NCBI GenBank assembly: GCA_903865745.1
Contig: CAIPKV010000078.1
Span: forward strand, 1 to 64,000
Direction: 5' to 3'
DNA: 64,000 nucleotides
Source: an uncultured Verrucomicrobia subdivision 3 bacterium
GTDB lineage: Bacteria > Verrucomicrobiota > Verrucomicrobiia > Limisphaerales > UBA11358
Position numbers and translations under genes: made by a program. The notes beneath the pieces were generated by a model that was not told the DNA's origin, ran no database searches, and worked only from the letters and a program-made list of their open reading frames with translations. Positions 1 through 64,000 of this stretch are shown here, piece after piece. How positions within the stretch are numbered: position 1 is the stretch's first letter; each line of letters starts with the position of its first letter.

Positions 1-1
1 G

Positions 2-241
2 GCAGCCGGCACCGGCAAGGTGACAGCGGCCTGGACCCTGCTGGCCGAAGCCCTGAAATACGGCGTCTGGCTCAAGGTCGGCGGCGTGGACCCGGCCTAC
101 CAGCAGGTGGCGACCGTGACCACGCTCGCCTACACCCTCACCAACCTGCCCAGCGGCCAGACCATCAGCGTGCAGATCACCGGCGAAAACAGCGGGGGCG
201 ACGGCCTGCCCGGCGACCCGGTGCAGATCATCGTGCCCTAA
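2..241 (+). CDS. Fibronectin type III-like protein, C-terminal fragment
   Basis: The frame is open from the left edge to a TAA at 239-241, so this is the 3' end of a gene starting outside the window. The roughly 79 visible residues have the alternating pattern of an FN3-like beta-sandwich, ending with strands around YTLTNLPSG and SVQITGEN. Such domains usually sit at the C-terminus of large secreted or surface proteins. A GTG at 20 could open a short ORF, but the frame continues upstream of it, so an internal start is unlikely. The gene ends only 22 bp before the stop of the truncated integrase, so the integrase breakpoint may lie here. Confidence 0.6.
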   Translation, partial: AAGTGKVTAAWTLLAEALKYGVWLKVGGVDPAYQQVATVTTLAYTLTNLPSGQTISVQITGENSGGDGLPGDPVQIIVP

Positions 242-263
242 GGCCACCCCCAAACCTCACCAC

Positions 264-413
264 CTATGCCGAATAGGCCGTCTCCGTGCGCGGCGAAAGA
301 TGCTTGAACCGGGCGACTTCATGGAACTGGTCTCGGAGCTTGCCCTTGGGATTGGGAAATCGTTTTTCCAACGGCGGACGCGCAGTATTTGCCAAAGGAG
401 ATTCAGTTTTCAT
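264..413 (-). pseudogene. intI: Integron integrase IntI, truncated N-terminal remnant
   Basis: Read on the minus strand, ATG at 413-411 opens a 49-codon frame that stops at TAG 266-264. It begins MKTESPLANT and contains KGKLRDQFHEVARFKHLSPR followed by TETAYSA. This matches the N-terminal SAM-like DNA-binding domain of integron tyrosine recombinases, where a KLLDQ..R..HYS.RTE.AY pattern is normal. The catalytic domain (the R-H-R-Y residues) and the integron-specific insertion are absent. It points away from a cassette array whose first recombination site is 94 bp upstream of its start codon, which is the canonical intI-attI arrangement. Family assignment rests on motif recognition, without an alignment. 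It must be inactive. Confidence 0.75.
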
Positions 414-513
414 ATTGAAATAACAATATGTTCGACAGGGGGTTGAGTCCAGCTTAGGCTAAAACCATGAAACCGGATAGACTGCACGACGAGGCGTCGA
501 TTATCTGTTAGGC
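414..513 (+). other. Putative attI region with first cassette junction
   Basis: The interval separates the start of the intI remnant from GTTAGGC at 507-513, the first cassette boundary (cleavage would be between G507 and T508). Location and length fit an attI site. The alternative is that 476-513 is the 3' half of an attC from a lost cassette, because TCTGTTAGGC (504-513) is the exact reverse complement of GCCTAACAGA at 2264-2273. No convincing cassette promoter was found in it. Confidence 0.5.
476..487 (+). repeat. 12-bp direct repeat flanking the cassette array (left copy)
   Basis: GATAGACTGCAC occurs here and again at 2276-2287, exactly 1800 bp away, so the two copies bracket the three cassettes. 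The right copy lies five bases after the GCCTAAC of the last attC-like end. This suggests that both flanks derive from one ancestral recombination site. Confidence 0.6.
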
Positions 514-526
514 CGCATCACACGCT

Positions 527-1078
527 ATGGCATTACTCGCTGAATCATTGGTTGACGAATGGCTCAATCGGAAGGGCTTTTTCACCGTCCGTGGCATCAA
601 GGATGGCGTGGACGAGATTGATTTGCTCGGCGTGCGTCCCACGTCAGCAGGACTTGAGGGTTGGCACGTTGAGGTGCAGGCCAGCTTCCGACCGGTCAAC
701 TTCATCACGAGGCTTACAGAGGAGCTATCTCGTTCGTTGGGCAAGAAGCGCGGAGCGGCGATTGCGAGGTCGGATGATATGATAAAGGAGTGCGTTAGAG
801 CTTGGGTTGATCACAAGTTCACGCGAGATGACAAGGTTGCAGCGAGAGAGAGAGCATGGCCTGGCATTCATTGGAAGTTTTACTTTGTCCACGGAGTAGC
901 TAAATATGAGGCTGAAGTTGCAGCTATCAAGCAGCATGACATTACGGTTATTCCGCTTCATCAGGTGCTCACAGAGCTTTGCACAGAAGATAGCGGCGGT
1001 GCTCGTGGCGCAGCAGGCACAGATTTCGCTGACATGATGGATTATTATGAGAAGCACAGAGCACGAAATGCGGCCTAA
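527..1078 (+). CDS. Cassette 1: PD-(D/E)XK-like nuclease-fold protein
   Basis: This 183-residue protein is encoded by the first cassette. Near residues 25-52 a glycine-rich turn is followed by VDEIDLLGV and then WHVEVQ, which resembles the beta-hairpin core of PD-(D/E)XK nucleases (acidic residue, strand, E-x-Q/K). The rest, with a conserved-looking WKFYFVHGVAKYEAE stretch, is not recognised. No signal peptide or membrane segment is visible, so it is probably cytoplasmic. The stop codon TAA is embedded in the attC. An actual nuclease activity or defence role is inference; it could also be a catalytically dead member of the fold. Confidence 0.6.
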   Translation: MALLAESLVDEWLNRKGFFTVRGIKDGVDEIDLLGVRPTSAGLEGWHVEVQASFRPVNFITRLTEELSRSLGKKRGAAIARSDDMIKECVRAWVDHKFTRDDKVAARERAWPGIHWKFYFVHGVAKYEAEVAAIKQHDITVIPLHQVLTELCTEDSGGARGAAGTDFADMMDYYEKHRARNAA

Positions 1079-1171
1079 CAAGTCGCCGGAGCCAACCGCC
1101 GTTGGCGCTGGCAGTTCCGCTGTCGCGGTTCACGCCGCGAGTCGGCGGTGGCTCAGCTTTTTTCGTTAGGC
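1073..1171 (+). repeat. attC: attC recombination site 1 (59-base element)
   Basis: It starts GCCTAAC (RYYYAAC) and ends GTTAGGC (GTTRRRY), 99 bp long. Inside, GAGCCAACCGCCG pairs with CGGCGGTGGCTC leaving one unpaired base, the extrahelical base expected in the folded bottom strand. It is 99 bp like attC2 and differs from it at only about three to four positions. Confidence 0.9.
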
Positions 1172-1194
1172 CACAACAACTATTCACATTGCAA

Positions 1195-1623
1195 ATGCAC
1201 GACGATAAGAAGGCAGAACTCAGGCAGCGACTTATTTTGCGAAGGGATTTCGATAATAAGTGGGCTATTGTAAATTTTGTCTGTTCTCAGATTTTTGTCG
1301 GCACATCAGTTTTAGCTAGTTTTGGCACCTGTGTCGTCGCAGCATCAAATTCCGCGTCGCCTTTAGCTTTGGGTATCTTGGCGGCATTACCAGGATCTGT
1401 TATTATGATTGATAGAAGCTTTCGTTTTCAAGATCGGTGGCGTTGGCACTGCATCGTGTCCACAAAATTCGCCCAACTTGAACAGAAGCTTACCATTGAG
1501 GACGGAAGTATTGATGAGGTTTCAAAAGAGATGTCGGATTATTTATACGAGATGGAAAAGAAATATCCATCTCATAGTCAAGTGATGGGGAACGAAGCGG
1601 TAGATAAACGATATGTGGCCTAA
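1195..1623 (+). CDS. Cassette 2: two-helix membrane protein (SLATT/DUF4231-like)
   Basis: The protein is 142 residues if translation starts at ATG 1195; an upstream in-frame start would run through the attC and is rejected. It has a charged N-terminus (HDDKKAELRQRL), two hydrophobic helices around residues 25-50 and 54-70 with a short SNSASP turn, and a charged C-terminal helical region (EDGSIDEVSKEMSDYLYEME). This resembles the SLATT family of two-transmembrane effectors and DUF4231 proteins, which act at the membrane in nucleotide-signalled defence systems. The similarity is architectural; no diagnostic motif was seen. The GC content is lower than that of the chromosomal genes, as often seen for cassettes. 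The stop codon is within attC2. Confidence 0.55.
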   Translation: MHDDKKAELRQRLILRRDFDNKWAIVNFVCSQIFVGTSVLASFGTCVVAASNSASPLALGILAALPGSVIMIDRSFRFQDRWRWHCIVSTKFAQLEQKLTIEDGSIDEVSKEMSDYLYEMEKKYPSHSQVMGNEAVDKRYVA

Positions 1624-1716
1624 CCAGTCGCCGGAGCCAACCGCCGTTGGCGCGGTCAGTTCCGCTGTCGCGGTTCACGCCGCGAGTCGGCGGTGGCTCA
1701 GCTTTTTTCGTTAGGC
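1618..1716 (+). repeat. attC: attC recombination site 2 (59-base element)
   Basis: It runs from GCCTAAC at 1618-1624 to GTTAGGC at 1710-1716, 99 bp, with the same internal inverted repeats as attC1. The only differences seen are one base right after the first core site and a small cluster at the start of the central loop. Such homogeneous attC sites are typical of chromosomal integrons. Confidence 0.9.
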
Positions 1717-1729
1717 GGCTACACACGTC

Positions 1730-2269
1730 ATGCACATATTCCCACTTATCGTTTTAGTTGTCGTCGTTGTGATTCTCGTCGTGGCGGGAGCGTTGCTTCG
1801 GCCAGCAGACCCAGCAGCCAAGCCATCGGGCAGTTCGCCAGCTTACGAAGCTATCCCGGCTTTGCTGACAGCAGCCGAGCGTTCGTTCTTTGGCGTGCTT
1901 CAGCAGGCGTTGGCATCCGATTACCAGATTTTCGCCAAGGTTAGGCTGGCAGATATAGTTCGCCCAGTTAAGAGTCCGAGCCGCAGTGGTTGGCAGTCAG
2001 CTTTCAATCGCATCACCGGCAAGCACGTTGATTTTGTGCTTTGCGATGCGGAGCGTCTTGGCATAGTTGCGGTGGTTGAGTTGGACGACCGCACGCATGA
2101 GCGGTTCGAGCGCGGAGTTCGTGATAGCTTGGTTGATACCGCACTTGCAGACGCCGGCATTCCGGTTTTACGAGTTTCGGCACGTCAGGCTTATTCGCCA
2201 GCGCAGATTCGTGAGCAGGTGCAGAGTCTTTTTCATTCGCATGAGAGAGTCACTAAAAACGCCGCCTAA
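1730..2269 (+). CDS. Cassette 3: membrane-anchored DUF2726 protein
   Basis: This 179-residue protein begins with one hydrophobic helix (residues 5-23, rich in V/I/L) and a short linker, then a DUF2726 domain. Family marks visible are LLTAAERSFFGVL, FAKVRLADIV, KHVDFVLCD, VVELDDRTHERFERGVRD and AGIPVLRVSA. DUF2726 adopts a restriction-endonuclease/Vsr-like fold and is frequently fused to single N-terminal helices; its function is not established. The start ATG at 1730 lies 14 bp after the attC2 end. The stop TAA lies inside the terminal GCCTAAC. It is probably anchored to the inner membrane with the domain in the cytoplasm. Confidence 0.8.
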   Translation: MHIFPLIVLVVVVVILVVAGALLRPADPAAKPSGSSPAYEAIPALLTAAERSFFGVLQQALASDYQIFAKVRLADIVRPVKSPSRSGWQSAFNRITGKHVDFVLCDAERLGIVAVVELDDRTHERFERGVRDSLVDTALADAGIPVLRVSARQAYSPAQIREQVQSLFHSHERVTKNAA

Positions 2270-2287
2270 CAGACTGATAGACTGCAC
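2264..2287 (+). repeat. attC: Truncated terminal attC and right copy of the 12-bp repeat
   Basis: GCCTAAC at 2264-2270 overlaps the stop of cassette 3 and is followed by AGACTGATAGACTGCAC. No GTTRRRY partner with a pairing arm occurs at the normal distance; GTTGGAT at 2296-2302 is too close and unpaired. The site is therefore a half-site, and the array ends in ordinary non-coding DNA running to about 2512. Confidence 0.6.
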
Positions 2288-2512
2288 CGGTTGAGGTTGG
2301 ATCAGTTTAGACCCATTCCCCGTAAAAGGGTCAGTCCCGCTTCCAATTTACACCAGCTTTCATTCGGCATTCTGCCTTCATCCTTCTGCCTTCGCCTCCC
2401 CGCCCCGGCTTCGTCGGTTCACGTAATGGGCTGGGTGGCTAGCAAGTGGCAAACTTCGATGCCGTTAATCAAGGCTGGCCTGGCAACGCCAACCGTGACT
2501 ACTTGGAAAACT

Positions 2513-4510
2513 TCACGCCAGCTTCGGCGTGAGCTGGCCTGCGGGTTGCGGGGTAGAACCGGAGGTTGGCGTTTCTAATTCCGGATGAAAATGCTCCAGC
2601 TCCTCGCCCTTGCGCACGAGGCGGGCGCTGTTGAAAATCACAATCAGCGAGCCCACATTGTGAAGTAGCGCCGCGACTATGGGCCCGATATACCCAAATG
2701 CCGTTGCCGCCAAACCAACGATAATGAAGACTACGCCGAAGAGGAAATTCTGGTTGATGACGGCGCGCGTGCTGCGCGAAAGCTTGACCAAAAACGGCAG
2801 GCGGCGCAGGTCGTTATTCATCAGCGCAATCGTCGCACTGTGAATGGCGACTTCACTGCCCGCTGCGCCCATCGCGATGCCGATGTCACCTGCCGCGAGC
2901 GCCGGCGCGTCGTTCACACCATCGCCAACGACGGCGACTTGGTAGCCTTTCGCCTTTACCGCCCGGACAAACTCAACTTTGTTCTGCGGCAGGCAATCGC
3001 CCTTCGCTTCTTCGCAGCCAATCTCGGCGGCAACCCGCGCGGCAACCACATGGCGGTCGCCAGAAATCATGGATATGCGGCGGACGCCAGCTTCCTTCAA
3101 TTCCGCTAGCGCCTCCTTTGCCTCGGCGCGGGTCTGATCCTGCATGCCGACCCAGCCAACGCACTTGCCGTTTTGCGCGACGAAAATCAGGCTCCACCCT
3201 TCGGTCTCGTTCAAGTCCACGGACTTCTCAAAGCTGGCATCAATGCCATTATCCTTGAGCCATTGCGCGCGACCGACCAGAACTGCCGCACCATTGATCT
3301 GTGCCTTCACGCCGCGACCGGCGGTTTCAGAAAATTCTTTCGGCTCGGCCAGCGGAACCCCGGCTTCAGATGCCAGCACAGCCAGCGCCTTGGCCGTCGG
3401 ATGGTTGCTATATTTTTCAGCCGACGCCGCAAGCAGCAAAAGTTCGGCGGGCTTGGTGTCACCAATCGGGGCGAGTCGGCTGACCGCGAGCTGACCAGTC
3501 GTGAGCGTACCGGTCTTGTCGAAGACGAAGGCATTAATTTTTGCCGCCAGTTCAATATCAGCAACGTTCTTGATTAAAATACCCAAACGCGCAGCAGCGG
3601 AAAGCGCGGCGACCATCGCGGTGGGCGTTGCGAGAATGAAGGCGCACGGGCAGGATACCACAAACACCGCGATGACGCGGTTCAAATCATGCGTGAACGC
3701 CCAGACCAGCGCGCCGATGACCAGCACGAGCGGCGTGTAAAAGCCCATATATTGATCGACGATTTTCTGGATTGGCAGTTTGGTTTTTTCGGCGGCAATG
3801 ATGAGCTCCCGCACGCGGCCCAGCGTCGTGTCGGTACCGGCGCGGCTGACTTTGATTTCCAGGACACCGGTAAGATTCTGCGTGCCGGCAAACACTTCGT
3901 CGCCAGTGCTTTTTTCTGCGGGCAAGGATTCGCCCGTGATGGTGGCTTGATTGAATGAACCTTGACCGTTCACGATGATGCCGTCTGCTGCGACGTTGTC
4001 ACCGGGACGGATGCGAATGACATCGCCGACAGCGAGCTGACTGGCGGCGACTTCTTCCTCTTTGCCATCTTTTAAAAGTCGGCGCGCTTTCGTGGGCGTG
4101 AGCTTGATGAGCGATTCGATGGAGTCACGTGCGCCCTGCGCGGTGCGCGTCTCGATGATTTCGCCGGTGAGCATGAAGAAAGCAACGATGCCAGCGGTCT
4201 CGTAATTGCCAGACGCGAACGCAGCCAGCACAGCAATGGCGACGAGTTCGTTAATGCTCAAATTGCCGCGCCGCAAATCCTTCACGGCCGTGACGATAAT
4301 GGGATAGCCGAGAATGATCGAACCAATCATGGCGCTGGCGCTGGCGAGCGTGCTGCCGGCGTCAAACAGCCAGTCTACGATGAAGGCGTTTAGTACAAAG
4401 ACGACCCCGAGAACGGCTTGCCAGAGATGCACGACAGAATGTTCGTGATCGTGGCCGCAGCCGCACTTGTCATCGTGTTCGTGCTGGCTTAAAAGCGAAG
4501 TGACTTGCAT
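2513..4510 (-). CDS. Heavy-metal translocating P1B-type ATPase
   Basis: This 665-residue ATPase exports a transition metal across the inner membrane. Seen in order: a Cys/His-rich N-terminus (HEHDDKCGCGHDHEH) instead of a folded HMA domain, paired helices, the actuator motif TGES, the ion-binding VSCPCAF in the membrane, DKTGTL as phosphorylation site, NHPTAKA (HP motif) and GDGVNDAPAL. Two C-terminal helices follow. The CPC motif fits Zn/Cd/Pb or Cu exporters; the substrate cannot be fixed from sequence. It is the last gene of a minus-strand operon, 12 bp after an HflK-like gene whose N-terminus is also His-rich. The C-terminal tail is Pro/Thr-rich. Confidence 0.92.
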   Translation of the reverse strand: MQVTSLLSQHEHDDKCGCGHDHEHSVVHLWQAVLGVVFVLNAFIVDWLFDAGSTLASASAMIGSIILGYPIIVTAVKDLRRGNLSINELVAIAVLAAFASGNYETAGIVAFFMLTGEIIETRTAQGARDSIESLIKLTPTKARRLLKDGKEEEVAASQLAVGDVIRIRPGDNVAADGIIVNGQGSFNQATITGESLPAEKSTGDEVFAGTQNLTGVLEIKVSRAGTDTTLGRVRELIIAAEKTKLPIQKIVDQYMGFYTPLVLVIGALVWAFTHDLNRVIAVFVVSCPCAFILATPTAMVAALSAAARLGILIKNVADIELAAKINAFVFDKTGTLTTGQLAVSRLAPIGDTKPAELLLLAASAEKYSNHPTAKALAVLASEAGVPLAEPKEFSETAGRGVKAQINGAAVLVGRAQWLKDNGIDASFEKSVDLNETEGWSLIFVAQNGKCVGWVGMQDQTRAEAKEALAELKEAGVRRISMISGDRHVVAARVAAEIGCEEAKGDCLPQNKVEFVRAVKAKGYQVAVVGDGVNDAPALAAGDIGIAMGAAGSEVAIHSATIALMNNDLRRLPFLVKLSRSTRAVINQNFLFGVVFIIVGLAATAFGYIGPIVAALLHNVGSLIVIFNSARLVRKGEELEHFHPELETPTSGSTPQPAGQLTPKLA

Positions 4511-4522
4511 ACAAATTTCGAT

Positions 4523-5629
4523 TTACGGATTCGCCGCCGATTTTGGCTGTGGCGGTTCGCGGTTCAACTGTAGCCTAAGTTCACGCGGCTTGCCATCGGC
4601 GCGCTGCGGTAAAAATATTTTGTCCTGCACGTTCGTTAGAATCTGGGTCATGGCCTTGGCCAGTTCCAATTGCGCAAAAAGATTGGGATTACCCGTGTAT
4701 TTCGGAAGAAGTTCGTTGAAGGCAGTCGCATCGGATTCGATGGCGGTGACGTAGCGGGTGCGGGCAGATTCGGCGGCGTTGGTGATGGATGCAGCCGCGG
4801 CGCCAGCTTGGCTGGCGATACGGTTTTGCTCACTCAAGGCGTCGTTGATGAGCTTGTCACGATTCTGGCGCGCGGTGGTCACCATCGCAAACACATCCTT
4901 CAACTGGCGCGGCGCAACGCTCTGCACCTGCACTTGATCAATTGCCACGCCAAGATGCTCGCGCTCGGCCAGTTCGCTCACGCGCTGGCTGACGGCGTCT
5001 TGAAAGCCGGCAATGTCACGTGTGAGGATGTCATCCACGTTGAATCGCGCGGCGGTGAGAATAAGCGCTTCGTTGGCGGCGTTCTGCACTGCATTGGAAA
5101 CCCCGGCGAGGTTAAAAATCTGATTTGTGCCGCCTGCGAAATTGAAGATGGCCGTGCGCGGGTCGTCAATGTGATACGAAACCGTGGCGCGAGTATGAAT
5201 GATATTGCGGTCAGCCGTGACGACATAGCCGTCGATCTGCGGATTGAGCGACGGACCGGCAGGCGCCTCGGTACCTGCGAGCTCCTGTTCCGGGGTGGTC
5301 AGATACCAGCCAACCGTGGACGAAACTTTCTGTATTTCCGTGATGGGAATGCGGATGACTTCATCAATCGGATAGGGCAGCGACCAGTGCAGCCCCGCGC
5401 CAAGCAGCATTTTCTGGCCGTCGCCCTGCGGCTTGCCAAAGCGAAGAATGACCGCCTTCTCCTGCGGGCCCACGGTGAAGAATCCCGCTGCAAAAATAAC
5501 TACGACCAGCGTGGCCATCGCAATCTTGACGATGACGAAGCTGCTGCGCAACGCCTCGGCCAGCGCCTGCGAACCGGCGTCCTGCATTTGCGGCGCAGGC
5601 GAATGGTCGTGATGTTCGTGGTCGCTCAT
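4523..5629 (-). CDS. HflK-like SPFH/band 7 membrane protein
   Basis: The protein is 368 residues from the ATG at 5629, chosen because the longer frame overlaps the upstream gene and lacks family similarity. It has a His-rich cytoplasmic start (MSDHEHHDHSP), one transmembrane helix near residues 30-55, then the SPFH domain beginning VGPQEKAVILRFGKP and including GLHWSLPYPIDEV, typical of HflK. A long Ala/Glu-rich helical region follows (ASQAGAAAASITNAAESART), expected to build the oligomeric cage wall. HflK normally pairs with HflC around FtsH; an HflC-like gene lies 7 bp upstream, but no FtsH is encoded here. Confidence 0.85.
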   Translation of the reverse strand: MSDHEHHDHSPAPQMQDAGSQALAEALRSSFVIVKIAMATLVVVIFAAGFFTVGPQEKAVILRFGKPQGDGQKMLLGAGLHWSLPYPIDEVIRIPITEIQKVSSTVGWYLTTPEQELAGTEAPAGPSLNPQIDGYVVTADRNIIHTRATVSYHIDDPRTAIFNFAGGTNQIFNLAGVSNAVQNAANEALILTAARFNVDDILTRDIAGFQDAVSQRVSELAEREHLGVAIDQVQVQSVAPRQLKDVFAMVTTARQNRDKLINDALSEQNRIASQAGAAAASITNAAESARTRYVTAIESDATAFNELLPKYTGNPNLFAQLELAKAMTQILTNVQDKIFLPQRADGKPRELRLQLNREPPQPKSAANP

Positions 5630-5636
5630 GGCTGAA

Positions 5637-6539
5637 TCACTTCGAGTTCGCCGGCAGATTTTGGAACAAGCTGAACGGCGGCGTGCGCTCGTCAAAGATC
5701 AGCGTGGATTTCTGGTTCAGCGAATTTTCCAAAGTCTTGAGCTGCTCCAGGAAAATTGCCAAATCCGGGTTCTGCTGGAACACGCTCAAAGTCTTCGCAG
5801 CCTCCGCCACGCCCGCGCCTTCAATGCGAGTCGCATCCGCCTGTGCGTTGGCAATGACGTCGGCAGCCTGGCGCTCGGCGGCAGATTTGATCTTGGTTGC
5901 CTCGGCTTCGCCTTGAAATTGCGCCTCGCTGATCAGCACCTGCCGCTCTGACTTCATGCGGTCAAACACCGTCTGGGTTACGCTTTCCGGCAGGCCGAGC
6001 TTCTTGACGCCAAGAAAATCAATGCTGATGCCGTAATTCTGCGTCGCCAGTTGGTTTTGCACGGCGGTTTTAATCTCATCTTCAATCGCCTCCAGCTTGA
6101 GCTGCTTTGGGTCGGCATTTACAAAGTCGGCCAAATTATGTTTGCCAATGACCGCCGCCTTGGCACTGCGGAGCATGGCTTCAAGCTGGCGTTGCGCTGC
6201 CTCCACCGAACCACCCGCAAACTTCGGAAAGAATTCCTTCGCATCAGAAATGCGCCAGCCGACATAAACACTGGTCAGCAGCATGGTGTTGTCGGCTGTG
6301 AGGTTCTCGCTGTATTTGTCCTCGAAATTCTGCACGCGCTGGTCGAAACGATAGACCTGCTGGATCGGCCACGGCCACTTGAAGTAGAGATTCGGCTGGT
6401 CAATGTTGTTGGGAGCAGGCTTGCCGAAGGTCGTCAGCACGGCAACTTCCGACTGGCGCACCTGGAAGGTGAACAGCAGCAGCGCAAATATCACCACCAG
6501 CACGGCGGCGATGACGATGGTAATCAGATTCTTTTTCAT
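5637..6539 (-). CDS. HflC-like SPFH/band 7 membrane protein
   Basis: This 300-residue protein has a signal-anchor helix (residues 5-24) and an SPFH domain starting RQSEVAVLTTFGKP, with YFKWPWPIQQVYRFDQRV as the typical HflC segment. A helical C-terminal half follows with QGEAEATKIKSAAERQA, the coiled-coil repeat of SPFH proteins. It lies between a larger HflK-like gene (4-bp overlap at 6536-6539) and a smaller one (7-bp gap), so the three are almost certainly cotranslated and likely form a hetero-oligomeric ring. HflC itself modulates the FtsH protease in Escherichia coli; whether that applies here is unknown. Confidence 0.85.
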   Translation of the reverse strand: MKKNLITIVIAAVLVVIFALLLFTFQVRQSEVAVLTTFGKPAPNNIDQPNLYFKWPWPIQQVYRFDQRVQNFEDKYSENLTADNTMLLTSVYVGWRISDAKEFFPKFAGGSVEAAQRQLEAMLRSAKAAVIGKHNLADFVNADPKQLKLEAIEDEIKTAVQNQLATQNYGISIDFLGVKKLGLPESVTQTVFDRMKSERQVLISEAQFQGEAEATKIKSAAERQAADVIANAQADATRIEGAGVAEAAKTLSVFQQNPDLAIFLEQLKTLENSLNQKSTLIFDERTPPFSLFQNLPANSK

Positions 6540-8410
6540 GGCGAATTAGTGACGGATAGGTTCAACAGGTCGTCGCGGATCTTGTCTTCGAGGTCGAAAA
6601 TCACGACGTCCTGCGTATTCGTGACGAGCAAAACATATTTGCGCGCGCCCTTGGTGGCATCGGCAAAACCCTGCAAATACAGGCGCTGGCGATAGACATC
6701 CGGCGCGGCTTCAAAGGCGGGAATCTGGTTGGTGAACAATCCGGCTTCGGCAAACTTGGAGGAAACCAACTGAACGCGTTTGGCATCCGCCACATTCGTG
6801 ACGGTGAAGGCTTGCGCGCCGGAAAGGGCGTTCAGGCGAATGGCGCCTGCCTGCGCATCCAGAATCTTGGCCAGCTTGGTCTGCTGCGCGCCGACCACTT
6901 TTTCGTAGGTGGCGGCGACCTCCTTATCGGTCGGCGGATGGATATCTTGCAGGCCGACAAAAATGATCTTCGCGCCGAGCGAACGCGCATTGGCCGAGGC
7001 TTGAATCCGGTCACGAATTGCGTCCGCCGCCTGCAATCGGCCCTGCGACAGCACATCGTTCAAATCAACCCCAACGAAATACTTGATGACCTCCTGCGTC
7101 GCCAAATCCTTCAACAACGCATCCGGCGCATTATTCTTGTAAGCCCAGTCGGTGACATTCGTGATCTGAAATTGCACCGGGATGCTGACGGTGATGAGGC
7201 CGACCGCCTGCACCTTGGTCGCGTCGTTTGTGCCGCTGCTGTCCGTTTGCGACGTGACGGTGGCGCGGTTGGCGACCAGAAAGTTCTCCTCCTTATTATG
7301 GCTGACCGTCCAGAGAATCGTGTTCGCCGCCTCGCTTTGCGCGTCCGGCGTGTAGCCGACGGCGAACGACTGAATCTGCTCGGTGCGGAAGCGGTAAACC
7401 TTGTCCACCGGCCACGGCAGCTTGAAATGAGCGCCAGGATTGAGCGTCGCGACTGGCCGGCCGAAATGTTCCAGCACCGCTTGTTCACCTACATCCACAA
7501 ATACAATCGTGGTGGACAAAACCAGCGCGGCAAACTGAATGAGCAGCAGCGCTGCGAGATTCTTCTGGGCTGCTTGGAAGAACCACGTCTCCGAAACCTT
7601 GAAGCCAAACTGATAATCCAGCGTCTGCGCGGCCGTGGTGAACAGGCTTTCGGGTTGCGCGAAAATACCCACGACGCGGCTTTCGTAAAGCGGTCGCGCG
7701 ACCTTGCCCTTCACGCGCGGACGATATATCTCCAGCAACAGCGTCAGCAGATTTTCCACCGCCATCAGACCGAGCAGCCCACAGAGGACGCGCGCAAGAT
7801 AGAAATCAGCCCGTGGAAATTTGGCCTCCACACCCGCGATGGCCAGCGCGGTCAGCGCACAGACATAAGCACCCGCCAGCAGAAAGCTCGCGCCGGGCCG
7901 GAGCAGCCGATGATTCTCCAGCCGCGCAATCGTCACGGAGAAGCGACCTATCAAAAACAGCAGCAACGCAAAGATGGCGAAGAGCGAAAGCGCCGCGGTG
8001 GCGTTGGCCGCATTGATACCGGCCGTATTTTTGCCGCTCCAATTCCACAAGAGCCACGCGCCGCCCGCTTCCAGCAACAGGATTACCACCGCGAAGCCGG
8101 GCACGAAGAATTTCTCGAATTGCAGCCGCGCGTTCTGCGCCGGAAAGCTGCCGCCGTCCTTGCTTTCAAATAATGATGCACCCCGGCTGTGCGCAAGTTC
8201 ATCGAGTTCCAGTTTCTCCGAGCGCTCATTTTCTTCGAGCCGCATCTGGAACCAGCTCGTAAAAGTGACGAGCACGCCCAGCCCCAGAAAGACGGCCGCC
8301 ACCTGTCCCGCCAGCGAACCGGCGAATACCGTCACGGCAAAGCCAGCGAGGAAAATCAGGACGGCGACTACGAGATTGACCAACCCGTTCTTTTGGATGT
8401 TGCGTTCCAT
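6536..8410 (-). CDS. Polytopic membrane protein with C-terminal HflK-like SPFH domain
   Basis: At 624 residues it is about twice the normal HflK length. The N-terminal half holds several hydrophobic helices (near residues 10-50, 105-130, 140-165, 175-195, 205-225, 285-305) separated by a charged loop. The last helix leads into an SPFH domain that starts DVGEQAVLEHFGRPV and includes HFKLPWPVDKVYRF. The C-terminal part includes ATYEKVVGAQQTKLAKILDA, an SPFH helical region. I do not recognise the N-terminal membrane module. It overlaps the HflC-like gene by 4 bp and begins 2 bp after the permease stop. Confidence 0.75.
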   Translation of the reverse strand: MERNIQKNGLVNLVVAVLIFLAGFAVTVFAGSLAGQVAAVFLGLGVLVTFTSWFQMRLEENERSEKLELDELAHSRGASLFESKDGGSFPAQNARLQFEKFFVPGFAVVILLLEAGGAWLLWNWSGKNTAGINAANATAALSLFAIFALLLFLIGRFSVTIARLENHRLLRPGASFLLAGAYVCALTALAIAGVEAKFPRADFYLARVLCGLLGLMAVENLLTLLLEIYRPRVKGKVARPLYESRVVGIFAQPESLFTTAAQTLDYQFGFKVSETWFFQAAQKNLAALLLIQFAALVLSTTIVFVDVGEQAVLEHFGRPVATLNPGAHFKLPWPVDKVYRFRTEQIQSFAVGYTPDAQSEAANTILWTVSHNKEENFLVANRATVTSQTDSSGTNDATKVQAVGLITVSIPVQFQITNVTDWAYKNNAPDALLKDLATQEVIKYFVGVDLNDVLSQGRLQAADAIRDRIQASANARSLGAKIIFVGLQDIHPPTDKEVAATYEKVVGAQQTKLAKILDAQAGAIRLNALSGAQAFTVTNVADAKRVQLVSSKFAEAGLFTNQIPAFEAAPDVYRQRLYLQGFADATKGARKYVLLVTNTQDVVIFDLEDKIRDDLLNLSVTNSP

Positions 8411-8412
8411 TA

Positions 8413-9375
8413 TTAACTCAATTCACGGTCATCAAACAGCGCCACGCCCACGGCCAGCGCTGCGCCGGCATAGCAAACCGCATAGCCGAGCGCTTTGCCG
8501 ACGTAAGCCCATTGAAACGTGTTCTTCCCCGTTTCGAGCGCGTCGGCGAGCCAGAAAAGCTGCCAGTTTGGTACAACGCTGTAAAGCATCGAACCCCACC
8601 AACTGCCATGCGCAGCAGGGATGCCAAAGAAATAATCCGACATCAGCCCCAGCAGAAAAACCGCCGAGCAAACTGCCAGCGTCGCAATCATGTCCAGCCG
8701 CGTGGAGCAGGCTAGCGCCACCGCCGCCAGAATCCACAGCGCGAACAAAATCAAAATGCCCGCCGGAATCAGCCGCCAGTCGACCGCCGCCTGTTGACTC
8801 ATGCTTTGCATCTGTGTGGTGAATTGAAAAATGATAAAGGCCGCCAGCGTGGTCAGCGCGACCAGCGCAATCACGGCGTCGCTGACAAACGGGCGGCGCA
8901 GGAAGAAATTGCTAAAACCCGCCAGCGCGTAGGCTAGAGCAATACCGCCGCCGAAAATCGCAATGGCCAGCAGGTTCGTTTTGCCATACGCGTCAAAGGC
9001 CATCCAACTGGCCAGCATCACGCCGACCATGTTGACGTAGGCGAGCAGCGCCAGCGCCGCCGCGAGCCCGGCGAATTTCGCCACCAGGAATTGCGCACGT
9101 CCCACCGGCTTCGACAGCACCGCCAGCGCCGTGCCGGTGCGGATTTCCCGCGCGAGCGAGGCCGACGCGCTCAGCACCGCGCCGAACAGACCGGTCAGCA
9201 GCATCACCGCCAGCGCGCTGGTTTTGACCAGCTTCATTTCGTCGCCGAACGCGAAGTAGTAGGGCACGGCGAGAAAGATCTCGAACAGCACGGAACCCGT
9301 CAGCAGCAGCAGAAAGATCGGCTGCCGGATAAGTTCCATGAAGGCGTTGACCGCTATGTTCCTGAATTGTCGCAT
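8413..9375 (-). CDS. ABC-2 type permease, first gene of the SPFH operon
   Basis: The protein is about 320 residues from ATG 9375; a TTG three codons upstream is the alternative start. It shows the ABC-2/NosY pattern: amphipathic start (RNIAVNAFMELIRQ), a first helix, ASASLAREIRTGTALAVLSK as the conserved cytoplasmic coupling segment, then further helices up to the C-terminus. Such permeases require an ATP-binding partner, but none is encoded upstream; the neighbouring gene korA is divergent. The next gene starts 2 bp downstream. Substrate unknown. Confidence 0.8.
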   Translation of the reverse strand: MRQFRNIAVNAFMELIRQPIFLLLLTGSVLFEIFLAVPYYFAFGDEMKLVKTSALAVMLLTGLFGAVLSASASLAREIRTGTALAVLSKPVGRAQFLVAKFAGLAAALALLAYVNMVGVMLASWMAFDAYGKTNLLAIAIFGGGIALAYALAGFSNFFLRRPFVSDAVIALVALTTLAAFIIFQFTTQMQSMSQQAAVDWRLIPAGILILFALWILAAVALACSTRLDMIATLAVCSAVFLLGLMSDYFFGIPAAHGSWWGSMLYSVVPNWQLFWLADALETGKNTFQWAYVGKALGYAVCYAGAALAVGVALFDDRELS

Positions 9376-9668
9376 GACTTCCAATCAGCTTACGAACCGC
9401 GCGCTCATTTGCCAACGGTTAATCCGCGTGGATACCAGGAAATGGAGCATGTTCCCAGCGTTTGCGTTCAATCTAAGGAGCCGCGCGCGCCGCCGTCCGG
9501 AACCGGCCGGCACCGATGGCTGGAGGGAGCTATTAGTAATCGTCAGCTTACACGACACAACTCATGGCCTTCCTAACTCTGCCAGCCAACCCCCATCCGC
9601 CAAATTTGTCATGAATTTGGCAAAAGAGGGTGAGCCGGCGCTTCGGGGATATAGTCCATTGTTAATAC
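9376..9668. other. Divergent intergenic region, permease operon / korA
   Basis: About 290 bp without a supportable gene. It must contain promoters for both directions, but I found no pair of -35/-10 boxes with acceptable spacing. A small dyad, CCAAATTTGTCATGAATTTGG at 9599-9619 (arms CCAAAT/ATTTGG), could be an operator. Confidence 0.35.
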
Positions 9669-11462
9669 ATGAGTGAAGATTTGATTATCGGCATCGCAGG
9701 TTCCGGCGGTGACGGCGTGATTTCAGCGGGCGAATCGCTGATCACCGCCGCAGCGCTGGAAGGTTATCACGGCGTCATGACCAAGAGCTTCGGCTCGCAG
9801 ATTCGCGGCGGTGAGGCCTCCTGCCGATTGCGACTGGCGACCCAGCCCGTGCTCAATCCCAACGGCCCGCTCGACGTGGCGGTGGCGCTCAACTGGGATG
9901 ACTTCCGCCGGTTTGGCGCGGAGCTGCCCGTCGAGGCCGCGACCATCGTCATCTATGAGAGCAACACCGGCGTCGCGCCCGATAAGCTGCCGTTGCAAGG
10001 CGTAAAGCCAGCCGTCGTCTTCAGCGTGCCGATTACCGCAATGGCCGCGGAACATGCCGGCACTGACAAGGCCAAGAACATCGTCATCGCCGGCCTGCTC
10101 GCGGGCTGGTTTGGTATTGGCCGCGAAAGCATGCTGGCGGGTATTCGCAAGAAATTTGCCAAGAAAGGCGCTACCGTCGTGGAAGGCAATGTCCGCGCGT
10201 TCCAAGCCGGACTCGATTTCACCACCGCGAATCCCCTGCCCGAAGATCGCAAGCTTTCCGCTGCGCATACCGGCGGCACCGCTAAGCTCCTGACCGATGG
10301 CAACGACATGTGCGCAGCGGCGGCCATCTTTGCCGGGTGCACCTTTTTCGGCGGCTACCCCATCACGCCCTCGACGGAGATTATGCAATTCCTCGACCGC
10401 GAGATTTGGAAGTACGGCGGCACCGTCTTGCAGGCTGAGGACGAAATCGCCGGGGTCGGCGCGGTCGTCGGTGCCTCGTTCGCGGGCAAGAAGGCGATGA
10501 CCGCCACGTCCGGTCCCGGTATGTCGCTCAAGACCGAGATTCTCGGGCTGGCGAGTCTGGCGGAACTCCCGCTCGTCTGCGTCAATGTCCAGCGCGGCGG
10601 CCCTTCCACCGGCATGCCCACCAAGGCCGAGCAATCCGATTTGTTTCAAGCCGCCTTTTCTGCGCATGGCGATTGCCTGCGGCCCGTGCTCGCCCCCACC
10701 AGTGTGGCCGATATTTTCGGCGTCACGGTCGAAGCCTTTAATCTCGCCGAATATTATCAGACACCCGTCATCGTGTTGTCCGATCAAGAGATTGCGCAAC
10801 GCAAGGAGACCGTTGACCCGATTGACACCACCAAGTTCCAGATCATCGAGCGCCGCCGGCCGAGCGGGCCCGAGCTGGTGAATTATGCCCGCTTCAAGTT
10901 CACCGAATCCGGCATCAGCCCCATCAGCCATCCCGGCATGGTCGGCGGCAACTATCTCGCCGCCGGCATCGAGCACAACGAGCAGGGCCGCCCCACCGCC
11001 AGTGGCGAACTGCACGCGCGCATGAATGAAAAGCGCTTTAACAAATTCAATCCGCTCAAGAACCGCCGCGACCTGTTCACGATCGAAGGCGACCCGGACG
11101 CGCCCATCGGCATGGTAAGCTGGGGCAGTGTCGCCGGCGTCGCGCGCGAAGCGTTGCGGCTCGCGCAGGCCGAAGGCTTGCAGGTGAAGCTGCTCGTGCC
11201 CCAACTGCTGTATCCCGTGGCCGAGCAGGTCTATCAGGACTTCTTCGCGTCGGTGCAACGCGGCTTGTTCGTCGAACAATCCTATCAGGCGCAGCTCTAC
11301 CGCATCGTGCGGATGAATGTGGATTTGCCCGCCGCCGTCAAACCCTTCGCCAAGAGCGGCTCCAACCCCATCCTCGCCACGGAAGTGTTAAAACTCCTGC
11401 GCGAAATGGTCGTCGCCATCCAAAGCAACAGCCAATCCCAACCCGAAGCCGTCCAAGATTAA
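9669..11462 (+). CDS. korA: 2-oxoacid:ferredoxin oxidoreductase, fused gamma-alpha subunit
   Basis: This 597-residue subunit belongs to the enzyme that oxidatively decarboxylates 2-oxoglutarate (or a related 2-oxoacid) to the acyl-CoA with ferredoxin as acceptor. Residues 1-190 are the gamma domain, beginning GIAGSGGDGVISAGE and with SQIRGGEASCRLR. From about 210 the alpha domain follows, with FFGGYPITPSTE and the family signature GGPSTGMPTKAEQSDL. The gamma-alpha fusion and pairing with a two-domain beta subunit are typical of KorAB-type enzymes. It is cotranscribed with korB 26 bp downstream. Substrate assignment to 2-oxoglutarate is by family architecture only. Confidence 0.92.
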   Translation: MSEDLIIGIAGSGGDGVISAGESLITAAALEGYHGVMTKSFGSQIRGGEASCRLRLATQPVLNPNGPLDVAVALNWDDFRRFGAELPVEAATIVIYESNTGVAPDKLPLQGVKPAVVFSVPITAMAAEHAGTDKAKNIVIAGLLAGWFGIGRESMLAGIRKKFAKKGATVVEGNVRAFQAGLDFTTANPLPEDRKLSAAHTGGTAKLLTDGNDMCAAAAIFAGCTFFGGYPITPSTEIMQFLDREIWKYGGTVLQAEDEIAGVGAVVGASFAGKKAMTATSGPGMSLKTEILGLASLAELPLVCVNVQRGGPSTGMPTKAEQSDLFQAAFSAHGDCLRPVLAPTSVADIFGVTVEAFNLAEYYQTPVIVLSDQEIAQRKETVDPIDTTKFQIIERRRPSGPELVNYARFKFTESGISPISHPGMVGGNYLAAGIEHNEQGRPTASGELHARMNEKRFNKFNPLKNRRDLFTIEGDPDAPIGMVSWGSVAGVAREALRLAQAEGLQVKLLVPQLLYPVAEQVYQDFFASVQRGLFVEQSYQAQLYRIVRMNVDLPAAVKPFAKSGSNPILATEVLKLLREMVVAIQSNSQSQPEAVQD

Positions 11463-11488
11463 CCGACCTTCACCTAATATATAACATC

Positions 11489-12394
11489 ATGACCACGCTC
11501 GAAGCTCCGACGAAACCTCTCTCGCTCACCAAATTTCAGGCGGGCGACTTCAAAAGCGATCTCAAGCCCATCTGGTGCCCCGGCTGCGGCGACTTTGGCG
11601 TCGTCACCGCCATCACCCGCGCCCTCGCCAATCTCGGCCGGCCGCCGCATGAGATTGCCTTCGTGTCCGGCATCGGCTGTTCCAGCCGCATCCCCGGCTA
11701 CACCACCGCCTACGGCTTCAACACCGTGCACGGCCGCTCCCTGCCCATCGCGCAGGGCATCAAACTAGCCAACCCCGAGCTCCTCGTCCTCGTGGCCAGT
11801 GGCGATGGTGACGGCTTTTCCATCGGCGGCGGCCACGTGGCGCACGTCATCCGGCGCAACATCGATATCACCTACATCGTGATGGACAACCAGATTTATG
11901 GCCTGACCAAAGGCCAGCTCTCGCCCACGTCCTCACGCGGGCGCAAGACCGTCACCTCCAGCTTTGGCAGCCTCGAAGAACCGGTGAACCCCCTGCTCTA
12001 CGTCATGGGTTACGGCGCGAACTACGTGGCCCAAGGCACGCCGGCGGACATGGTCGGCCTTGGCAAGATTATCGAAGAAGGTATCCGCTACCCCGGGTTC
12101 GCCTTCATCAACGTCCAATCGCCCTGCGTCACCTACGGCATGGAAGATCAGCAGCTCAAGGCGCATAAGACCAATATGCAAAGTTTGGAAGCCCTGGGCC
12201 ACGATACGTCTGACCGCGCGAAAGCGACCGAACTGGCCCGCGAATACGGCACCAAGCTTTACACCGGTGTCCTGTATCGCAACCCCAATCCGCCGGCGAC
12301 CTACGGCCAAGGCGTGACCGAACGTCAGGAAGCCCTCAAGAAAACCGCCGTCCCACGCCACGAGATTTTAAATAGGTTCAAGCCGAGCAACTAA
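11489..12394 (+). CDS. korB: 2-oxoacid:ferredoxin oxidoreductase, beta (TPP) subunit
   Basis: This 301-residue subunit binds thiamine diphosphate. Visible motifs are WCPGCGDFG (CxxC, iron-sulfur ligands), GIGCSSRIPGY, HGRSLPIAQG and GDGDGFSIGGGH followed by DNQIYGLTKGQ, the TPP/Mg site. It completes the KorAB pair with the preceding gene. A 21-bp repeat array begins about 97 bp after its stop. Confidence 0.93.
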   Translation: MTTLEAPTKPLSLTKFQAGDFKSDLKPIWCPGCGDFGVVTAITRALANLGRPPHEIAFVSGIGCSSRIPGYTTAYGFNTVHGRSLPIAQGIKLANPELLVLVASGDGDGFSIGGGHVAHVIRRNIDITYIVMDNQIYGLTKGQLSPTSSRGRKTVTSSFGSLEEPVNPLLYVMGYGANYVAQGTPADMVGLGKIIEEGIRYPGFAFINVQSPCVTYGMEDQQLKAHKTNMQSLEALGHDTSDRAKATELAREYGTKLYTGVLYRNPNPPATYGQGVTERQEALKKTAVPRHEILNRFKPSN

Positions 12395-12490
12395 TTGCTA
12401 ACCGAACCTGGCGTTACGCTCGTTCAAGGCAGACGCCGCCTCGGACCTTGGCCGACGCAGCCCGTAGCTCCAAGCAGTTTCCCCAGTCCT

Positions 12491-12658
12491 CTGGCTAAAC
12501 TGCTGGAAGGTCTGGCTAATCGCACCGATCATCTGGGCATTCTGCTGGATGACCTGGCTAAACTGCCCGATGGTCTGGCTAAACCCACCGGCCATCTGGC
12601 TAAACTGCCCGATGACCTGGCTAAACCCACAGATCATCTGGCTAAACCCACCAATGAT
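12491..12658 (+). repeat. 21-bp period array A (8 units)
   Basis: Eight consecutive 21-bp units beginning CTGGCTAA (start points 12491, 12512, 12533 and so on) differ by substitutions but keep exact spacing with no indels. The region between korB and the converging gene at 12813 (about 420 bp) holds nothing else recognisable. Because 21 is divisible by three, the array is open in frames on both strands (heptad peptides such as LAKLPDD or GGFSQMI), so open frames alone do not argue for coding. No clear internal dyad was found, unlike arrays B, D and E. Confidence 0.85.
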
Positions 12659-12812
12659 CCAGCGCCCACCATCAAACCGCCGGCTAAGCCCCCTAAACCT
12701 TCGTATAAACAACTCATTAATAACTATATACGCCTGAATCTAATGAACTGGCACCTGAAGATAGCCGGCGCGCCCACAATTCACCCTCAATTCACCCTAG
12801 TTGGCGCCCACC

Positions 12813-13412
12813 TCAGGGAGAAATTTTTTCGTGACGCGAGGGATGGCCATGCCACTTAAGCAGTACGCCAACGAAAGTTGCGTCCAAGCGCGAACTGAAT
12901 ACTTCCACAAAGGAATAGCCCCGTTTCACCGCCACCCAGAGTGAAGTGAAGAAGAGCGCGATGAAAATGGTTTGGTTCTGCCAGCCGTCCAGCTTCCACT
13001 GATATTTACAAAACCAAATGGGATGCCGGAACAGGGGCTCGGAATAACAGATCGGCCAGAGGTCGCAGATTTCCGGCCCGCGCGAGCCAAAGTAATCACA
13101 CAGCAGATGCAAGTGAAAGGTAAGCAGGCAGAGCAGCAACACCCGCTGCCGTTGCTGGGCATAAAGCGCAAATAGTATTGAAACCACCAAGGCCGCCGGC
13201 CAGCCGTGCATCAGCACATGATGATACGTTTGGTAATAATGGTACGTGCACGCTTGGCCGGAAATCCACGAACCCACCACGTCGGGAATCACGCCCAGCC
13301 CATCGATGTCCGGTACCACGCCGGCCCAGGTCACCAGTTTGCGGTCTCGCGGATTATTGGTCGTGGCTGTAGCCACCAGCCAGCTGCCAACGAGATGCGT
13401 GAGCGGCGACAT
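12813..13412 (-). CDS. Membrane-bound metal-dependent hydrolase-like protein (DUF457/YdjM)
   Basis: This 199-residue protein has the DUF457/YdjM signature: HLVGSWLVAT at the start, PDIDGLG, YHHVLMHG and a central HLLCDYFGSRGPE with the conserved His/Asp residues. At least three hydrophobic segments (around residues 70-85, 90-108 and 148-165) place it in the inner membrane. Family members are uncharacterised relatives of LexA-regulated YdjM; catalysis is unproven. It starts 11 bp after the broken GH97 gene and probably shares its transcript. Confidence 0.75.
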   Translation of the reverse strand: MSPLTHLVGSWLVATATTNNPRDRKLVTWAGVVPDIDGLGVIPDVVGSWISGQACTYHYYQTYHHVLMHGWPAALVVSILFALYAQQRQRVLLLCLLTFHLHLLCDYFGSRGPEICDLWPICYSEPLFRHPIWFCKYQWKLDGWQNQTIFIALFFTSLWVAVKRGYSFVEVFSSRLDATFVGVLLKWHGHPSRHEKISP

Positions 13413-13423
13413 TCAGCGGAGCT

Positions 13424-15361
13424 TTACTTGATGGGCGTCAGTTGCGCGACGTAGCCGCCGGCGGGGAGCAGCGTTAACTGCAACGTGCTCTTGGCGTCCA
13501 CGGTCTGCTGGTCGGCTTTGACGGCGGTGTAATCCGCGCCGTCCGGCTGGTCCGCAAAGCCATTCAGCGCCCAGCGCTTTTTACCCAGAAAATCCAGCGG
13601 CACGGTCAGCGTCGCGGCGTCATCACCATTCATCGCGGCCACATACCAGCGCGGGCCGGCGCGCCGCGCGATGACGATGGTCTTGGCCACATCGGCATTC
13701 AACACCACGGTTTCATCCCACACGGTGGGGAGGTTGCGGAAGAATTCCACACCGGGCTGGCCGCGATAATTCGCCGGGCTGTCGCACAGGACCAGCAGCG
13801 GGCTGGGATAAATAACGGTCATCGCGAGCTACCGCGCCCGCGTGCCCATGACTTGCGCGGGATAGGTGGTCTGGAAATCAGCGGGCTTACGATTCACAAA
13901 GCCGCCCGGGGTAAAATCCATCGGCCCCAGCAGCGCGCGCGTGAATGGCAGCGTGATGGTGTGCAGCGGGTTGCATTTGTTGCCGCGCAGTTTGTTATAT
14001 TCGTTGCCCATGACGCCTTCCTGCGTGATGAAGTTGGGATAGGTCCGCGCAAGTCCGGTCGGTTTATACGCGCCGTGGAAATCAACCATCAGGTGGTAAT
14101 GGGCGGCCACTTTTAGCGCGGCTTCGTACCATTGCACGGTCTCCTGGCTGTCGCTGTTCATGAAATCCACTTTCACGCCCGCCACGCCCCAGCTGGCCAT
14201 GGTGGAAAAAACTTTCTCAAAGCCGACTTTGGTCAAATCGCGCGAGTGCATCCAGATGAAGAGTTTCACGCCGTGCGCCCGGGCGTAGGCCAGCACCTCG
14301 GGCATGTTCATGTGGGGTTCCGGCACCGTGGGATCGCGCTTATACCAATTCCAATCCATGAGCTGATACGGCCAACCCATCTCGGCGGCGAAGTCGATGT
14401 ACGCTTTTTCCGAGACGGTATCGCCGCGCGCCTGCACGGCGGTGTATTGCGGTAGATTCGTATTCACGCCGGTCCACCACGGGTCCCACGCGCAGACGCC
14501 GGGCTTGACCCACGGCAAATCGCCAAGCTGGTTGGGTGTGGCGAGATTCGCGATGAGGTCGGAATTAATCAAGTCCGCCGGCGTGCGCCCAATCATCAGG
14601 ACGCGCCACGGACTGACGCGCGGCACCGCGGAAACAACGAGGCCTTTTTTATCTTTGCGCGGCGCGAGTTTGACCCCGACATTTTCCGAGCCGGTGCCGG
14701 TGCTGAACATGCCCGCCCAATCCCGCAAATCGGCTTCGGTCACGGCGACGTAAGCCGCGGGCGTGGCCACCAGCAGGGGCAGGGTGTTTTCCTGGCCGGG
14801 CGGAATGGTGCTGAGCGTGGCTTCGGGGTAATGATTCTCAGCGCAACTGGATGGCTCGCCGTACCAGCAGCGGTCATCGCCGGTGAAATGAAATTCGGTC
14901 AGCTCGTTGGTCAGCACGAAATGGCCGAGCTTGGACGCCACCGGCAAATCGTAGCGGAACGCGACGCCATCGTCGTAGGCGCGCACAATCAGGCCGAACG
15001 TGCGGTCGGCCTCGGACAATGTCAGGCGCAATTCGCGCCAGTGGTCGCGCACTTCCAGGCGCTTGCCGAAATGATTTTCCCACGTGCCATTGTGCCGCGC
15101 GGTTTTGGTTTTGGTGATGGTGGCCGTCGGGCCGAGCCGGGTGCCGTCCTGAAATTCCAGGCCCAGCCGCGAATCGTCCAGCACCGGTTTGGCCGCCAGC
15201 TCGACGCGATAATGCAAGCCGCCTTGATCCGAGACCAAGACGGTCAGCTGACCATCAGGCGAAGTCAGCCGCGCGTCGGTCGCAGGCAGCGTCGGCGTGC
15301 TGGTGTACAAAAACCCCGCCGCGAGCAGGAGGGGTGCGTGGAAATAGGGCTTTAAGTTCAT
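13424..15361 (-). pseudogene. GH97 glycoside hydrolase interrupted by an in-frame amber codon
   Basis: The reading frame from ATG 15361 runs to TAA 13424-13426 with one interruption: TAG at 13831-13829, inside GTRAR-stop-LAMTVIYPSPL. Frame and similarity continue directly through it (CDSPANY, NGDDAATLTVPLDFL), so a single C-to-T change of a Gln codon is the simplest cause. The product would be about 645 residues: signal peptide (residues 1-26), GH97 N-terminal beta domain, TIM barrel with GVAGVKVDFMNSDSQ and EGVMGNEY, and a C-terminal beta domain. The Asp of KVDFM suggests the retaining (alpha-galactosidase-like) subgroup. As it stands the enzyme lacks its C-terminal domain unless the codon is read through. 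Confidence 0.85.
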
Positions 15362-15512
15362 GGTGAGATTTCGGCCGATTGAATAACACAGCGGGCAGCT
15401 GCTGTCAGGTATTTTACGATTGCGCCACGCCTCTGACATCACGGCGATAATATTTCCCGGGGTGGTAAGATCGCAGGCTGACGACTGAGGGATTGCGGCG
15501 CGGGCGGTTATA

Positions 15513-16568
15513 TTATTTCAAACCCTGCGCGCGCCGTAAGTCGCCGATTTCCTTGAGCCGGGCCACGAAGGCATCGGCAATCCGGCCGGCGCGGTTGGGG
15601 CCGACATCGAGCAGATAGTTCGCCTGACGGTCGTTGCACTTGTTGAGCGCGCCGACCACGTCAGCCGCGCTGCGGAGGTGGGTTTCAAGCCCGGGCTGCC
15701 AGAACCAATTACCACTGTTCACGATGGTATCGCACACCTCCGAGGGCACGGTGTTGGTAACCGGGGGGAAACCCTTCTCATTTTTGTAGATCGGGTATTC
15801 GTAACTGTAGATATCCGTTTCGCTCAACTTGTGGGAGTTGTTGGCGATGACCAGACAGTTAGGCTGGAGCTGGTGGATGAGCGCCTTGAGGTCGGCCCAC
15901 TCTTTCGTCTTAAGTTTCACCTTGTATTGATCACACCAGATTAGATCAATCGGACCGTAACGGGTGAGCAGCTCGGTGAATTCCTGGCGCATGCAGCCCG
16001 CGTAGTCGCCCTGCGCTTCGGGCGGCATGCCATGGAGGGAGGGCTGGTTCGTCGGCAACGTGTTGCCGTAACGATTGTCGTAATTGCCGGGCGCACAATA
16101 ATAGAAGCCGACCTTGAGGCCGCGCGCGCGGAAGGCGTCCACGAACTCGCGGACCACGTCGCCCTGGCCGTTCTTGAAATTCTTGAAGGCGGTGATGTCG
16201 TGCGTGGTGCCGGCACTATCCCACAACGGATAACCTTCGGTATGCTTCACGGTCAGCACGGCGTATTTCATGCCGGCCGCCTGGGCGGCCTCGGCCCACT
16301 GCCCGCAATCAAGATTGGTCGGGGCGAACGTGAGCGGATCCTCATAGCCATTGGCCCATTCCTGACCATTGAACGTCGCGATGTTGAAGTGCAGGAATAA
16401 TCCGAATTTCCAACTCAGAAAATCCGCCTGCAACTGGGCGAGCGGCTTCACCGCTGCCGCCGCCGGGTCGGGGTTTTCCGCATATCCCGAACTGACGAGA
16501 CCCAACAGCAGCCCAACGATGGACCAGACCTTAAGATTCCGCGTGAGCTTTGAGATAATATTGTGCAC
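15513..16568 (-). CDS. GH29 alpha-L-fucosidase-like enzyme
   Basis: This 351-residue protein starts at GTG 16568 with a signal peptide (hydrophobic IVGLLLGLVSSGYA, residues 17-30), so it is exported. The catalytic barrel shows WKFGLFLHFNIATF, AAQAAGMKYAVLTVKHTEG with LWDS, GFYYCAPGNYD and GPIDLIWCDQ, where the Asp sits at the place of the GH29 nucleophile. The usual HHDGF is replaced by KHTEGY, and the C-terminal beta-sandwich of full fucosidases is absent, so it is a divergent, minimal member. It lies 15 bp after purL and upstream of the GH97 gene. Fucose specificity is inferred from family only. Confidence 0.8.
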   Translation of the reverse strand: MHNIISKLTRNLKVWSIVGLLLGLVSSGYAENPDPAAAAVKPLAQLQADFLSWKFGLFLHFNIATFNGQEWANGYEDPLTFAPTNLDCGQWAEAAQAAGMKYAVLTVKHTEGYPLWDSAGTTHDITAFKNFKNGQGDVVREFVDAFRARGLKVGFYYCAPGNYDNRYGNTLPTNQPSLHGMPPEAQGDYAGCMRQEFTELLTRYGPIDLIWCDQYKVKLKTKEWADLKALIHQLQPNCLVIANNSHKLSETDIYSYEYPIYKNEKGFPPVTNTVPSEVCDTIVNSGNWFWQPGLETHLRSAADVVGALNKCNDRQANYLLDVGPNRAGRIADAFVARLKEIGDLRRAQGLK

Positions 16569-16583
16569 AGCCAGACCTGAGAT

Positions 16584-18905
16584 TTACGCCATGGCGCGGG
16601 CGATACTGTTCCACCAGGCGTCGTGCAGTTCGGTGAGCGGGGCGGAGAATTCACCGCTGGCTGTCTTCACGGTCAGCGTGTCGCCACCAACTTTGCCAAT
16701 CTGCACGGCGGGCACGCCCATGAGCTTGGCGCGTTCGACGACTTTTACCGCTTCCACGGCTTTGCAACTGATGACGATGCGCGACTGGGTTTCGCCAAAG
16801 AGCAAGGCGTCGAGACGCACATCTTTCAGCGCGGACAGATCAATGGTCGCACCAATCAAGCGCGGAGTGTCACGGGCGATGAGTTGCGAAATGCAGCTCT
16901 CGGCGAGCGCGACGGCGAGGCCGCCCTCGCTGCAATCGTGCGCGCTCTTCACGAGCCCGGAGTGAATCAGGCCGATGAGCGTGGTGTGCAGCGTCTTCGC
17001 CACTTCGAGGTCGCAGCGCGGCGGTGAACCGTTCTTCTGACCATGAATGACTTGCAGATACGCACTGCCGCCCAGGCCAAGAATCGGGTCGGTGGTGTCC
17101 ACGGCGTCGCCGAGCAGGATGATGGCGTCGCCCGCGTCCTTGAACCATTGGGTGGTGACGTGCTCCGGTTTGTCGATGAGGCCGACGACGGAAATCGTGG
17201 GCGTGGGGTCAATCGGACCAGCGGGGCTTTGATTGTACAGCGAGCAATTGCCGCCGGTGACGGGGGCGTTGAAGGCTTTGCAACCTTCGGCCAGACCGCG
17301 CACGGATTCCTTGATTTGCCAGAACAGCTCGGGCTTGAGCGGGCTGGGCATGTTGAGATTGTCCGTGGCGCCGAGCGGCAAGGCGCCGGAGCAAGCGAGA
17401 TTGCGGCAGGCCTCAGCGACGGCGCTCTTGGCGCCTTCGTAAGGGTCGAGATAGACGTAGCCACCGTTGCAATCCACGGTCATGGCAATCAATTTGTCCG
17501 GCACCGGCTTGCCAGCGACTTGCGCCGCCAGCTCGGCGGTCATCACGGGCAGCGAATCGGCCTTGATGCGAATGACGGCGGCGTCGCTGCCGGGTAGTAC
17601 AACGGAGCCATCGCGCACTTGATGATCGTATTGGCGATAGACCCAGTTCTTGGACGCAATGCTCGGCCACGCAAGCAGCTTCTTCAAATTGTCAGCGGGC
17701 GATGTGGTATCGGCAATGCCATCGAGGCGGAAGGCGCGGACGGCTTTGAGATAGGCGGGCTCCACGGCTTCGCGCTGATAGACGGGCGATTCATCGGCAA
17801 TCTTCTTCGCGGGAATATCCACGACGAGTTTGCCACCGTGACGCACTTTCATGTGGCCGGTGTCGGTGATGATGCCAATCTCGGACCACGGCAAATCCCA
17901 CTTGTCGAAGATGCGCTTCACTTCCTCTTCGCGGCCCTTGTGGACGACGATGAGCATGCGCTCCTGCGATTCCGAGAGCATGATTTCGTAGCTGCTCATG
18001 TTCGGTGCGCGCTGCGGAACCTTGTCGAGTTCGATCTCGATGCCGGTGCTGGCGCGCGCGGCCATTTCGCACGTGGAGCAGGTCAAGCCCGCCGCGCCCA
18101 TGTCCTGCATACCCGCGACCGCGCCGGTGGCGAGGAGTTCGAGACAGGCTTCGCACACGAGCTTTTCCATGAAGGGATCGCCCACCTGCACCGCGCCGCG
18201 CTGTTGCTCGGCGGATTCCTCGGTTAAATCCTGCGAAGCAAAGGCCGCCCCCGCGAGGCCGTCGCGACCGGTGGCCGGGCCGACGTAGAACACGGGATTG
18301 CCCACACCCTTGGCCGCGCCGCGCGTGATCTGTTCGTGGCGCAGCACGCCGAGGCAGAAGGCGTTCACGAGCGGATTGCCCTGGTAGGTCTTGTCGAAGT
18401 ACACCTCGCCCGCCACAGTGGGGATGCCGAAGCAATTGCCGTAATGCGCGATGCCGCTGACGACGCCGCTGAATAAACGGCGCACGGTGGGATCAGAAAG
18501 TTCGCCAAAGCGCAGGGAATTGACCGCGCAAACGGGCCGCGCACCCATCGTAAAAATGTCGCGCACAATGCCGCCGACGCCGGTGGTCGCGCCCTGAAAC
18601 GGCTCGACGGCGCTCGGATGGTTGTGCGATTCGATCTTGAAGGCGATGGCGATGCCGTCGCCAATATCAATGATGCCGGCGTTTTCCTCACCCGCGCCCA
18701 CGAGAATCTTGGGCGACTTGGTGGGGAAGGTTTTGAGCAGCGGCTTGGTGTTCTTGTAGCTGCAATGCTCGCTCCACATCACGGAAAAAATGCCGAGCTC
18801 GGTGTAGCTGGGCGTGCGGCCGAGGATGGCCACGGCGTGCGCATATTCTTCAGGCGTGAGGTTGTGCTTGGCAACCAACTCGGGGGTAATGGCGGGTTCG
18901 GTCAT
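16584..18905 (-). CDS. purL: Phosphoribosylformylglycinamidine synthase subunit PurL
   Basis: This 773-residue ATP-dependent synthetase of de novo purine synthesis converts FGAR to FGAM with ammonia delivered by PurQ. The length fits the small (Bacillus-type) PurL. Motifs seen include [49 protein letters not shown] and the C-terminal [15 protein letters not shown]. It forms an operon with purQ (12 bp upstream) and purS. The GH29 gene follows after 15 bp, which may place it on the same transcript. Confidence 0.97.
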
Positions 18906-18917
18906 CGGAGAAATTGT

Positions 18918-19628
18918 TTAAGCCGCTTGCGCGACGGGTTTGTTCTTCAGCGCGGCGAAGATGCTTTCGAAAATCCATTTGCCATCGTCACTGCCGAGCA
19001 GTGTTTCGCAGGCGCGTTCGGGATGCGGCATGAGACCGGCGACGTTGCGCTGGTCATTGCAGATGCCGGCGATGTTTTGTAACGCGCCATTGGGATTCGC
19101 GCTGTCGGTGAGGTTGCCGTCCTGGTCGCAATATTGCCACAAGATTTGATTATTGGCTTTCAACTTCGCGAGCGTGGCTTCATCCGCAAAGTAGCAGCCT
19201 TCACCGTGGGCGATGGGCACGCGGAGGATTTTTCCCGCCGGAATCTTATTGGTGAACGGGGAATCGATGGTGGCCGTCTTGAGAAAGATGTTTTCGCAAT
19301 GGAACTGCAAATCGCGATTGCGGATCAGCGCCCCGGGCAGCAGACCAGCCTCGGTGAGGACTTGGAAACCATTGCAGATACCAAGGACGAGGCCGCCGTT
19401 GTCGGCGAACTGCTTGACGGCCTGCATCACGGGACTGAACCGCGCAATGGCGCCGCAGCGCAAATAATCGCCGTAACTGAATCCGCCAGGCACGATGACG
19501 CAGTCGGTGTCGCCGAGCGAGGCGTCCTTGTGCCAGACGAGGCGCGCGGAATGGCCAAGCAAACGGACGGCGTGGACGGCGTCCTGGTCGCAGTTGCTGG
19601 CGGGGAATTGGAGGACGGCAAAGTTCAT
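18918..19628 (-). CDS. purQ: Phosphoribosylformylglycinamidine synthase subunit PurQ
   Basis: The 236-residue glutaminase subunit supplies ammonia to PurL. It is a class I glutamine amidotransferase: FPASNCDQDAVHA start, VPGGFSYGDYLRCGAIAR, the nucleophile in GICNGFQVL, and the His-Glu end LMPHPERACE. Length is slightly above that of Bacillus PurQ. Between it and purS lie about 85 bp of AT-rich word-like sequence (repeats of the type CGTAAAT). Confidence 0.97.
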   Translation of the reverse strand: MNFAVLQFPASNCDQDAVHAVRLLGHSARLVWHKDASLGDTDCVIVPGGFSYGDYLRCGAIARFSPVMQAVKQFADNGGLVLGICNGFQVLTEAGLLPGALIRNRDLQFHCENIFLKTATIDSPFTNKIPAGKILRVPIAHGEGCYFADEATLAKLKANNQILWQYCDQDGNLTDSANPNGALQNIAGICNDQRNVAGLMPHPERACETLLGSDDGKWIFESIFAALKNKPVAQAA

Positions 19629-19712
19629 TTTGATTTAGGATTCACGATTTAAGATTTACGCGTCGAAAGGCTGTAGCCGCTCGTCCATCGTAAATCGCAT
19701 ATCGTAAATGCT

Positions 19713-19955
19713 TTATTCGATTTCGAGCTTGTAGTCTTCGATCACGGGGTTGCTCAACAATTTGAAGGCGGCGTCATTCAAGGCTTTATGCGCAGCGGCT
19801 TTATCGGTGCCGGGCGCGAGGTCGATCTCAATGTATTTGCCGATGTGCACGCCGGTGACATCGGTGTAACCCATGTGGGCGAGGGCGGTCTGAACGGTTT
19901 TGCCCTGCGGATCGAGCACGGCTTTCTTCGGAGTAATGATGATTTTGGCTTTCAT
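19713..19955 (-). CDS. purS: Phosphoribosylformylglycinamidine synthase subunit PurS
   Basis: This 80-residue subunit bridges PurL and PurQ. It starts MKAKIIITPKKAVLDPQGKT and shows GYTDVTGVHIGKYIEIDL, the usual PurS beta-alpha-beta pattern. ATG 19955 is chosen over an upstream in-frame ATG because the 16 extra residues are not part of the family. It is first in the purSQL operon and divergent from zwf. Confidence 0.95.
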   Translation of the reverse strand: MKAKIIITPKKAVLDPQGKTVQTALAHMGYTDVTGVHIGKYIEIDLAPGTDKAAAHKALNDAAFKLLSNPVIEDYKLEIE

Positions 19956-20147
19956 GCTTGCGCTCGAAAATTTTGCGGAAAGAAGCCAGCGGAAGCGAGC
20001 CAAAAAAGGTTATCGTGTGAGTTTGTGGCATGAACTTGGACTGGTTTCAGACGCAACCACCAGCGCCACCAGTCTTTTTATGCGGTTTTCATTAACAAGC
20101 CATAAGTGGAGTTGAAATTCGCCGGCGTTTGGGCGAAAGTTGCGGCC

Positions 20148-21695
20148 ATGCGAATCTTGAATTCACCGAATAAGGCCGGCGGCAACGGCGACCGTAAGAG
20201 CCTGGAGGCCTGTTCCATCGTCATCTTCGGCGCGAGCGGCGACCTGACCGCGCGCAAGCTGATCCCCGCGCTCTATCACCTGTTCAAGGATAAGCTGATG
20301 CCGGAGACGTTTCGCGTCATCGGCTTCGCGCGCCGTGAAAAGACCGACGCCTCGTGGCGCACGGAGCTGCGTGCGGCGCTCGACCAGTTTTCCCGCACCA
20401 AACCGGTGGACGGAAAAGTCTGGGCGGCCTTCGCCGAAAACATTTTTTATTGCGTCGGCGACCTGACCGACAAGGCGGCCTACGCCAAACTTGGCAAACA
20501 GTTGGAATCGTTCGGCAATCCGGCGTTGCGCGACAACCTGCTCTTCTATCTGGCAATTTCACCCAGCCAGTTCGGCGAAGTAGTCGAGCAGGTGCATTGC
20601 TCCCAGCTCTTGAAACGCGACGGCCCGGGCTGGCAGCGGCTCGTCGTCGAGAAACCGTTCGGCCACGACCTCGCTTCAGCTGAGGCGCTCAACCGCGAAT
20701 TGACACGCTATGCGCACGAGCGGCAGGTGTTTCGCATTGACCATTATCTGGGTAAGGAAACGGTGCAGAACATTCTGATGTTCCGCTTTTCTAATTCCAT
20801 TTTCGAACGCCTGTGGAACCGCGAATCTGTCGATTCTGTCCAGATCACCGTCAGCGAAAAGATTGGGGTCGGTGACCGCGGCGGCTATTACGAGGAGGCT
20901 GGCGCGCTGCGCGACATGGTGCAGAACCACATGCTGCAAGTGCTTTCGCTCATCGCGATGGAACCGCCGGTGTCGCTCGAAGCCGAAGCCGTGCGTGACG
21001 AAAAGGTGAAACTACTTAAATCCATTCGTCCGTTATCTGTGGAAGATGTCGCAAAACAAATCGTGCGCGGCCAATACTTCGCCGGCGCCGTTAACGGCGA
21101 GCCGCGGCCCGGTTACCGTCAGGAAGTCAAAGTGAAGCCTGACTCGAACGTTGAGACTTTTGTCGCTTTGAAGCTGCTCATAGATAATTGGCGTTGGAGT
21201 GGCGTGCCGTTTTATCTGCGCACGGGCAAAAACCTGCCGCAGAGCGCGAGCGAAGTGCGGATTCAGTTCCGCCCGACGCCGAATGTGTTGTTCGCCGCGC
21301 AATGCGGTTCGCACCTCGACGCCAACGCGCTGACTTTGCGCCTGCAACCGAACGAAGGCATTTCGCTTCACTTCAACGGCAAGGTGCCTGGCACCACATT
21401 GGGCGTGCGGCCGGTGCGGATGCATTTTAGTTACAACGCCGAGTTCGGCGCCTATACGCCCGAAGCCTATGAGCGCCTACTGTTGGAGGCTATTGCCGGA
21501 GACGCGACGCTCTTCATCCGCCGCGACGAAGTCGAGACCGCGTGGAAGATCGCCGACTCCATCCGCACGGGTTGGGAAAACAAGCCGCTCACGAACCGCG
21601 AGTTTTATGCCGCCGGCACCTGGGGGCCGATTGCCGCCGATGACCTGCTGGCACAAACCGGCCACGAATGGCATGAACCGCAGGTCATCAACTAA
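20148..21695 (+). CDS. zwf: Glucose-6-phosphate 1-dehydrogenase
   Basis: This enzyme of 515 residues (from ATG 20148) oxidises glucose-6-phosphate to the 6-phosphogluconolactone with NAD(P), the entry to the oxidative pentose phosphate pathway. The NADP-binding FGASGDLTARKLIPALY is near residue 28 and the active-site RIDHYLGKE near residue 200. EKPFG and the C-terminal domain are complete. An upstream start at 20106 is possible but adds no family sequence. It is divergent from purS and followed 9 bp later by a secreted phosphatase-like gene. Confidence 0.96.
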   Translation: MRILNSPNKAGGNGDRKSLEACSIVIFGASGDLTARKLIPALYHLFKDKLMPETFRVIGFARREKTDASWRTELRAALDQFSRTKPVDGKVWAAFAENIFYCVGDLTDKAAYAKLGKQLESFGNPALRDNLLFYLAISPSQFGEVVEQVHCSQLLKRDGPGWQRLVVEKPFGHDLASAEALNRELTRYAHERQVFRIDHYLGKETVQNILMFRFSNSIFERLWNRESVDSVQITVSEKIGVGDRGGYYEEAGALRDMVQNHMLQVLSLIAMEPPVSLEAEAVRDEKVKLLKSIRPLSVEDVAKQIVRGQYFAGAVNGEPRPGYRQEVKVKPDSNVETFVALKLLIDNWRWSGVPFYLRTGKNLPQSASEVRIQFRPTPNVLFAAQCGSHLDANALTLRLQPNEGISLHFNGKVPGTTLGVRPVRMHFSYNAEFGAYTPEAYERLLLEAIAGDATLFIRRDEVETAWKIADSIRTGWENKPLTNREFYAAGTWGPIAADDLLAQTGHEWHEPQVIN

Positions 21696-21704
21696 GGTAG
21701 CTTC

Positions 21705-22322
21705 ATGAAAACCAAACTGCGGCTCGGCGCCTTACTGGCGCTATTAATATCGACCTCTGTCTTTGCCCAGCCGGCCACTAGCGAAAAATGCAGCGCGTTG
21801 CAAAACGCCCTTATCCTGATTATTCGCCATGCCGAAAAGCCAGCCAGCGGCTACGGACTATCCGCCACCGGCCAAGCACGGGCGGCGGCATACGGGGATT
21901 ATTTTAAGAACTTCACCAACACGGCGGACGGCCAGCCGTTGAAGATAAATTACATTTTTGCCGCCGCTGATACCGAGAAGAGCCATCGCCCTCGCCTTAC
22001 CATTGAACCGACTAGTAAAGCGTTGGGAATCGCGATTGATAGCCGGTTTAAGGATAAAAATCCCCAAGCCTTGGCGAATGAAATACACGCCAAACCGCAC
22101 GGCACGGAGATTTTAATCGCGTGGCATCATGGCGAAATCCCCGCATTGATGCGAGCGCTTGGTGCTGATCCAGCAACCGTCATCCCGAAAGCTAAATGGC
22201 CGGACAACGTATTCGGCTGGGTGATTGAACTGCACTACGATGCCGACGGACGCCTGGCGGAAGCCACCCGTATCAACGAAAAGCTGATGCCGGATGACTC
22301 AGCTGGGCATGCGGAAGAATAA
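21705..22322 (+). CDS. Secreted histidine phosphatase superfamily protein
   Basis: This 205-residue protein has a cleavable signal peptide (residues 1-22, ending VFA-QP). The phosphatase signature LIIRHAEKP supplies the catalytic Arg-His, LSATGQARAAAYGDYF follows as in the superfamily, and a second His lies in IAWHHGEIPAL. Family members hydrolyse phosphomonoesters; the substrate is unknown. It starts 9 bp after zwf and is probably cotranscribed. Confidence 0.8.
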   Translation: MKTKLRLGALLALLISTSVFAQPATSEKCSALQNALILIIRHAEKPASGYGLSATGQARAAAYGDYFKNFTNTADGQPLKINYIFAAADTEKSHRPRLTIEPTSKALGIAIDSRFKDKNPQALANEIHAKPHGTEILIAWHHGEIPALMRALGADPATVIPKAKWPDNVFGWVIELHYDADGRLAEATRINEKLMPDDSAGHAEE

Positions 22323-22569
22323 CTGTAGCATTTCTGGGCAAAAGTGTCCCCATTCTAAACACCTTCTTCTAGTGCCTCCAAAAAATTTAAAGCAGTTCGT
22401 TTTAACTTGTAACCAAACGGTTAATTAGGTATCTATTAAGGCGTCAGTAACGGTAAGTTTTTTGATAATTTATTGAACCTTTTTCCGGCAGCAGCGTCGG
22501 AGTATATGTTGATTGAAGATTTCGCTGTCCGTTTAGGGTTGGCATAGAGGTTTTGCTTGCGGCGCGGCT

Positions 22570-22676
22570 CGGACAGCGACCCCAAGTTGGTCGCGTCGCC
22601 CTTCTGAGCGCCTGAGTGAAGGCGTATTTAACCTCATCACTACAAAGGCCGGACGCAAGTCCGGCCTTTCGCTTTT
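22570..22676 (+). ncRNA. Candidate structured small RNA or accA leader
   Basis: Three stem-loops occur in a row: GCGACC/GGTCGC (22576-22581 with 22589-22594), CGCCT/AGGCG (22609-22613 with 22620-22624), and an 11-bp terminator stem (22644-22669). The spacing and terminal position suggest a discrete transcript of roughly 100 nt or an attenuated leader of accA. It does not match SRP RNA, tmRNA, 6S RNA or RNase P as far as I can tell by eye. The 5' end is not defined, since no clear promoter was found. Confidence 0.4.
22644..22676 (+). terminator. Intrinsic terminator upstream of accA
   Basis: AAAGGCCGGAC and GTCCGGCCTTT form a perfect 11-bp stem closed by a GCAA tetraloop (22655-22658), followed by CGCTTTT. 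It ends a plus-strand transcript before accA. Confidence 0.8.
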
Positions 22677-22745
22677 ATACTGGCAGCTTTGTCAGCCTGA
22701 ATTCCGCATTGATTACCCGCTCAAAGCGATTAAAATCTCCAACGC

Positions 22746-23762
22746 ATGAAACATCGGCTCGACTTCGAAAAGCCTATCCTCGAATTACAGTCCAAGCTCG
22801 AAGAACTTCGCGAGCATCCGGAGAAACATTCGTTGGGCATTAGCTTTGAGGAGGAAATCCAGATCATTGAGAAAAAGATTGAGGAAACTCGTCGGCAAAT
22901 CTTCTTGAATCTCACGCCTTGGCAACGCGTCCAGCTCGCGCGCCATCCGCGCCGACCTTACACGCTCGATTATTTCGAAACGACTTTCACCGATTTTCAG
23001 GAACTGCACGGCGACCGGCTCTTTGCTGAGGACCGCGCGATGGTTGGCGGTTTTGCCCGGCTGGCTGGACATCATGTGCTGGTCATCGGCACGCAGAAAG
23101 GCCGCGACACCAAGGAAAACATCCTGCGCAACTTCGGTTCCGCCCACCCTGAAGGCTATCGCAAGGCACTCCGTCTGATGCAGCTCGCGAACAAGTTCGG
23201 CCTGCCCATCATCACCTTGATTGATACGGCGGGCGCGTATCCCGGCGTCGGCGCGGAAGAACGCCACATTTCTGAAGCCATCGCCGTCAACCTGCGCGAA
23301 ATGACTTTGCTCGAAGTACCCATCATCACTGCTGTCATTGGCGAAGGCGGTTCCGGTGGCGCGCTGGGCATTGGCGTCGCGGATCGCGTTTTGATTTTAG
23401 AAAACGCCTACTATTCCGTCATCAGCCCGGAGGGTTGCGCCGCCATCTTGTGGAAAGACCGCGCCAATGCCGCCAAGGCCGCTGCCGCGCTGCGCATCAC
23501 TGCGAAAGATCTGCTGGAGCTTAAGCTCGTGGATGAAATTGTGCCTGAGCCGCTGGGCGGCGCGCACACCGACCCGGCTGCCATCGCGGCGACCTTGAAA
23601 ACCCACCTCGTGAAGCATCTTGAAGAGATTCTCGCGCTCCCCGTGTCCGAGCGCCTGAAACAGCGCTACGCAAAATTCCGCGCTCACGGCCATTTCGTCG
23701 AGAAGACCGAGAACGCCGCTGAAATGAAGCCGGCTAAATCAGTCGAACCCGTCGCCGCCTGA
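22746..23762 (+). CDS. accA: Acetyl-CoA carboxylase carboxyltransferase alpha subunit
   Basis: This 338-residue subunit transfers carboxyl from carboxybiotin to acetyl-CoA with AccD, the first step of fatty acid synthesis. Typical AccA features are the N-terminal helical region (LDFEKPILELQSKLEEL), RPYTLDYFETTF, FGSAHPEGYRKALRLMQ, DTAGAYPGVGAEERH and GEGGSGGALGIGVADRV. The C-terminus has a short acidic/Ala extension. It ends 2 bp before manA; accD is not in the window. Confidence 0.97.
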   Translation: MKHRLDFEKPILELQSKLEELREHPEKHSLGISFEEEIQIIEKKIEETRRQIFLNLTPWQRVQLARHPRRPYTLDYFETTFTDFQELHGDRLFAEDRAMVGGFARLAGHHVLVIGTQKGRDTKENILRNFGSAHPEGYRKALRLMQLANKFGLPIITLIDTAGAYPGVGAEERHISEAIAVNLREMTLLEVPIITAVIGEGGSGGALGIGVADRVLILENAYYSVISPEGCAAILWKDRANAAKAAAALRITAKDLLELKLVDEIVPEPLGGAHTDPAAIAATLKTHLVKHLEEILALPVSERLKQRYAKFRAHGHFVEKTENAAEMKPAKSVEPVAA

Positions 23763-23764
23763 CC

Positions 23765-24751
23765 ATGCTTTATCCGTTTGTTTTCAGTCCGATCTTCAAG
23801 GACCGTATCTGGGGCGGACGCGAACTGGAACGGCTTTACGGCAAAACGATTCCCGCCGCCCAGCCCACCGGTGAATCATGGGAAATCTCCGACCGACCCG
23901 GCGACGCCAGCGTCATTGCGAACGGTCCGCTCGCCGGCAAAGATTTGCGCTGGCTCATGGAAAACCATGCGGCGGAAATTCTCGGCGACGCCAAGCCAGC
24001 GGCGGCGGGCCGCTTCCCGTTGCTCTGCAAAATTCTCGACGCGCGCGAAAAGCTCTCGTTGCAAGTCCACCCGCCGGCGAGCAAGGCCGCGGAACTTAAA
24101 GGCGAACCCAAGACGGAAATGTGGTTCATCACCGATGCCGCGCCGGACGCGAGCTTGTATGTCGGCCTCAAGCGCGGCGTGACCCGCGCGGAGTTTGAAC
24201 AGAAGATTTCTGACGGCAGCGTGGCTGATTGTTTTCACCGGATTCCGGTGAAGGCCGGCGACACGATGTTTCTGCCCAGCGGTCGCGTTCATGCCATCGG
24301 CGACGGCTTGGTGATTTTCGAGATCCAGCAGAACTCCGACACGACCTACCGCGTGTTCGACTGGAATCGCGTCGGCTTGGACGGCCAGCCGCGCGAATTG
24401 CACATCACCCAATCACTGGCAAGCATTGACTTCAACGACTTCGAACCAAAGCTCGTACCGGCGAAATACAATCAGGCCGCGAAGTTCAAATACCGTCACC
24501 TCGTCCAAGACCCGCTGTTCAATGTCCAGGAAATGATCTTTGAAAATGCCGGATCGTTCGTGCTGGCGGGGCAATTGTTGCGCATCATCGCCGTCGTCAA
24601 AGGCGCGGTGGAAGTGATTGATGCGGCCAGTAAAATCTCCGTTGAACTAAAGCCCGGTCAGTTCGGTTTGATTCCAGCCAGTTTGAAGGGCGTTGAAATC
24701 AAAGCGGCAGCGCAGTCGACTTTCCTCTGCGTGGAAGCCGAACCGAACTGA
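23765..24751 (+). CDS. manA: Mannose-6-phosphate isomerase, class I
   Basis: This 328-residue zinc enzyme interconverts mannose-6-phosphate and fructose-6-phosphate. The bacterial short form is visible: IFKDRIWGGRELERL, GESWEISDRPGDAS, LSLQVHPPASKA (zinc ligands), KTEMWFI, and the cupin segment PSGRVHAIGDGLVIFEIQQ. The start lies 2 bp after accA, implying translational coupling. Confidence 0.93.
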   Translation: MLYPFVFSPIFKDRIWGGRELERLYGKTIPAAQPTGESWEISDRPGDASVIANGPLAGKDLRWLMENHAAEILGDAKPAAAGRFPLLCKILDAREKLSLQVHPPASKAAELKGEPKTEMWFITDAAPDASLYVGLKRGVTRAEFEQKISDGSVADCFHRIPVKAGDTMFLPSGRVHAIGDGLVIFEIQQNSDTTYRVFDWNRVGLDGQPRELHITQSLASIDFNDFEPKLVPAKYNQAAKFKYRHLVQDPLFNVQEMIFENAGSFVLAGQLLRIIAVVKGAVEVIDAASKISVELKPGQFGLIPASLKGVEIKAAAQSTFLCVEAEPN

Positions 24752-24753
24752 AG

Positions 24754-24966
24754 TCACCACAGAGTTCCGAATGACGGCTGGTGTTTTTCGAGATGTTCTC
24801 CCGCCCCCAATTGTTCCAACATCATTTTAGCCCTGAGCCTTAATTTCTTTCCACCGCTGGCAGCGGCGATTTCAGCGGAGTATTTCTCCTCGATGGACTT
24901 GGCGAGTTTCTTCTGATTAGCGCGCATCAGCCTCGTTGCGCCGTCGGCGACAAATTTATTCTTCAT
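24754..24966 (-). CDS. Small basic hypothetical protein after yqgE
   Basis: This 70-residue, Lys/Arg/Ala-rich, probably helical protein (ANQKKLAKSIEEKYSAEI, KKLRLRAKMMLEQL) starts 9 bp downstream of yqgE on the same strand. It has no signal peptide or known motif. The tight spacing to yqgE supports it as real; the function is unknown. Confidence 0.55.
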   Translation of the reverse strand: MKNKFVADGATRLMRANQKKLAKSIEEKYSAEIAAASGGKKLRLRAKMMLEQLGAGEHLEKHQPSFGTLW

Positions 24967-24975
24967 GGCGCGGTT

Positions 24976-25539
24976 TTAATTCCACGACAAGTCTTCTGGC
25001 GTCTGCGCGAGCAGCTTGTTCTTCCAGCCGCCTTTGCGTTGCAAGACTTTTTGCCAGAGCTGTTCCGGCGGCGTCTCAAACACCAGCTCCAATGACGCCG
25101 GAAACGTCAGCCACGATTTCCGTTTCATCTCGCTCTCCAACTGGCCGGGGCTCCAGCCGGCGTAGCCAGCGAACATCCGCACCTTTTTCGTGGCAGAAAA
25201 AGCCTCGCCAATCTCCAGCAGATCATCAAGCGAATGGCCGAGCGCAAGGTTCGGCATCACGTCGGCATCGGGGATAAAGCTGTCCGTGTGCAGGTAGCTC
25301 AATGCGCCGGGCTGCACCGGACCGCCGAGATAAAGTGGTGCGGTCTTGAGCGGCTCCGGCAGGTCCGCGATGATCAGGTCGCCGACGGCCTTGCCGACGG
25401 TGCGGTTGAGGACGAGGCCGAACGCGCCCTCGGCATCGTGCTTGCAGACGAGCAGGACGGTGTGCTGAAAAAACGAGCCGCCGAGTTGCCCGCTATCGAG
25501 CAGCAGCTTGCCTTGAAGAAATTTTGGATTGGTGGCCAT
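24976..25539 (-). CDS. YqgE/AlgH family protein
   Basis: This 187-residue DUF179 protein starts at ATG 25539 (MATNPKFLQGKLLL). Family features include FFQHTVLLVCKHDAEGAFGLVLNRT, LYLGGPVQPGALSYLH and FAGYAGWSPGQLESE. YqgE/AlgH proteins are cytoplasmic and widespread; their biochemical role is not established. It forms a pair with a small downstream ORF. Confidence 0.92.
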   Translation of the reverse strand: MATNPKFLQGKLLLDSGQLGGSFFQHTVLLVCKHDAEGAFGLVLNRTVGKAVGDLIIADLPEPLKTAPLYLGGPVQPGALSYLHTDSFIPDADVMPNLALGHSLDDLLEIGEAFSATKKVRMFAGYAGWSPGQLESEMKRKSWLTFPASLELVFETPPEQLWQKVLQRKGGWKNKLLAQTPEDLSWN

Positions 25540-25652
25540 CGCTGATTTAATTTGCACCAACTTTACGCCGCTGGCAAAAAAGAAAACGCCCAGCCGTCGA
25601 ACTATTCAGCCACGATGAAACACAGATTGAACACAGATGCCGAAGTTTTGGC

Positions 25653-25895
25653 TTAACTTTTCTCGCAACCGTCGAAGATTTCAGCCCAGCCAGAACGCAA
25701 AGCGAATTTTAATTTCACGAGCTTGGGCAGACTTGGAAAATATTCTCCTGCTTCCAAGCTCTGAATATATCGCGCACTCACGCCGGTTTTTTCTGCCAGT
25801 TGCTCCTGCGTCAATTTTCTCCGTTCCCGCAAAGCCACGATGTTCCTGCCAAGCTTTGCTCGGTGGACACAAGATTTTGGCTTTTGTGAAGGCAC
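25653..25895 (-). CDS. XRE-family helix-turn-helix regulator
   Basis: An 80-residue protein if GTG 25895 is used. The HTH is KLGRNIVALRERRKLTQEQL followed by AEKTGVSARYIQSLEAGEYFPSLPKL, a Cro/CI-type DNA-binding fold. An upstream ATG at 25979 would extend it by 28 residues into the start of the divergent FkbM gene, which is less likely. It is divergent to that gene, so it may regulate it; this is inference. Confidence 0.8.
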   Translation of the reverse strand: MPSQKPKSCVHRAKLGRNIVALRERRKLTQEQLAEKTGVSARYIQSLEAGEYFPSLPKLVKLKFALRSGWAEIFDGCEKS

Positions 25896-25980
25896 GACAT
25901 AATCGTCCGCAAAAAACGGCCAGCTAAACACGAGGTATTGCCTCGTGCACTGGGTTTTGATAGTTTTCGTTCCGCACATA

Positions 25981-26769
25981 ATGAACGAAACAGAAATTCC
26001 AAGTTTTTCAGAAATTCATCCCTCGTTTGGGCAGAGAATCGGGCAGCGGCTTGCCCGTTTTGAGCAGTATTTCAACGCAAGATTCAGGGACAAATTCAAT
26101 CCGGTAGTCAGAAAGCTGTCACCGTTTATTCCACACAATGCGGTTGTCTTTGATGTTGGTGCAAATCACGGGCGGTTTGCCAAAGCTGTGGCAAAAATTC
26201 ATAACAGATCGTGCCGAGTGTTTGCCTTTGAACCACTGGAATATAATTACACCTTGGCAAAATCAGTTTTGAGCGGCTACAAAAATGTGAGGCTGTTCCC
26301 GGTGGCGCTTTCCAATAAGGCCGATCAAGAAAGACTTTACATACCCATAAAAAAATCATCGAAAAGGATTAACCATGTGACACCTCACATGGGCAAATCA
26401 GGATGTGAAAACTATTTTGAGTCAAATGATCGAAAACAGGTGTATTGGACTACCATTCAGACAAACACCCTTGACGCCATTATGGGTGGCGAAAATCTGA
26501 CGCAATTAAACTTCATAAAAATAGATGTCGAGGGTGCGGAAAGCCTTGTTCTTGCCGGAGGCATCAAATCAATCCAAAAATTTCATCCGGTTATTTACTG
26601 CGAAGTTTCCGGACAACACACGAGGAAATTCGGATTGTCGCCGCTTGATTCGATAAAGATTCTTTTGGATTTGGGATACTGCCCGCATTTGATTATGGAA
26701 AACAGCATTCAAAAAACGCAGATAGGTGACGATTCGCGCGGTGATTTTTTGTTTTTACCAGCCGTTTGA
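25981..26769 (+). CDS. FkbM family methyltransferase
   Basis: This 262-residue SAM-dependent methyltransferase starts at ATG 25981. Motif I is VVFDVGANHGRFAKAV, followed by VFAFEPLEYNYTLAKS and FIKIDVEGAESLVLAGG, the FkbM signature. Such enzymes methylate hydroxyls on sugars or polyketides. The coding DNA is clearly AT-richer (about 40-45% GC by eye) than both neighbours, which points to horizontal acquisition. It stands alone, without glycan biosynthesis genes nearby. Confidence 0.88.
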   Translation: MNETEIPSFSEIHPSFGQRIGQRLARFEQYFNARFRDKFNPVVRKLSPFIPHNAVVFDVGANHGRFAKAVAKIHNRSCRVFAFEPLEYNYTLAKSVLSGYKNVRLFPVALSNKADQERLYIPIKKSSKRINHVTPHMGKSGCENYFESNDRKQVYWTTIQTNTLDAIMGGENLTQLNFIKIDVEGAESLVLAGGIKSIQKFHPVIYCEVSGQHTRKFGLSPLDSIKILLDLGYCPHLIMENSIQKTQIGDDSRGDFLFLPAV

Positions 26770-26785
26770 CATTGCGGAAAAACAA

Positions 26786-26835
26786 GAAAGCAGGAACCGG
26801 AATAAAATTCCTGTGTTCCTGCTTTCCTAATTTAT
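26786..26835. terminator. Terminator between fkbM-type gene and transketolase
   Basis: GAAAGCAGGAAC (26786-26797) pairs perfectly with GTTCCTGCTTTC (26815-26826); the loop can form a smaller GGAAT/ATTCC stem. It lies between two convergent genes. The minus-strand exit is A/T-rich but has no clean T-run. Confidence 0.65.
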
Positions 26836-26846
26836 TTTTCCGGCGA

Positions 26847-28679
26847 TTACAGCGACTTCACTTTTTTCACAATCGCCGCCGCATCGATGCCGAACGCGGC
26901 CATGAGTTCCTCAGCCTTGCCGGAGCGCGGGATGCCCACGACGGCGAGCTTGTGAACCTTGATGCCTTCGCTCGAAAGTTCGCCGGCCACCGCGTCGCCG
27001 AGGCCGCCTTCAGAATAATGATCTTCCACCGTGATGACGGTGTTGTTGGTCTTCTTCGCTTCCGCGAGAATTTCCTTTTTGCCGAGCGGCTTGATGCTGT
27101 AAGCGTCAATGACCGTAACGCTGACGCCATCGGCCTTCAATTGATCCGCCGCCTTCAACGCCTCAAACAGCGTGACGCCCGCGCCGACCAGCGTGACCTT
27201 GTCGCCGGTGCGCAGCACTTTCGCGCCGCCGACGGGGAACGCTTCGTCGTTGCCATAGATGACCGGGGTCTTCGGGCGCGAGGTGCGCAGGAAGGCTACG
27301 CCTTTCAAAATCGCCATCTGTTCGAGCAACTTTTCCGTGGCCACGGCATCCGCCGGATACAAGACGGTGCTGCCGACGACCGCGCGCATGAGCGCCAGAT
27401 CTTCCAGCGCCATCTGGGACGGGCCGTCCTCGCCGATGCTGATGCCGACATGCGAGCCGACCAGCTTCAAGTTCGATTGCGAAATGCCCGCGACGCGGAT
27501 TTGATCCGCCGCGCGCGTGAAGAACGTGGCGAACGTTGAGGCGAACGGCACATGACCGCGCGTCGCATAACCGACGGCGACGGCGACGAGGTTTTGTTCC
27601 GCGATGAAACATTCGGTGGCACGATCCGGAAACTTCTTGAAGAACTTGTCCGCAAACGTGGAATTCTTCGTGTCGCCGTCCATCGCGTTGATACGCGGAT
27701 CGGCTTCGCCCAAGCGGACGAGCGCGGCGCCGTAAGCTTCGCGCGTGGCGATCTTGTCGCCGAGCTTGTAGCTGATGGCCGGGTAGCTCGCCGGGGCCGT
27801 GAGATTCGGGGCGGGCAGCGCCGTCGGCGCCGGAATCGCAACTCCGAGACCGGACTTGGCGCTCGGAGCGAGTTCGGCGATGGCCGCGGCGGCTTCTTCC
27901 TTGTTCAAGGGTTTGCCGTGCCAATTATCTTTGTCCTGCAAGAACGATACGCCCGCGCCTTTGTAGGTCTTGGCAATGATGGCGAGCGGGCGTTCGTCCA
28001 GACCGACACCGCTGAGGACTTCGATGATTTCTTCGAGGTCATGGCCGTCGTCAAGGGTCTCGACGCGCCAGCCGAAAGCTTGGAAGCGTTTCACATAAAC
28101 GTTGATGTCGTGGCCGAACGCCGTCGCCTGGCTCTGGCCGAGGCGGTTCGCATCCACAATCGCGATCAGGTTGCTCAACTTGTAATAGCCGGCGAGCGAC
28201 GCGGCTTCCCACACGGCCCCCTCGGCGATTTCGCCGTCACCGAGCAAGACGTAGGTGTTGAAATCCAGCTGGTCCTGGCGTGCGGCGAGCGCCATGCCGA
28301 CGCCGACGCCGAGACCCTGACCGAGCGAACCCGTCGCCACATCGGCGAACGCGAGGCGCGGCGTGGGATGACCTTCGAGGTCGTTGCCGAACTGGCGGAG
28401 CTTCAACAATTCGGGAATCGGGACAAAGCCGTTTTCCGCCCACGCGGCGTAGAGCAGCGGTGCGGCGTGACCTTTGGAGAGAATGAAGCGGTCGTTGTTG
28501 TAGAAATGCGGATTCTTCGCATCATACTTCATGTGGCCGAAGAAGAGGGCCGCCACGATATCCGCCGCCGAGCAGCAGGAGGTGGGATGGCCGCTACCCG
28601 CCGCCGTGGTTGCTTCGATAGAGTGGATGCGCAACTGGTTGGCAATCCCTTTCAGCAGTTCAATGTCCGTTTCAATCAT
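26847..28679 (-). CDS. tkt: Transketolase
   Basis: This 610-residue thiamine diphosphate enzyme transfers two-carbon units in the pentose phosphate pathway. It is complete in one chain: IEATTAAGSGHPTSCCSAAD at the start, FILSKGHAAPLLYAAW, GSLGQGLGVGVGMALA, the GDGEIAEGAVWEAA...N TPP-binding motif, and the catalytic Glu in CFIAEQNLVAVAVGYA. It is shorter than the E. coli type and resembles the mammalian-like transketolases. ATG 28679 is chosen because the 15 upstream residues are not family sequence. Confidence 0.95.
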   Translation of the reverse strand: MIETDIELLKGIANQLRIHSIEATTAAGSGHPTSCCSAADIVAALFFGHMKYDAKNPHFYNNDRFILSKGHAAPLLYAAWAENGFVPIPELLKLRQFGNDLEGHPTPRLAFADVATGSLGQGLGVGVGMALAARQDQLDFNTYVLLGDGEIAEGAVWEAASLAGYYKLSNLIAIVDANRLGQSQATAFGHDINVYVKRFQAFGWRVETLDDGHDLEEIIEVLSGVGLDERPLAIIAKTYKGAGVSFLQDKDNWHGKPLNKEEAAAAIAELAPSAKSGLGVAIPAPTALPAPNLTAPASYPAISYKLGDKIATREAYGAALVRLGEADPRINAMDGDTKNSTFADKFFKKFPDRATECFIAEQNLVAVAVGYATRGHVPFASTFATFFTRAADQIRVAGISQSNLKLVGSHVGISIGEDGPSQMALEDLALMRAVVGSTVLYPADAVATEKLLEQMAILKGVAFLRTSRPKTPVIYGNDEAFPVGGAKVLRTGDKVTLVGAGVTLFEALKAADQLKADGVSVTVIDAYSIKPLGKKEILAEAKKTNNTVITVEDHYSEGGLGDAVAGELSSEGIKVHKLAVVGIPRSGKAEELMAAFGIDAAAIVKKVKSL

Positions 28680-28745
28680 AATTATTAAGAGCCGAGAGGT
28701 TAGCCGACAGATGGCGAAAGCCAAGAATGAAAATATACCAACGCG

Positions 28746-29366
28746 TCACTGTGTCAGCACATGACCGCCCACGGAGCAGGTCGGCAGCGCGTCCACACTG
28801 TTGATGGAATACGCCCCGCCGTCGGGACAAACGGGAAATACGCCGCCTTTAAAGTAGGGCAACAGGTCTTTCACGGTCGGCACGGCATCCACGGTCTTGT
28901 TTTTTTCGAGCGCCCACTGCTGCTTCGCGCCGTCAATCTGCCGGAGGTTGTTGATGCAGCTGTTGCGGTGGATGATGGCGAGGCCGGCGTCGGTGACCAA
29001 GCGGTTCTCGGCTTGAAGCTGCTGCAATTGAGCCTGCTGCAACGACAACGCCGTGCGCGCGTTACCGAGCTGCTGGGTGGCTTGCGCGTAACCGGCGTTC
29101 AACTGGTCAAGCGTGGCCTGCGCCTGCGCGAGGCGGTTGGTGTAAATCTCGTTCTGCTTGCGCAGCCGCAGGATTTCCGACGCCTGCAAGCCGGCATTGG
29201 AATTCTTCAAGTCGTCCAATTCCTTTTGCTGCTGGCGCAACTGGAATTGCGCCGCGCGCAGGTCGGTCTGGGCCGCCTCTTTCTCGCGGATGGCGTGGAA
29301 AAGCTGGAGTTCCGCCACGAGCATCAGCCCGAGGCAGAGCCAGGCGAACCAGCGTTTGAGATTCAT
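28746..29366 (-). CDS. Coiled-coil membrane protein with pseudopilin-like C-terminus
   Basis: This 206-residue protein has an N-terminal membrane anchor (residues 5-25), a long coiled coil (about 30-125, QLRQQQKELDDLKN and QQAQLQQLQAENRL), then a C-terminal module: NSCINNLRQIDGAKQQWALE, AVPTVKDLLPYFKGG, PVCPDGGAYSIN. That C-terminal pattern is what I associate with the globular tail of pseudopilin-like proteins common in verrucomicrobial genomes. The prepilin cleavage motif is missing. It may be a pilus-surface module grafted on a coiled-coil anchor; function unknown. Confidence 0.65.
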   Translation of the reverse strand: MNLKRWFAWLCLGLMLVAELQLFHAIREKEAAQTDLRAAQFQLRQQQKELDDLKNSNAGLQASEILRLRKQNEIYTNRLAQAQATLDQLNAGYAQATQQLGNARTALSLQQAQLQQLQAENRLVTDAGLAIIHRNSCINNLRQIDGAKQQWALEKNKTVDAVPTVKDLLPYFKGGVFPVCPDGGAYSINSVDALPTCSVGGHVLTQ

Positions 29367-29542
29367 GGTGGGGGAGTTGTCGCGCTTTTGGGGAACGGCG
29401 TCAAATCAGAAATGAACGTGGGAAAAGCATTAACGGTTTAACTGGCCAGCCGAGCCGTAGCTCAATGCGGGTTTAATAATGCACCCGCCTTCGTCTGACT
29501 TCGGCGCGGTAGCCTTCGCTTTCGCTACATTCAAGCGAAGGC

Positions 29543-29619
29543 TGGTGCGCGCGGCGGGGGTCGAACCCACAACCTTCGGCTTCGGAGACCGACGCTCTAT
29601 CCAATTGAGCTACGCGCGC
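29543..29619 (-). tRNA. tRNA-Arg(CCG)
   Basis: On the minus strand a full cloverleaf folds: acceptor GCGCGCG paired with CGCGCGC, D arm GCTC...GAGC, anticodon loop CTCCGAA giving anticodon CCG, T arm around GGGTTCGAACCC, discriminator A and an encoded CCA (29543-29545). It decodes CGG. The ORF that overlaps it on the plus strand is an artefact of tRNA sequence. Confidence 0.96.
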
Positions 29620-29732
29620 AGTTTTCAGCGGTGGATATTATGCGGGCTTTGCGCGTCGCGGCAAGCAGTATTGAAGCGCCTGCATCCCGGCTTGTCGGCG
29701 CGGTTTACTCTGCTATCCTCCGCGACTCGTTT

Positions 29733-31334
29733 GTGACCATCACCGAAGAAATCCAGCGGCGACGCACGTTCGCCATCATTTCGCATCCCGACGCGGGCAA
29801 GACCACGTTGACGGAGAAGCTGCTGCTTTACGGCGGTGCGGTGCAACTCGCCGGCTCCGTGACCGCGCGCAAAAATCAGCGCGCCACCACCTCCGACTGG
29901 ATGGAACTCGAAAAGAAGCGCGGCATCTCCATCAGCTCGACCGTGCTGCAATTCGATTACGACGGCTACCGCCTCAACCTGCTCGATACGCCCGGCCACA
30001 AGGATTTCTCCGAAGACACTTACCGCGTGCTTACCGCCGTGGACGCCGTGGTCATGGTGATTGATTCCGCCAAAGGCATCGAGCCGCAGACGCGCAAGCT
30101 GTTCGAGGTCTGCCGCCAGCGCGGTGTGCCGATCTTCACCTTCATGAACAAGTGCGACCGCCCCATGAAGGAGCCGCTCGCACTGCTCGACGAACTGGAG
30201 CGCGTGCTCGGCATCGGCGCGTTCCCCGTAAACTGGCCCATCGGCAACGGCGCGGATTTCCAAGGCGTGTACGACCGGCAGACCAAGACGATGCACACCT
30301 TTGAGCGCGTGGTCGGCGGCAAGTATCGCGCGCCCGTTTCCGTCGGCGGCTTGCACGACCCGGAAGTGCGCGGCAAGTTGAGCGAAGCCGACTTTGCCAA
30401 GACGGTCGAGGAACTCGAAATGCTCGAACACGCCGGCGAAGTCTTCGACGATGCCGCCGTGCTCGCCGGCAAGAGTACGCCGGTCTTCTTCGGCAGCGGC
30501 GTGAACAACTTCGGTGTGCAGCTCCTGCTCGACGGTTTCCTGAAACATTCGCCCGCGCCCAAGTCGCGCGTGATGGGCGGCATCGAAATCTCGCCCGAGA
30601 ACCCGGCGTTCTCTGGCTTTATCTTCAAGATTCAGGCGAACATGGACCCGAAGCACCGCGACCGCATCGCGTTCATCCGCGTGTGCTCCGGCAAGTTCGA
30701 CCGGGACATGACGGTGCATCATTCGCGCTCCGAGAAGAAGGTGCGCCTGTCCAGCTCGCACAAACTATTCGGCAACGAGCGCGAGACGGTGGACGAAGCG
30801 TATCCCGGCGACGTCATCGGTCTCGTCGGCCACGACAGCTTTGGCATCGGCGACACACTGACGACGGACCCCAAGATTCTTTACAAGGAAATCCCGCGCT
30901 TCACGCCCGAAGCCTTCTCCTATCTGCACAATCCGAACACGGGCAAATACAAACAATTTCGCCAGGGCCTCGACCAGTTGCTGCAAGAGGGCGTCATCCA
31001 GGCGTTGTACCTCCGCAATTCCTCCATCAAGACGCCGCTGCTCGCCGCCGTCGGCCCGCTGCAATTCGAAGTCGTGCAGTTCCGCCTTGAAAGCGAATAC
31101 GGCGCCGAGTCGCGCCTCGAAGCCGCCCCGTGGAGCGTCGTCCGCTGGCTGCCTCCGGAGATTTCCGAAGAGGCGCTCGACGGTCTGTCGCTGCCAACCG
31201 GCGCGAAGCTCGCCTACGATCTCGGCAAGAATCCCGTCATCCTGTTCCAGAACGAGTGGTCGGCCAATTACTTCAACGAGACGAACAAGAACACCCCGCT
31301 CTCCGCCCTCCCCGTCCAGACGGCGAAGGAATGA
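29733..31334 (+). CDS. prfC: Peptide chain release factor 3
   Basis: A GTPase of 533 residues that recycles RF1/RF2 from the ribosome. G motifs: ISHPDAGKTTLTEKLLLYGG (G1), RGISISSTV (G2), LLDTPGHKDFSEDTYR (G3), FMNKCDRP (G4). The length matches E. coli RF3 (529) when GTG 29733 is used; an ATG at 29631 adds 34 residues that are not family sequence and begins 12 bp beyond the tRNA gene boundary, so it is rejected. Confidence 0.95.
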   Translation: MTITEEIQRRRTFAIISHPDAGKTTLTEKLLLYGGAVQLAGSVTARKNQRATTSDWMELEKKRGISISSTVLQFDYDGYRLNLLDTPGHKDFSEDTYRVLTAVDAVVMVIDSAKGIEPQTRKLFEVCRQRGVPIFTFMNKCDRPMKEPLALLDELERVLGIGAFPVNWPIGNGADFQGVYDRQTKTMHTFERVVGGKYRAPVSVGGLHDPEVRGKLSEADFAKTVEELEMLEHAGEVFDDAAVLAGKSTPVFFGSGVNNFGVQLLLDGFLKHSPAPKSRVMGGIEISPENPAFSGFIFKIQANMDPKHRDRIAFIRVCSGKFDRDMTVHHSRSEKKVRLSSSHKLFGNERETVDEAYPGDVIGLVGHDSFGIGDTLTTDPKILYKEIPRFTPEAFSYLHNPNTGKYKQFRQGLDQLLQEGVIQALYLRNSSIKTPLLAAVGPLQFEVVQFRLESEYGAESRLEAAPWSVVRWLPPEISEEALDGLSLPTGAKLAYDLGKNPVILFQNEWSANYFNETNKNTPLSALPVQTAKE

Positions 31335-31374
31335 AAGTTGACATCACTGCATCAGCGTATCACAGTATCAAAGC

Positions 31375-31605
31375 ATGAGAACCACCATCACTGTGGACAA
31401 CGACGTTTTTGAGGCGGCGCAGGCGCAGGCACGCGCGTCGGGTAAAAAGCTCGGCGAAGTCATCTCGGCGATGGCGCGGCGCGGATTGCGCGCATCGGCG
31501 GACACCGCCAGCAAGAACGGCCTGCCGGTCTTCAAGGTTCAGGGCAACGCCCCAGTGATTCCCAGCAGCCGGGCAAAAGCCTTGCTCGACGAGGACGCGA
31601 CGTGA
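31375..31605 (+). CDS. vapB: VapB-type antitoxin
   Basis: This 76-residue protein begins MRTTITVDNDVFEAAQAQAR, a ribbon-helix-helix DNA-binding start, followed by SGKKLGEVISAMARRGLR. The C-terminal half (PVIPSSRAKALLDEDAT) is the likely toxin-binding tail. Its stop overlaps the toxin start (GTGA at 31602-31605), the usual arrangement of toxin-antitoxin operons, which are normally autoregulated. Confidence 0.85.
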   Translation: MRTTITVDNDVFEAAQAQARASGKKLGEVISAMARRGLRASADTASKNGLPVFKVQGNAPVIPSSRAKALLDEDAT

Positions 31606-32024
31606 AAGCCGCGCTGCTCGATACCAACGTCCTGCTGGCGCTGGCGTGGCCGAACCATCAGCATCACGCTGCCGCGCACACCTGGTTTGCCGTCCACGCC
31701 AAACGCGGTTGGGCCACGTGCGCTTTCACCCAGCTCGGCTTTATCCGCCTTTCGGCCAATCCCGCTTACTCGCGCGAGGCGGTTCCGCCCGCCGAAGCCG
31801 CCGCGCTGCTCCGGCAATGGACGCACCACAAGGCACATCAGTTCTGGACTTCGCCCGCCGCCGATGCGCCGGCGATTTATGAGCGCGCCTTGGGACATCA
31901 ACAGGTCAACGACGCCTGGCTCGTCGAGGTCGCGCGGAAAAACCGGGGCCGGCTCGTCACGCTCGATGCGCGGCTGGCAGCGCACGCCCCCGAAGCCAAC
32001 CTGGTGGAGACCATCGCCGCCTAA
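31602..32024 (+). CDS. vapC: VapC-type PIN-domain toxin
   Basis: This 140-residue PIN-domain RNase starts at GTG 31602. Acidic residues expected at the metal site are visible: LLDTNVLLAL near the start, a central acidic/His region, VNDAWLVEVAR and LVTLDARLAAH. VapC toxins cleave tRNA or rRNA; the target here is unknown. It is paired and overlapping with the antitoxin gene. Confidence 0.88.
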   Translation: MKAALLDTNVLLALAWPNHQHHAAAHTWFAVHAKRGWATCAFTQLGFIRLSANPAYSREAVPPAEAAALLRQWTHHKAHQFWTSPAADAPAIYERALGHQQVNDAWLVEVARKNRGRLVTLDARLAAHAPEANLVETIAA

Positions 32025-32079
32025 CCCGCCCCGCTGCTTTCATTCTGCATTCATAATTCATCCTTCATAATTCGCCCCC

Positions 32080-33981
32080 ATGTCCACCCTCATCTCCGCC
32101 TCCGAAGTTTCCGTGCGCTATAACGAACGCACGGTGCTCGACGACATCACGCTCGGCATTCAGGACGGCGACCGCATCGGCCTCGTCGGGCGCAACGGCT
32201 GTGGCAAGACCACGTTCCTCAAAATCCTCGCTGGCTTGCAGCAGCCCGACAGCGGCGAGGTGGATCGCCGCCGCGATCTCGTGGCCAGCTACCTGCCGCA
32301 GGATTTCATGCTCGATGACACGAAGAACGTCCACGACAACGTCCGCGACGGCGCGGCGCACGTCTTCAAGCTGATCGCGGAATTTGAGTCCCTGCCGCAT
32401 GACTCCAAGCGGCACGAAGAGTTGGAGCAGCGCATCCACGCGCTGGACGGGTGGACCGTGGAACGCCGCATCGAGATTGCGCTCGCGCACCTGAATTGTC
32501 CCGCCGCCGACCGCCGCGTCGAATCGTTGTCCGGCGGTGAGAAGCGCCGCGTCGCGATGGCGCGGGCGATTGTCTCGCAGCCGGATTTCCTGATGCTCGA
32601 CGAGCCGACGAATCATCTCGACCCGGAATCCATCGAGTGGGTCGCCGAGTTCCTGGAGTCGTTCAGCGGCGCGTTCCTCGTCGTCACGCATGACCGTTAC
32701 TTTCTGGACCGCGTGGCCGGCACCATCCTGGAGTTGTCCAATGGCAAATTCTTTTCGCACGCGGGCAATTACACCGACTACCTGCTCGCCAAGTCGGAAC
32801 GGCAGGAGGCGGACGCGACGATCGAGCACAAGCGCCAGATGTTTTTGAAGAAGGAGCTCGCGTGGGTGCGCCAAGGCCCGCGCGCCCAGCGCAGCAAGCA
32901 GAAGGACCGCTTCGAGCGCTACTACGATGAGGCTGCGAAGGACGGGCCGGTCATCGAGGAGGATGTGGAGCTTTGCATCCCGCCGCCGCCGCAGCTCGGC
33001 AACCGCACCGTCGAGGTCGCCGGTCTCGGCATGGAGCTGGGCGGCAAGAAATTATTCTCCGGCTTCAACTTCACCTTCGAGAACGGCAAGCGCGTCGGCA
33101 TCTGCGGTCGCAATGGTTTGGGCAAGTCCACCTTGCTCAAGATCGTCATCGGCCAGCTCGCGGCCACCGAAGGCACGGTGAAGATCGGCCAGCTCACCAA
33201 GTTCAATTACGTGGATCAAGGCCGGCTGCACATGAATGAGGAGCGCACTGTCCTCGATGAAGTGGCCGACGGCACGGAGTTCGTGCAATGGGGCGATGTG
33301 AAACTCTCCGTGCGCTCCTATCTCAAGCGCTTTCTGTTTGCCGACGACCGCATCATGACGCAGGTCAAGAAGCTGAGCGGCGGCGAGCGCAGCCGTTTGC
33401 TGCTGGCGAAGATTTTGAAGAGCGGCGGTAACTTCCTCATCCTCGACGAGCCGACGAATGACCTCGACCTGCCGACCCTGCGCGTGTTGGAAGAGGCGCT
33501 CATCGCGTTCACCGGCGTGACCTGCGTGGTCAGCCATGACCGCTATTTTCTCAACCGCGTCTGCACCGACATCCTCGCTTTTGAGGGCGACGGCAAGATT
33601 CATCACAGCGTGGGCGACTACGATTATTATCTGGAGAAAAAGGCTAAGGCCGTCGCCGCCGCCGCCCGGCAGAGCGCAGCTATATTAGCGGTGAACAAGA
33701 ATGCGGCGGTGGCCCAAGCCGCCGCGACGCAAAAGAAAGCGCGCAAATTATCCTTCAAAGAGACGCGCGAGTTGGAGGGCATCGAGGCGCAGATCAAAGC
33801 GATGGAGGCGGAGGTGGCGCGCATCGAGGGCTTGTTTGCCGACCCGGAATATTTTCGCAAGCACGCCGCCACCGTCCACCAGCTCACGCACGAATTGGAC
33901 ACCGCCAAGGAGCAAGTCCCGAAGCTGTACGCCCGCTGGGAAGAATTGGAAGCCCTCCGCCTCGCCGCCGGGCAGTCTTAG
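32080..33981 (+). CDS. uup: ABC-F family ATPase, Uup-like
   Basis: This 633-residue protein has two ABC ATPase domains and no membrane segments. First domain: Walker A GLVGRNGCGKTT, signature SLSGGEKRRVAMA, LMLDEPTNHLD, switch VVTHDRYFLD. The interdomain linker has ELAWVRQGPRAQRSKQK, typical of Uup. Second domain: GICGRNGLGKST, KLSGGERSRLLLA, LILDEPTNDLD. The C-terminal coiled coil (KKARKLSFKETRELEGIEAQ onward) supports Uup rather than EttA. ABC-F proteins act on the ribosome; Uup also affects DNA structure stability. A 21-bp array starts 21 bp after its stop. Confidence 0.92.
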   Translation: MSTLISASEVSVRYNERTVLDDITLGIQDGDRIGLVGRNGCGKTTFLKILAGLQQPDSGEVDRRRDLVASYLPQDFMLDDTKNVHDNVRDGAAHVFKLIAEFESLPHDSKRHEELEQRIHALDGWTVERRIEIALAHLNCPAADRRVESLSGGEKRRVAMARAIVSQPDFLMLDEPTNHLDPESIEWVAEFLESFSGAFLVVTHDRYFLDRVAGTILELSNGKFFSHAGNYTDYLLAKSERQEADATIEHKRQMFLKKELAWVRQGPRAQRSKQKDRFERYYDEAAKDGPVIEEDVELCIPPPPQLGNRTVEVAGLGMELGGKKLFSGFNFTFENGKRVGICGRNGLGKSTLLKIVIGQLAATEGTVKIGQLTKFNYVDQGRLHMNEERTVLDEVADGTEFVQWGDVKLSVRSYLKRFLFADDRIMTQVKKLSGGERSRLLLAKILKSGGNFLILDEPTNDLDLPTLRVLEEALIAFTGVTCVVSHDRYFLNRVCTDILAFEGDGKIHHSVGDYDYYLEKKAKAVAAAARQSAAILAVNKNAAVAQAAATQKKARKLSFKETRELEGIEAQIKAMEAEVARIEGLFADPEYFRKHAATVHQLTHELDTAKEQVPKLYARWEELEALRLAAGQS

Positions 33982-34002
33982 GGTAGGGTCATGGCCTTTT
34001 AA

Positions 34003-34296
34003 CGCACCAGAAAATCATCCCCTCGTACGAGTAGATCATCTGCTCGCACCAAATTATCATTTTCTCGTACGGTTGAAGCATTCTGCCATACGGCTGGGTG
34101 TTCCAACCGTATGGCTGGCTCGTCCAACCATACGGCTGACTCGTCCAACCGTACGGCTGGCTCGTCCAACCGTACGGCTGGAACCTCCAGCCGTATGGCT
34201 GAAGACTCCAGCCGCACCAGTAAATCATTTATTGGTGCGGATAAATCGTCCAGCCGTACCAGTAAACCTTCCAGCCGTACGGTTTTTAGTCAAAAG
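34003..34296 (+). repeat. 21-bp period array B (14 units, hairpin-forming)
   Basis: Fourteen units start every 21 bp from 34003 (typical core TACGGCTGGCTCGTCCAAC). Many units contain a 7-bp stem with a 3-nt loop at one fixed position, and the arms covary: GAGTAGA/TCTGCTC at 34029-34045, GGCTGGA/TCCAGCC at 34176-34192, CAGTAAA/TTTATTG at 34218-34234, GGTTGAA/TTCTGCC with one mismatch at 34071-34087. The intermediate units keep 5 of 7 pairs. The array begins 21 bp after the uup stop. It has open frames on both strands, but no ribosome binding site or consistent start. Confidence 0.88.
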
Positions 34297-34393
34297 CGCG
34301 TCCGAAGTGGCAAAAACCATCTCTTTTGCCGACGCCACCCCGACAAGTGTGTAAAAAGAGACACCTAGCGTCAGGTTGTCCCGTTGGGAGGAT

Positions 34394-34469
34394 GGTAGGG
34401 CGCGCAGTCCCTTGCGCGCCGGGGCGTGGGTTGCCACCGGACGGCGCGCATGGAGTGACGCGCCCTACC
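34394..34469. repeat. REP-like palindromic element, family 1
   Basis: Two 28-nt arms (34394-34421, starting GGTAGGGCGCGCAGTCCC, and 34442-34469, ending ACGCGCCCTACC) form an imperfect inverted repeat with about 22 of 28 positions matched around a 20-nt loop. It lies between array B and the amidase gene. The form resembles REP/MITE-type elements; whether it recurs elsewhere in the genome cannot be seen. Confidence 0.6.
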
Positions 34470-34557
34470 GGTTGCCCGCCTCCGGATACCCGCTATTGGC
34501 CAGCACGCAGCGCTTTCTGCTTTGGCTTTGGGACGTGTCCCATTATCTTGCGCGGCT

Positions 34558-35571
34558 ATGTTTGTCCGTTTCACCCTGCTGTTGCTCGCGCTCGCGCTGT
34601 CTGCGCCCGCCAGTCACGCGGCTTTCATCAGGGGCCACAGCTATGTGCCGCTCGCCGAGTGGGCGGATGATAATAACTTCCGCATCGTCGCGCACTACGG
34701 CGATGAAATCACCCTGACCAACCGCTCGGCGCGGCTGGTCTTCGCCAAGGATTCGCATACGGCCCAGATCAATGGCGTGAACGTGGCGCTGTCGTTCCCG
34801 GTGTCGGCGGATAAGGGTCAGTTCGCCATCGCCCAAATGGATTTGACCCGCACCATCGAGCCGCTCATCTATCCGCCCAAGTTTGCGGGCCGGAAGCTTA
34901 CCACCATCGTGCTCGACCCCGGTCACGGCGGGAAGGACCCGGGCAACCGCGTGGCCGGGCGCAGCGAAAAGAACGCGACGCTGGCGCTGGCCAATGCGGT
35001 GCGCGACCAATTGGTGGACGCGGGCTTCCGGGTCATCTTCACGCGCAAGTCGGATAAGTTCGTGGAACTGCCGGTGCGACCGGACATCGCCAACCGCGCG
35101 CGCGCGGACCTCTTCGTGAGCCTGCACTTCAATGCGACCACGTCGGGCAAGGCGGAAGTGAGCGGGCCGGAGACGTATTGCATCACGCCGGTGGGCGCGG
35201 CGTCGTCCAATGCGCAAGGCGAAGGCGCGAACTACGGCGCGACCACGGCGAACCTCTCGGAGAAGCCGAGCCTGCTGCTGGCGTATTCCGTGCAGCGCGC
35301 GCTGGTGAAGAATCTGGGCGTGGAGGATCGCAGTGTGCGGCGCGCGCGCTTCGCGGTGTTGCGCGATGCGGAGATGCCCGCCATCCTGATCGAGAGCGGT
35401 TACATGACGCATCCGGTGGAGGGCCGGAAGATTTTCGACGCGGCCTACCAGCGGCAACTGGCGGCGGCCATCGTGAAGGGGATCATGAATTATCAAAGGC
35501 TGACCGCGCCGGCGGAGGCGCCCTTTACGAACAGCACGCCGACCAGCATTCACAAACGAAAGAAATCATGA
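34558..35571 (+). CDS. N-acetylmuramoyl-L-alanine amidase (Amidase_3)
   Basis: This exported 337-residue zinc amidase cleaves the amide between MurNAc and L-Ala in peptidoglycan. ATG 34558 gives a signal peptide (FVRFTLLLLALALSAPASHA). An N-terminal domain of about 100 residues resembles copper amine oxidase-like folds (HSYVPLAEWADDNNF). The catalytic domain has TIVLDPGHGGKDPGN (zinc His), a Glu in GRSEKNATLALANAV, DLFVSLHFNA and the second Glu in AILIESGYMTHP. The stop overlaps the start of the adenosyltransferase gene (ATGA). Confidence 0.9.
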   Translation: MFVRFTLLLLALALSAPASHAAFIRGHSYVPLAEWADDNNFRIVAHYGDEITLTNRSARLVFAKDSHTAQINGVNVALSFPVSADKGQFAIAQMDLTRTIEPLIYPPKFAGRKLTTIVLDPGHGGKDPGNRVAGRSEKNATLALANAVRDQLVDAGFRVIFTRKSDKFVELPVRPDIANRARADLFVSLHFNATTSGKAEVSGPETYCITPVGAASSNAQGEGANYGATTANLSEKPSLLLAYSVQRALVKNLGVEDRSVRRARFAVLRDAEMPAILIESGYMTHPVEGRKIFDAAYQRQLAAAIVKGIMNYQRLTAPAEAPFTNSTPTSIHKRKKS

Positions 35572-36104
35572 GCATTGCAACCAAGACGGGGGATAACGGC
35601 ACGACGGCACTGATGTATAACCGCCGCGTAGCAAAGAACCATGTGCGCGTGGAGGCTTACGGCACGGTGGATGAATTGAACACCGCGCTCGGGCTCGCCC
35701 GCGCCACGGCGGAACATGATTTTGTGCGCACGAACCTCTTGCCCATCCAGAAGGATTTGATCGTGCTGATGGGCGAACTCTGCGTGCAGCCGGAAGATTT
35801 GAACCGCTACGTCGCCGACGGTTTTCTGCTCGTGACGGCGGACATGACGGCGAAGCTCGATGTGCTCGTGAAGGAAATCGAGGCGCAGAATGTCAGCTTT
35901 AAAGGTTGGGCGACGCCGGGTAATACCATGAACTCCGCCGCGCTGGATGTGGCACGCACGGTTTGCCGTCGCGCGGAACGCCGCGTGTGCGATTTGAAGT
36001 TCACCGGCGAAATGCGGAACGCGGAAATCATCCTGTATCTCAACCGGCTGTCGGATTTGCTCTGGCTCTTCGCGCGCTGGGTGGAGACGCAGGTGAAGGC
36101 GTAA
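35568..36104 (+). CDS. Cob(I)alamin adenosyltransferase, PduO type
   Basis: This 178-residue enzyme transfers adenosyl from ATP to cob(I)alamin, yielding coenzyme B12. Markers: the N-terminal TKTGDNGTTAL, VEAYGTVDELNTALG and the C-terminal ARTVCRRAERRVCDL followed by LNRLSDLLWLFARW. ATG 35568 overlaps the amidase stop by 4 bp. A much longer frame upstream is the shadow of the amidase gene. No cobalamin riboswitch was found upstream. Confidence 0.93.
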   Translation: MSIATKTGDNGTTALMYNRRVAKNHVRVEAYGTVDELNTALGLARATAEHDFVRTNLLPIQKDLIVLMGELCVQPEDLNRYVADGFLLVTADMTAKLDVLVKEIEAQNVSFKGWATPGNTMNSAALDVARTVCRRAERRVCDLKFTGEMRNAEIILYLNRLSDLLWLFARWVETQVKA

Positions 36105-36206
36105 GCGCGCAACTCCGCACTTTTCAAACGCGGAACTTCTGACTATGCTTCCGTTTCCGTTTTGAGCTTTCGGGAAGCCTTGTCGGCACGGCTCGAGGAA
36201 TTTTGT

Positions 36207-37424
36207 ATGGCATTGATTGTCCAGAAATACGGCGGCACATCGGTCGGCAACACCGACCGCATCAAGAACGTTGCCAGGCGCGTGGCGGAATACCGCGCGA
36301 AAGGCGACTCCGTGGTCGTCGTCGTCTCGGCGATGAGCGGCGTGACGGATGGCTTAATTAAGCTGGCCAAAGATATCGCGCCCCTGCCCAGCGAACGCGA
36401 GATGGACATGCTCCTCGCCACCGGCGAACAGCAGACCATTGCGCTCACGGCCATCGCGCTGCACACCCTCGGCATTCCCGCCGTGTCCATGACGGGCGCG
36501 CAGGCGGGCATCGTCACCGATGGCGTCCACACCAAGGCGAAGATTCACAACATCACGCCGAAGCAGGTTCACACCGCGCTCAACGCCGGCAACGTGGTGA
36601 TCGTCGCTGGTTTCCAAGGCGAGACGTCGGAAGGCCAGATCACCACGCTCGGTCGTGGGGGTTCGGATCTCACGGCCATCGCGCTCGCCGCCGCGCTCAA
36701 GGCGGATCTCTGCCAGATTTATACGGATGTGGACGGCGTTTACACGACCGATCCGCGCATCGTGCCGACCGCAAAGAAGCTGTCGGAGATTTCCTACGAC
36801 GAAATGCTCGAGCTCGCCAGCCTCGGTGCCAAGGTGATGCAAAGCCGTTCAGTTGAATTTGCCAAGAAGTTTGGCGTGGTGTTTGAAGTCCGCTCCAGCC
36901 TCAACGACAACCCCGGAACTATTGTGAAAGAAGAAACGAAAAGCATGGAAGGCGTCGTCGTCCGCGGCGTCGCGCTCGACAAAAATCAGGCCAAGGTCAC
37001 GCTCGTGGGCGTGCCCGACCGCCCCGGCGTGGCCGCGAAGATCTTTAAGGCGCTCGGCAATGCGACCGTGAACGTGGACATGATTGTTCAGAACATCAGC
37101 CACGGCACGGGCACCCCGGCCACGGATATTTCGTTCACCGCCGACAAGCCGGACCTGCTCAAGGCGCAGAAGGTCATCGAAGGTTTGAAGACCGAAGTCG
37201 GCTATCGCGAAGTCATCACCGCCGAGAAGATTGGCAAGCTGTCCATCGTCGGCGTCGGCATGAAGTCGCACACCGGCGTGGCGGGCAAACTGTTCGAGAC
37301 GCTCGCGAACGAAGGCATCAACATCGACATGATTTCGACGAGCGAAATCAAGATCTCCGTCGTCATCGACCTCGCGAAGGGCGAGCAGGCGGTGAAGGCC
37401 GTGCACGCCGCGTTCATTGGCTGA
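36207..37424 (+). CDS. lysC: Aspartate kinase
   Basis: This 405-residue enzyme phosphorylates aspartate, the first step to Lys, Thr and Met. N-terminal kinase motif VQKYGGTSVGNTDRIKNVAR and FQGETSEGQITTLGRGGSDL with YTDVDGVYTTDPR are typical. Two ACT domains occupy the last 150 residues (KVTLVGVPDRPGVAAKIF and KLSIVGVGMKSHTGVAGKLF), so allosteric feedback is likely. It ends 3 bp before the leuA leader promoter. Confidence 0.95.
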   Translation: MALIVQKYGGTSVGNTDRIKNVARRVAEYRAKGDSVVVVVSAMSGVTDGLIKLAKDIAPLPSEREMDMLLATGEQQTIALTAIALHTLGIPAVSMTGAQAGIVTDGVHTKAKIHNITPKQVHTALNAGNVVIVAGFQGETSEGQITTLGRGGSDLTAIALAAALKADLCQIYTDVDGVYTTDPRIVPTAKKLSEISYDEMLELASLGAKVMQSRSVEFAKKFGVVFEVRSSLNDNPGTIVKEETKSMEGVVVRGVALDKNQAKVTLVGVPDRPGVAAKIFKALGNATVNVDMIVQNISHGTGTPATDISFTADKPDLLKAQKVIEGLKTEVGYREVITAEKIGKLSIVGVGMKSHTGVAGKLFETLANEGINIDMISTSEIKISVVIDLAKGEQAVKAVHAAFIG

Positions 37425-37426
37425 AC

Positions 37427-37454
37427 TTGACCGGGCGCATTGCCGGCGTATGAT
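37427..37454 (+). promoter_or_regulatory. Promoter of the leuA leader
   Basis: TTGACC (37427-37432) and TATGAT (37449-37454) are separated by 16 bp, a near-consensus sigma-70-type promoter. Transcription should begin near 37461, only about three bases before the leader-peptide ATG at 37464, so the leader would be almost leaderless. Confidence 0.7.
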
Positions 37455-37463
37455 TAAACCAAC

Positions 37464-37529
37464 ATGAATCGCAATCTGAACCTGCTGCTGACGAGCGCGC
37501 TGCTAACCGGCGCGGCGGTTGGGTTTTGA
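37464..37529 (+). CDS. leuL: leuA leader peptide
   Basis: This 21-codon ORF, MNRNLNLLLTSALLTGAAVGF, has six leucine codons in 21 (residues 5, 7, 8, 9, 13, 14). It lies between a strong promoter and an intrinsic terminator directly upstream of leuA. Starved for Leu-tRNA, a ribosome would stall within its first half; otherwise it runs to the TGA at 37527-37529 and covers the antiterminator arm. No Shine-Dalgarno sequence precedes it, in keeping with a transcript that starts next to its ATG. Confidence 0.8.
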   Translation: MNRNLNLLLTSALLTGAAVGF

Positions 37530-37584
37530 TTCGTTCACAAACTTTATCAAACCCACTGCCGAGACGGCGGTGGGTTTTTTGTTT
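37513..37584 (+). terminator. leuA transcription attenuator
   Basis: The terminator stem CCCACTGCCG/CGGCGGTGGG (37552-37561 with 37565-37574, loop AGA, one G-U) is followed by TTTTTTG. The alternative helix pairs CGGCGGTTGGGTTT (37513-37526, the end of the leader peptide) with AAACCCACTGCCG (37549-37561), with one bulge and one G-U. The two helices share the same 37552-37561 arm, so they are mutually exclusive, as in classical amino-acid attenuators. Confidence 0.85.
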
Positions 37585-37628
37585 TAACCCGGCCGCCGGA
37601 TGGCGATAATAACCAAGCCAATACGACC

Positions 37629-39284
37629 ATGCATCCAGACCCCTCCAAGAAATATCGTGCGTTCCCGCCCGTCCACTTGCCCGACCGCCAGTGGCCCAAC
37701 CGCGTGCTCACCGCCGCGCCGCGCTGGTGCAGCGTCGATTTGCGCGATGGCAACCAGGCCCTCGCCGTGCCGATGAATGTTTCGCAGAAGCTGGAGTTGT
37801 TCCAAACCCTCGTGAAGATCGGCTTCAAGGAAATCGAAGTCGGCTTTCCCTCCGCGTCGAACACGGAGTTCACGTTCAATCGCCGGCTCATCGAGGAGAA
37901 ACGCGCCCCAGACGATGTCTGGCTCCAAGTGCTCGTGCAGGCGCGCGAAGATTTGATTGAGCGCACCGTCGAGTCGTTGATTGGCGCGAAGAAGGTCATC
38001 ATTCACATGTATAACTCGACTTCGCCGGCGCAGCGTCGCGTCGTGTTCGGCAAGTCGAAGGACGAGATCAAGGCCATCGCCGTGAATGGCGCGAAGATGA
38101 TCAAAGACCGTTTGCACCGGCTCAAGGGCACAGAGGTCATGCTCCAGTATTCGCCGGAAAGTTTCAGCATGACGGAAGTGGAATACGCCAAAGAGATTTC
38201 CGAGGCGGTCATGGACGTGTGGCAGCCGACGCCGCAGCATAAGATGATTTTGAATTTGCCGGACACGGTCGAAGTTGCGATGCCGAATGTTTACGCGGAT
38301 CAAATCGAGTGGATTTGTAAGAATATTAAGCACCGCGACTCGCTCATCATCAGCTTGCACACGCACAACGACCGCTGCACCGGCGTTGCTGCGACCGAAC
38401 TCGGTCTGCTCGCGGGCGCCGACCGCGTCGAGGGCACGCTCTTCGGCAATGGCGAGCGCACGGGCAATCTCGACCTCGTCACCGTGGCGTTGAATCTCTA
38501 CATGCACGGCATTCATCCGAAGTTGGATTTCTCCAATCTCGCCGCCATCATTGATGTCTACGAGCGCAGCACGGGCATGACGGTGCCGCCGCGCCAGCCT
38601 TACGCGGGTGAGCTCGTATTCACGGCCTTCAGCGGTTCGCATCAGGACGCCATCAAGAAAGGTCTGGCCGAGCGCGAAAAAATTCCCGGCGCGCACTGGG
38701 ATGTGCCGTACCTCACGATTGATCCGGCGGACATCGGGCGCGAATATCGCGAGGTCATCCGCGTCAATTCGCAATCCGGCAAGGGCGGCGTCGCCTATCT
38801 GCTCGAAAGCGAGTTCGGCATCGAATTGCCCAAGGACATGCAACGCGAGTTCGGCCCCATCGCCAACGACGCGGTGGACAAGCTCGGCCGCGAAGTGAGC
38901 GGTGCAGAACTCAAGGCGATGTTCTGGCAAGAATATGTCGAGCGCATCACGCCGTGGTCGCTCAAGGGCTTTGAGACGGAGAGCAAAAACGGCGTTGTCA
39001 AATGCCGCGCCCAGCTCTTGCGCAACGGTCAGGCCGTTGAGTTCAAGGGCGAAGGCAATGGCCCGCTCGCCGCGCTCGTGCACGGCTTCACCACGGCGGG
39101 AGTGCCGCGCTTCGAAATCACCAACTACAGCGAACACGCCTTGAGTTCCGGCGAAACGGCGGCGGCGATTTCCTACATCCAGATCAAGACCGCCGATGGC
39201 CAGACCCGCTGGGGCGCCGGCGTGGATACGAACATCGAGCTCGCCTCGGTGCGCGCCGTCCTGAGCGCGTTGAACCGCCTCTAA
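37629..39284 (+). CDS. leuA: 2-isopropylmalate synthase
   Basis: This 551-residue enzyme condenses acetyl-CoA with 2-oxoisovalerate, the committed step of leucine synthesis. The HMGL-like barrel shows RWCSVDLRDGNQALAVPM, FKEIEVGFPSAS, LHTHNDRCTGVAATELGLLA with metal-binding His residues and GNGERTGNLDLV. The C-terminal LeuA allosteric domain ends near EGNGPLAALVHGF. The length and start fit the yeast-type (LeuA2) subfamily. Expression is predicted to be controlled by the upstream leader peptide and attenuator. Confidence 0.95.
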   Translation: MHPDPSKKYRAFPPVHLPDRQWPNRVLTAAPRWCSVDLRDGNQALAVPMNVSQKLELFQTLVKIGFKEIEVGFPSASNTEFTFNRRLIEEKRAPDDVWLQVLVQAREDLIERTVESLIGAKKVIIHMYNSTSPAQRRVVFGKSKDEIKAIAVNGAKMIKDRLHRLKGTEVMLQYSPESFSMTEVEYAKEISEAVMDVWQPTPQHKMILNLPDTVEVAMPNVYADQIEWICKNIKHRDSLIISLHTHNDRCTGVAATELGLLAGADRVEGTLFGNGERTGNLDLVTVALNLYMHGIHPKLDFSNLAAIIDVYERSTGMTVPPRQPYAGELVFTAFSGSHQDAIKKGLAEREKIPGAHWDVPYLTIDPADIGREYREVIRVNSQSGKGGVAYLLESEFGIELPKDMQREFGPIANDAVDKLGREVSGAELKAMFWQEYVERITPWSLKGFETESKNGVVKCRAQLLRNGQAVEFKGEGNGPLAALVHGFTTAGVPRFEITNYSEHALSSGETAAAISYIQIKTADGQTRWGAGVDTNIELASVRAVLSALNRL

Positions 39285-39356
39285 ACTGCCGCGCACTTTG
39301 AACGCGGCGAAATCCCGCTCGTCAAATCCAGTTGAACTGCTAAATTCAAAACTTAA

Positions 39357-40214
39357 ATGAAACTGCGCCCCACCCTGTTCGCCATCGCGATGCTGTTTGG
39401 TTTCTTCGCTGGAATTTTTCCTGCCGCCGCCCAGTCCAACCTCGTGACCACCGCGCCGGTCTATGTGCCGAATTTGTCCCACGCGGGCGATCCGCTGCCC
39501 GATGGCGTTCTCTCGTGGGATTCGCTGTTCAAGGCCGTGGATACCACGAACGAGCAGGATTTCGCGCACTTCATCTTTAGCTTCACCAACGTCACGGCCA
39601 ACAACGTCACCATCTTGAATGTTCATCCGTCCTGCGGTTGCACCACCGCGGAGCTGCCACCGGTGCCGTGGACACTGCCGCCCGGCACAAATGGTCAGAT
39701 TAAAATTAAGGTTAATCTCCATGGCAAAGCCGGCACGGTGTTCAAGACCGTCAATGTCTCCACTGACCGTGGCAATAAGAACCTCATGTTGCGCATCAAC
39801 ATCGCGCCGCCGCCGCCCGCGCCCGAAATGACCGAGGCCCAGCGCGACGCCGGCATCATGGCTTCGAAGGCCGACCGCCAGGCCATCTTCAAGGGTGATT
39901 GCGCGAGCTGCCATCTCAAGAAAACTGAGGGCAAATACGGCCAGCAGTTGTACGAAGCCATTTGTTCCGTCTGTCACGAGGCGAAAAATCGCGCCACCAT
40001 GGTGCCCGACTTGCACAATCTCAAAGTGCCGACCAACGAAGAATTCTGGCGCACGTGGATTACCTCCGGCAAGGCGGGTTCCCTCATGCCTGCGTTTGCC
40101 ACGTCACAGGGAGGGCCGCTGAATGATTTGCAGATCGCCTCGCTGGCCGCCTATCTCAACGCCTTCATTCCCTCGCACGTCGCGCCGGCAGCCCCGGCTC
40201 CGGGCGCGAAGTGA
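39357..40214 (+). CDS. DUF1573 protein fused to a c-type cytochrome domain
   Basis: This 285-residue exported protein has a signal peptide (residues 1-25), a DUF1573 domain (about 60-150; HFIFSFTNVTANNVTILNVH then PSCGCTTAELP) and a cytochrome c domain. Two CXXCH heme sites are only about 25 residues apart: CASCH and CSVCH. LMPAF supplies a plausible axial Met for the second. The first may be an extra heme or a remnant. A periplasmic electron-transfer role is inferred; the partner is unknown. Confidence 0.8.
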   Translation: MKLRPTLFAIAMLFGFFAGIFPAAAQSNLVTTAPVYVPNLSHAGDPLPDGVLSWDSLFKAVDTTNEQDFAHFIFSFTNVTANNVTILNVHPSCGCTTAELPPVPWTLPPGTNGQIKIKVNLHGKAGTVFKTVNVSTDRGNKNLMLRINIAPPPPAPEMTEAQRDAGIMASKADRQAIFKGDCASCHLKKTEGKYGQQLYEAICSVCHEAKNRATMVPDLHNLKVPTNEEFWRTWITSGKAGSLMPAFATSQGGPLNDLQIASLAAYLNAFIPSHVAPAAPAPGAK

Positions 40215-40256
40215 AGTCCGCTTGCGGAAATTATTCCGCCCGCTATCCTGTCAACC

Positions 40257-41345
40257 ATGACAGCAAAACTGGTTGACGCGACGAACCACTACCGAATCTC
40301 TACGCTCGGCGAGCGCGTGCTTGGCGGCGGCCACATCACCCGCGACGAAGCCACGTGGCTCTTCAACCTCGAGACCTCCGCCGACATCCTCGATTTGCTG
40401 TCGTGGGCCAACCGCATTCGCGAGCAATTCAAGGGCAACAAGATTCATCTCTGCTCCATCGTCAACGCCAAGGCCGGCGCGTGCTCGGAGAATTGCAGTT
40501 TCTGTTCGCAATCGTCCCATTACCAGACCGGCTCGCCGAAATACGGTTTCATTGAGCCCGAACCCGTGCATGAAGCCGCCGAGGAAGCGAACCAGAACGC
40601 CGTCACCGCCGTCGGCCTCGTCGCCGCATGGAAAGGTCTGAACGAAGGCCCGATGCTCGACGAAGTCTGTGACCGCATTCGCGAGTTAAAAGCCGGCGGC
40701 AAGACGCGCCCCGACGCCTCACTCGGCATCATCAAGAAGCAGGAGGTCGCCAACCGCCTGAAAGAAGCCGGGCTGGAATGTTACGGCCATAATCTTGAAA
40801 GCTCGCGCCGCTTTTTCCCGAATACCTGCACCACGCACACGTTCGACGACCGGCTCGAGACCATCGGCTATCTGAAGAAGGCCGGCATCAAGATTTGTTC
40901 CGGCGGCATCATCGGCATGGGCGAGACCCGCGCGGACCGGTGCGATCTGGCGTTTGAGTTAAAAGCCATTGGCGCGAACGTCGTGCCCGTCAATATCTTG
41001 AACCCCATTCCCGGCACGCCCTTCGCCAAGAACGAGCCGCTGCCCGTGATGGAAATTCTGAAGACCATTGCGTGTTTCCGGTTCATCCTGCCGCGTCAGG
41101 AAATCATGATTGCGGGCGGGCGCACCGTGAACCTGCGCGATGCGCAGAGCATGATATTCATGGCGGGCGCGAGCGCGCTGATGGTGGGCAACTATTTGAC
41201 CACGCTGAACCAGCCGGTGGAAAAAGACCTGCAAATGTTGAAAGACCTCGGCCTCGACCCGAACTGGGATAGCCACGATTTTAGCGATCAGGAAGAAGGC
41301 GGCTGCGGCTGCGGGAAAGAAAGTTGCGAAGCAGAAATGGTCTGA
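40257..41345 (+). CDS. bioB: Biotin synthase
   Basis: This 362-residue radical SAM enzyme inserts sulfur into dethiobiotin. The SAM-cluster motif is ACSENCSFCSQSSHY near residue 75. GIGMGETR-like sequence appears as GGIIGMGETRADR, and LNPIPGTPF and ARxTVNLRD-type AGGRTVNLRDAQSMIF match BioB. The C-terminal CGCGKESC tail is Cys-rich. No other bio genes are adjacent and no BirA-like operator was seen. Confidence 0.94.
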   Translation: MTAKLVDATNHYRISTLGERVLGGGHITRDEATWLFNLETSADILDLLSWANRIREQFKGNKIHLCSIVNAKAGACSENCSFCSQSSHYQTGSPKYGFIEPEPVHEAAEEANQNAVTAVGLVAAWKGLNEGPMLDEVCDRIRELKAGGKTRPDASLGIIKKQEVANRLKEAGLECYGHNLESSRRFFPNTCTTHTFDDRLETIGYLKKAGIKICSGGIIGMGETRADRCDLAFELKAIGANVVPVNILNPIPGTPFAKNEPLPVMEILKTIACFRFILPRQEIMIAGGRTVNLRDAQSMIFMAGASALMVGNYLTTLNQPVEKDLQMLKDLGLDPNWDSHDFSDQEEGGCGCGKESCEAEMV

Positions 41346-41366
41346 CACTATTTGCGAATAACAAAT

Positions 41367-42746
41367 ATGAGTTGGCGCTTTAGACAATCGTTTAAGATTC
41401 TTCCGGGGCTCAAACTAAACTTGTCCAAAGGCGGACTGAGCGCGAGCGTTGGCGGCGCTCCCTTTACAATGAATCTCGGACGGCGAGGTTTATATGCCAC
41501 GGCTTCAATTCCTGGAACGGGCATACAATTTCGGCAGCGTCTTTCTGGTGAAACGCATCCGAATTCTCAACCTAGCTTATATGAACCGCCGCGCTCGCCA
41601 CTTTCAGACAATTTTCCAGATTCTCCCCCAGGCTTTTTGCCACCACTTGACTCGAGTTCTGCTCCTCTGCGAGAAATTCGCAGCGCAAGCACAGAACTTC
41701 TGACCAGCGAAAGCCTCAAAGAACTCAAGAACCTGATACAGACAGCCTACGAAGAACACGAAGAGATAAGCGGCGAATTTTCCAAGGCAAAAAAAGAAAA
41801 TGCCCGTGCAACAGCGCGGTTCAACTCGTGGGATAATGGATTCTTGCTGAAGAAAATCTTTAAGAACTCATTTGCAGTCCGAAAAACTGAAGCTGAAATT
41901 GCAACTGCGAGAGCTTCTGAACTTGAAGAGCAGCTTCGGCTCACAACAATCTCGACACAGGTTGAGCTTGCCAAAGAACAGGCAGAACCATTCTTCAGAA
42001 TGCGCGACGAATTCACTGCATTGGCGGAATGCGCTGCGGTATGGGATGTGAAGGCAGACCGAGCAACTGATAAATTTAGAGAGCGGACAATCGCAAGCAG
42101 AACAGTCAGCCGTGATCGAATCGGATTTTCTTTGGGCAGTTGTGATTTGATTCAATGGGAGCAAGAAGTTCCTCATTTGCAAAACGTGAATGGTGGCGAC
42201 ATTTTCCTATATCCTGGTTTTATTTTGTATCGGGCTTCCAAGACGGCATTTTCTGTCATCAATTTCCACGACGTGAAACTTACGGCTGTTCCAGTCAAGT
42301 TCCATGAAGAAGATGGCGTTCCAAGCGATTCAAAAACAATCGGACAGACTTGGGCGAAAACCAATAAGGACGGAAGCCGTGACAAACGATTTGCGGGCAA
42401 TTACCAAATTCCAATCGCACTCTACGGTGATTTGACTCTCAAAAGCGAAACCGGCTTGTGGGAAGAATTCCAATTTTCTAATACTGATCGATTGGATCGT
42501 TTTGTTAAATCGTGGAACACTTTTGTCGCTTCTTTTGACGACAAAATTTCTTTGGTTTTTACGCAAGAAAACCCTGTTCCGCCCGAAGCCTCTCCAGAGA
42601 CTCCACCACCTCCAATATTGGTTGGAACAGATATACATTTTGAATGTGATTCGTGTCATCAGCCAATCGAAGTGAATGTTGAAGCTGTTGGCCAAGAATT
42701 TCGCTGCCCCGGTTGCGGCGGAAAACTCGTTGTCCCAGCGCCGTAG
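41367..42746 (+). CDS. DUF4236 protein with C-terminal zinc ribbon
   Basis: This 459-residue protein starts at ATG 41367. The N-terminus is a DUF4236 module (WRFRQSFKILPGLKLNLSKG, NLGRRGLYATASIPGTG, residues 1-55). A Pro/Ser-rich linker and a Glu/Ala-rich helical region follow (about 110-215). A middle domain is not recognised. The C-terminus is a zinc ribbon (CDSCHQP...FRCPGCGGKL). The DNA is visibly AT-richer than the flanking genes, suggesting acquisition. Function unknown. Confidence 0.7.
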   Translation: MSWRFRQSFKILPGLKLNLSKGGLSASVGGAPFTMNLGRRGLYATASIPGTGIQFRQRLSGETHPNSQPSLYEPPRSPLSDNFPDSPPGFLPPLDSSSAPLREIRSASTELLTSESLKELKNLIQTAYEEHEEISGEFSKAKKENARATARFNSWDNGFLLKKIFKNSFAVRKTEAEIATARASELEEQLRLTTISTQVELAKEQAEPFFRMRDEFTALAECAAVWDVKADRATDKFRERTIASRTVSRDRIGFSLGSCDLIQWEQEVPHLQNVNGGDIFLYPGFILYRASKTAFSVINFHDVKLTAVPVKFHEEDGVPSDSKTIGQTWAKTNKDGSRDKRFAGNYQIPIALYGDLTLKSETGLWEEFQFSNTDRLDRFVKSWNTFVASFDDKISLVFTQENPVPPEASPETPPPPILVGTDIHFECDSCHQPIEVNVEAVGQEFRCPGCGGKLVVPAP

Positions 42747-42842
42747 CGCGGCATCTTTGTAGCAACCCAATCACAAAATTCCCCAGCCCCGTCGGGGCGG
42801 CATCCGCCTTGCCAGCCACCACCATTGCTGGTAACAGTCCGC

Positions 42843-44702
42843 ATGGACACCGAAGCATTTATCCGTTGGGCGCTGGATGAGGCGCGCACGGTCGAGGAGC
42901 GGTTCACGCTGGAACTGATTGTGGAGCAGGGCATGAGCTATTGGAACTCGCAACACAAGATTTACAAGTTGCACAATTGGGAAGCGCGGGTTGAACTGGA
43001 ACGCCAGCGCTCGCTCAACCCCGCCTATCAGCCGAAGTTCAGCGAGAAGGATGTCCGCCATGCCGCCGAATGTCTGCCGCTTGTGAAGTCGTGGTGGATC
43101 ACCCGAGGTTATCAGGAACGCCAGATCCGCGACCTCAAAGCCTTCGGCTTCCTCACGGAGCTGGAAGATTTCAAGATGGGTTGCGAGGCGGAGGATATCA
43201 GTATTTTCGCCACGCTGCCCAAGCTGCGGGTGCTGCATTTCAGCAGCTCGGAATGCGAGGATTTTAGCCCGCTGGCCGAGTGCCGGCAGTTGCGCGACCT
43301 GGGACTGACGCTGGGCAAATCGGGCTTCCGGGTCGGCACGCACTGGCCAAATGTGAAGGGTTTGGAACAGTTGCAGCAACTGGAAACGCTAAGCCTGAGC
43401 GGAAACCTGTTCGCATTCACGCCCGGCTTGTGCTGGCCGAACGTCCGCACGGCCTCGCTCCATTGCGACCCGTTGCCGACGCGCTCCGTTGGCGAACTGC
43501 CGCAGTTGCCGGCCTGCGAATTTCTTACGCTCGCCGGCGTCGAACGGCTGGACGGCATCGAGAAATTCCCGCGCCTGCGCAACCTGACCATCACCGGCGA
43601 AACGCGTAGTTTCGAGCCGCTGACGGCGTTAAAAGAGCTGACCGCGCTGGCCTGCAACGGCATCGGCCCGCTGGAAGTGCGCCCGCTCACGCGAGTGCCG
43701 AAGTTGCAATGCCTCACCTTTACCGGGAATTACGAGTTCAACCTCGCCAAGCCGCCGCTGCGGGATTACTCGCCACTGGCCGACGCCCCGGTGTTGCGCG
43801 AGCTGGTGGTGGTGGGCTGTCCACCGGTCGATGAAGAGGTCAAGACGTTGCGGGCGCTGCTCATGCCGTGGGACGATGTACTGCTCGCAACGAAGCCGCG
43901 CCCGGTGCCGCCCTTACGCCTAGTGGTCGCGCCGCACAACAAAGGTTGTCCCCGCCACCACGAGCCGGTGCTCGAACCGGATGACCACGGCCTGCCGGAC
44001 CTGATGCTTCGCAAGTTCCAAGGCAATTGGGTGGGCCGCCACCTGTTCAAGGCCATCAGTAAAAAGATCGGTTGCGAGGACTGGGGTACGGCCAGCGGCG
44101 ATTGCGTTTATCGGACCTTCACCATCGAGATTCACGCCTACGCCCTGGTGGAAAAATCCCGCGAAATCGTGGACGCCGCCCGCGCCGCTCTCGCCAGTCT
44201 GCGGCATGATTATGTGGGCATGCTCTGGATCCGCCTCCAATCGCCGGTGCTGGTGGCCACGCCGGCGCAGAAGGAGTTGGAAGCGCAATTCCAAAAGGAA
44301 CAGGATGAGGCGCAATGGGAGCGCGACCAGAAAGACCGGCAGGATTTGCTGGAACGCCAGCACCGGATTGACTTAAAAAAACAGCTCGGCGAAACCATCA
44401 AGCCGAGCGACTTTGTCGTGCCGCCGCAAACACCGATGCCACCTGCACCGTGGGAACGTGACGAAGACGCGGAGGACGACGACGAAAACGGCGCTGGCAG
44501 CGGCGGGATTGCCGTGAAGGAAAAACCTGAACCGCCACCCAATCCGTGGGACAACGAGCATCCGCTGGCCGACCAATATTCCATGATGGCCACCCTCACG
44601 CGGGAGGAACTCTGGGTTCATCCGCGTCAACGCGACATCGCCGTGTATTTGATGAAACAGGAACCGGATTTGGTCATCCCCGAAGACCCAATACCGGAGT
44701 GA
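42843..44702 (+). CDS. Leucine-rich-repeat-like protein with acidic C-terminus
   Basis: The protein is 619 residues from ATG 42843. Residues about 100-330 contain irregular leucine-rich repeats (LTELEDFKMG, LPKLRVLHFS, LRDLGLTLG, LETLSLSGN, FPRLRNLTITG). The middle is not recognised. The C-terminal third holds a charged helix (QFQKEQDEAQWERDQKDRQD), an acidic stretch (DEDAEDDDENG) and Pro-rich segments. No signal peptide is seen, so it is probably cytoplasmic. A similar type occurs as STM4015-like proteins but I cannot assign it. A palindrome GCCCCGTCGGGGC lies just upstream (42786-42798). Confidence 0.6.
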   Translation: MDTEAFIRWALDEARTVEERFTLELIVEQGMSYWNSQHKIYKLHNWEARVELERQRSLNPAYQPKFSEKDVRHAAECLPLVKSWWITRGYQERQIRDLKAFGFLTELEDFKMGCEAEDISIFATLPKLRVLHFSSSECEDFSPLAECRQLRDLGLTLGKSGFRVGTHWPNVKGLEQLQQLETLSLSGNLFAFTPGLCWPNVRTASLHCDPLPTRSVGELPQLPACEFLTLAGVERLDGIEKFPRLRNLTITGETRSFEPLTALKELTALACNGIGPLEVRPLTRVPKLQCLTFTGNYEFNLAKPPLRDYSPLADAPVLRELVVVGCPPVDEEVKTLRALLMPWDDVLLATKPRPVPPLRLVVAPHNKGCPRHHEPVLEPDDHGLPDLMLRKFQGNWVGRHLFKAISKKIGCEDWGTASGDCVYRTFTIEIHAYALVEKSREIVDAARAALASLRHDYVGMLWIRLQSPVLVATPAQKELEAQFQKEQDEAQWERDQKDRQDLLERQHRIDLKKQLGETIKPSDFVVPPQTPMPPAPWERDEDAEDDDENGAGSGGIAVKEKPEPPPNPWDNEHPLADQYSMMATLTREELWVHPRQRDIAVYLMKQEPDLVIPEDPIPE

Positions 44703-44823
44703 ATAGGAAACAATCAGGAACAGCCGTCCCAAGCTGCCGCTCGCAGCCCGATGACACTCACTCGCGGGCCGTCACTGGCTCAACGCCAGTCCTAGGAAGC
44801 TTAGGATAGGCAGTGAAATCACC

Positions 44824-45096
44824 GTTGCACCTCGGCAAATAGCCTTTCCAACTGGTCGTAAAGGCGTCGCAACCCGCCAAATACCCGTCGCAACCAGTCG
44901 GAAGGGCGTCGCAGCCCGTCAAATGCGCGTCGCAGGTCGTCGGCAGGCGTCCGCAAGTCGCCCAAACGACACAACAAGTCGGCGATAGTCCCACGCGAGT
45001 CGTATATAGTCCATCGCGAGTCGGACAGAGTTGACCGCAGTTCGTCGATATATTACCGCAAGTCGCTTGTGTTCCACCGCAGGCCGGTCATGCTGG
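44824..45096 (+). repeat. 21-bp period array C (13 units)
   Basis: Thirteen units of exactly 21 bp start at 44824, most with the core CGCAAGTCG or CGCAACC near the front. Units drift gradually along the array (GTCGCAACCC on the left to ACCGCAAGTC on the right) but register never slips. No consistent internal dyad was found. The array begins about 120 bp after the preceding gene; a perfect 6-bp hairpin ACTGGC/GCCAGT (44774-44790) lies between them. The 434-bp gap holds nothing else recognisable. Confidence 0.82.
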
Positions 45097-45136
45097 TGCG
45101 GGGAACAATCGGTTCGTTCTGCCACCCAATATTATC

Positions 45137-45460
45137 ATGGAAACTCCACTCGCTACCTCGACGCAACCAGCGCGGTCAGTCCTGCCATTGGCCGCACTGG
45201 CGGCGGCGCTGGGTGATCCAACGCGCTGGGCCATTCTCGCGGAGCTGAGTGCGGGCGAGCCGCGGATGGTCAAGGAATTGGCAAAGAAGCTGAAGCGGTC
45301 ACCGTCGCTAATCTCAAAACACCTGAAGATGCTGCAACGCGCGCAGATGGTGGCGACGGGACGAGGGCGGCTTTGGCAGATCCCGACGGCGTTTCTCGCC
45401 GCACCGGATAAGGGACAGGTGGATTTTGGACATTGCCTGCTGCGGCTGACGGGTCCGTAA
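45137..45460 (+). CDS. ArsR-family helix-turn-helix regulator
   Basis: This 107-residue winged-helix protein has LAALAAALGDPTRWAILAEL, then the recognition helix region KLKRSPSLISKHLKMLQRAQ and a beta-wing (VATGRGRLWQIP), as in ArsR/SmtB repressors. Metal-binding Cys motifs (CxC) in the alpha3 helix are absent, so the signal is probably not a metal. It precedes a M14-type peptidase by 56 bp. Confidence 0.82.
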   Translation: METPLATSTQPARSVLPLAALAAALGDPTRWAILAELSAGEPRMVKELAKKLKRSPSLISKHLKMLQRAQMVATGRGRLWQIPTAFLAAPDKGQVDFGHCLLRLTGP

Positions 45461-45516
45461 AAAAGGTTTAGCTAGATACATCTTCTGCAAAAAATTTGTT
45501 TTGCGTCTGGGCGTCA

Positions 45517-46305
45517 ATGCGTGAAATTCTCCGCGTGCAAAAGCTTGGCAAAAATCTGGGCGGTTACCACGGTGAGACGATTGATATCCGCGCCGTCCTG
45601 CGCGACCTCATCGCCGCCGCGCAAGCGCATGGCTGGACGAAGGAAGTTTATCACGCAGCGGATGGCTTCGAGTGGTTTGCCCTGCACCGCTCAGCCCTCA
45701 TCGCTCAACCCTCAACTCGCATCTACATCAGCGCTGGCATTCACGGGGACGAGCCGGCGGCGCCGCTGGCCGCACTGAAATTGTTGCAGGCGAATCAGTG
45801 GCCGGAGAACGCGGAGATTTATCTGCTGCCGTGCTTGAATCCGATTGGCTACACCTTGAACCAGCGCGAGAACGTCGGCGGCATCGATTTGAACCGCGAT
45901 TATCGCCAGCCCAAGGCCGCGGAGACGCGGGCGCATATCGCGTGGCTTACGCGGCAGCGGAAGTTCGATCTGTATCTCTGCCTGCACGAGGATTGGGAGT
46001 CGCACGGCTTTTATCTGTACGAGATAAATCCGGAGGCGAAGCCGTCGCACGCGCTGAAGATGATTGAAGCGGTGAAGTCGGTTTGCCCGGTGGATCTTTC
46101 GGAGACCATCGAAGGCCGGCCGGCGCGGGGCGGCATCATCGAACCCCGGGTCAACCCGGCGGAACGCTCCGACTGGCCGGAGGCGCTGTACCTCATCCAG
46201 CATTTATCGCGGCAAGGTTACACGCTGGAGGCGCCCTCAGATTTCCCGCTGACCGTGCGCGTCAAGGCGCTCGTCGCCGCGGTCAATGTGGCGCTAGGGA
46301 TTTAA
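45517..46305 (+). CDS. M14-type zinc carboxypeptidase/desuccinylase-like protein
   Basis: This 262-residue protein has the M14 zinc site: SAGIHGDEPAAPLAAL (His and Glu), LNPIGYTLNQRENVGGIDLN followed by RDY, and a downstream His in LCLHEDWESHGFYLY. Family members remove C-terminal residues or acyl groups; the substrate is unknown. A low-complexity insert (SALIAQPST, 45694-45720, built from CTCA/CCCT words) interrupts the N-terminal part relative to a smooth fold. No signal peptide. Confidence 0.78.
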   Translation: MREILRVQKLGKNLGGYHGETIDIRAVLRDLIAAAQAHGWTKEVYHAADGFEWFALHRSALIAQPSTRIYISAGIHGDEPAAPLAALKLLQANQWPENAEIYLLPCLNPIGYTLNQRENVGGIDLNRDYRQPKAAETRAHIAWLTRQRKFDLYLCLHEDWESHGFYLYEINPEAKPSHALKMIEAVKSVCPVDLSETIEGRPARGGIIEPRVNPAERSDWPEALYLIQHLSRQGYTLEAPSDFPLTVRVKALVAAVNVALGI

Positions 46306-46324
46306 GCCAGGGATTCAATCCAAA

Positions 46325-46358
46325 TAAAAAAGGCGCGGATAAATCCGCGCCTTGAAAG
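46325..46358. terminator. Bidirectional intrinsic terminator
   Basis: AAGGCGCGGA and TCCGCGCCTT form a perfect 10-bp stem (46330-46339 with 46344-46353) with a TAAA loop. On the minus strand it is followed by a T-run, giving a strong terminator for the cyclophilin gene; it lies between convergent genes. Confidence 0.88.
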
Positions 46359-46373
46359 GGGTTTGCTAAAAGA

Positions 46374-46874
46374 TTACTTCGCAGTTTCCGCCGCCACAAT
46401 CTTTACGCTGATGAGGCTCTGCTTGGTGACGGGGCGGTCGCCGGGATGCGTGGGCGTGGTGCCGATTTTTTCAAGTACGTCGTCGCCCTTGATGAGCTTG
46501 CCGAAGGCGGTGTATTGGCGGTCGAGGAAACGCGGGTCGCCGTGGCAGATGAAAAACTGCGAACCGGCGGAGTCGGGATGCTGGGAGCGCGCCATGGAGA
46601 GGACGCCGCGGACGTGGGGCTTGTCGTTGAACTCGGCCTTGACCTGGTGGCCGGGTCCGCCAGTGCCCCAGAGGTGCTGCTTGGAATCGTCCTTGGTGTT
46701 CGGATCGCCACCTTGGATCATAAACCCTTTGATGACGCGATGAAAACAGGTGCCGTCGTAAAAGCCGGACTTGGCGAGCTTCTTGAAATTCTCGACGTGC
46801 TTGGGCGCGACGTCCGGCCAGAATTCGAGGGTCATTTCGCCGGCGGTGGTGGTGAGGATGGCAACTTCGCTCAT
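46374..46874 (-). CDS. Peptidyl-prolyl cis-trans isomerase (cyclophilin), cytoplasmic
   Basis: This 166-residue cyclophilin has no signal peptide. Catalytic-region motifs: FHRVIKGFMIQGGDPN, a GVLSMAR segment and GSQFFICHGD. It accelerates proline isomerisation in folding proteins. It lies 30 bp downstream of a second, exported cyclophilin that is highly similar along the domain, so the two arose by tandem duplication. Confidence 0.94.
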   Translation of the reverse strand: MSEVAILTTTAGEMTLEFWPDVAPKHVENFKKLAKSGFYDGTCFHRVIKGFMIQGGDPNTKDDSKQHLWGTGGPGHQVKAEFNDKPHVRGVLSMARSQHPDSAGSQFFICHGDPRFLDRQYTAFGKLIKGDDVLEKIGTTPTHPGDRPVTKQSLISVKIVAAETAK

Positions 46875-46904
46875 ATAATTATTCTTAGATTTGAAGGGGT
46901 TGAT

Positions 46905-47531
46905 TTATTTCACGCTGTCGGCAGGCACAATCTTGATGCTGATGACGCCGACGCGCTTGAGCGGCTTGCTCGGTTCGCCGGAAGCGCTGGGGCCGACGGG
47001 CGTGGCGGCAATCTTGGCGAGGACGTCCTCACCCTTGATGAGCTTGCCGAACGCGGTGTATTGATGGTCGAGGAAGGAGGCATTGCCATCGCAAATGAAA
47101 AACTGCGAACCGGCGGAATCGGGATCCGAGCTGCGCGCCATGGAGAGGACGCCGAGTTGGTGGGAATTGTTATTGAACTCAGCCTTGATGGAATAACCGG
47201 GACCGCCGGTGCCCCATTGGTCTTCCTTGCTCGCGTCCTTGGACAGCGGGTCGCCGCCCTGAATCATGAAACCCTTGATGATGCGATGGAAACAGGTGCC
47301 GTCGTAAAAGCCCGAGCTGGAGAGCTTCTTGAAATTGGCGACGGTCGCAGGCGCGACGTCCGGCCAGAAGGTGGCGACCATCGTGCCTTCGGTCGTGGTG
47401 ATGACGGCGACTTCGCCGGCAACGCTGTTGGTTTTCACGGCCGGCGCGGCGGCGGGCGCGTTGGTGTCATCGGCTTGAACAGTGGCGACGGCCAACAAGC
47501 CGAGCGCGCAGATTAAAGAAATGGTTTTCAT
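46905..47531 (-). CDS. Peptidyl-prolyl cis-trans isomerase (cyclophilin), exported
   Basis: The protein is 208 residues from ATG 47531. Signal peptide MKTISLICALGLLAVATVQA, a short Ala/Pro linker, then the cyclophilin domain (FHRIIKGFMIQGGDPL, GVLSMARSSDPDSAGSQFF). It probably acts in the periplasm. Tandem with the cytoplasmic copy downstream. Confidence 0.93.
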   Translation of the reverse strand: MKTISLICALGLLAVATVQADDTNAPAAAPAVKTNSVAGEVAVITTTEGTMVATFWPDVAPATVANFKKLSSSGFYDGTCFHRIIKGFMIQGGDPLSKDASKEDQWGTGGPGYSIKAEFNNNSHQLGVLSMARSSDPDSAGSQFFICDGNASFLDHQYTAFGKLIKGEDVLAKIAATPVGPSASGEPSKPLKRVGVISIKIVPADSVK

Positions 47532-47581
47532 GGGCGGAAAATTTTCCATAGCGGCAGCCAAAAGTCACGCGCGGAATGAAA

Positions 47582-48724
47582 TCATTTCCGGCGCGGATCG
47601 TTTTGCATCGAGCTCGAGATGAGGCTGGCCTGGGGTCGCCGGCCCCGACGGAAGACGAGCAGCAAGACGACAATGACGATGGCAACAATGAGAGTGATGA
47701 TAATTAATAACCGATGCGATGCCGGTTTGACTGATTCGCCAATGGGATTGGTGACGATGGCGGCCGCATTGGTAGGCGCGGTCACAACTGCGGCTGGCGG
47801 ACTGGCGGGCGACGGAACCGCGACGGGATTGGGCGCGGGCGGACTGGTTTTAACCGCCACGGAAGCGGGGACGGAAACGGGTTTGCTAACAGGCGCGACA
47901 ACAACGTTGGGAGTCGCAACTGGCGGCGGGTTTGTGACGGGTGAAACCGAGGGCGGCGGCGATGAACTGCCCGGAGCAACTACGTTGTTACCATTGATGA
48001 TTAAATCCGGCACGACCGCGGGTGTGGGCTTGACGATCGTCACATTCCGCAGAGCGGGCGGAGGATTGGTCATGGGTGGGGGCGCGGGCGCAAAGAAGAG
48101 CGGAATGTTGATCTCGCCGGGCGGGAAATTAACCGTGCAGCCGATGTATTTACCCGAGAGCGTGCGAATCAACACGACGAACGGCTGCTGGGATTTTTTA
48201 CGCTCTGCGAAACCATCTTGAAAGTTCTGGCTGATGCCGCGGTCGTAGGGCGTACCCGTAAGGTCGCTCTCGCCGGCGCAAAGGATAACGATGGTGAGCC
48301 GTTCGGAGTCGGCAATGACATTACCCAGCAGCGGTTGCAAGACAGCGAGTTGCGAATCACCAATATAGGGGCGCGAGCGCAGGAAGGCTGTCAGGTTAGT
48401 GGTGAACGTCTTGGCCCGGCCCGGACCCCAAGTCATGAGCGGAAACTGCCCGGCGTGAAGCTTGTGGTCGAAAGCCCAGACGCCAAGGTTGTCGCCATCC
48501 TGCAACCGGCCCTCGGCCCCCGTCGCAAAGAAGTTTGAAATCACTTCCTCCGTCGCGGGCAGACGTTTTTTCATGGTCGCGGACAAATCAAAAACAAAGA
48601 GCCAGCGCGCCGGACTTTTGGGCTGGGCGAAGGCAACGGCCGGCAACAGTAGCGTCACTAGCAGCCAGCAAAAGAGGCTTTTGACGAGGGTGACGGAATA
48701 AAGGTGGCGGCGCGGATGATTCAT
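47582..48724 (-). CDS. vWA-like protein with proline-rich stalk and C-terminal anchor
   Basis: This 380-residue protein has a signal peptide (residues 15-33), a von Willebrand A-like domain (about 38-200) with a MIDAS-like FVFDLSATMKKRL (D-x-S-x-T) and GDNLGVWAFDH. A long Pro/Val/Ala-rich stalk (215-330) leads to a C-terminal transmembrane helix (RLLIIITLIVAIVIVVLLLV) with an Arg-rich tail. The domain should face the periplasm. It lies 3 bp after a NYN-domain gene. Confidence 0.65.
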   Translation of the reverse strand: MNHPRRHLYSVTLVKSLFCWLLVTLLLPAVAFAQPKSPARWLFVFDLSATMKKRLPATEEVISNFFATGAEGRLQDGDNLGVWAFDHKLHAGQFPLMTWGPGRAKTFTTNLTAFLRSRPYIGDSQLAVLQPLLGNVIADSERLTIVILCAGESDLTGTPYDRGISQNFQDGFAERKKSQQPFVVLIRTLSGKYIGCTVNFPPGEINIPLFFAPAPPPMTNPPPALRNVTIVKPTPAVVPDLIINGNNVVAPGSSSPPPSVSPVTNPPPVATPNVVVAPVSKPVSVPASVAVKTSPPAPNPVAVPSPASPPAAVVTAPTNAAAIVTNPIGESVKPASHRLLIIITLIVAIVIVVLLLVFRRGRRPQASLISSSMQNDPRRK

Positions 48725-48727
48725 GGT

Positions 48728-49198
48728 TCAACGCGAGCGGAAAAACCGGTTACGCTCGGAACGGTTGTGATTGTTGAGGTTTTCCGTAAGGTTCGCCAGC
48801 GCATTCTGTATCAGGGCAATGAAGTTGCCGCAACTGGCGACTGAACTGCCGAAGCCACTCACGGTATTGCGCTCCGCAAAATCATCGGTCACCACCAGCA
48901 CCTCGCCATAATCCTGAAAGCGGTGCGCGGCGCGTTCGATCAAATCATCGGCGGTCTGGCCGGCATTGGAATAAAGCACTTCGACCGATTTACCGGCCTC
49001 GTTTTTGGGCTTAGTCCGGCGCGCGCCGCGGCCATCAAAGAAGATGGTTACGGGCGTGCCGCAAGCATCTTGATATTGCGTGAGGATTTCGATTAGTGCG
49101 TCGCGCGCGGTTTCGGAATGGCGCGGCGAACCTTCCGCCAACTCCGGCCAGTTGTGCAGGAGGCTGTAGCCATCCACTAGAATGCGAACCAGCGCCAT
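48728..49198 (-). CDS. NYN/YacP-like RNase domain protein
   Basis: The protein is 156 residues from ATG 49198; the longer frame overlaps the terminator region upstream. NYN (PIN-like) features: ILVDGYSLLHNWPEL, TIFFDGRGARRTKPK and VLVVTDDFAERNTVSGFG, giving the acidic metal-binding residues. YacP/Rae1 relatives are ribosome-associated endoribonucleases; the role here is inferred from fold. Coupled to the vWA gene. Confidence 0.8.
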   Translation of the reverse strand: MALVRILVDGYSLLHNWPELAEGSPRHSETARDALIEILTQYQDACGTPVTIFFDGRGARRTKPKNEAGKSVEVLYSNAGQTADDLIERAAHRFQDYGEVLVVTDDFAERNTVSGFGSSVASCGNFIALIQNALANLTENLNNHNRSERNRFFRSR

Positions 49199-49261
49199 GG
49201 GCCAAGGATATTGACGCCGGCCAATTTCGTCCATGAAACAAAGCTGCGCCGCGAAATAATT

Positions 49262-49300
49262 TAAAAAAAAAGCCCGTTCCAAATAACTGGAACGGGCTGA
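49262..49300 (-). terminator. Intrinsic terminator after lipoprotein gene
   Basis: AGCCCGTTCCA and TGGAACGGGCT (49271-49281 with 49288-49298) form an 11-bp stem with a 6-nt loop. On the minus strand it is followed by a run of nine T, terminating the gene at 49317. Confidence 0.9.
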
Positions 49301-49316
49301 AAGACTAAAGACTTAA

Positions 49317-49712
49317 TCAGCGCGCCAATTGCAGCGAGATTTCGGTGGCCAGTTCGTGCGACAAATTTACATCGCTCACGCCCCAGGAACTGCGCGCCTG
49401 CACATCAACCTGCGTGGTTCGGGGATCCACGGCTTGCACACGAATCCAAACATTTTTCTGGTTAACTTTGCCTTGAAGCGAGCGGGTGGCGTTGGTGTTG
49501 TCGTGCGGAATGTATTCGGCAATCAGTACGCCGTTGTTCTGAATAACAACAACGGAAGCCTGATAGACCTGGTCGATGGTGCGCTGGTAGCGATTGCTCA
49601 ATGTGTCTTTGCTCCAAGTGCAGGCGAAGGTGTGCGTGTCGCTGACGGTTTTAACACAACCGGTGGCGACCAAGGCGGCTCCGGCGAGAACGGCTAGAAA
49701 TTTAATTTTCAT
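49317..49712 (-). CDS. Putative lipoprotein
   Basis: The protein is 131 residues from ATG 49712. The lipobox is LVATGC (Cys near residue 18), so it should be lipid-anchored. The mature part begins with a His/Cys/Trp-containing stretch and then a TIDQVYQASVVVIQNNGVLIA segment, resembling DUF3568-type small lipoproteins. Function unknown. A strong terminator follows. Confidence 0.7.
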   Translation of the reverse strand: MKIKFLAVLAGAALVATGCVKTVSDTHTFACTWSKDTLSNRYQRTIDQVYQASVVVIQNNGVLIAEYIPHDNTNATRSLQGKVNQKNVWIRVQAVDPRTTQVDVQARSSWGVSDVNLSHELATEISLQLAR

Positions 49713-49836
49713 ATGCGGACAAAACACCCGAAAACCGAGCGCACGTCAAGCACGATTCATCACGGTCTGCCCATTGGCCGGCTAACTGCGATAATTTGCA
49801 ACTTTCAACTGGCGACGGTTTTCAATAAAAGTCTTT

Positions 49837-51108
49837 ATGCCACAGTTTTCCTACAAGGCCCGCAAACGTTCCGGCGAACTCGTCGAGGGCGTGCTTGAGG
49901 TGCCGGACCGCGCCGCCGCGCTGGCGCAAATCCAGCGTTCTGGTCTGTTCCCCTTGGCTGTGGCCGACGTAAAGGCGGGCGCAACGACCGCCGGTAAGGG
50001 CGCGAGCAAGGACGGTGTGAACCTGATGTCGCTGCTGCCGCAATCGATGCGCGCGCAAATGTCGCAGAAGCGGAAGCCGAAGTTACAGGAGTTGGCGACG
50101 TTCACCACCCAGCTAGCAAACCTGCTCAACTCCGGCATGCCGCTGACCGTGGCGCTGACCAGCATGACGCATTTGGAGACGAAGGGAATTCCAGCCGAGG
50201 TCAGCCGCGAGTTGAAACAGGAGGTGACGGAAGGCCGGGCCTTGTCGGACGCGATGACGCGACAGCCACGCATCTTTTCGGATTTATATATCAACATGGT
50301 GCGCGCGGGTGAATCATCCGGCTCGCTCGTGCCGGTGTTGCGGCGCATGGCCACGCACTTCCAGCAATTCGCCGAGGTGCAGGCGAAGTTCAAGTCGGCA
50401 ATGATTTATCCGGTGATGGTAATCTGCGTGGGGCTGATGCTCATCACGTTTTTCATGACGGTGATGATGCCGAAGTTCATCGAGATTTTTAACGGTTTCA
50501 ATATCCAACTGCCGTTGCCCACGCGGTTTTTGATTGGCCTGAGTCGGATGTTCACGTCGTATTGGTGGCTGATGGGTTTATCGGTGATTGCTCTGATAAT
50601 TTTGTTCAAGCGTTTCCAATCCAGCCCTGCGGGCGCGCGGAAATTGGATGAATGGCGAATGAAGCTGCCGGTATTTGGTCGCGTCGTGCAGATCAATCTG
50701 TTCGGGCAGTTCGCGCGGACGTTGGGCACATTGCTACAAAACGGCGTGCCAGTGCTGACCGCTCTGAAAATCACTGAGCAAGTCATGTCGAATGTGCTCA
50801 TCCGCGAGGCCATCGCCAAGACGCGCGCGGCGGTGACGGACGGCAAAACGCTCGCGCAACCGCTAGCGCAGAGCAAACTGTTCCCTCAACTCATGGTGGA
50901 TCTTGTGCGCATCGGCGAGGACACGGGCGACGTACCGGGAGCGCTAAACAACCTCGCCGACACCTATGAGACCGAGCTGCAAATCGCCTTGCGCGTGATG
51001 AGCGATCTCATCGGCCCAGTGCTCATCATTGTCATGGCCATAGTCGTTGGGTTTCTCCTTTTGAGCATCTTCCTGCCGCTGTTCAAGCTGATTTCGTCCA
51101 TCCACTAA
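49837..51108 (+). CDS. gspF: Type II secretion/type IV pilus inner-membrane protein GspF/PilC
   Basis: This 423-residue platform protein starts PQFSYKARKRSGELVEGVLE. Two T2SSF domains are present, each with the FTTQLANLLNSGMPLTVAL and FARTLGTLLQNGVPVLTALK pattern, and three transmembrane helices (about 188-210, 240-260, 390-415). It opens a tightly packed pseudopilin operon whose next ATG follows its stop immediately. The ATPase GspE and channel GspD are not in the window. Confidence 0.92.
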   Translation: MPQFSYKARKRSGELVEGVLEVPDRAAALAQIQRSGLFPLAVADVKAGATTAGKGASKDGVNLMSLLPQSMRAQMSQKRKPKLQELATFTTQLANLLNSGMPLTVALTSMTHLETKGIPAEVSRELKQEVTEGRALSDAMTRQPRIFSDLYINMVRAGESSGSLVPVLRRMATHFQQFAEVQAKFKSAMIYPVMVICVGLMLITFFMTVMMPKFIEIFNGFNIQLPLPTRFLIGLSRMFTSYWWLMGLSVIALIILFKRFQSSPAGARKLDEWRMKLPVFGRVVQINLFGQFARTLGTLLQNGVPVLTALKITEQVMSNVLIREAIAKTRAAVTDGKTLAQPLAQSKLFPQLMVDLVRIGEDTGDVPGALNNLADTYETELQIALRVMSDLIGPVLIIVMAIVVGFLLLSIFLPLFKLISSIH

Positions 51109-51651
51109 ATGAAATTAAGTATGGCGCATGGCGTATGGCGAATTTCCCCCGGCACGGTCGACGGAAGAAACCTAAAGCTCTTTCGCGCTTTCACACTCAT
51201 CGAAGTCATGGTTGTAATTGCCATCATCGGATTGGTCGCAGCAATGGGGATGCCGTCGTTACTGCGAGCAGTGCAAAAGGAAGGGATGCGCAAGGCACTA
51301 AGCGATTTTCAAGATGTGTGCTTCACGGCGCGCGAACGGGCAATTTTCTCCCACCAGAAAACTTCGGTGCTGATTCACCCGGCGCAGGGCGATTTTAGCG
51401 TGGACGGTGCGGCGACGGGCACGATGAATCACGGCAAGGTTGCCGCCAGCACGCTGCCTGACAATATCAAGTTCGCGATGCTCGACATTTTCCGGCAGGA
51501 CTATTTGGAATCGGATTGGGCACGGATTTTCTTCTACCCAGACGGCACCTGCGACGAATCGGTCATCGTCTTTCTAGGTCGGGGTGAATCGGAGAAAATC
51601 ACGTTGGACTACGCCACCGCCACACCCATCGTCAGCGATGTGAACCAATGA
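51109..51651 (+). CDS. gspH: Pseudopilin, GspH-like
   Basis: This 180-residue prepilin-like protein has an unusually long leader of about 26 residues before the cleavage motif RAFTLIEVMVVIAIIGLVAA. The leader DNA contains the word repeat GCATGGCGTATGGCGAAT, so part of it may be inserted simple sequence or a downstream start may be used. The C-terminal domain resembles GspH (minor pseudopilin). Assignment to H rather than G is by operon order and lack of the GspG calcium-site pattern. Confidence 0.75.
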   Translation: MKLSMAHGVWRISPGTVDGRNLKLFRAFTLIEVMVVIAIIGLVAAMGMPSLLRAVQKEGMRKALSDFQDVCFTARERAIFSHQKTSVLIHPAQGDFSVDGAATGTMNHGKVAASTLPDNIKFAMLDIFRQDYLESDWARIFFYPDGTCDESVIVFLGRGESEKITLDYATATPIVSDVNQ

Positions 51652-52079
51652 AAACCGCGTCGAACAATTCCGCCCGTCGACACCGCGCGTTCTCGCTGCT
51701 GGAAGTGATGATTGCCATCGCCATGTTTTTCGTCGCCGCATTCGCCATCTTGAGTCTGGTTTCTAGTGCGCTTGCCAATGCCCGTCGTCTACAGCGTCCG
51801 CTGGTGGACGCCGGCCCGGTTTTGGCGACGTACGCCAACACGAACATTCTGATCGAAGGCACCTACTCCGGTAATATGTCGGATATCCTTGGCAATGCCT
51901 ATCGCGATTATAACTGGACAGCGGATATTGAAGAGGTTGCCACGAATAAATTGTTTAGCGTGCAATGCGTCGTTCTGTATCGCGGTGCCCGCGAGCCGGT
52001 CTCGGATCTGACCACGCTCCTGTATCGTCCGCAGTCGCCCGCCGGTAGTATGGAGGGTGCGAACTTCATTCATAAATGA
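51648..52079 (+). CDS. gspI: Pseudopilin, GspI-like
   Basis: The 143-residue protein has a prepilin leader ending RAFSLLEVMIAIAMFFVAAF. ATG overlaps the stop of the previous gene by 4 bp. Position in the order and size fit GspI, a minor pseudopilin of the pilus tip. Confidence 0.72.
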   Translation: MKTASNNSARRHRAFSLLEVMIAIAMFFVAAFAILSLVSSALANARRLQRPLVDAGPVLATYANTNILIEGTYSGNMSDILGNAYRDYNWTADIEEVATNKLFSVQCVVLYRGAREPVSDLTTLLYRPQSPAGSMEGANFIHK

Positions 52080-52843
52080 AATTGCCTTGTTCCAACTTCA
52101 AATGGCGAATGCTGGCAATCAACCGGGCGTTCACGCTCATTGAAATCATGATTGCCATTGCGGTCTTCACTATGGTCATCGGGGCGATTTACGCCACTTG
52201 GGCGGTGATCATGAAGTCCAGCCAGGTCGCGCAGGACGTGGCTGCGCAGGCACAGCGCCAGCGCATTACGCTGCGCACCATCGAAGATTCGCTCATGGCT
52301 ATCCAATCATTCCAAGCGTCGCCGCAGTATTACAGCTTTGTGGTGGCGGGCGACGAAGACGCATCCGTGTTGAGTTTTACCGCGCGTGTCCCGGAGATTT
52401 TTCCGCGCAACGGCAAGTTCGCCAACCCGAACACCCAGCGCGATTTCAATCTTCGCCGGCTCACGTTTTCGCTTGAAGCCGGCAACGGTTCTGAGAAGAG
52501 CCTCGTGCTGCGCCAGAACCCGGTGCTGATGGATTTGGATGCGGACGAACAACAATACCCGCTCGTGCTGGCGCGCAATGTTCGTAAATTTGCGGTGGAA
52601 TGCTGGGACCCGGTCAAGCTGGACTGGGTCAAGGAATGGAAGGACACCAACACCAACTCCATCCCGACCATGCTGCGGGTGAACCTTGTGCTTGGCGGCA
52701 ACACCACTGCCGGTGCTGCCGCGCCAGATTTTGCTGTGGCCCGCTTATATTCAATACCGTCGAAGCCGCTGCCCGCGGCAACGCAAAATGCCGGCAGCGT
52801 GCCCAACACCGCTCAGGTCCCACCGCCCACGGTTAACCCATGA
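52076..52843 (+). CDS. gspJ: Pseudopilin, GspJ-like
   Basis: The 255-residue protein has the cleavage motif RAFTLIEIMIAIAVFTMVIG and an extended C-terminal domain ending in a Pro/Ala-rich tail. Start and stop overlap neighbours by 4 bp each. The larger size and position after I fit GspJ. Confidence 0.72.
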   Translation: MKLPCSNFKWRMLAINRAFTLIEIMIAIAVFTMVIGAIYATWAVIMKSSQVAQDVAAQAQRQRITLRTIEDSLMAIQSFQASPQYYSFVVAGDEDASVLSFTARVPEIFPRNGKFANPNTQRDFNLRRLTFSLEAGNGSEKSLVLRQNPVLMDLDADEQQYPLVLARNVRKFAVECWDPVKLDWVKEWKDTNTNSIPTMLRVNLVLGGNTTAGAAAPDFAVARLYSIPSKPLPAATQNAGSVPNTAQVPPPTVNP

Positions 52844-53892
52844 AGATTTCAAGACATGACCAGCGCGGCTTTGCCGTCATCATCGTCCTGGTGGCGATAA
52901 CGGTGCTGTCCATTCTGGCGGGCGCGCTGGCGGTGTTCATGAAGGTGGAATCGCAGCTTACGCAGAATGGCAACGACGACGAAAAACTGTTGTGGCTCGG
53001 TCGCGCTGGCGTGGAACGCGCCTGCTGGATTCTCGCGCAGGAGCCTGGCAGCCCGACGTGCCTGAAACAAATTTGGGCGGGCGGCCCGGGCTACGGACCG
53101 GAGACGAACAGTCCGCTCGCCGGTATTTCGCTGGATAATTATTCGGTCGGCGACGGCACGGTCTCGTTGAAAATCATTGAGCAGGAAAGCAAGATTAGCA
53201 TCAACCGCGCCGACGCCCCGCTGCTGAACCAAATTCTCACCACGATGGGTGCGGATGCCGGCGACATTTCCGTGGTATCCGATTCCATTCTGGATTGGAT
53301 TGGCCCCCCCGGCGGTCCGCGCGCCGCTGGTGCTGAGAGCGATTATTACCAAGGGCTCACGCCGCCTTACAACGCCAAGAATGCGCCAATTGACGACATT
53401 GAGGAATTGCAACTCATCAAAGGCATCACGCCGGAAATGTTCAAGGGCACGCCGCCCGATCCGGACGCCCAGTTCGTGCATCACAAGCTCGGCTTCGGCA
53501 ATGCCCCCGGACAGGCGCCGGATTACATCTTCGGCTTGCGCGACGTGCTGACGCCCTATTCCAGCGGCAAGATCAACATCAATACCGCCGACAGCAATGT
53601 GCTCGCCTGCATCCCCGGCATTGATGGCGATGCCATTCAAAACATCATGACGTACCGCAATAGCGAGGGCGGCTACGAGAGCTCCGATGGCGTTTTCCAA
53701 AATCTCGGCCCCTTGAACGCCATGATTTCCAATCCGCTCGGCCAGCAGCAGATTGGCCGGTATCTCGATGTCCACGGCACCGTCTATGAGGTGCACGCCA
53801 CCGCGCAAACCGGGACCAGCCAGCGCGAGTTCATCGCCGTCGTGTTGCGCAATGGCAACAACGTCTCAATCGTCGGGTTCCACCCGAAATGA
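52840..53892 (+). CDS. gspK: General secretion pathway protein K-like
   Basis: This 350-residue protein starts with RGFAVIIVLVAITVLSILAG; the residue after the cleavage site position is not the usual Glu-5, as typical for GspK. The GspK family also shows SINRADAPLLNQIL, LLDWIGPPGGP-like DSILDWIGPPGG and a helix-hairpin-helix region KININTADSNVLACIPGIDG. GspK caps the pseudopilus tip with I and J. Confidence 0.85.
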   Translation: MKISRHDQRGFAVIIVLVAITVLSILAGALAVFMKVESQLTQNGNDDEKLLWLGRAGVERACWILAQEPGSPTCLKQIWAGGPGYGPETNSPLAGISLDNYSVGDGTVSLKIIEQESKISINRADAPLLNQILTTMGADAGDISVVSDSILDWIGPPGGPRAAGAESDYYQGLTPPYNAKNAPIDDIEELQLIKGITPEMFKGTPPDPDAQFVHHKLGFGNAPGQAPDYIFGLRDVLTPYSSGKININTADSNVLACIPGIDGDAIQNIMTYRNSEGGYESSDGVFQNLGPLNAMISNPLGQQQIGRYLDVHGTVYEVHATAQTGTSQREFIAVVLRNGNNVSIVGFHPK

Positions 53893-53928
53893 GTTGAATT
53901 CAGGCGCCCGCCCGCTATCGTTGCCCCC

Positions 53929-54390
53929 ATGCGCGCGCTCTTGATTTTGCTGCTCACGCTCAGCCTTTGCGGGGCGGCCACGGCCGCTGACGCCGTCACT
54001 GGCCGCGTCGTGAAAGTCCTGCCGCTGCTGCTCGATTTAAAGGGTCGCACCGCCCTCTCCCCCAGCCTCTTTGACCGCGACGCCTATCAGGCCAAGCTGC
54101 GTCAGGAGACCAATCAGATTTCTGCCATTCGCTACGACGTGCTGTGGACCGTTAAAAATGCGGGCGAAGAAAGATTCAAGGTCCGGCTCGAACTGCGCGG
54201 CGTCAGCACCAACAGCCTGCCGAAATTCAAGACGCTCGAAGCCGAGGATACCCCCGGCTTTTTCAGTCGGTGGACCTCCCTCACGCTCACTGGCAACGAG
54301 TACAAGAGTTTTGGCGCCATCACTGCCTGGCGCGCGACTCTGTGGCACAACGACCAGCAGTTGGGCGAGCAGAAATCCTTTTTGTGGTAA
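53929..54390 (+). CDS. Exported hypothetical protein
   Basis: This 153-residue protein has a signal peptide (LILLLTLSLCGAATAADA) and a predicted beta-rich remainder (RYDVLWTVKNAGEERFKVRL). No family was recognised. It follows gspK by 36 bp on the same strand and may be the last member of that operon or start a new one. Confidence 0.6.
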   Translation: MRALLILLLTLSLCGAATAADAVTGRVVKVLPLLLDLKGRTALSPSLFDRDAYQAKLRQETNQISAIRYDVLWTVKNAGEERFKVRLELRGVSTNSLPKFKTLEAEDTPGFFSRWTSLTLTGNEYKSFGAITAWRATLWHNDQQLGEQKSFLW

Positions 54391-54408
54391 ACCGTTCTTC
54401 CCCGCCGC

Positions 54409-54933
54409 ATGATTCCCGTCAAAATCTTCTGCGAATGCGGCCAGAAATACGCCTTTGAAGTGCAGCCGCACAATGGTGGCATGCCCGTAGCCGTTGCCTG
54501 TCCCGCCTGCAATCGCGATGGCACGCCCGCCGCCAATCAGTTCCTCGCCCGGATTCTTAAGGGCAAAACCCAGCCGCTGCCGCCGCCCGCCGTCAACACC
54601 CTGCTGAATTCCGTTCAGTCCAGCCTCGCGCCGCATCTCGTGGACGCCCTCAAGGACGCCGTGGTGCAGGAACTCGCCGCGCAGCGCCGCGAACTGCTCG
54701 CCGGCCAGCAGGCCGCCGCCGCCGAGCTCACCGAACTTGCGCGCCGCCTCGAAGCCGTCCAGACCCCGATGCTCGAACGCCTCCGCGCCTATGAGCAGCG
54801 CATCGTTGAATTGGAACGCGACCTCGCCGATCAGTCGAAGGAAAACCGTGAGCTACTGAAGCTGAAAATTGATATGCTCCGCGAAAAGATTGAGACCGAG
54901 CGCACCGCCAGCCGCAGCGTCAATTTCAACTAA
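54409..54933 (+). CDS. Zinc-ribbon-like protein with C-terminal coiled coil
   Basis: The 174-residue protein starts with a possible zinc ribbon (FCECGQKYAFEVQP...CPACNRDG). The rest is helical: Ala/Glu-rich (QRRELLAGQQAAAAELTELA) and a C-terminal coiled coil (RIVELERDLADQSKENRELL). Cytoplasmic, function unknown. It starts 18 bp after the preceding exported protein gene. Confidence 0.6.
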   Translation: MIPVKIFCECGQKYAFEVQPHNGGMPVAVACPACNRDGTPAANQFLARILKGKTQPLPPPAVNTLLNSVQSSLAPHLVDALKDAVVQELAAQRRELLAGQQAAAAELTELARRLEAVQTPMLERLRAYEQRIVELERDLADQSKENRELLKLKIDMLREKIETERTASRSVNFN

Positions 54934-54942
54934 AAGGCTCAA

Positions 54943-55857
54943 CTAGTCCTGCGCCCCGTTCTTCTTCTCCTGCGCCACCAGCGCCTGCTCGAAACAGTCC
55001 AGCGCCTCGTCATAACGTTTTAGCCGGTTCAGCAAGCCGCCCTTTTGCAGATGCGCAGTGACCAGCGTTCCGTCCGCCGCAATCGCGCGATTGCAAGTCG
55101 CCAGCGCCTCGTCATTGCGACCCAGCTTTTCCAACGCCGCCGCCCGTTTGACCAGCGCCTCGGCGTGATTCGGTTGTGCGGCCAGAATCTTATCCGCCGC
55201 GAGCAGCGCCGGCTGCGGCTGGTTGGTATCAATCAGCTTTTGGATATCCGCCAGTGGATCGCCCGAGGTTGCAACCAGGTTTTCCGGCAACAATTTCTGG
55301 CCGCCTTCCAGCTCGTGAATGCGTTTCTCCAACTGCCCCACCACATCGAGCAGGCGCGCATTGGAAGTTTCCACCGTCGCGCGGCCCGGCGCCGCGAGCT
55401 GATGCACCGCGTTCGCATTGGCGATGGCCGCCTGATGGTGCGCGGAGATTTCGGCAATCTGCGAGAACGCGCGCCACTGGAAATAAACCATCAGCAGCAG
55501 GATGCCCAGGCCCGCCAGACCGAACCCGCCCGCCAGCAGCAACGTGAGCCGCTGCGTCTGCCGCGCCGATTCCGCCTCCGCGTTATGCTGGTCCGCAACC
55601 GATTGTTCGAGCGCCTGCAAGCGCGCCGCCAGCAGGTCGGCGTTGCTCTTGGCGGCATCCGCCGCGGCCGCCTGATTTTGTTCGAGGGCGAGCTGCGTGG
55701 CGTGGATCTGCTCCTGAATCTGGAGATAATTATTGGAGACATCATCGCGCCCGCCATTCGTAGCCGGGTTGGGAGCCGGGTTGGTGGGCTGCGCCAAAAC
55801 ATTCAACGCCAGCAGGAGGCTGGCAATCACCGTCAAAACTTTATGCGACAAATTCAT
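54943..55857 (-). CDS. Membrane protein with coiled coil and TPR repeats
   Basis: This 304-residue protein has a signal peptide (residues 1-22), a coiled-coil stretch (about 45-95), a transmembrane helix (LTLLLAGGFGLAGLGILLLMV) and C-terminal tetratricopeptide repeats (HAEALVKRAAALEKLGRNDE, AHLQKGGLLNRLKRYDEALD). TPR domains mediate protein-protein contacts. It is convergent with the preceding gene, with only 9 bp between stops. Confidence 0.7.
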   Translation of the reverse strand: MNLSHKVLTVIASLLLALNVLAQPTNPAPNPATNGGRDDVSNNYLQIQEQIHATQLALEQNQAAAADAAKSNADLLAARLQALEQSVADQHNAEAESARQTQRLTLLLAGGFGLAGLGILLLMVYFQWRAFSQIAEISAHHQAAIANANAVHQLAAPGRATVETSNARLLDVVGQLEKRIHELEGGQKLLPENLVATSGDPLADIQKLIDTNQPQPALLAADKILAAQPNHAEALVKRAAALEKLGRNDEALATCNRAIAADGTLVTAHLQKGGLLNRLKRYDEALDCFEQALVAQEKKNGAQD

Positions 55858-55927
55858 ACTCGAAGAAAACAGCGTGGCAGCAGATAAAATGAAGTCAAGT
55901 CTCGCAGGCGCAGGTCAAACCGATTAC

Positions 55928-56005
55928 CGGTGGGGCGAGCGTCCTCGCGAGCCGACGTGGTCTGTCAACGGGTGGCAGCGGCTCGCGGGGACGCTCGCCC
56001 CACCG
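55928..56005. repeat. REP-like palindromic element, family 2
   Basis: Arms CGGTGGGGCGAGCGTCC... (55928-55954) and its complement (55979-56005) match at 26 of 27 positions around a 24-nt loop, giving a very stable cruciform/hairpin. The stop of the LolA-like gene (minus strand) lies 9 bp beyond the right arm, so the element may also act as its 3' stabiliser or terminator. It is unrelated in sequence to the element at 34394. Confidence 0.8.
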
Positions 56006-56013
56006 ACAAAAAA

Positions 56014-56793
56014 TCATTTCGGTAGATCAAACTCCAGCCGCGTACGCGAGCCGGTCTGGACATTGCGGATTTCCATCTCCTGCAATTCCCACTGGCCGTT
56101 GACCTTCTTAAACGATTTCGGCGCGAACTCCTTGAGCAACTGGCCGCGCGCATCGTAAGCCTCGGCCTGGACGATGCCGCCGCTGTCCTCATCGATCCAC
56201 GACACCACGCGCGAATAGTCGGGAAGATTGGGAAACGCATTGGGATTCGGATTGGTGCTTTCAAGGACTTGGCAGGCGCAATTGCGGCGGAATTCCTTTT
56301 TCAAGACCTTCTGCGCCGGCCAATGAAAAAACTCGAGCCCTAAATCCATCGCCCAAAAATCTCCGGCAAAATGCAACTTGTCCACAACTTCGGATCTTTT
56401 CAGGATATGCGGCAGGTGATTGGTCGAAACAAGCGTCATCTCATACTGATTGGAACCCGAACCATCATGTACAACCACGAGCTTTTCAAAAGCCACTTTA
56501 TTTGTGAGCAGCGTTTTTTGATAAACACTAGTCCAATTGGTTGGCGTCACGATGATTTCAAACTTCATTGGAATTTCTGAGCGTATTCCATTCTCATCGC
56601 GGATTTTTAATGTTCCAGTCAGCGTTGAATTGGTCGCCGGACGTTGTTCTAAAAACCGCTGCGCCAGTTTGCGCCCTTCAATTTCCGAGTCAGACAAGCC
56701 GTTCGTCGTCTGCGCCTTCGCGCCTAAGGCCAAAAACAGCACCAATCCAGCCATTAAACCGGTGGCGGGGCGGAATATCGTCCAGAACTTCAT
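56014..56793 (-). CDS. Outer-membrane lipoprotein-sorting-like protein
   Basis: This 259-residue exported protein has a signal peptide (residues 10-27, ending AKA). The mature part resembles the uncharacterised LolA-related family (outer membrane lipoprotein-sorting protein): EGRKLAQRFLEQRP, YEMTLVSTNHLPHILKRSE, AMDLGLEFFHWP and ARVVSWIDEDSGG-like RVVSWIDEDSGGIVQAEAYD. A lipid-binding periplasmic role is inferred from the fold. Confidence 0.75.
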   Translation of the reverse strand: MKFWTIFRPATGLMAGLVLFLALGAKAQTTNGLSDSEIEGRKLAQRFLEQRPATNSTLTGTLKIRDENGIRSEIPMKFEIIVTPTNWTSVYQKTLLTNKVAFEKLVVVHDGSGSNQYEMTLVSTNHLPHILKRSEVVDKLHFAGDFWAMDLGLEFFHWPAQKVLKKEFRRNCACQVLESTNPNPNAFPNLPDYSRVVSWIDEDSGGIVQAEAYDARGQLLKEFAPKSFKKVNGQWELQEMEIRNVQTGSRTRLEFDLPK

Positions 56794-56962
56794 CCGGCAA
56801 CGCTAGGACGTCCGCCCATGCCTGTCCAGTAGGGATTCTGCAAAACGCCGCCGACGCCGGTTCGCCCCCCGCCAAGTCCAAAACCGGCTCAAAAACCTCA
56901 AAAGGAGGCGATTTTGACTAAAAACGACGCTTTTCGACCAAAAACGCCTCGTCACCAGCGGT

Positions 56963-57256
56963 AGATGCACGTGCATCTGCGTCATTTGGAGATGCAAATG
57001 CCGCAGGTGATGCATCACTTGCCGTAGTTGCATGTGCAAATGCGGCACTTGCACACGCAAATACGCCATCTGCACACGCAAGTACGTCATCTGCACGTGC
57101 AAATGGCGCATTTGCACGTTGGAATGGCTTAGTTGAAGCTCCAACTACGGCATTTGCACATGCAAATGCCCTAGATGCACGTGCAACTGCCGCGTTTGTA
57201 CATGCAAATGAGGCAGGTTGAGCGCCGTTTACCTCGGCTGCACGCTCAGCTGACGC
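56963..57256 (-). repeat. 21-bp period array D (14 units, palindromic)
   Basis: Fourteen exact 21-bp units start at 56963, most with the core TTTGCACGTGCAAA. Each unit carries a dyad whose arms covary: AGATG/CATCT in unit 1, ATTTG/CAAAT in units 2 and 10, GTGA/TCAC in unit 3, AGTTG/CAACT in unit 9, GCTG/CAGC in unit 14. The array lies 3' of lon, about 86 bp after its stop, and upstream of the LolA-like gene (strand given relative to lon). The remaining gap (56794-56962, 57257-57342) holds nothing else seen. Open frames on both strands (heptads such as LHVQMTY) are by-products of the period. Confidence 0.88.
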
Positions 57257-57342
57257 CGATGAAACGTCACCCGAACTGGCTTGGAAGGCAGATTTACCCG
57301 TTGAATCGGGATTTGGGGCAGACCGACAGGGGAAAAGGGGGG

Positions 57343-59754
57343 TTACTTCGCCGCGAGCGCCAGTTGCAGCACCTCGGATATCTGCTTCACGAAGTGTACC
57401 TTCAGCTTGGCGCGCACTTCCGCCGGCACATCCTCCCAATCCGGCCGGTTGCCCTCGGGCAGAATCACCTGCTTCACGCCGAAGCGCGACGCGGCAATCA
57501 CCTTTTCCTTGATGCCGCCCACGCGCATCACGCGCCCGCGCAAACTAATCTCGCCGGTCATCGCCGTGTCGGAACGCACGCGCCGCTTGCTCATGAGCGA
57601 GGCGAGCGCCGCGCAAATGGTCACGCCCGCGCTCGGTCCGTCCTTCGGTGTGGCCCCGGCGGGCACGTGAATGTGCAAATCGTATTTGCCGTAATCGTCA
57701 AAATCGAGGTCGAGCTTCTTTGCCTGACTGCGCAGATAGCTCACGGCGGTCTGCGCGCTCTCCTTCATCACTTCGCCGAGCGACCCGGTGAGAATCAAAC
57801 TGCCGCGCCCGCGCATCCGCGTGGCTTCGATGAAGAGGACGTCGCCGCCCACCGGCGTCCACGCCAGCCCGGTCGCAATGCCAATCTCATCAATCTTCTC
57901 CGCGCTCTCCAAAACGAACTTCGCGTGGCCGAGATAGCCTTTCACATCCTTCGGCTCCAGCTTGATGGTTTGCGCCGAACCGTTCAGGGCCACAATCTTG
58001 CGCGCGGCTTTGCGGGCGAGCGCGGCGATCTCGCGTTCGAGCTGGCGCACGCCGGCTTCGCGCGTGTATTCGCGGATCAATTCGCGCAGCGCGGCGTCAG
58101 AAATCTTCACGTCATTGCGCGTCAGGCCGTGTTCCTCCAACTGGCGCGGCACGAGGTAGCGCCGGGCAATCTGCAATTTCTCCGACTCGGTGTAGCTGGG
58201 CAGCTCGATGACTTCCAACCGGTCGCGCAGCGCGGGATGAATCGGGTCGAGCCAGTTCGCGGTGGCGATGAAGAGCACGCGCGACAAATCAAACGGCAGA
58301 TCGAGGTAATGATCGGTGAACGTGTGGTTCTGCGCGGGGTCGAGCACTTCGAGCAGCGCGGACGCCGGATCGCCGCGCACATCCGCACCGACCTTGTCGA
58401 GCTCGTCGAGCAGGATGACGGGATTGCGACTCTCAACGCGGCGCAGCGTCTGCAAAATCCGGCCCGGCAACGCGCCCACGTAAGTGCGGCGATGCCCGCG
58501 AATCTCCGCCTCGTCGCGCATGCCGCCGAGCGCGATGCGGGCGAACTTGCGGCCGAGCGCGTCGGCCACGCTTTTGCCGAGCGACGTCTTGCCCACACCG
58601 GGCGGGCCAACGAGGCAAAGGATCGGGCCTTTGATTTCTTTACGCCGCTTGAGCACGGCGAGAAATTCCAGCAGGCGGTCTTTCACCTTCGCGAGGCCGA
58701 AATGTTGGTCGTCTAAAATCTTCTCTGCCACCTTGAGGTCGAGCTTGTCCTCGGTCTCCTGCTGCCACGGCAGCGCGAGAATCCAGTCGAGGTAATTGCG
58801 CGAGACGCCGTATTCGGCGGCAGCGGGCGACGTCTGCTGCATCCGGTCAAGCTCCTGATTCGCGGCCTTGCGCGCTTCGTCAGGCAGCTTGGCCTTCTCA
58901 ATCTTCTCGCGCAGCGTGCGAATCTCGTTGGCGTTCGGGTCGGTGTCGCCGAGCTCGCGCTGGATGACGCGCATCTGTTCGCGCAGGAAAAAGTCGCGTT
59001 GCGTCTTGGAGATGTTGGACGCCACGTCGTTCTGGATCTTGGAACTTAGGTTCAGCACCTCCTGTTCGCGGCTCAGGAGCGGCAGCAGCTTTTGCAAACG
59101 CTCGCGGACGGATATGGTTTCGAGCAACTTCTGCTTATCCGCCAGCGGCAGGCCGAGGTTCGCGGCGATGAGGTCGGCGAAGTGGCCGGGATGCTCGTTG
59201 TTGAGCGCGGCAATCTTGACCTGATCCGATAGCGCGGTGGAAACTTTGGCAATCTCCTCGAACTGCTTATGCGCATTGCGCAGCATCGCCTGCAACTCGA
59301 CGGAATCCTCCGTCTCATCGCGCAGCAGCTCGTAGCTCGCGCGCAGATACGGGTCCGCCGGCTGAAACTTATCGAGCCGGATGCGCCACAGGCCTTCAAC
59401 CAGAATGCGCACGGTGCCGTCGGGAAACTTCACCATCTTATTTAGCCGGGACACGCAACCCACCCGGTGCAGGTCATCCGGTCCCGGCTCGGGGACATCA
59501 GGATTCAGCTGCAACACGGCGGCAAACAGGCGATCGCCCGCGACGAGGTCGTCCACGAGTTTGAGGCTGGGGCCGGTCTCGACGAGCAGCGGCACGACCG
59601 CGCCCGGAAATATCACTATGTCCGAAAGGCCGAGGATGGGCAGGAGTTCCGGCAGCGTACGCGACGACACGCGCCCCGGCGCCTCGCCCTTTTCGCCGGT
59701 GCTGAGGATGCTGACAAACTCTGTCTCGGCCGATTTTGTCGTCGTATTATCCAT
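57343..59754 (-). CDS. lon: ATP-dependent protease Lon
   Basis: This 803-residue serine-lysine AAA+ protease degrades misfolded and regulatory proteins. N-terminal substrate domain (LPELLPILGLSDIVIFPGAV), AAA+ domain with Walker A CLVGPPGVGKTSLGKSVADA and VILLDELDKVG, and the C-terminal catalytic dyad Ser in PKDGPSAGVTICAAL and Lys in GGIKEKVIAASR. The length is typical. It follows hsp20 by 44 bp, so both are likely cotranscribed as part of a stress response. No CIRCE element was seen. Confidence 0.97.
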   Translation of the reverse strand: MDNTTTKSAETEFVSILSTGEKGEAPGRVSSRTLPELLPILGLSDIVIFPGAVVPLLVETGPSLKLVDDLVAGDRLFAAVLQLNPDVPEPGPDDLHRVGCVSRLNKMVKFPDGTVRILVEGLWRIRLDKFQPADPYLRASYELLRDETEDSVELQAMLRNAHKQFEEIAKVSTALSDQVKIAALNNEHPGHFADLIAANLGLPLADKQKLLETISVRERLQKLLPLLSREQEVLNLSSKIQNDVASNISKTQRDFFLREQMRVIQRELGDTDPNANEIRTLREKIEKAKLPDEARKAANQELDRMQQTSPAAAEYGVSRNYLDWILALPWQQETEDKLDLKVAEKILDDQHFGLAKVKDRLLEFLAVLKRRKEIKGPILCLVGPPGVGKTSLGKSVADALGRKFARIALGGMRDEAEIRGHRRTYVGALPGRILQTLRRVESRNPVILLDELDKVGADVRGDPASALLEVLDPAQNHTFTDHYLDLPFDLSRVLFIATANWLDPIHPALRDRLEVIELPSYTESEKLQIARRYLVPRQLEEHGLTRNDVKISDAALRELIREYTREAGVRQLEREIAALARKAARKIVALNGSAQTIKLEPKDVKGYLGHAKFVLESAEKIDEIGIATGLAWTPVGGDVLFIEATRMRGRGSLILTGSLGEVMKESAQTAVSYLRSQAKKLDLDFDDYGKYDLHIHVPAGATPKDGPSAGVTICAALASLMSKRRVRSDTAMTGEISLRGRVMRVGGIKEKVIAASRFGVKQVILPEGNRPDWEDVPAEVRAKLKVHFVKQISEVLQLALAAK

Positions 59755-59798
59755 CCGTGGTTATTAGATAAGACCGCGCCCGATAAGTACAGGCCCGG

Positions 59799-60212
59799 TT
59801 AAACTCCTTCGCTGATGGGAACTTTAGTGGTCTTGGGCAGCGGCTTCTGGGCCGGCGGCACGTCCACACGCAGAAAACCGTTGATGTAAACCGCCTTCGC
59901 CTGACCCAAATCGTAACCGGGCGGCAGATCAAGCACCGTCTCGAACGGCCCGTAGCTAATCTCCATCACCAGAAAACTGCAATGCGGCGAGCGACAGCAA
60001 TCCGGCCGGACGCCGTTGATGCGCAGGCGCTGGCCTTCCACGGTGATTTCGAGGCTGTCGCTCTTCATGCCGGCGAGTTCGGCTTTGATGACGAGACCGG
60101 CTTCCGTGATATAAATATCCGTATTCGGGGTCCACCGACCCGTGGCCGCCTCGCCCGCACCGTTAGGGCGTTGGAAGAAATGAGTGGTGGAACTGGATTT
60201 GGTGACTGCCAT
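59799..60212 (-). CDS. Hsp20/alpha-crystallin small heat shock protein
   Basis: This 137-residue chaperone has the alpha-crystallin core: PNTDIYITEAGLVIKAELAG, SDSLEITVEGQRLRINGVR and AVYINGFLRVDVP. An unusual cysteine cluster (RPDCCRSPHC) sits in the loop between core strands, where most Hsp20 proteins have none. It is placed between a Cys-rich small membrane protein and lon. Confidence 0.9.
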   Translation of the reverse strand: MAVTKSSSTTHFFQRPNGAGEAATGRWTPNTDIYITEAGLVIKAELAGMKSDSLEITVEGQRLRINGVRPDCCRSPHCSFLVMEISYGPFETVLDLPPGYDLGQAKAVYINGFLRVDVPPAQKPLPKTTKVPISEGV

Positions 60213-60254
60213 GCGAAAAGTTGGTTATTTGAATTCTCGTCCTGATTAAATCCG

Positions 60255-60413
60255 TCAAGGCGTGGCTTTCTTCGACTTGGCGTCGGCTTCGCCCTCGTGC
60301 GGACAGCCGCAACCGCAACCGTGCTTGTGATCTTTGGTGCCGGAACTGCGCCACACAAAAAAGGCGGCAACGCCCACCACGACCGCCAGTGTAATGATAT
60401 TCTGCCAGCTCAT
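60255..60413 (-). CDS. Small Cys-rich single-span membrane protein
   Basis: This 52-residue protein starts at ATG 60413 with a transmembrane helix (NIITLAVVVGVAAFFVW) and a C-terminal His/Cys-rich tail (DHKHGCGCGCPHEGE). It resembles FeoB-associated Cys-rich membrane proteins, but no feoB is nearby. The tail suggests metal or redox sensitivity; hsp20 starts 42 bp downstream. Confidence 0.55.
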   Translation of the reverse strand: MSWQNIITLAVVVGVAAFFVWRSSGTKDHKHGCGCGCPHEGEADAKSKKATP

Positions 60414-60538
60414 GCCGCCAACATAATCTCTATCAGCCAACGCGCAAATGGAATTTTCTATCGGCCCCCACTCTCTGCCAATCCGGCCCGGCCCAACTTT
60501 GCGCCTTGAACCGCCCGCCCGTAACCGTAAATTGGCGC

Positions 60539-60961
60539 ATGGCCGAATTGTTCCGCCACGCGCACCGCGTGACCTACGCCGAATGCACCGTCGGCAACCA
60601 CATCTACCACGCGCGCTACCTCGACCTGCTCGAGGCGGCGCGCGGCGAATTCATGCGCGCCCTCGGCACGCCGGTGCTGACGTTGCAGGACGCCGACTAT
60701 ATTTTCCCCGTCATCGAGGCGCGGCTGCGCTACAAATTTCCCGCGCGCTACGATGACGCGCTGACCATCGAAGTCTGGCTGACGCTCGTCGAGCGGGTGC
60801 GCCTGAACTTCGGCCATCGCATTGTGAACCAGAACGGCCAGCTAATTCTCGAGGCAGAAACCTTTCATTGCTGCACCAGCCGCGATGAAAAGCCGAAGCG
60901 CCTGCCGCCGGAACTCGTGGAAAAGCTGAAGCCGTACCTAAGTCCGACAACTTTGTTCTAG
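60539..60961 (+). CDS. Acyl-CoA thioesterase, 4HBT hot-dog fold
   Basis: The protein is 140 residues from ATG 60539 (a TTG at 60506 is the longer option). 4HBT features: VTYAECTVGNHIYHARYLDL and LEAARGEFMRAL, where the catalytic acidic residue of the hot-dog helix is expected. YbgC-like thioesterases act on short or phospholipid-linked acyl-CoA; the substrate is unknown. Confidence 0.82.
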   Translation: MAELFRHAHRVTYAECTVGNHIYHARYLDLLEAARGEFMRALGTPVLTLQDADYIFPVIEARLRYKFPARYDDALTIEVWLTLVERVRLNFGHRIVNQNGQLILEAETFHCCTSRDEKPKRLPPELVEKLKPYLSPTTLF

Positions 60962-61072
60962 CCAACGAGAATCGGCGGACGCAGGGAGAACTTATTCACC
61001 GAGGCTAAGCGGCTGATTTTTCATTCAACCTTGCGCAATTCGCTTTTCTTTGCTCAAATTCAGCGGCGCGCG

Positions 61073-62557
61073 ATGCAAAACCAACTTCAACCTTACCCCA
61101 AACATTACTGCGGCGTCTTTGGCGTCTTTGGCCATCCCAATGCCGCCGAGCTGGCCTACTTCGGCCTCTACGCCCTGCAACATCGCGGCCAGGAAAGCGC
61201 GGGCATTGTCACTTGCAACGGCGGGAAATTCTATAAGCACCACGGCATGGGCCTCGTGCCCCAGATCTTTAACGACCCCAAGATTCTCCACGAACTCGTC
61301 GGCGACCGCGCCATCGGCCACACGCGCTATTCCACCACCGGTTCGTCCAATCTCCGCAACGCCCAGCCGCTCACCGTCGACTGCGCGCGCGGCCAGATCG
61401 CCGTCGCGCACAACGGCAACCTGACCAACGCCGCCGTCCTCCGCGACGAGCTCGAATCCCGCGGCCTCGTCTTCCAGACCTCGGTGGATAGCGAAATCAT
61501 TATCATGATGCTCGCACAGCCCGAATTGGGCGGCGTCGCCAACTCGCTCGTGCAGACCTTGCGCCGCATCGAAGGCGCCTATTCCCTCGTCATCATGACG
61601 GAGAAAGAGCTCATCGGCGCGCGCGATCCGCATGGCTTCCGCCCGCTCTCCATTGGCAAGACGGCCGAGGGCGCCTATGTGCTGTCCAGCGAGACCACGG
61701 CCTTCGACCTTATCCATGCGCGCTTTATCCGCGACGTTGAGCCGGGCGAAATTGTCATCATCAACGAGAAAGGTCTGACCAGCATCCAAGCCTGGCCGGA
61801 ACATCAGAAGCGCGCGTTCTGCGTCTTCGAATACGTTTATTTCGCGCGGCCCGACAGCGTCCTCAACGGCCACAGCGTTTACGATGTCCGCAAAGAGATG
61901 GGCCGCCAGCTCGCCCGCGAGCACAACGTCAAGGCCGACCTCGTCATCCCCGTCCCCGACAGCGGCGTGTGCGCCGCGATGGGTTACTCCGAAGAGTCCG
62001 GCATTCCCTACGAGATGGCATTCATCCGCAACCATTACGTCGGGCGCAGCTTCCTCCAGCCGACGCAGCTCATTCGCGACTTCAACGTCCGCGTGAAGCT
62101 GAATCTCATCGAGTCCCTCGTCAAAGACAAGAGCGTCATCATCGTGGACGATTCCATTGTGCGCGGGACCACCTGCCGTTCCCGCGTGAAGACCCTCAAG
62201 GAAGCCGGCGCGCGCGCGGTGCACGTGGCGGTGAGCTGCCCCCCGCACCAATTCCCCTGCGTGTACGGCATAGATTTTCCCGATCGCAGCAAACTCATGG
62301 CCGCGAACAACACGGTGGATGAGATTCGCAAATATCTGAACGCCGACTCCCTGCATTATCTCTCGCAAGCCGGGATGGTGGCTGCCACCGGTCAGGCGAA
62401 GGAAGCGTTCTGCATGGCCTGTTACGATGGCAAATATCCGGTGCCCTACGATCCGCTGCTGGACAAGCACATCATCGAGCGCCGCCGCAAGCTGACGCAG
62501 ACCCTCGGCGAAGCCGCCGCGAAGGAAGACGCCCAAGGCAAGCTGCTGAAAGTCTGA
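61073..62557 (+). CDS. purF: Amidophosphoribosyltransferase
   Basis: This enzyme transfers glutamine ammonia to PRPP, the first step of purine synthesis. ATG 61073 gives 494 residues with a 12-residue propeptide before the nucleophile Cys13 (HYCGVFGVFG), the Ntn-hydrolase arrangement. ESAGIVTCNGGKF and the PRPP-binding VIIVDDSIVRGTT are present. Cysteines in AFCVFEYVYF, FPCVYGIDF and FCMACYDG fit the [4Fe-4S]-containing Bacillus-type. It is separate from purSQL. Array E follows. Confidence 0.96.
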   Translation: MQNQLQPYPKHYCGVFGVFGHPNAAELAYFGLYALQHRGQESAGIVTCNGGKFYKHHGMGLVPQIFNDPKILHELVGDRAIGHTRYSTTGSSNLRNAQPLTVDCARGQIAVAHNGNLTNAAVLRDELESRGLVFQTSVDSEIIIMMLAQPELGGVANSLVQTLRRIEGAYSLVIMTEKELIGARDPHGFRPLSIGKTAEGAYVLSSETTAFDLIHARFIRDVEPGEIVIINEKGLTSIQAWPEHQKRAFCVFEYVYFARPDSVLNGHSVYDVRKEMGRQLAREHNVKADLVIPVPDSGVCAAMGYSEESGIPYEMAFIRNHYVGRSFLQPTQLIRDFNVRVKLNLIESLVKDKSVIIVDDSIVRGTTCRSRVKTLKEAGARAVHVAVSCPPHQFPCVYGIDFPDRSKLMAANNTVDEIRKYLNADSLHYLSQAGMVAATGQAKEAFCMACYDGKYPVPYDPLLDKHIIERRRKLTQTLGEAAAKEDAQGKLLKV

Positions 62558-62600
62558 GCTCCCGCCGTCCGTCCGCAATCCCCGGTGACCCATTCTGAGG

Positions 62601-62978
62601 CTCCCGCCCTCAATTCCTAACCTCCCGCACCGAGTGCGGGGACCCCCGCGTTCCGTCCCGATGCTCCCGCAGTCAGTGCGGGGACTCCCGCACGGATTCC
62701 GGGAGCTCCCGCAGCAAGTCCGGGAACTCCCGCATCCGGTCCGGGGGTTCCCGCATCCGGTCCGGGGGTTCCCGCAGCTAGTCCCGATGCTCCCGCACGG
62801 CGTGCGGGGACACCGCCATTCAGTCCCGGTGTGCCGCGACGTGGTCGCGGTGTGCCGCCACCAGTTCGCGGCGTGCCGCCATGCGTTCGCGGTGCACCGG
62901 CACGGCGTCGCGGCATGCCGCCATGCGTTCGCGGCGTGCCGCCACCGAGTCCCGTTGTGCCGCCACGGCGTCGCGGCG
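62601..62978 (+). repeat. 21-bp period array E (18 units, hairpin-forming)
   Basis: Eighteen exact 21-bp units from 62601 (front half CTCCCGCA, back half TGCCGCCA). Most units can form a hairpin and the arms covary along the array: CCCGCA/TGCGGG (62624-62640 and twice more), CTCCCG/CGGGAG, TCCCG/CGGGA, CACCG/CGGTG, CCGCGA/TCGCGG, GCCGC/GCGGC. It begins 43 bp after purF and ends 211 bp before deoC. The rest of the 632-bp gap (62979-63189) shows nothing recognisable. Open frames run through both strands. Confidence 0.9.
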
Positions 62979-63189
62979 CTTAGGTTTGGCGCCCCGATTC
63001 CTCGTAGCCGACCTCGAAACCAACCACTTACGCAGAATAGGGCTTTTTACAAGCTCCCGACCCATCCCCGAACCACTTGAAGCCCTCCGCTTAAGCGGGG
63101 AAGCACTCCGGTCCGAAACGCGATTGGTTGGAAACCGAATTGACGCCGTTTGGCTTCGGCTCCAGAATCAGCGCCCTTAAATATCTGAC

Positions 63190-63867
63190 ATGAACTTTAC
63201 CCCCGAACAGCTCGCGGCCTACATTGATTCCACCCTGCTCAAGCCCGATGCCAGCGCCGCCCAAATCGAGCAGCTCTGCACCGAGGCGCGCGAACATGGC
63301 TTCTACGCCGTGTGCGTCAACGGCGCGTGGGTGGCCGCCGCCCGCCATTTTCTGGAGGACAGCGAGGTGAAGGTGGTCAGCGTGGTCGGCTTCCCGCTCG
63401 GCGCGCTCGCCGCCGATGTCAAACGCTTCGAGACCGAGGTGGCCATCGATGACGGCGCGCATGAGCTTGATATGGTGCTGAATATCGCGCGGCTGAAGGC
63501 GGGCGACGACAAGTTTATTTTTCGCGAGCTATGCGATGTCGTGGAAGCCGCCGATGAGCGCCCGGTGAAGGTGATTTTGGAAACGTGCCTGCTGACGGAT
63601 GCGGAAAAGGTCCGCGCCTGCAAGCTGGCCATCGAGAGCGGCGCGAAGTTCGTCAAGACTTCGACCGGCTTCAATATCGCCGGCGCGTCGGTGACCGATG
63701 TGACGCTGCTACGCCAAACCGTCGGGGAAAAGTTCGGCGTGAAAGCGTCCGGGGGCATCCGCGATACGCTCACGGCCCTGGCGATGATTGAAGCGGGCGC
63801 CACGCGGATTGGAACTTCCAACGGAGTGGCCATCGTGAAGGGCCTGGTCGGCGGCGGAAACAACTGA
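63190..63867 (+). CDS. deoC: Deoxyribose-phosphate aldolase
   Basis: This 225-residue enzyme cleaves 2-deoxyribose-5-phosphate to acetaldehyde and glyceraldehyde-3-phosphate. The Schiff-base Lys lies in GAKFVKTSTGF and the second active-site Lys in VGEKFGVKASGGIRD. YIDSTLLKPDAS and SVVGFPLGALAADVK are further family marks. It follows array E and is convergent with the pyrB-like gene at the right edge. Confidence 0.95.
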   Translation: MNFTPEQLAAYIDSTLLKPDASAAQIEQLCTEAREHGFYAVCVNGAWVAAARHFLEDSEVKVVSVVGFPLGALAADVKRFETEVAIDDGAHELDMVLNIARLKAGDDKFIFRELCDVVEAADERPVKVILETCLLTDAEKVRACKLAIESGAKFVKTSTGFNIAGASVTDVTLLRQTVGEKFGVKASGGIRDTLTALAMIEAGATRIGTSNGVAIVKGLVGGGNN

Positions 63868-63903
63868 TTACACCAGCGGAAGTACGGCGAACGGACCGGA
63901 GGC

Positions 63904-64000
63904 TTAATTAACCGGCGCGTCGACGGGGCCTTTCCCACCATTGATGAGGAAGAGCACCGCCATGCGGACGGCAAGGCCATTGGTCACTTGCTGCAAAATC
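63904..64000 (-). CDS. pyrB: Aspartate carbamoyltransferase, C-terminal end
   Basis: Only the last 32 codons are in the window, on the minus strand, ending at TAA 63906-63904. ILQQVTNGLAVRMAVLFLIN matches the C-terminal QV.NGVAVRMA.LY pattern of catalytic aspartate carbamoyltransferase chains. The assignment rests on this short tail. Confidence 0.65.
   Translation of the reverse strand, partial: ILQQVTNGLAVRMAVLFLINGGKGPVDAPVN

Follow-up and report, generated by a model that had tools for sequence, protein, structure and literature searches.

Retaining GH97 enzymes and interrupted GH97 genes

Retaining members of glycoside hydrolase family GH97 are marked by (K/M)(I/V)DF and HG motifs, as stated in the portion of PMC2670981 drawn on here. 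A GH97 fragment with stop codons has been described from Leifsonia xyli; the passage of PMC1249566 dealing with it reports two stop codons, and its author inferred a frame shift. The gene analysed here resembles that fragment, so far as the passage describes it, in being a GH97 sequence with a stop in the homologous region, but differs in that one substitution takes the place of the inferred frame shift. With ordinary bacterial nonsense pseudogenes it shares the single stop, a dispensable gene and intact relatives, whereas it lacks clear further decay and the assembly is the one source of its TAG.

The gene occupies positions 13424-15361 of the minus strand of the window, the stretch of 64,000 nucleotides that was analysed as a whole. 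Translation yields 510 residues, a TAG at 13831-13829, a further 134 residues and a TAA, all in an unchanged frame, so that the TAG is codon 511 of 645 and the sole interruption. The part before the stop (13832-15361, 510 codons) comprises an N-terminus resembling a signal peptide by eye, GH97_N (residues 32-276) and Glyco_hydro_97 (residues 281-510, profile positions 1-239 of 275), that is, the catalytic barrel minus what the model suggests is its last strand. The part after the stop (13424-13828, 134 codons plus TAA) holds that last strand and GH97_C, and contains an in-frame ATG (13820-13822) which starts 6 nt past the TAG and encodes a Met common to the nearest relatives. The family's three domains are therefore found in order. 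A family search of the gene's own genome that reads past the stop recovers the catalytic domain as one match covering 275/275 profile positions, interrupted by 1 TAG near position 239 of the profile. The only GH97 matches in this genome (3.63 Mb, 87 contigs, 96.95% complete) come from the interrupted gene. The sequence-only reading of a GH97 gene broken by a single in-frame TAG, with both halves otherwise intact, was thus borne out by translation and by the Pfam domains on either side, and a second lesion was not seen.

The best PDB matches are the alpha-galactosidase entries 3a24, which we take to be BtGH97b, and 5e1q, with 3a24 aligning over residues 34-640 (E 9.5e-80). The retaining motifs are present as KVDF (397-400) and HG (429-430), and the gene is accordingly predicted to belong to the retaining, alpha-galactosidase-like GH97 subfamily. 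It is like the BtGH97b-type retaining enzymes (3a24, 5e1q) in these motifs and in its best PDB match, but differs in carrying a TAG at codon 511. The conserved catalytic and calcium-binding glutamates expected of GH97 were also found, since E153, E448 and E454, which we infer to correspond to named residues of BtGH97a, occur in the gene and in 48/48 aligned relatives. The full-length protein, with the TAG read through, was modelled in AlphaFold2 (mean pLDDT 90.9, pTM 0.90, 49 sequences), and in this model barrel strands lie at 288-292, 332-335, 366-372, 395-399, 425-429 and 444-448, with a poorly formed seventh at about 480-491. Codon 511 falls in helix 508-517. This helix comes after the conserved region of Asp399/Glu448/Glu454 and ahead of strand 522-526, which we read from the model as the last strand of the barrel; an all-beta C-terminal domain follows that strand. 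A shortened chain without this strand and without the C-terminal domain would, according to the model, leave the barrel open, and because it lacks both, the shortened product is probably inactive.

The stop position in relatives

In tblastn searches against 63 loci, 61 alignment rows spanned the stop position, alignments falling short of it having been dropped. Two of these rows came from the window's own genome and both showed the stop, whereas a stop at this position was found in 0/59 rows from other genomes, one row having a gap there and the 59 including some genes fetched twice. The close relatives encode Gln at this place, as CAG in L034, L003, L006 and L008 and as CAA in L004, L005 and L007, which agrees with the earlier expectation of a Gln codon and answers its call for a look at close relatives, all of which are intact. 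In alignment A1, made up of 48 relatives chosen from 62 listed, each with an open frame of 450 residues or more, the stop column reads Gln in 30, Glu in 15, Thr in 2 and His in 1; repeats of one gene, such as L063 (near L042), were removed from A1 by hand. As the stop-free state of A1 is partly due to this selection, the count free of selection is that of the 59 tblastn rows. Among the matches of the genome search, an internal stop was present in 1/52 rows, that of the own genome. In the protein tree the gene groups first with L034 (support 88/91) and next with L003 (100/100). A second genome of the same species was not met among the genus genomes searched, and the nearest copies are 82-83% identical in protein, an identity far beyond chance that runs through the TAG with no change of frame, just as had been proposed from the letters alone. 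Both marks of a nonsense pseudogene, a stop missing from orthologues and the loss of essential sequence, are found here, essentiality being judged from the model.

Some other GH97 loci show features of their own. In L020 (G026:C112), a more distant GH97 gene from another genome of the same genus shifts reading frame at about locus positions 2568-2574, where tblastn alignments in frames -1 and -2 abut with both queries tried; this gene, too, looks broken or mis-assembled. In L007 and L008 (G003 and G017), the GH97 reading frame continues stop-free to 1,292 and 1,291 codons, respectively, and GH97 there appears to be fused to further sequence.

The window contains 13 pairs of adjacent same-frame segments, the GH97 gene and 12 others. 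A single Pfam domain divided between the members of a pair was seen in 0/12 of these others, a count in which 5 members without a Pfam match would hide a split. One pair on the minus strand, 46377-46904 and 46908-47564, has a nearly whole cyclophilin-type isomerase domain in each segment and is, on this domain content, a putative tandem cyclophilin pair.

Age of the stop and rival explanations

Compared with L034, the gene has 2 gap columns and no frame break. The dN/dS values of the gene paired with L034, L003, L004 and L005 are 0.10-0.15 upstream of the stop and 0.16-0.33 downstream, versus 0.10-0.13 and 0.09-0.24 for pairs of intact genes among these four; these values are rough, with silent differences near saturation (pS 0.46-0.72) and a post-stop part of only 134 codons. 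For residues 512-645, unique amino-acid changes in the window gene and L034 number 10:5, 13:6 and 9:6 with L004, L005 and L035 as outgroups, and those in the window gene and L003 number 6:4, 12:4 and 4:7 with the same outgroups. None of the 18 amino-acid relative-rate tests, which combined two relatives with three outgroups and three regions, was significant, the smallest p being 0.077. Third positions account for a raw share of 0.46 of the private nucleotide changes after the stop, versus 0.53 and 0.57 in these two relatives, and for residues 512-600 the raw shares are 0.46 versus 0.80 and 0.58. There may thus be a slight loosening of constraint after the stop. Because both parts look constrained at the sequence level, because a second lesion is absent and because amino-acid changes beyond the stop show no significant excess, the stop should be either young or an error.

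The explanation that we consider best, and rather probable, is that one recent nonsense substitution, at codon 511, inactivated the gene; it would have arisen in the lineage or in the assembled strain, and translation would end at the TAG. We infer that the TAG base is real. This inactivation is supported by a stop peculiar to the own genome, both among the genome-search matches and among the rows spanning the position, by the absence of any lesion beyond that one stop, by the patchy occurrence of GH97 across the genus and the differing near neighbours, by the position of codon 511 in its helix upstream of strand 522-526 in the model, and by signs that TAG works as a stop elsewhere in this genome, where prfA is present and a CUA tRNA was not found. 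However, an assembly or base-calling error would produce an identical picture, the scarcity of further decay is equally expected from an error, and the rate estimates are rough for the reasons given above. That the TAG is an error of sequencing or assembly, or that the consensus took up the allele of a minority strain, with the gene intact in most cells, is possible though somewhat unlikely. It would fit a lone substitution in an otherwise preserved gene, and a genome of 87 contigs and 96.95% completeness that is probably metagenome-assembled, as we judge from its nearest named relatives, which are Verrucomicrobia subdivision 3 / Limisphaerales MAGs, a group to which the window very likely belongs. 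Against it, stops occurred in 0/32 ABC_tran, 0/62 Response_reg and 0/10 Alpha_L_fucos matches in the three families sampled, and the faint post-stop excess of protein-changing substitutions would favour real decay, although the amino-acid tests are not significant.

It is very unlikely that the TAG is usefully read through or that separate chains rebuild an active GH97 enzyme split within its barrel. Readthrough or suppression giving some full-length enzyme, which seems a shade less probable again when taken by itself, could account for the constrained appearance of the part after the stop, and the base after the TAG is C, whereas it is +4U that is reported to lower readthrough in the portion of PMC5289835 concerned. 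Programmed readthrough would nevertheless call for a stop conserved across orthologues, and no examined relative shares this one; the RNA around it has a fold z of -1.08, with 27/200 shuffles folding at least as well, so that a structured readthrough element found no support; an exact-pattern search for the stop site in viral contigs gave no match. The suppressor tRNA that had been suggested as a check was not found either: a CUA anticodon occurs in none of the 42 tRNAs called by ARAGORN from 43 matches (150/158 candidates scored), a set that is incomplete, as Ile-GAT and Ala-TGC were unseen in it, and loss of RF1 is contradicted by prfA (493.1 bits versus a cut-off of 423.25). Of the three options first put forward, recent inactivation and sequencing error therefore stand and readthrough finds no support. 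ARAGORN left a single match, L109, uncalled; this was rejected as a suppressor because it is only part of a tRNA and its anticodon loop, read by eye, contains CAT. L109 (G000:C32:40633-40689) is a 57-nt 3' part of a tRNA located upstream of a hairpin and T-run recognised by eye, and could be the attachment-site remnant of an integrated element.

The split enzyme, in which the ribosome would stop, restart at the ATG 6 nt downstream and deliver two chains that assemble, is more improbable still. The ATG is in frame and, at -3.8, has a better Shine-Dalgarno energy than four compared gene starts (-3.2, -1.7, -1.7 and -0.2), but this energy is within the range of random 20-mers (median -2.7, 5% point -6.5), so that restart was judged weak; moreover, the Met is already present in the nearest relatives, which are stop-free, and the break would, according to the model, lie inside the barrel rather than between domains. 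Decoding of TAG as an amino acid by the organism is hardly conceivable and was rejected. Nothing beyond the one GH97 gene speaks for it, whereas TAG terminates three further coding segments in the window; one of these encodes an ABC transporter ATPase, with a C-terminal domain match that extends almost to the end, and another a thioesterase, with a distinct amidotransferase after it. In addition, prfA is present and the three domain families sampled include 0/104 stop-bearing matches. Inactivation by a young nonsense substitution remains the preferred reading, and the finding is an ordinary one whether it reflects a disabled gene or an error.

GH97 in the genus and consequences of the stop

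GH97 matches were obtained in 25/59 genomes searched, the own genome included. Any GH97 was detected in 17/35 other genomes of the same genus, and a copy of the close group in 8/48 other genomes of the genus, to which G070 adds a fragment lying at the end of a contig; many of the genomes in both counts are incomplete. A DNA search of 49 genus genomes, again including the own genome, revealed two further close copies, in G069 (82% DNA identity) and in G071; as its contig equals that of L034 in length and the identity figures agree, the G069 copy is taken as the same gene as L034. In the window, the gene is flanked by an alpha-L-fucosidase (15513-16568) on one side and a YdjM-like membrane protein (12813-13412) on the other. 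Five window neighbours were sought around 8 loci from 7 close relatives, two of these loci being a single gene; the flanks searched covered about 0.3-3 kb and hence near neighbours only, and none of the five was found. The L034 copy presumably has ribosomal protein L3/L4-like sequence on one side and a LepA-like reading frame on the other, names that we give from the look of the translations. Because GH97 is patchy in the genus, its loss is plausible, and given its presence in some species only and the differing near neighbours, such a loss is probably tolerated.

Automatic annotation would turn this locus into a truncated GH97 gene and a short orphan, and the genome's only GH97 gene is a doubtful entry for counts of sugar-degrading genes. 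If the stop is real, the gene serves as a reasonable illustration of gene loss in a family whose presence varies among species.

Follow-up and report, generated by a model that had tools for sequence, protein, structure and literature searches.

A conserved, probably leucine-sensing transcription attenuator of leuA with a predicted near-leaderless leader peptide in Verrucomicrobiota

The leuA locus

Two plus-strand genes are separated by a 204-bp gap in the window, by which the whole 64,000-nucleotide stretch of DNA analysed is meant: lysC, encoding aspartate kinase (36207–37424, with its stop codon at 37422–37424), and leuA, encoding 2-isopropylmalate synthase (37629–39284; TIGR00970 at 722 bits, above cut-off, and NF002991 also above cut-off). 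The whole element described here sits inside this gap, with lysC upstream and outside the switch, and with 44 bp between the end of the terminator and the start of leuA. The nearest named relatives of the source genome are metagenome-assembled genomes of Limisphaerales / Verrucomicrobia subdivision 3, by which the genome is placed in Limisphaerales (Verrucomicrobiota), and leuA of the same type is present in most of 59 related genomes. The same genome encodes a second LeuA-like protein (G000:C37:11182-12687, minus strand), which is 27% identical to the LeuA of the window.

Parts of the leader element

All parts of the element lie on the plus strand. The −35 hexamer, TTGACC (37427–37432), begins 2 nt after the lysC stop codon, and its TTGAC is kept upstream of the leader in relatives; after a 16-nt spacer it is followed by the −10 hexamer, TATGAT (37449–37454), whose position relative to the start codon is also conserved. 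Between the −10 hexamer and the ATG (37464) stands TAAACCAAC, and the leader peptide ORF (37464–37529) then encodes MNRNLNLLLTSALLTGAAVGF in 21 codons and a stop codon, with six Leu codons (five CTG and one CTA) at residues 5, 7, 8, 9, 13 and 14. The 5′ segment of this ORF, from the start codon to Leu7 (37464–37485), has complementarity to arm 2 and to the post-stop spacer and is a candidate protector or anti-antiterminator, weak in the window and strong in relatives such as locus L030. Further inside the ORF lie a 7-bp hairpin, P1 (37496–37514, CGCGCTG-CTAAC-CGGCGCG), found in the RNAalifold consensus, and, at the 3′ end, antiterminator arm 2 (37514–37526, GGCGGT-U-GGGTTT), with its partner at 37549–37560. 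The stop codon is followed by a spacer (37530–37548) and by a 13-bp terminator hairpin (37549–37577), the 5′ arm of which (37549–37560) doubles as antiterminator arm 3, and finally by a U-tract read from the sequence (37578–37584). The leader fold exceeds chance expectation (z −4.9). An earlier note on this DNA had described a promoter, a six-Leu peptide, an antiterminator and a terminator in 37427–37584, with the antiterminator arm supplied by the leader ORF itself; all of these are present, arm 2 does lie inside the ORF, and its pairing is conserved in relatives.

Conservation before leuA

The comparison took in the sequence preceding leuA at every locus retrieved and yielded 46 distinct leaders, the window included, so that the same element is found before leuA in 45 further distinct relatives across Limisphaerales. 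Every leader has at least four Leu codons, with a mean of 6.1 Leu in 21.8 amino acids, and the common features are a Leu-rich peptide that closes with (A)AVGF or a variant of it, then a stop codon, a spacer and a terminator of the form CCCACTGCC..GGCGGTGGG. In the 46 leaders, the codons clustered in the short ORF before leuA specify the amino acid that this gene serves to make, and an intrinsic terminator, a 13-bp stem with a U-tract, stands between the leader ORF and the structural gene. A lysC homologue was detected at only nine of the 46 loci, which indicates that the element travels with leuA. In four loci (L012, L014, L026 and L045) repeat-like DNA of 100–200 nt (CACGAATGAACACGAATAGACACGAAT...) lies between the terminator and leuA.

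Among the other Verrucomicrobiota scanned, nearly all Opitutus-like loci are without any Leu leader, while Verrucomicrobiaceae (L061–L065, L093) have a different Leu leader without this terminator. That leader, MTPPATALLLLSLRLTLG followed by a stop codon, lies about 160–180 nt before leuA in L061, L063, L065 and L093, and in the same four loci it is followed by a near-identical stretch, GGTAGGCGGCCCGCGTTTCCTCGTCATGC, with no intrinsic terminator.

Promoter position and the predicted leaderless start

In an unrestricted promoter scan covering 0–99 nt upstream of the start codon, the best sigma-70-type promoter ends 6–7 nt ahead of the ATG or GTG in 41 of the 46 leaders, and in 44 the distance is 6–10 nt. 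With transcription starting 7 nt after the −10 hexamer, +1 would coincide with the start codon's first base or precede it by at most 3 nt. In the window the spacing from the −10 hexamer to the ATG is 9 nt, at the long end of the range and a slight outlier, and together with the 16-nt promoter spacer it is less ideal than in relatives; the promoter position accordingly places the predicted +1 at A37461, 3 nt before the ATG, which agrees with the earlier note, while a predicted distance of 0 nt is the conserved state in relatives. The position of the consensus hexamers thus strongly predicts a near-leaderless start that is conserved and not accidental.

An attenuator with an ordinary 5′UTR, transcribed from a start further upstream, would be the main alternative. 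It draws on the fact that the promoter match of the window, taken alone, is no better than chance (one found against 0.9 expected in shuffles of a 3.5-kb region), and on read-through from lysC, which would give long 5′ ends, but it leaves unexplained why the promoter keeps a distance of 6–7 nt to the start codon in 41 of the 46 leaders, although their upstream genes differ, and why the ilvB leaders described below have it at 7–10 nt. We consider such an upstream start improbable.

The start codons of the 46 leaders are 37 GTG and nine ATG with no TTG, a count in which TTG was allowed by only one of the two finders. A missing Shine-Dalgarno sequence was considered as a sign of leaderless translation and dropped, as the lineage hardly uses such sequences: SD-like motifs precede three of 37 long ORFs of the window and two of the 46 leuA starts, no more than background (8.6%). 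In the source genome as a whole, the pattern of a promoter, 6–7 nt and RTG occurs 30 times, against eight in a reversed control. A gene for a protein of 115 amino acids (MLEVQYYRTAAGACPVEEFLDSL...) is present there in two near-identical copies (G000:C5:41697-41735 minus and G000:C73:30967-31004 minus; L127, L149), both with closely similar promoters 6–8 nt before the ATG, and is apparently leaderless. In mycobacteria, leaderless genes as a rule begin with ATG or GTG, and these two codons are translated equally well when 5′-terminal, which is not the case in E. coli (PMC4633059). As E. coli ribosomes use GTG leaderless starts poorly (PMC4633059), the competence of Verrucomicrobiota to initiate on them is assumed here.

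Mutually exclusive RNA pairings

Four pairings can be drawn: the ORF-internal hairpin, the antiterminator, the terminator, and a helix between the 5′ end and the post-stop spacer. The ORF-internal hairpin joins 37496–37502 with 37508–37514, and 92% of its cells are paired across 42 leaders, against 15–64% in slid controls. The antiterminator joins 37514–37519 and 37521–37526 with 37549–37560, leaving U37520 as a single bulged base; pairing is kept at 96% in the outer half of the helix and 82% in the inner half, the arm 2:arm 3 duplex has a mean of −21.0 kcal/mol against −12.0 (sd 0.47) for shuffled arms, and own partners beat between-species swaps in 5000 of 5000 permutations. In the terminator, 94% of cells are paired across 42 leaders. 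Position 37557 is U in the window and in most relatives and forms a U-G wobble in the terminator, whereas its equivalent pairs with an A of arm 2 in 19 relatives, as expected of a strand that serves two partners.

The fourth helix would form between the post-stop spacer and the first 22 nt, which contain the start codon (−7.6 against −4.8 kcal/mol, sd 0.32, for shuffled sequences), and only 10 of 5000 partner swaps do as well as the own partner; since these permutation tests treat the leaders without correction for relatedness, they give moderate evidence for a real helix. The best case is L030, where 13 base pairs follow one another without a break and both paired segments have departed from the consensus of the family. 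This pairing competes with the antiterminator, while the ORF-internal hairpin and the antiterminator can coexist, as only base 37514 is common to both. The design had been described in the earlier note as minimal and composed of two helices, a description that is incomplete because it omits the ORF-internal hairpin and the probable 5′-end helix; judged from these pairings, the element would be of the usual protector, antiterminator and terminator type, with a protector that is weak in the window itself.

The antiterminator and the terminator are mutually exclusive, and a ribosome at the stop codon would cover one antiterminator arm. The distance from the stop codon to the conserved CCC core of arm 3, 20–27 nt in 44 relatives, leaves arm 3 free while a ribosome occupies the stop codon.

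An alternative in which the leader peptide, or the act of translating it, acts on leuA translation or on Rho, the hairpin pairings being secondary, has a precedent in what is suspected for the Actinobacterial LEU element: the leuA leaders there are leaderless, have no terminators and follow another mechanism. The strong U-tract terminator and the conserved, exclusive antiterminator of the leaders examined here make this alternative very unlikely. Also very unlikely is that the hairpin is merely the lysC terminator and the Leu-rich ORF a chance reading: the lysC stop codon does lie just before the −35 hexamer on the same strand, but the same leader stands before leuA where no lysC was found nearby, and the ORF, its Leu codons, the stop position and the antiterminator arm are all conserved.

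Modelled switching

Ribosome positions were compared in a folding model in which the nascent leader extends to the end of arm 3 and the ribosome footprint is masked (44 leaders). With a ribosome at the first Leu cluster, constrained folding gives an antiterminator probability above 0.7 in 37 of the 44 leaders, and with a ribosome at the stop codon the antiterminator is absent in 43. A ribosome at the last Leu codon gives a mixed result (mean antiterminator probability 0.33), so the sensor in this model is probably the first Leu cluster. When no ribosome is present, the mean antiterminator probability is 0.40, and in the window it is 0.99 at equilibrium, before arm 4 is made; basal termination without translation would therefore need kinetic trapping of the 5′ hairpin in the window, whose 1:2 hairpin has −28.8 kcal/mol before arm 3 appears.

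Proposed mechanism

The element is very probably a leucine-sensing, ribosome-mediated transcription attenuator of leuA with a leaderless or near-leaderless leader peptide. The leucine attenuator proposed in the earlier note is supported by its anatomy, its conservation with leuA, the exclusive pairings, the spacing and the modelled folding, and from these we infer the start site, the translation of the leader and the response to leucine. In the proposed mechanism, RNA polymerase would start 0–3 nt before the leader start codon and a ribosome would load onto the 5′ end of the nascent RNA. When charged tRNA-Leu is plentiful, the ribosome would reach the stop codon and cover antiterminator arm 2, which ends the ORF, allowing the terminator at 37549–37577 to form and turning leuA off. 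When charged tRNA-Leu is short, the ribosome would stall at Leu codons 5–9, and arm 2, left free, would pair with the 5′ arm of the terminator, so that transcription enters leuA. Without translation, the 5′ segment could engage arm 2 together with the post-stop spacer, which would favour termination. The ORF-internal hairpin is probably a pause hairpin, keeping polymerase and ribosome in step. A further role of the terminator may be to end transcripts of lysC. Translation of a leaderless leader should depend on RNA made from the leader's own promoter, and RNA that enters from lysC is therefore predicted to terminate at any leucine level.

A second attenuator and a wider pattern

In front of ilvB, the same genome carries a second near-leaderless attenuator candidate (G000 contig C67:2538-2576, minus strand; L144, L156). 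Its leader, which is one of the 30 promoter, 6–7 nt and RTG matches, has the same layout as the leuA leader: a Val-rich peptide with five consecutive Val codons (MLKNVTQAVSLVVVVVGDAVGAC, followed by a stop codon) and then a terminator. Counting 27 relatives, there are 28 ilvB leaders, in which peptide, terminator and antiterminator are kept, with an antiterminator at −18.3 against −9.3 when shuffled, and a spacing from the −10 hexamer to the start codon of mostly 7–10 nt. An AVG motif closes both the leuA and the ilvB leader peptides, and in each case its codons make up the antiterminator arm, suggesting a common design or origin. A third leader copy was looked for in the genome and discarded: the sole other terminator of the same sequence type (contig C68) follows an ordinary gene, without a leader.

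At leuA loci of other phyla, the best promoter lies 5–8 nt before the ATG in 16 of 25 ORFs with a Leu run and in eight of 92 other short ORFs from these same regions (Fisher p 4e-8), and for strong promoters only the contrast is 12 of 18 against 0 of 11; the cases include Treponema, Pirellula, Halomonadaceae and Betaproteobacteria, and the loci are few and partly related. Leaderless Leu leaders may thus be common across phyla, which we offer as a lead and not as a result. In the leuA leaders of these four groups, the ATG stands 6–8 nt after a −10 element at L092, L098, L099, L101, L102, L106, L108, L110, L112, L118, L119, L121 and L123. Two betaproteobacterial loci (L109, L113) carry, 408 nt before leuA, an extra ORF that contains Leu and Pro and has its ATG 6 nt from a strong promoter, as well as a Leu-rich ORF nearer leuA. 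We lean slightly against the broader proposal that attenuators for branched-chain amino acids widely use leaderless initiation as a design favoured by selection, so that it would be no local oddity; the reason for such a design would perhaps be the guaranteed, immediate loading of a ribosome and a switch that is deaf to read-through transcripts.

If the proposed mechanism is true, leaderless attenuators extend to Verrucomicrobiota with a conserved GTG start, which in turn suggests that Verrucomicrobiota translate leaderless GUG messages. The leuA and ilvB leaders would then be two independent switches in one genome for testing leaderless initiation.

Comparison with known systems

The enterobacterial leu attenuator (Rfam Leu_leader) works through Leu codons and a protector, antiterminator and terminator, behind an ordinary 5′UTR. 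The codons and the logic are the same here, but an Rfam covariance-model scan of the element gave no match at the gathering score, be it to Leu_leader, T-box or other Rfam cis-regulatory families, and only unrelated matches below it. Literature searches on attenuation, leader peptides and leaderless transcripts in Verrucomicrobiota turned up no described attenuator, and the element is well supported as a well-conserved new example of a known switch type, in a phylum for which no described case was found. The earlier note had called a leaderless attenuator design unusual, which does not hold, as attenuator leaders that are leaderless or have a 1-nt 5′UTR are already documented in Corynebacterium glutamicum ilvBNC, Streptomyces lividans leuL, C. 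diphtheriae ilvB and Sinorhizobium meliloti trpL.

The Actinobacterial LEU element shares a uORF with Leu codons before leuA, but it is a pseudoknot in which the Leu run pairs to the leuA Shine-Dalgarno box (PMC1262725), whereas the element described here has an intrinsic terminator and an antiterminator, and 44 of the 46 leuA starts are without an SD-like motif, which sets it apart from that class. In S. lividans, LeuL1 (before leuA) and LeuL2 (before leuS) are short, Leu-rich leaderless leader peptides mapped by RNA-seq, of which LeuL2 likewise has an intrinsic terminator while LeuL1 is without one (PMC8079986); their peptide sequences are unrelated to the leader here. The ilvB leader of C. 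diphtheriae is leaderless by RNA mapping (PMC5784534), as is S. meliloti trpL (rnTrpL), whose RNA begins with the ATG of the leader ORF (PMC7298713, PMC10117765). The trpL system also attenuates through ribosome stalling, with trpL translation seen by Ribo-seq (PMC7298713, PMC10117765), and differs in its Trp codons, its target trpE(G) and its alphaproteobacterial host. In C. glutamicum ilvBNC, transcription starts one nucleotide before the leader start codon and of the three hairpins formed, the first masks the start codon (PMC11857589). Regulatory codons and an intrinsic terminator, together with a near-leaderless start and a start-shielding anti-antiterminator hairpin that are both predicted here, liken this IlvL system (PMC11857589) to the leader described here, which differs in that it precedes leuA and not ilvB, has Leu codons only in place of mixed branched-chain amino-acid codons, belongs to Verrucomicrobiota and not to an Actinobacterium, mostly starts with GTG in relatives where IlvL has ATG, and is predicted from sequence where ilvBNC has been tested experimentally.

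Follow-up and report, generated by a model that had tools for sequence, protein, structure and literature searches.

The window analysed here is a stretch of 64,000 nucleotides from an uncultured Verrucomicrobia subdivision 3 bacterium and contains five tandem arrays (A to E), all with a lag of 21 bp and with no strand assigned. Array E lies in a gap of 632 bp (62558 to 63189) between purF (61073 to 62557, plus strand), named from its sequence as encoding amidophosphoribosyltransferase, and a deoC-like gene (63190 to 63867, plus strand), named deoxyribose-phosphate aldolase by sequence resemblance. Array A (12488 to 12663) consists of 21-bp units of the CTGGCTAAACTGCCCGATGAC type and has an inverted near-copy at L060:5061-5330, array B (34003 to 34278) contains 21-bp units with CAGCCGTACGGCTG palindromes, and array C (44849 to 45065) is built of 21-bp units in which dyad symmetry is not significant. 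Array D (56963 to 57235), with ATTTGCACATGCAAAT palindromes in its 21-bp units, occupies the gap that separates lon (57343-59754) from the gene that follows (56014-56793), both on the minus strand. An Rfam scan of the window returned only a tRNA, the arrays matching no structured RNA family.

Array E had been described in the initial annotation as 18 hairpin units at a fixed 21-bp spacing, with stems that shift progressively from one end to the other as a result of local copying between neighbours and of selection to keep each hairpin. The regular spacing was borne out, as row-wise reading and TRF resolved 62600-62977 into 18 rows of exactly 21 bp with zero indels, and autocorrelation gave a lag-21 identity of 0.66-0.81 with raised values otherwise only at multiples of 21. 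A stem of 5-7 bp is possible in most units. Relative to dinucleotide-shuffled controls the array also folds far better on both strands, as the initial annotation had anticipated, with -212.3 vs -183.0 +/- 5.7 kcal/mol on the plus strand (z -5.2) and -221.9 vs -191.6 kcal/mol on the minus strand (z -5.0).

Composite structure of array E

Instead of a progressive gradient, the unit-by-unit matrix revealed two homogeneous blocks, a left one of 10 units (62600 to 62809, consensus approximately CTCCCGCANNNNNGTCCGGGGA) and a right one of 8 units (62810 to 62977, consensus approximately GTGCCGCCANNNNGTCGCGGC), with an identity of 0.68 within blocks vs 0.49 between them and the sharpest break at 62810. 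The stems CACCG/CGGTG and CCGCGA/TCGCGG, taken before as intermediate steps, are only single units at this boundary (62810 and 62831). A homologue of the left block is the array at L046:7504 (G000:C62:67524), with 78% identity over 149 bp, and this homology stops at 62814, the block border; for the right block no strong match was found elsewhere in the genome. The break together with the end of the homology at the same border indicates that array E is a composite of two arrays, so that the change in stems along it would be better explained, on these alignments, as their junction. Two further arrays resemble array E in being composite, L179:10481-10995, in which a CGGGGTATACCCCGC block is followed by a CGGAACCCCTCACGC block, and L183:9064-9558.

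Local copying between neighbouring units found no backing inside either block, where adjacent units were no more alike than units in shuffled order (0.661 vs 0.662, p 0.55, and 0.673 vs 0.703, p 0.88). Among 47 arrays an adjacency effect reached p<0.05 in 14, and similarity peaked not between neighbours but between units two apart, giving a higher-order pattern of 42 bp.

Period and spacing of the arrays across the genome

The array survey covered 1.087 Mb, that is 30% of the 3.63-Mb draft genome, some of its contigs being masked. In this sample plain autocorrelation at lag 21 yielded 64 regions, which merge into 55, vs 0-4 for any other lag between 8 and 40. Once three microsatellites and two coding cases (L165:5570 and L147:2761) are set aside, 50 non-coding arrays are left, which consist of about 7-21 head-to-tail units (median length 218 bp, around ten units) and fall by BLAST into 39 sequence families. 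When TRF was run with no preset period and with tolerance for indels, it assigned period 21 to 49 arrays and period 22 to one, with none at 19, 20 or 23. Unlike in usual minisatellites, the period is thus uniform across loci (21 in 49/50 arrays of period 19-23), and the sub-period at 10-11 bp is weak. The single exception, L166:11939-12121 (G000:C10), is a rigid 22-bp array of the CCCTGCCTAGGAGGTATGGATA type with about eight units. Tandem repeats of period 7 were seen as well, sixteen in the sampled genome (L150:10390, L044:6106 and others; e.g., GAATTTT), and are frequent in relatives too (29 in 1.53 Mb).

The constancy of the spacing stands against the divergence of the sequence. By wrap-around profile alignment 640/662 unit steps measure exactly 21 bp, the exceptions being mostly first or last steps, whereas 4273/13734 positions (31%), counted over an almost identical set of arrays, mismatch the array consensus and units within an array are only about 60% alike; as array detection favours regular arrays the contrast is somewhat inflated, a concern limited by the independent TRF scan. 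Small indels generally account for roughly 5-10% of bacterial mutations, a figure that does not come from this genus, and at that rate a few hundred would be expected, vs about ten internal ones seen. Adjacent columns are linked over approximately four bases (excess mutual information of 0.158 bits at separation 1, falling to about 0.035 by separation 6-8), which indicates that the differences between units come in short blocks and not at single sites.

Dispersal, gene context and occurrence in relatives

Several arrays have near-copies at other loci, in direct or inverted orientation; the alignment covers the array plus some tens of bp on either side, and the flanks further out are unrelated. 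These copies differ by indels of 21 or 42 bp; gaps of 3-4 bp are also present, mostly in the flanks or as compensated pairs. The pair L045/L181 is exceptional in sharing longer flanks, and the L148/L181 arrays lie upstream of genes that start alike. Enrichment of k-mers in the array flanks provided no convincing shared motif or terminal repeat marking a transposon, and no transposase common to the arrays was found. At three loci (L045:376, L172:1378 and L181:124) the arrays share a flank that contains GGGGACATTTCGYCATATC and in part extends further, which may mark a composite mobile element. A search of the sampled genome for isolated 21-bp dimers outside arrays yielded no excess over a baseline of about 101 per lag, which stems from the N-masked contigs L176, L177 and L184, and birth of the arrays by a general process of 21-bp duplication was rejected on this ground.

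According to a crude gene model trained on the same genome, the arrays are intergenic in tandem (++ and --), convergent (+-) and divergent (-+) gaps alike. Their neighbours are diverse and mostly housekeeping (lon, purF and others, named by sequence resemblance), with no recurrent gene class beside them and one small paralogue group that recurs. Arrays of two families at L148:2406, L181:17457 and L046:7504 lie upstream of genes whose proteins start with MPxDxxPP, the L046 and L181 copies being 51% identical.

An array after purF was found in none of 29 relatives. The purF-deoC gap measures 8 bp or less in four congeners with the same gene order, vs 632 bp in the window, and in a fifth congener it measures about 120 bp and contains no array. 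Likewise, none of 19 relatives' loci showed an array after lon, the next gene standing close behind wherever it is preserved, and the junction measures about 24 bp in L062, the nearest PurF relative of the window. A further congener, the isolate B-2_bin-237 (L066), carries a 21-bp array (L066:5995-6215) at the same lon junction as array D, with no similarity to array D beyond chance; either two unrelated arrays came to occupy this junction separately, or a single old array has diverged so far that its origin is no longer recognizable. Arrays of 21 bp also occur in G014, G013 and G007 at a lower density, of the order of one per 50-100 kb, and G007 contains two related arrays at different places (L138 and L252). 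The relatives were sampled thinly (25-225 kb each), and in these small samples eleven other congeners gave none. In the PurF tree the five array bearers do not form one clade; three changes are needed, two of them forced by well-supported branches. By these comparisons the arrays are lineage-restricted and patchy, and the purF and lon junctions may be read as recent gains.

Possible explanations: selected spacing, neutral repetition or hairpins

Our preferred reading, held tentatively, is that array E is one instance of a satellite-like, non-coding element restricted to this lineage, which disperses and whose two-turn spacing is under selection. Its unit measures exactly 21 bp, two turns of the helix, and would often combine two half-units of opposite orientation, offset from each other by about one turn. 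Pre-formed arrays would be copied or inserted between genes, and their sequence would then change fast as short blocks and whole units are exchanged in both orientations. Selection would meanwhile remove out-of-phase indels, because a lattice of sites on one face of the helix matters. Such a lattice might serve a protein that binds or bends DNA and assembles along it, or local DNA topology, and the hairpins would then be mainly dyads in DNA. From the spacing we infer selection on helical phase and hence a role at the DNA level; the spacing count and TRF place the sites on one helix face at fixed distances, as in a DNA-protein lattice, and the array class points to an element that spaces DNA more than to a series of RNA hairpins each maintained individually. 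Consensus units are palindromic at 13.5/21 columns on average vs 10.9 by chance, with significance in 20/53 arrays; as a counterpoint, this strict test leaves more than half of the arrays with no significant dyad, so that a common binding mode is not evident. The existence of 39 unrelated families implies that any partner must read spacing or shape and not sequence. The depletion of indels could also stem, in the absence of selection, from a mutational process that substitutes blocks and produces no small indels. A stronger form of the proposal appears less likely than not to us, namely that this genome carries of the order of 150 or more arrays (extrapolated from 50 in 30%) that are free in sequence, kept at 21 bp by purifying selection and recognized by their geometry, for instance as lattices on which a DNA-coating or DNA-bending protein assembles.

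The main rival, which has an appreciable though lesser chance of being right, holds that these are neutral or selfish minisatellites in which one ancestral 21-bp array was copied around, so that the period is inherited and not selected, whole units are gained and lost by recombination and replication slippage, and the palindromes result from template switches between strands. This would account for copies that differ by exactly 21 or 42 bp, for the 42-bp higher-order pattern, for mirrored arm variants with little covariation within units, which fit inverted exchange, and for the lineage-restricted, patchy presence. It is at odds with the near absence of indels of 1-2 bp in 39 families with a within-array mismatch of 31%, and with the missing excess of short 21-bp duplications that could have served as birth intermediates. 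Neutral satellites account for dispersal as well as does the selected spacing that we prefer, but they are the poorer explanation of the spacing lock. If the spacing is selected, the arrays offer a natural experiment in which geometry, not sequence, defines a DNA element; even if they are neutral, they show the copying of modules between gene junctions and the origin and mixing of dyads within a tandem lattice.

The initial interpretation survived only in part: the arrays do have dyad potential, but selection to keep each hairpin was not supported. In a lenient test, arm pairing exceeded that of column-permuted units in about 60% of arrays, and 65-69% of arrays fold better than versions with permuted unit columns (z below -2), with both strands alike. 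In array E, arms pair at 0.77 of positions within the same unit vs 0.74 when they are taken from the neighbouring unit, and over all arrays the excess pairing of dyad-partner columns relative to other columns is 0.017 +/- 0.009, so that the compensatory stem changes which characterize a structured RNA were not observed. Mismatches of the G-U type, read on the transcribed strand in tandem gene contexts, are about as frequent as those of the A-C type (175 vs 165, p 0.63). The second-commonest bases are complementary between arms in 63/94 cases vs 35.7 expected (p 1e-8); the same variants thus occur in both arms and nearly independently, a pattern of dimer half-sites or of unit exchange in two orientations, and not that of hairpins maintained one by one. 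For these reasons transcribed arrays of RNA hairpins at mRNA ends, selected for stability, termination or as a multi-site scaffold, seem improbable, in spite of the folding of array E at z about -5 and of the share of arrays that beat column permutation: the two strands fold equally well, G-U is not favoured over A-C, dyad partners barely covary, loop lengths vary between zero (AGCAGCTGCT, CAGCCGTACGGCTG) and about nine bases, even the lenient test detects no significant dyad in some 40% of arrays, and arrays are found in divergent promoter gaps and not only after genes. Slightly less probable still is that the arrays act like operators, each of them serving a dimeric DNA-binding regulator of its own. 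The palindromic consensus, the same degenerate spectrum in both half-sites and the independent arms do have the look of dimer sites, and these lie on one helix face, but 39 families would demand dozens of regulators, the neighbours are mostly housekeeping genes with no repeated class, and arrays also occur between convergent genes and downstream of genes.

Two other explanations carry very little weight. As 21 bp corresponds to seven codons and 47/55 arrays have at least one open frame, repeats encoding seven amino acids can be envisaged; the open frames vary from array to array and occur on either strand, and the codon-phase test, in which six pairs of near-copies had roughly equal numbers of substitutions in all three phases, went against this reading, which we consider highly implausible. 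An artefact of assembly or binning, least plausible of all, might be suspected because the host appears to be a metagenome-assembled genome, but the units all differ from one another and lie amid ordinary genes, and the same architecture is present in other assemblies (G007, G013, G014 and the isolate B-2_bin-237).

Relation to known repeat systems

The arrays consist of head-to-tail units in the 10-100 bp range in non-coding DNA, by which minisatellites are defined, and they share with bacterial minisatellites and VNTRs the intergenic location and, judging from copies at different loci that differ by 21 or 42 bp, probably the differences in unit number. In contrast to these, a single exact period of 21 bp is common to dozens of unrelated sequences, with units about 60% alike and small indels nearly absent. 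Extragenic palindromes of the REP/BIME/REPIN type, tagged by GTAG and CGTC, are known also in a Verrucomicrobium, Opitutus terrae (PMC3733652), and are likewise short, extragenic and clustered. Unlike REP/RAYT elements, the arrays have no common sequence (39 families among 50). Among array consensus units the tag GTAG appears in 1/50 vs 7.3 expected and CGTC in 5/50 vs 9.6 expected, and no Y1_Tnp was detected in the array-bearing G007 (91% complete), while G000 has two and other relatives up to nine. With both tags below chance, a bearer devoid of Y1 transposase and 39 families, membership of the arrays in REP/RAYT was rejected.

The nearest described cases are the TAACTGA heptamer direct repeats of Beggiatoaceae and Cyanobacteria (PMC4679880) and the intergenic tandem repeats remarked on in freshwater (lake) Planctomycetota (PMC9426551). 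The former also form many intergenic sets of direct repeats per genome with a patchy distribution among relatives; they differ in having a fixed 7-bp sequence in 2-6 copies per set, located mainly upstream of start codons. No description of a genome with dozens of unrelated arrays at one exact two-turn period was found in the literature searched, an absence that is not proof of novelty.

A link between periodicity and the helical repeat is shared with the phasing of A-tracts and DNA curvature, for which A-tract signals at 10-11 bp across genomes are described (PMC3940949, PMC4132750). The arrays are distinguished by the repetition of whole 21-bp units with no requirement for an A-tract. Runs of A/T spaced by about 10-12 bp (AAAAACGACGCTTTTCGACCAAAAACG), which may be phased A-tracts, were observed at window:56800-56965 and on one side of several other arrays.
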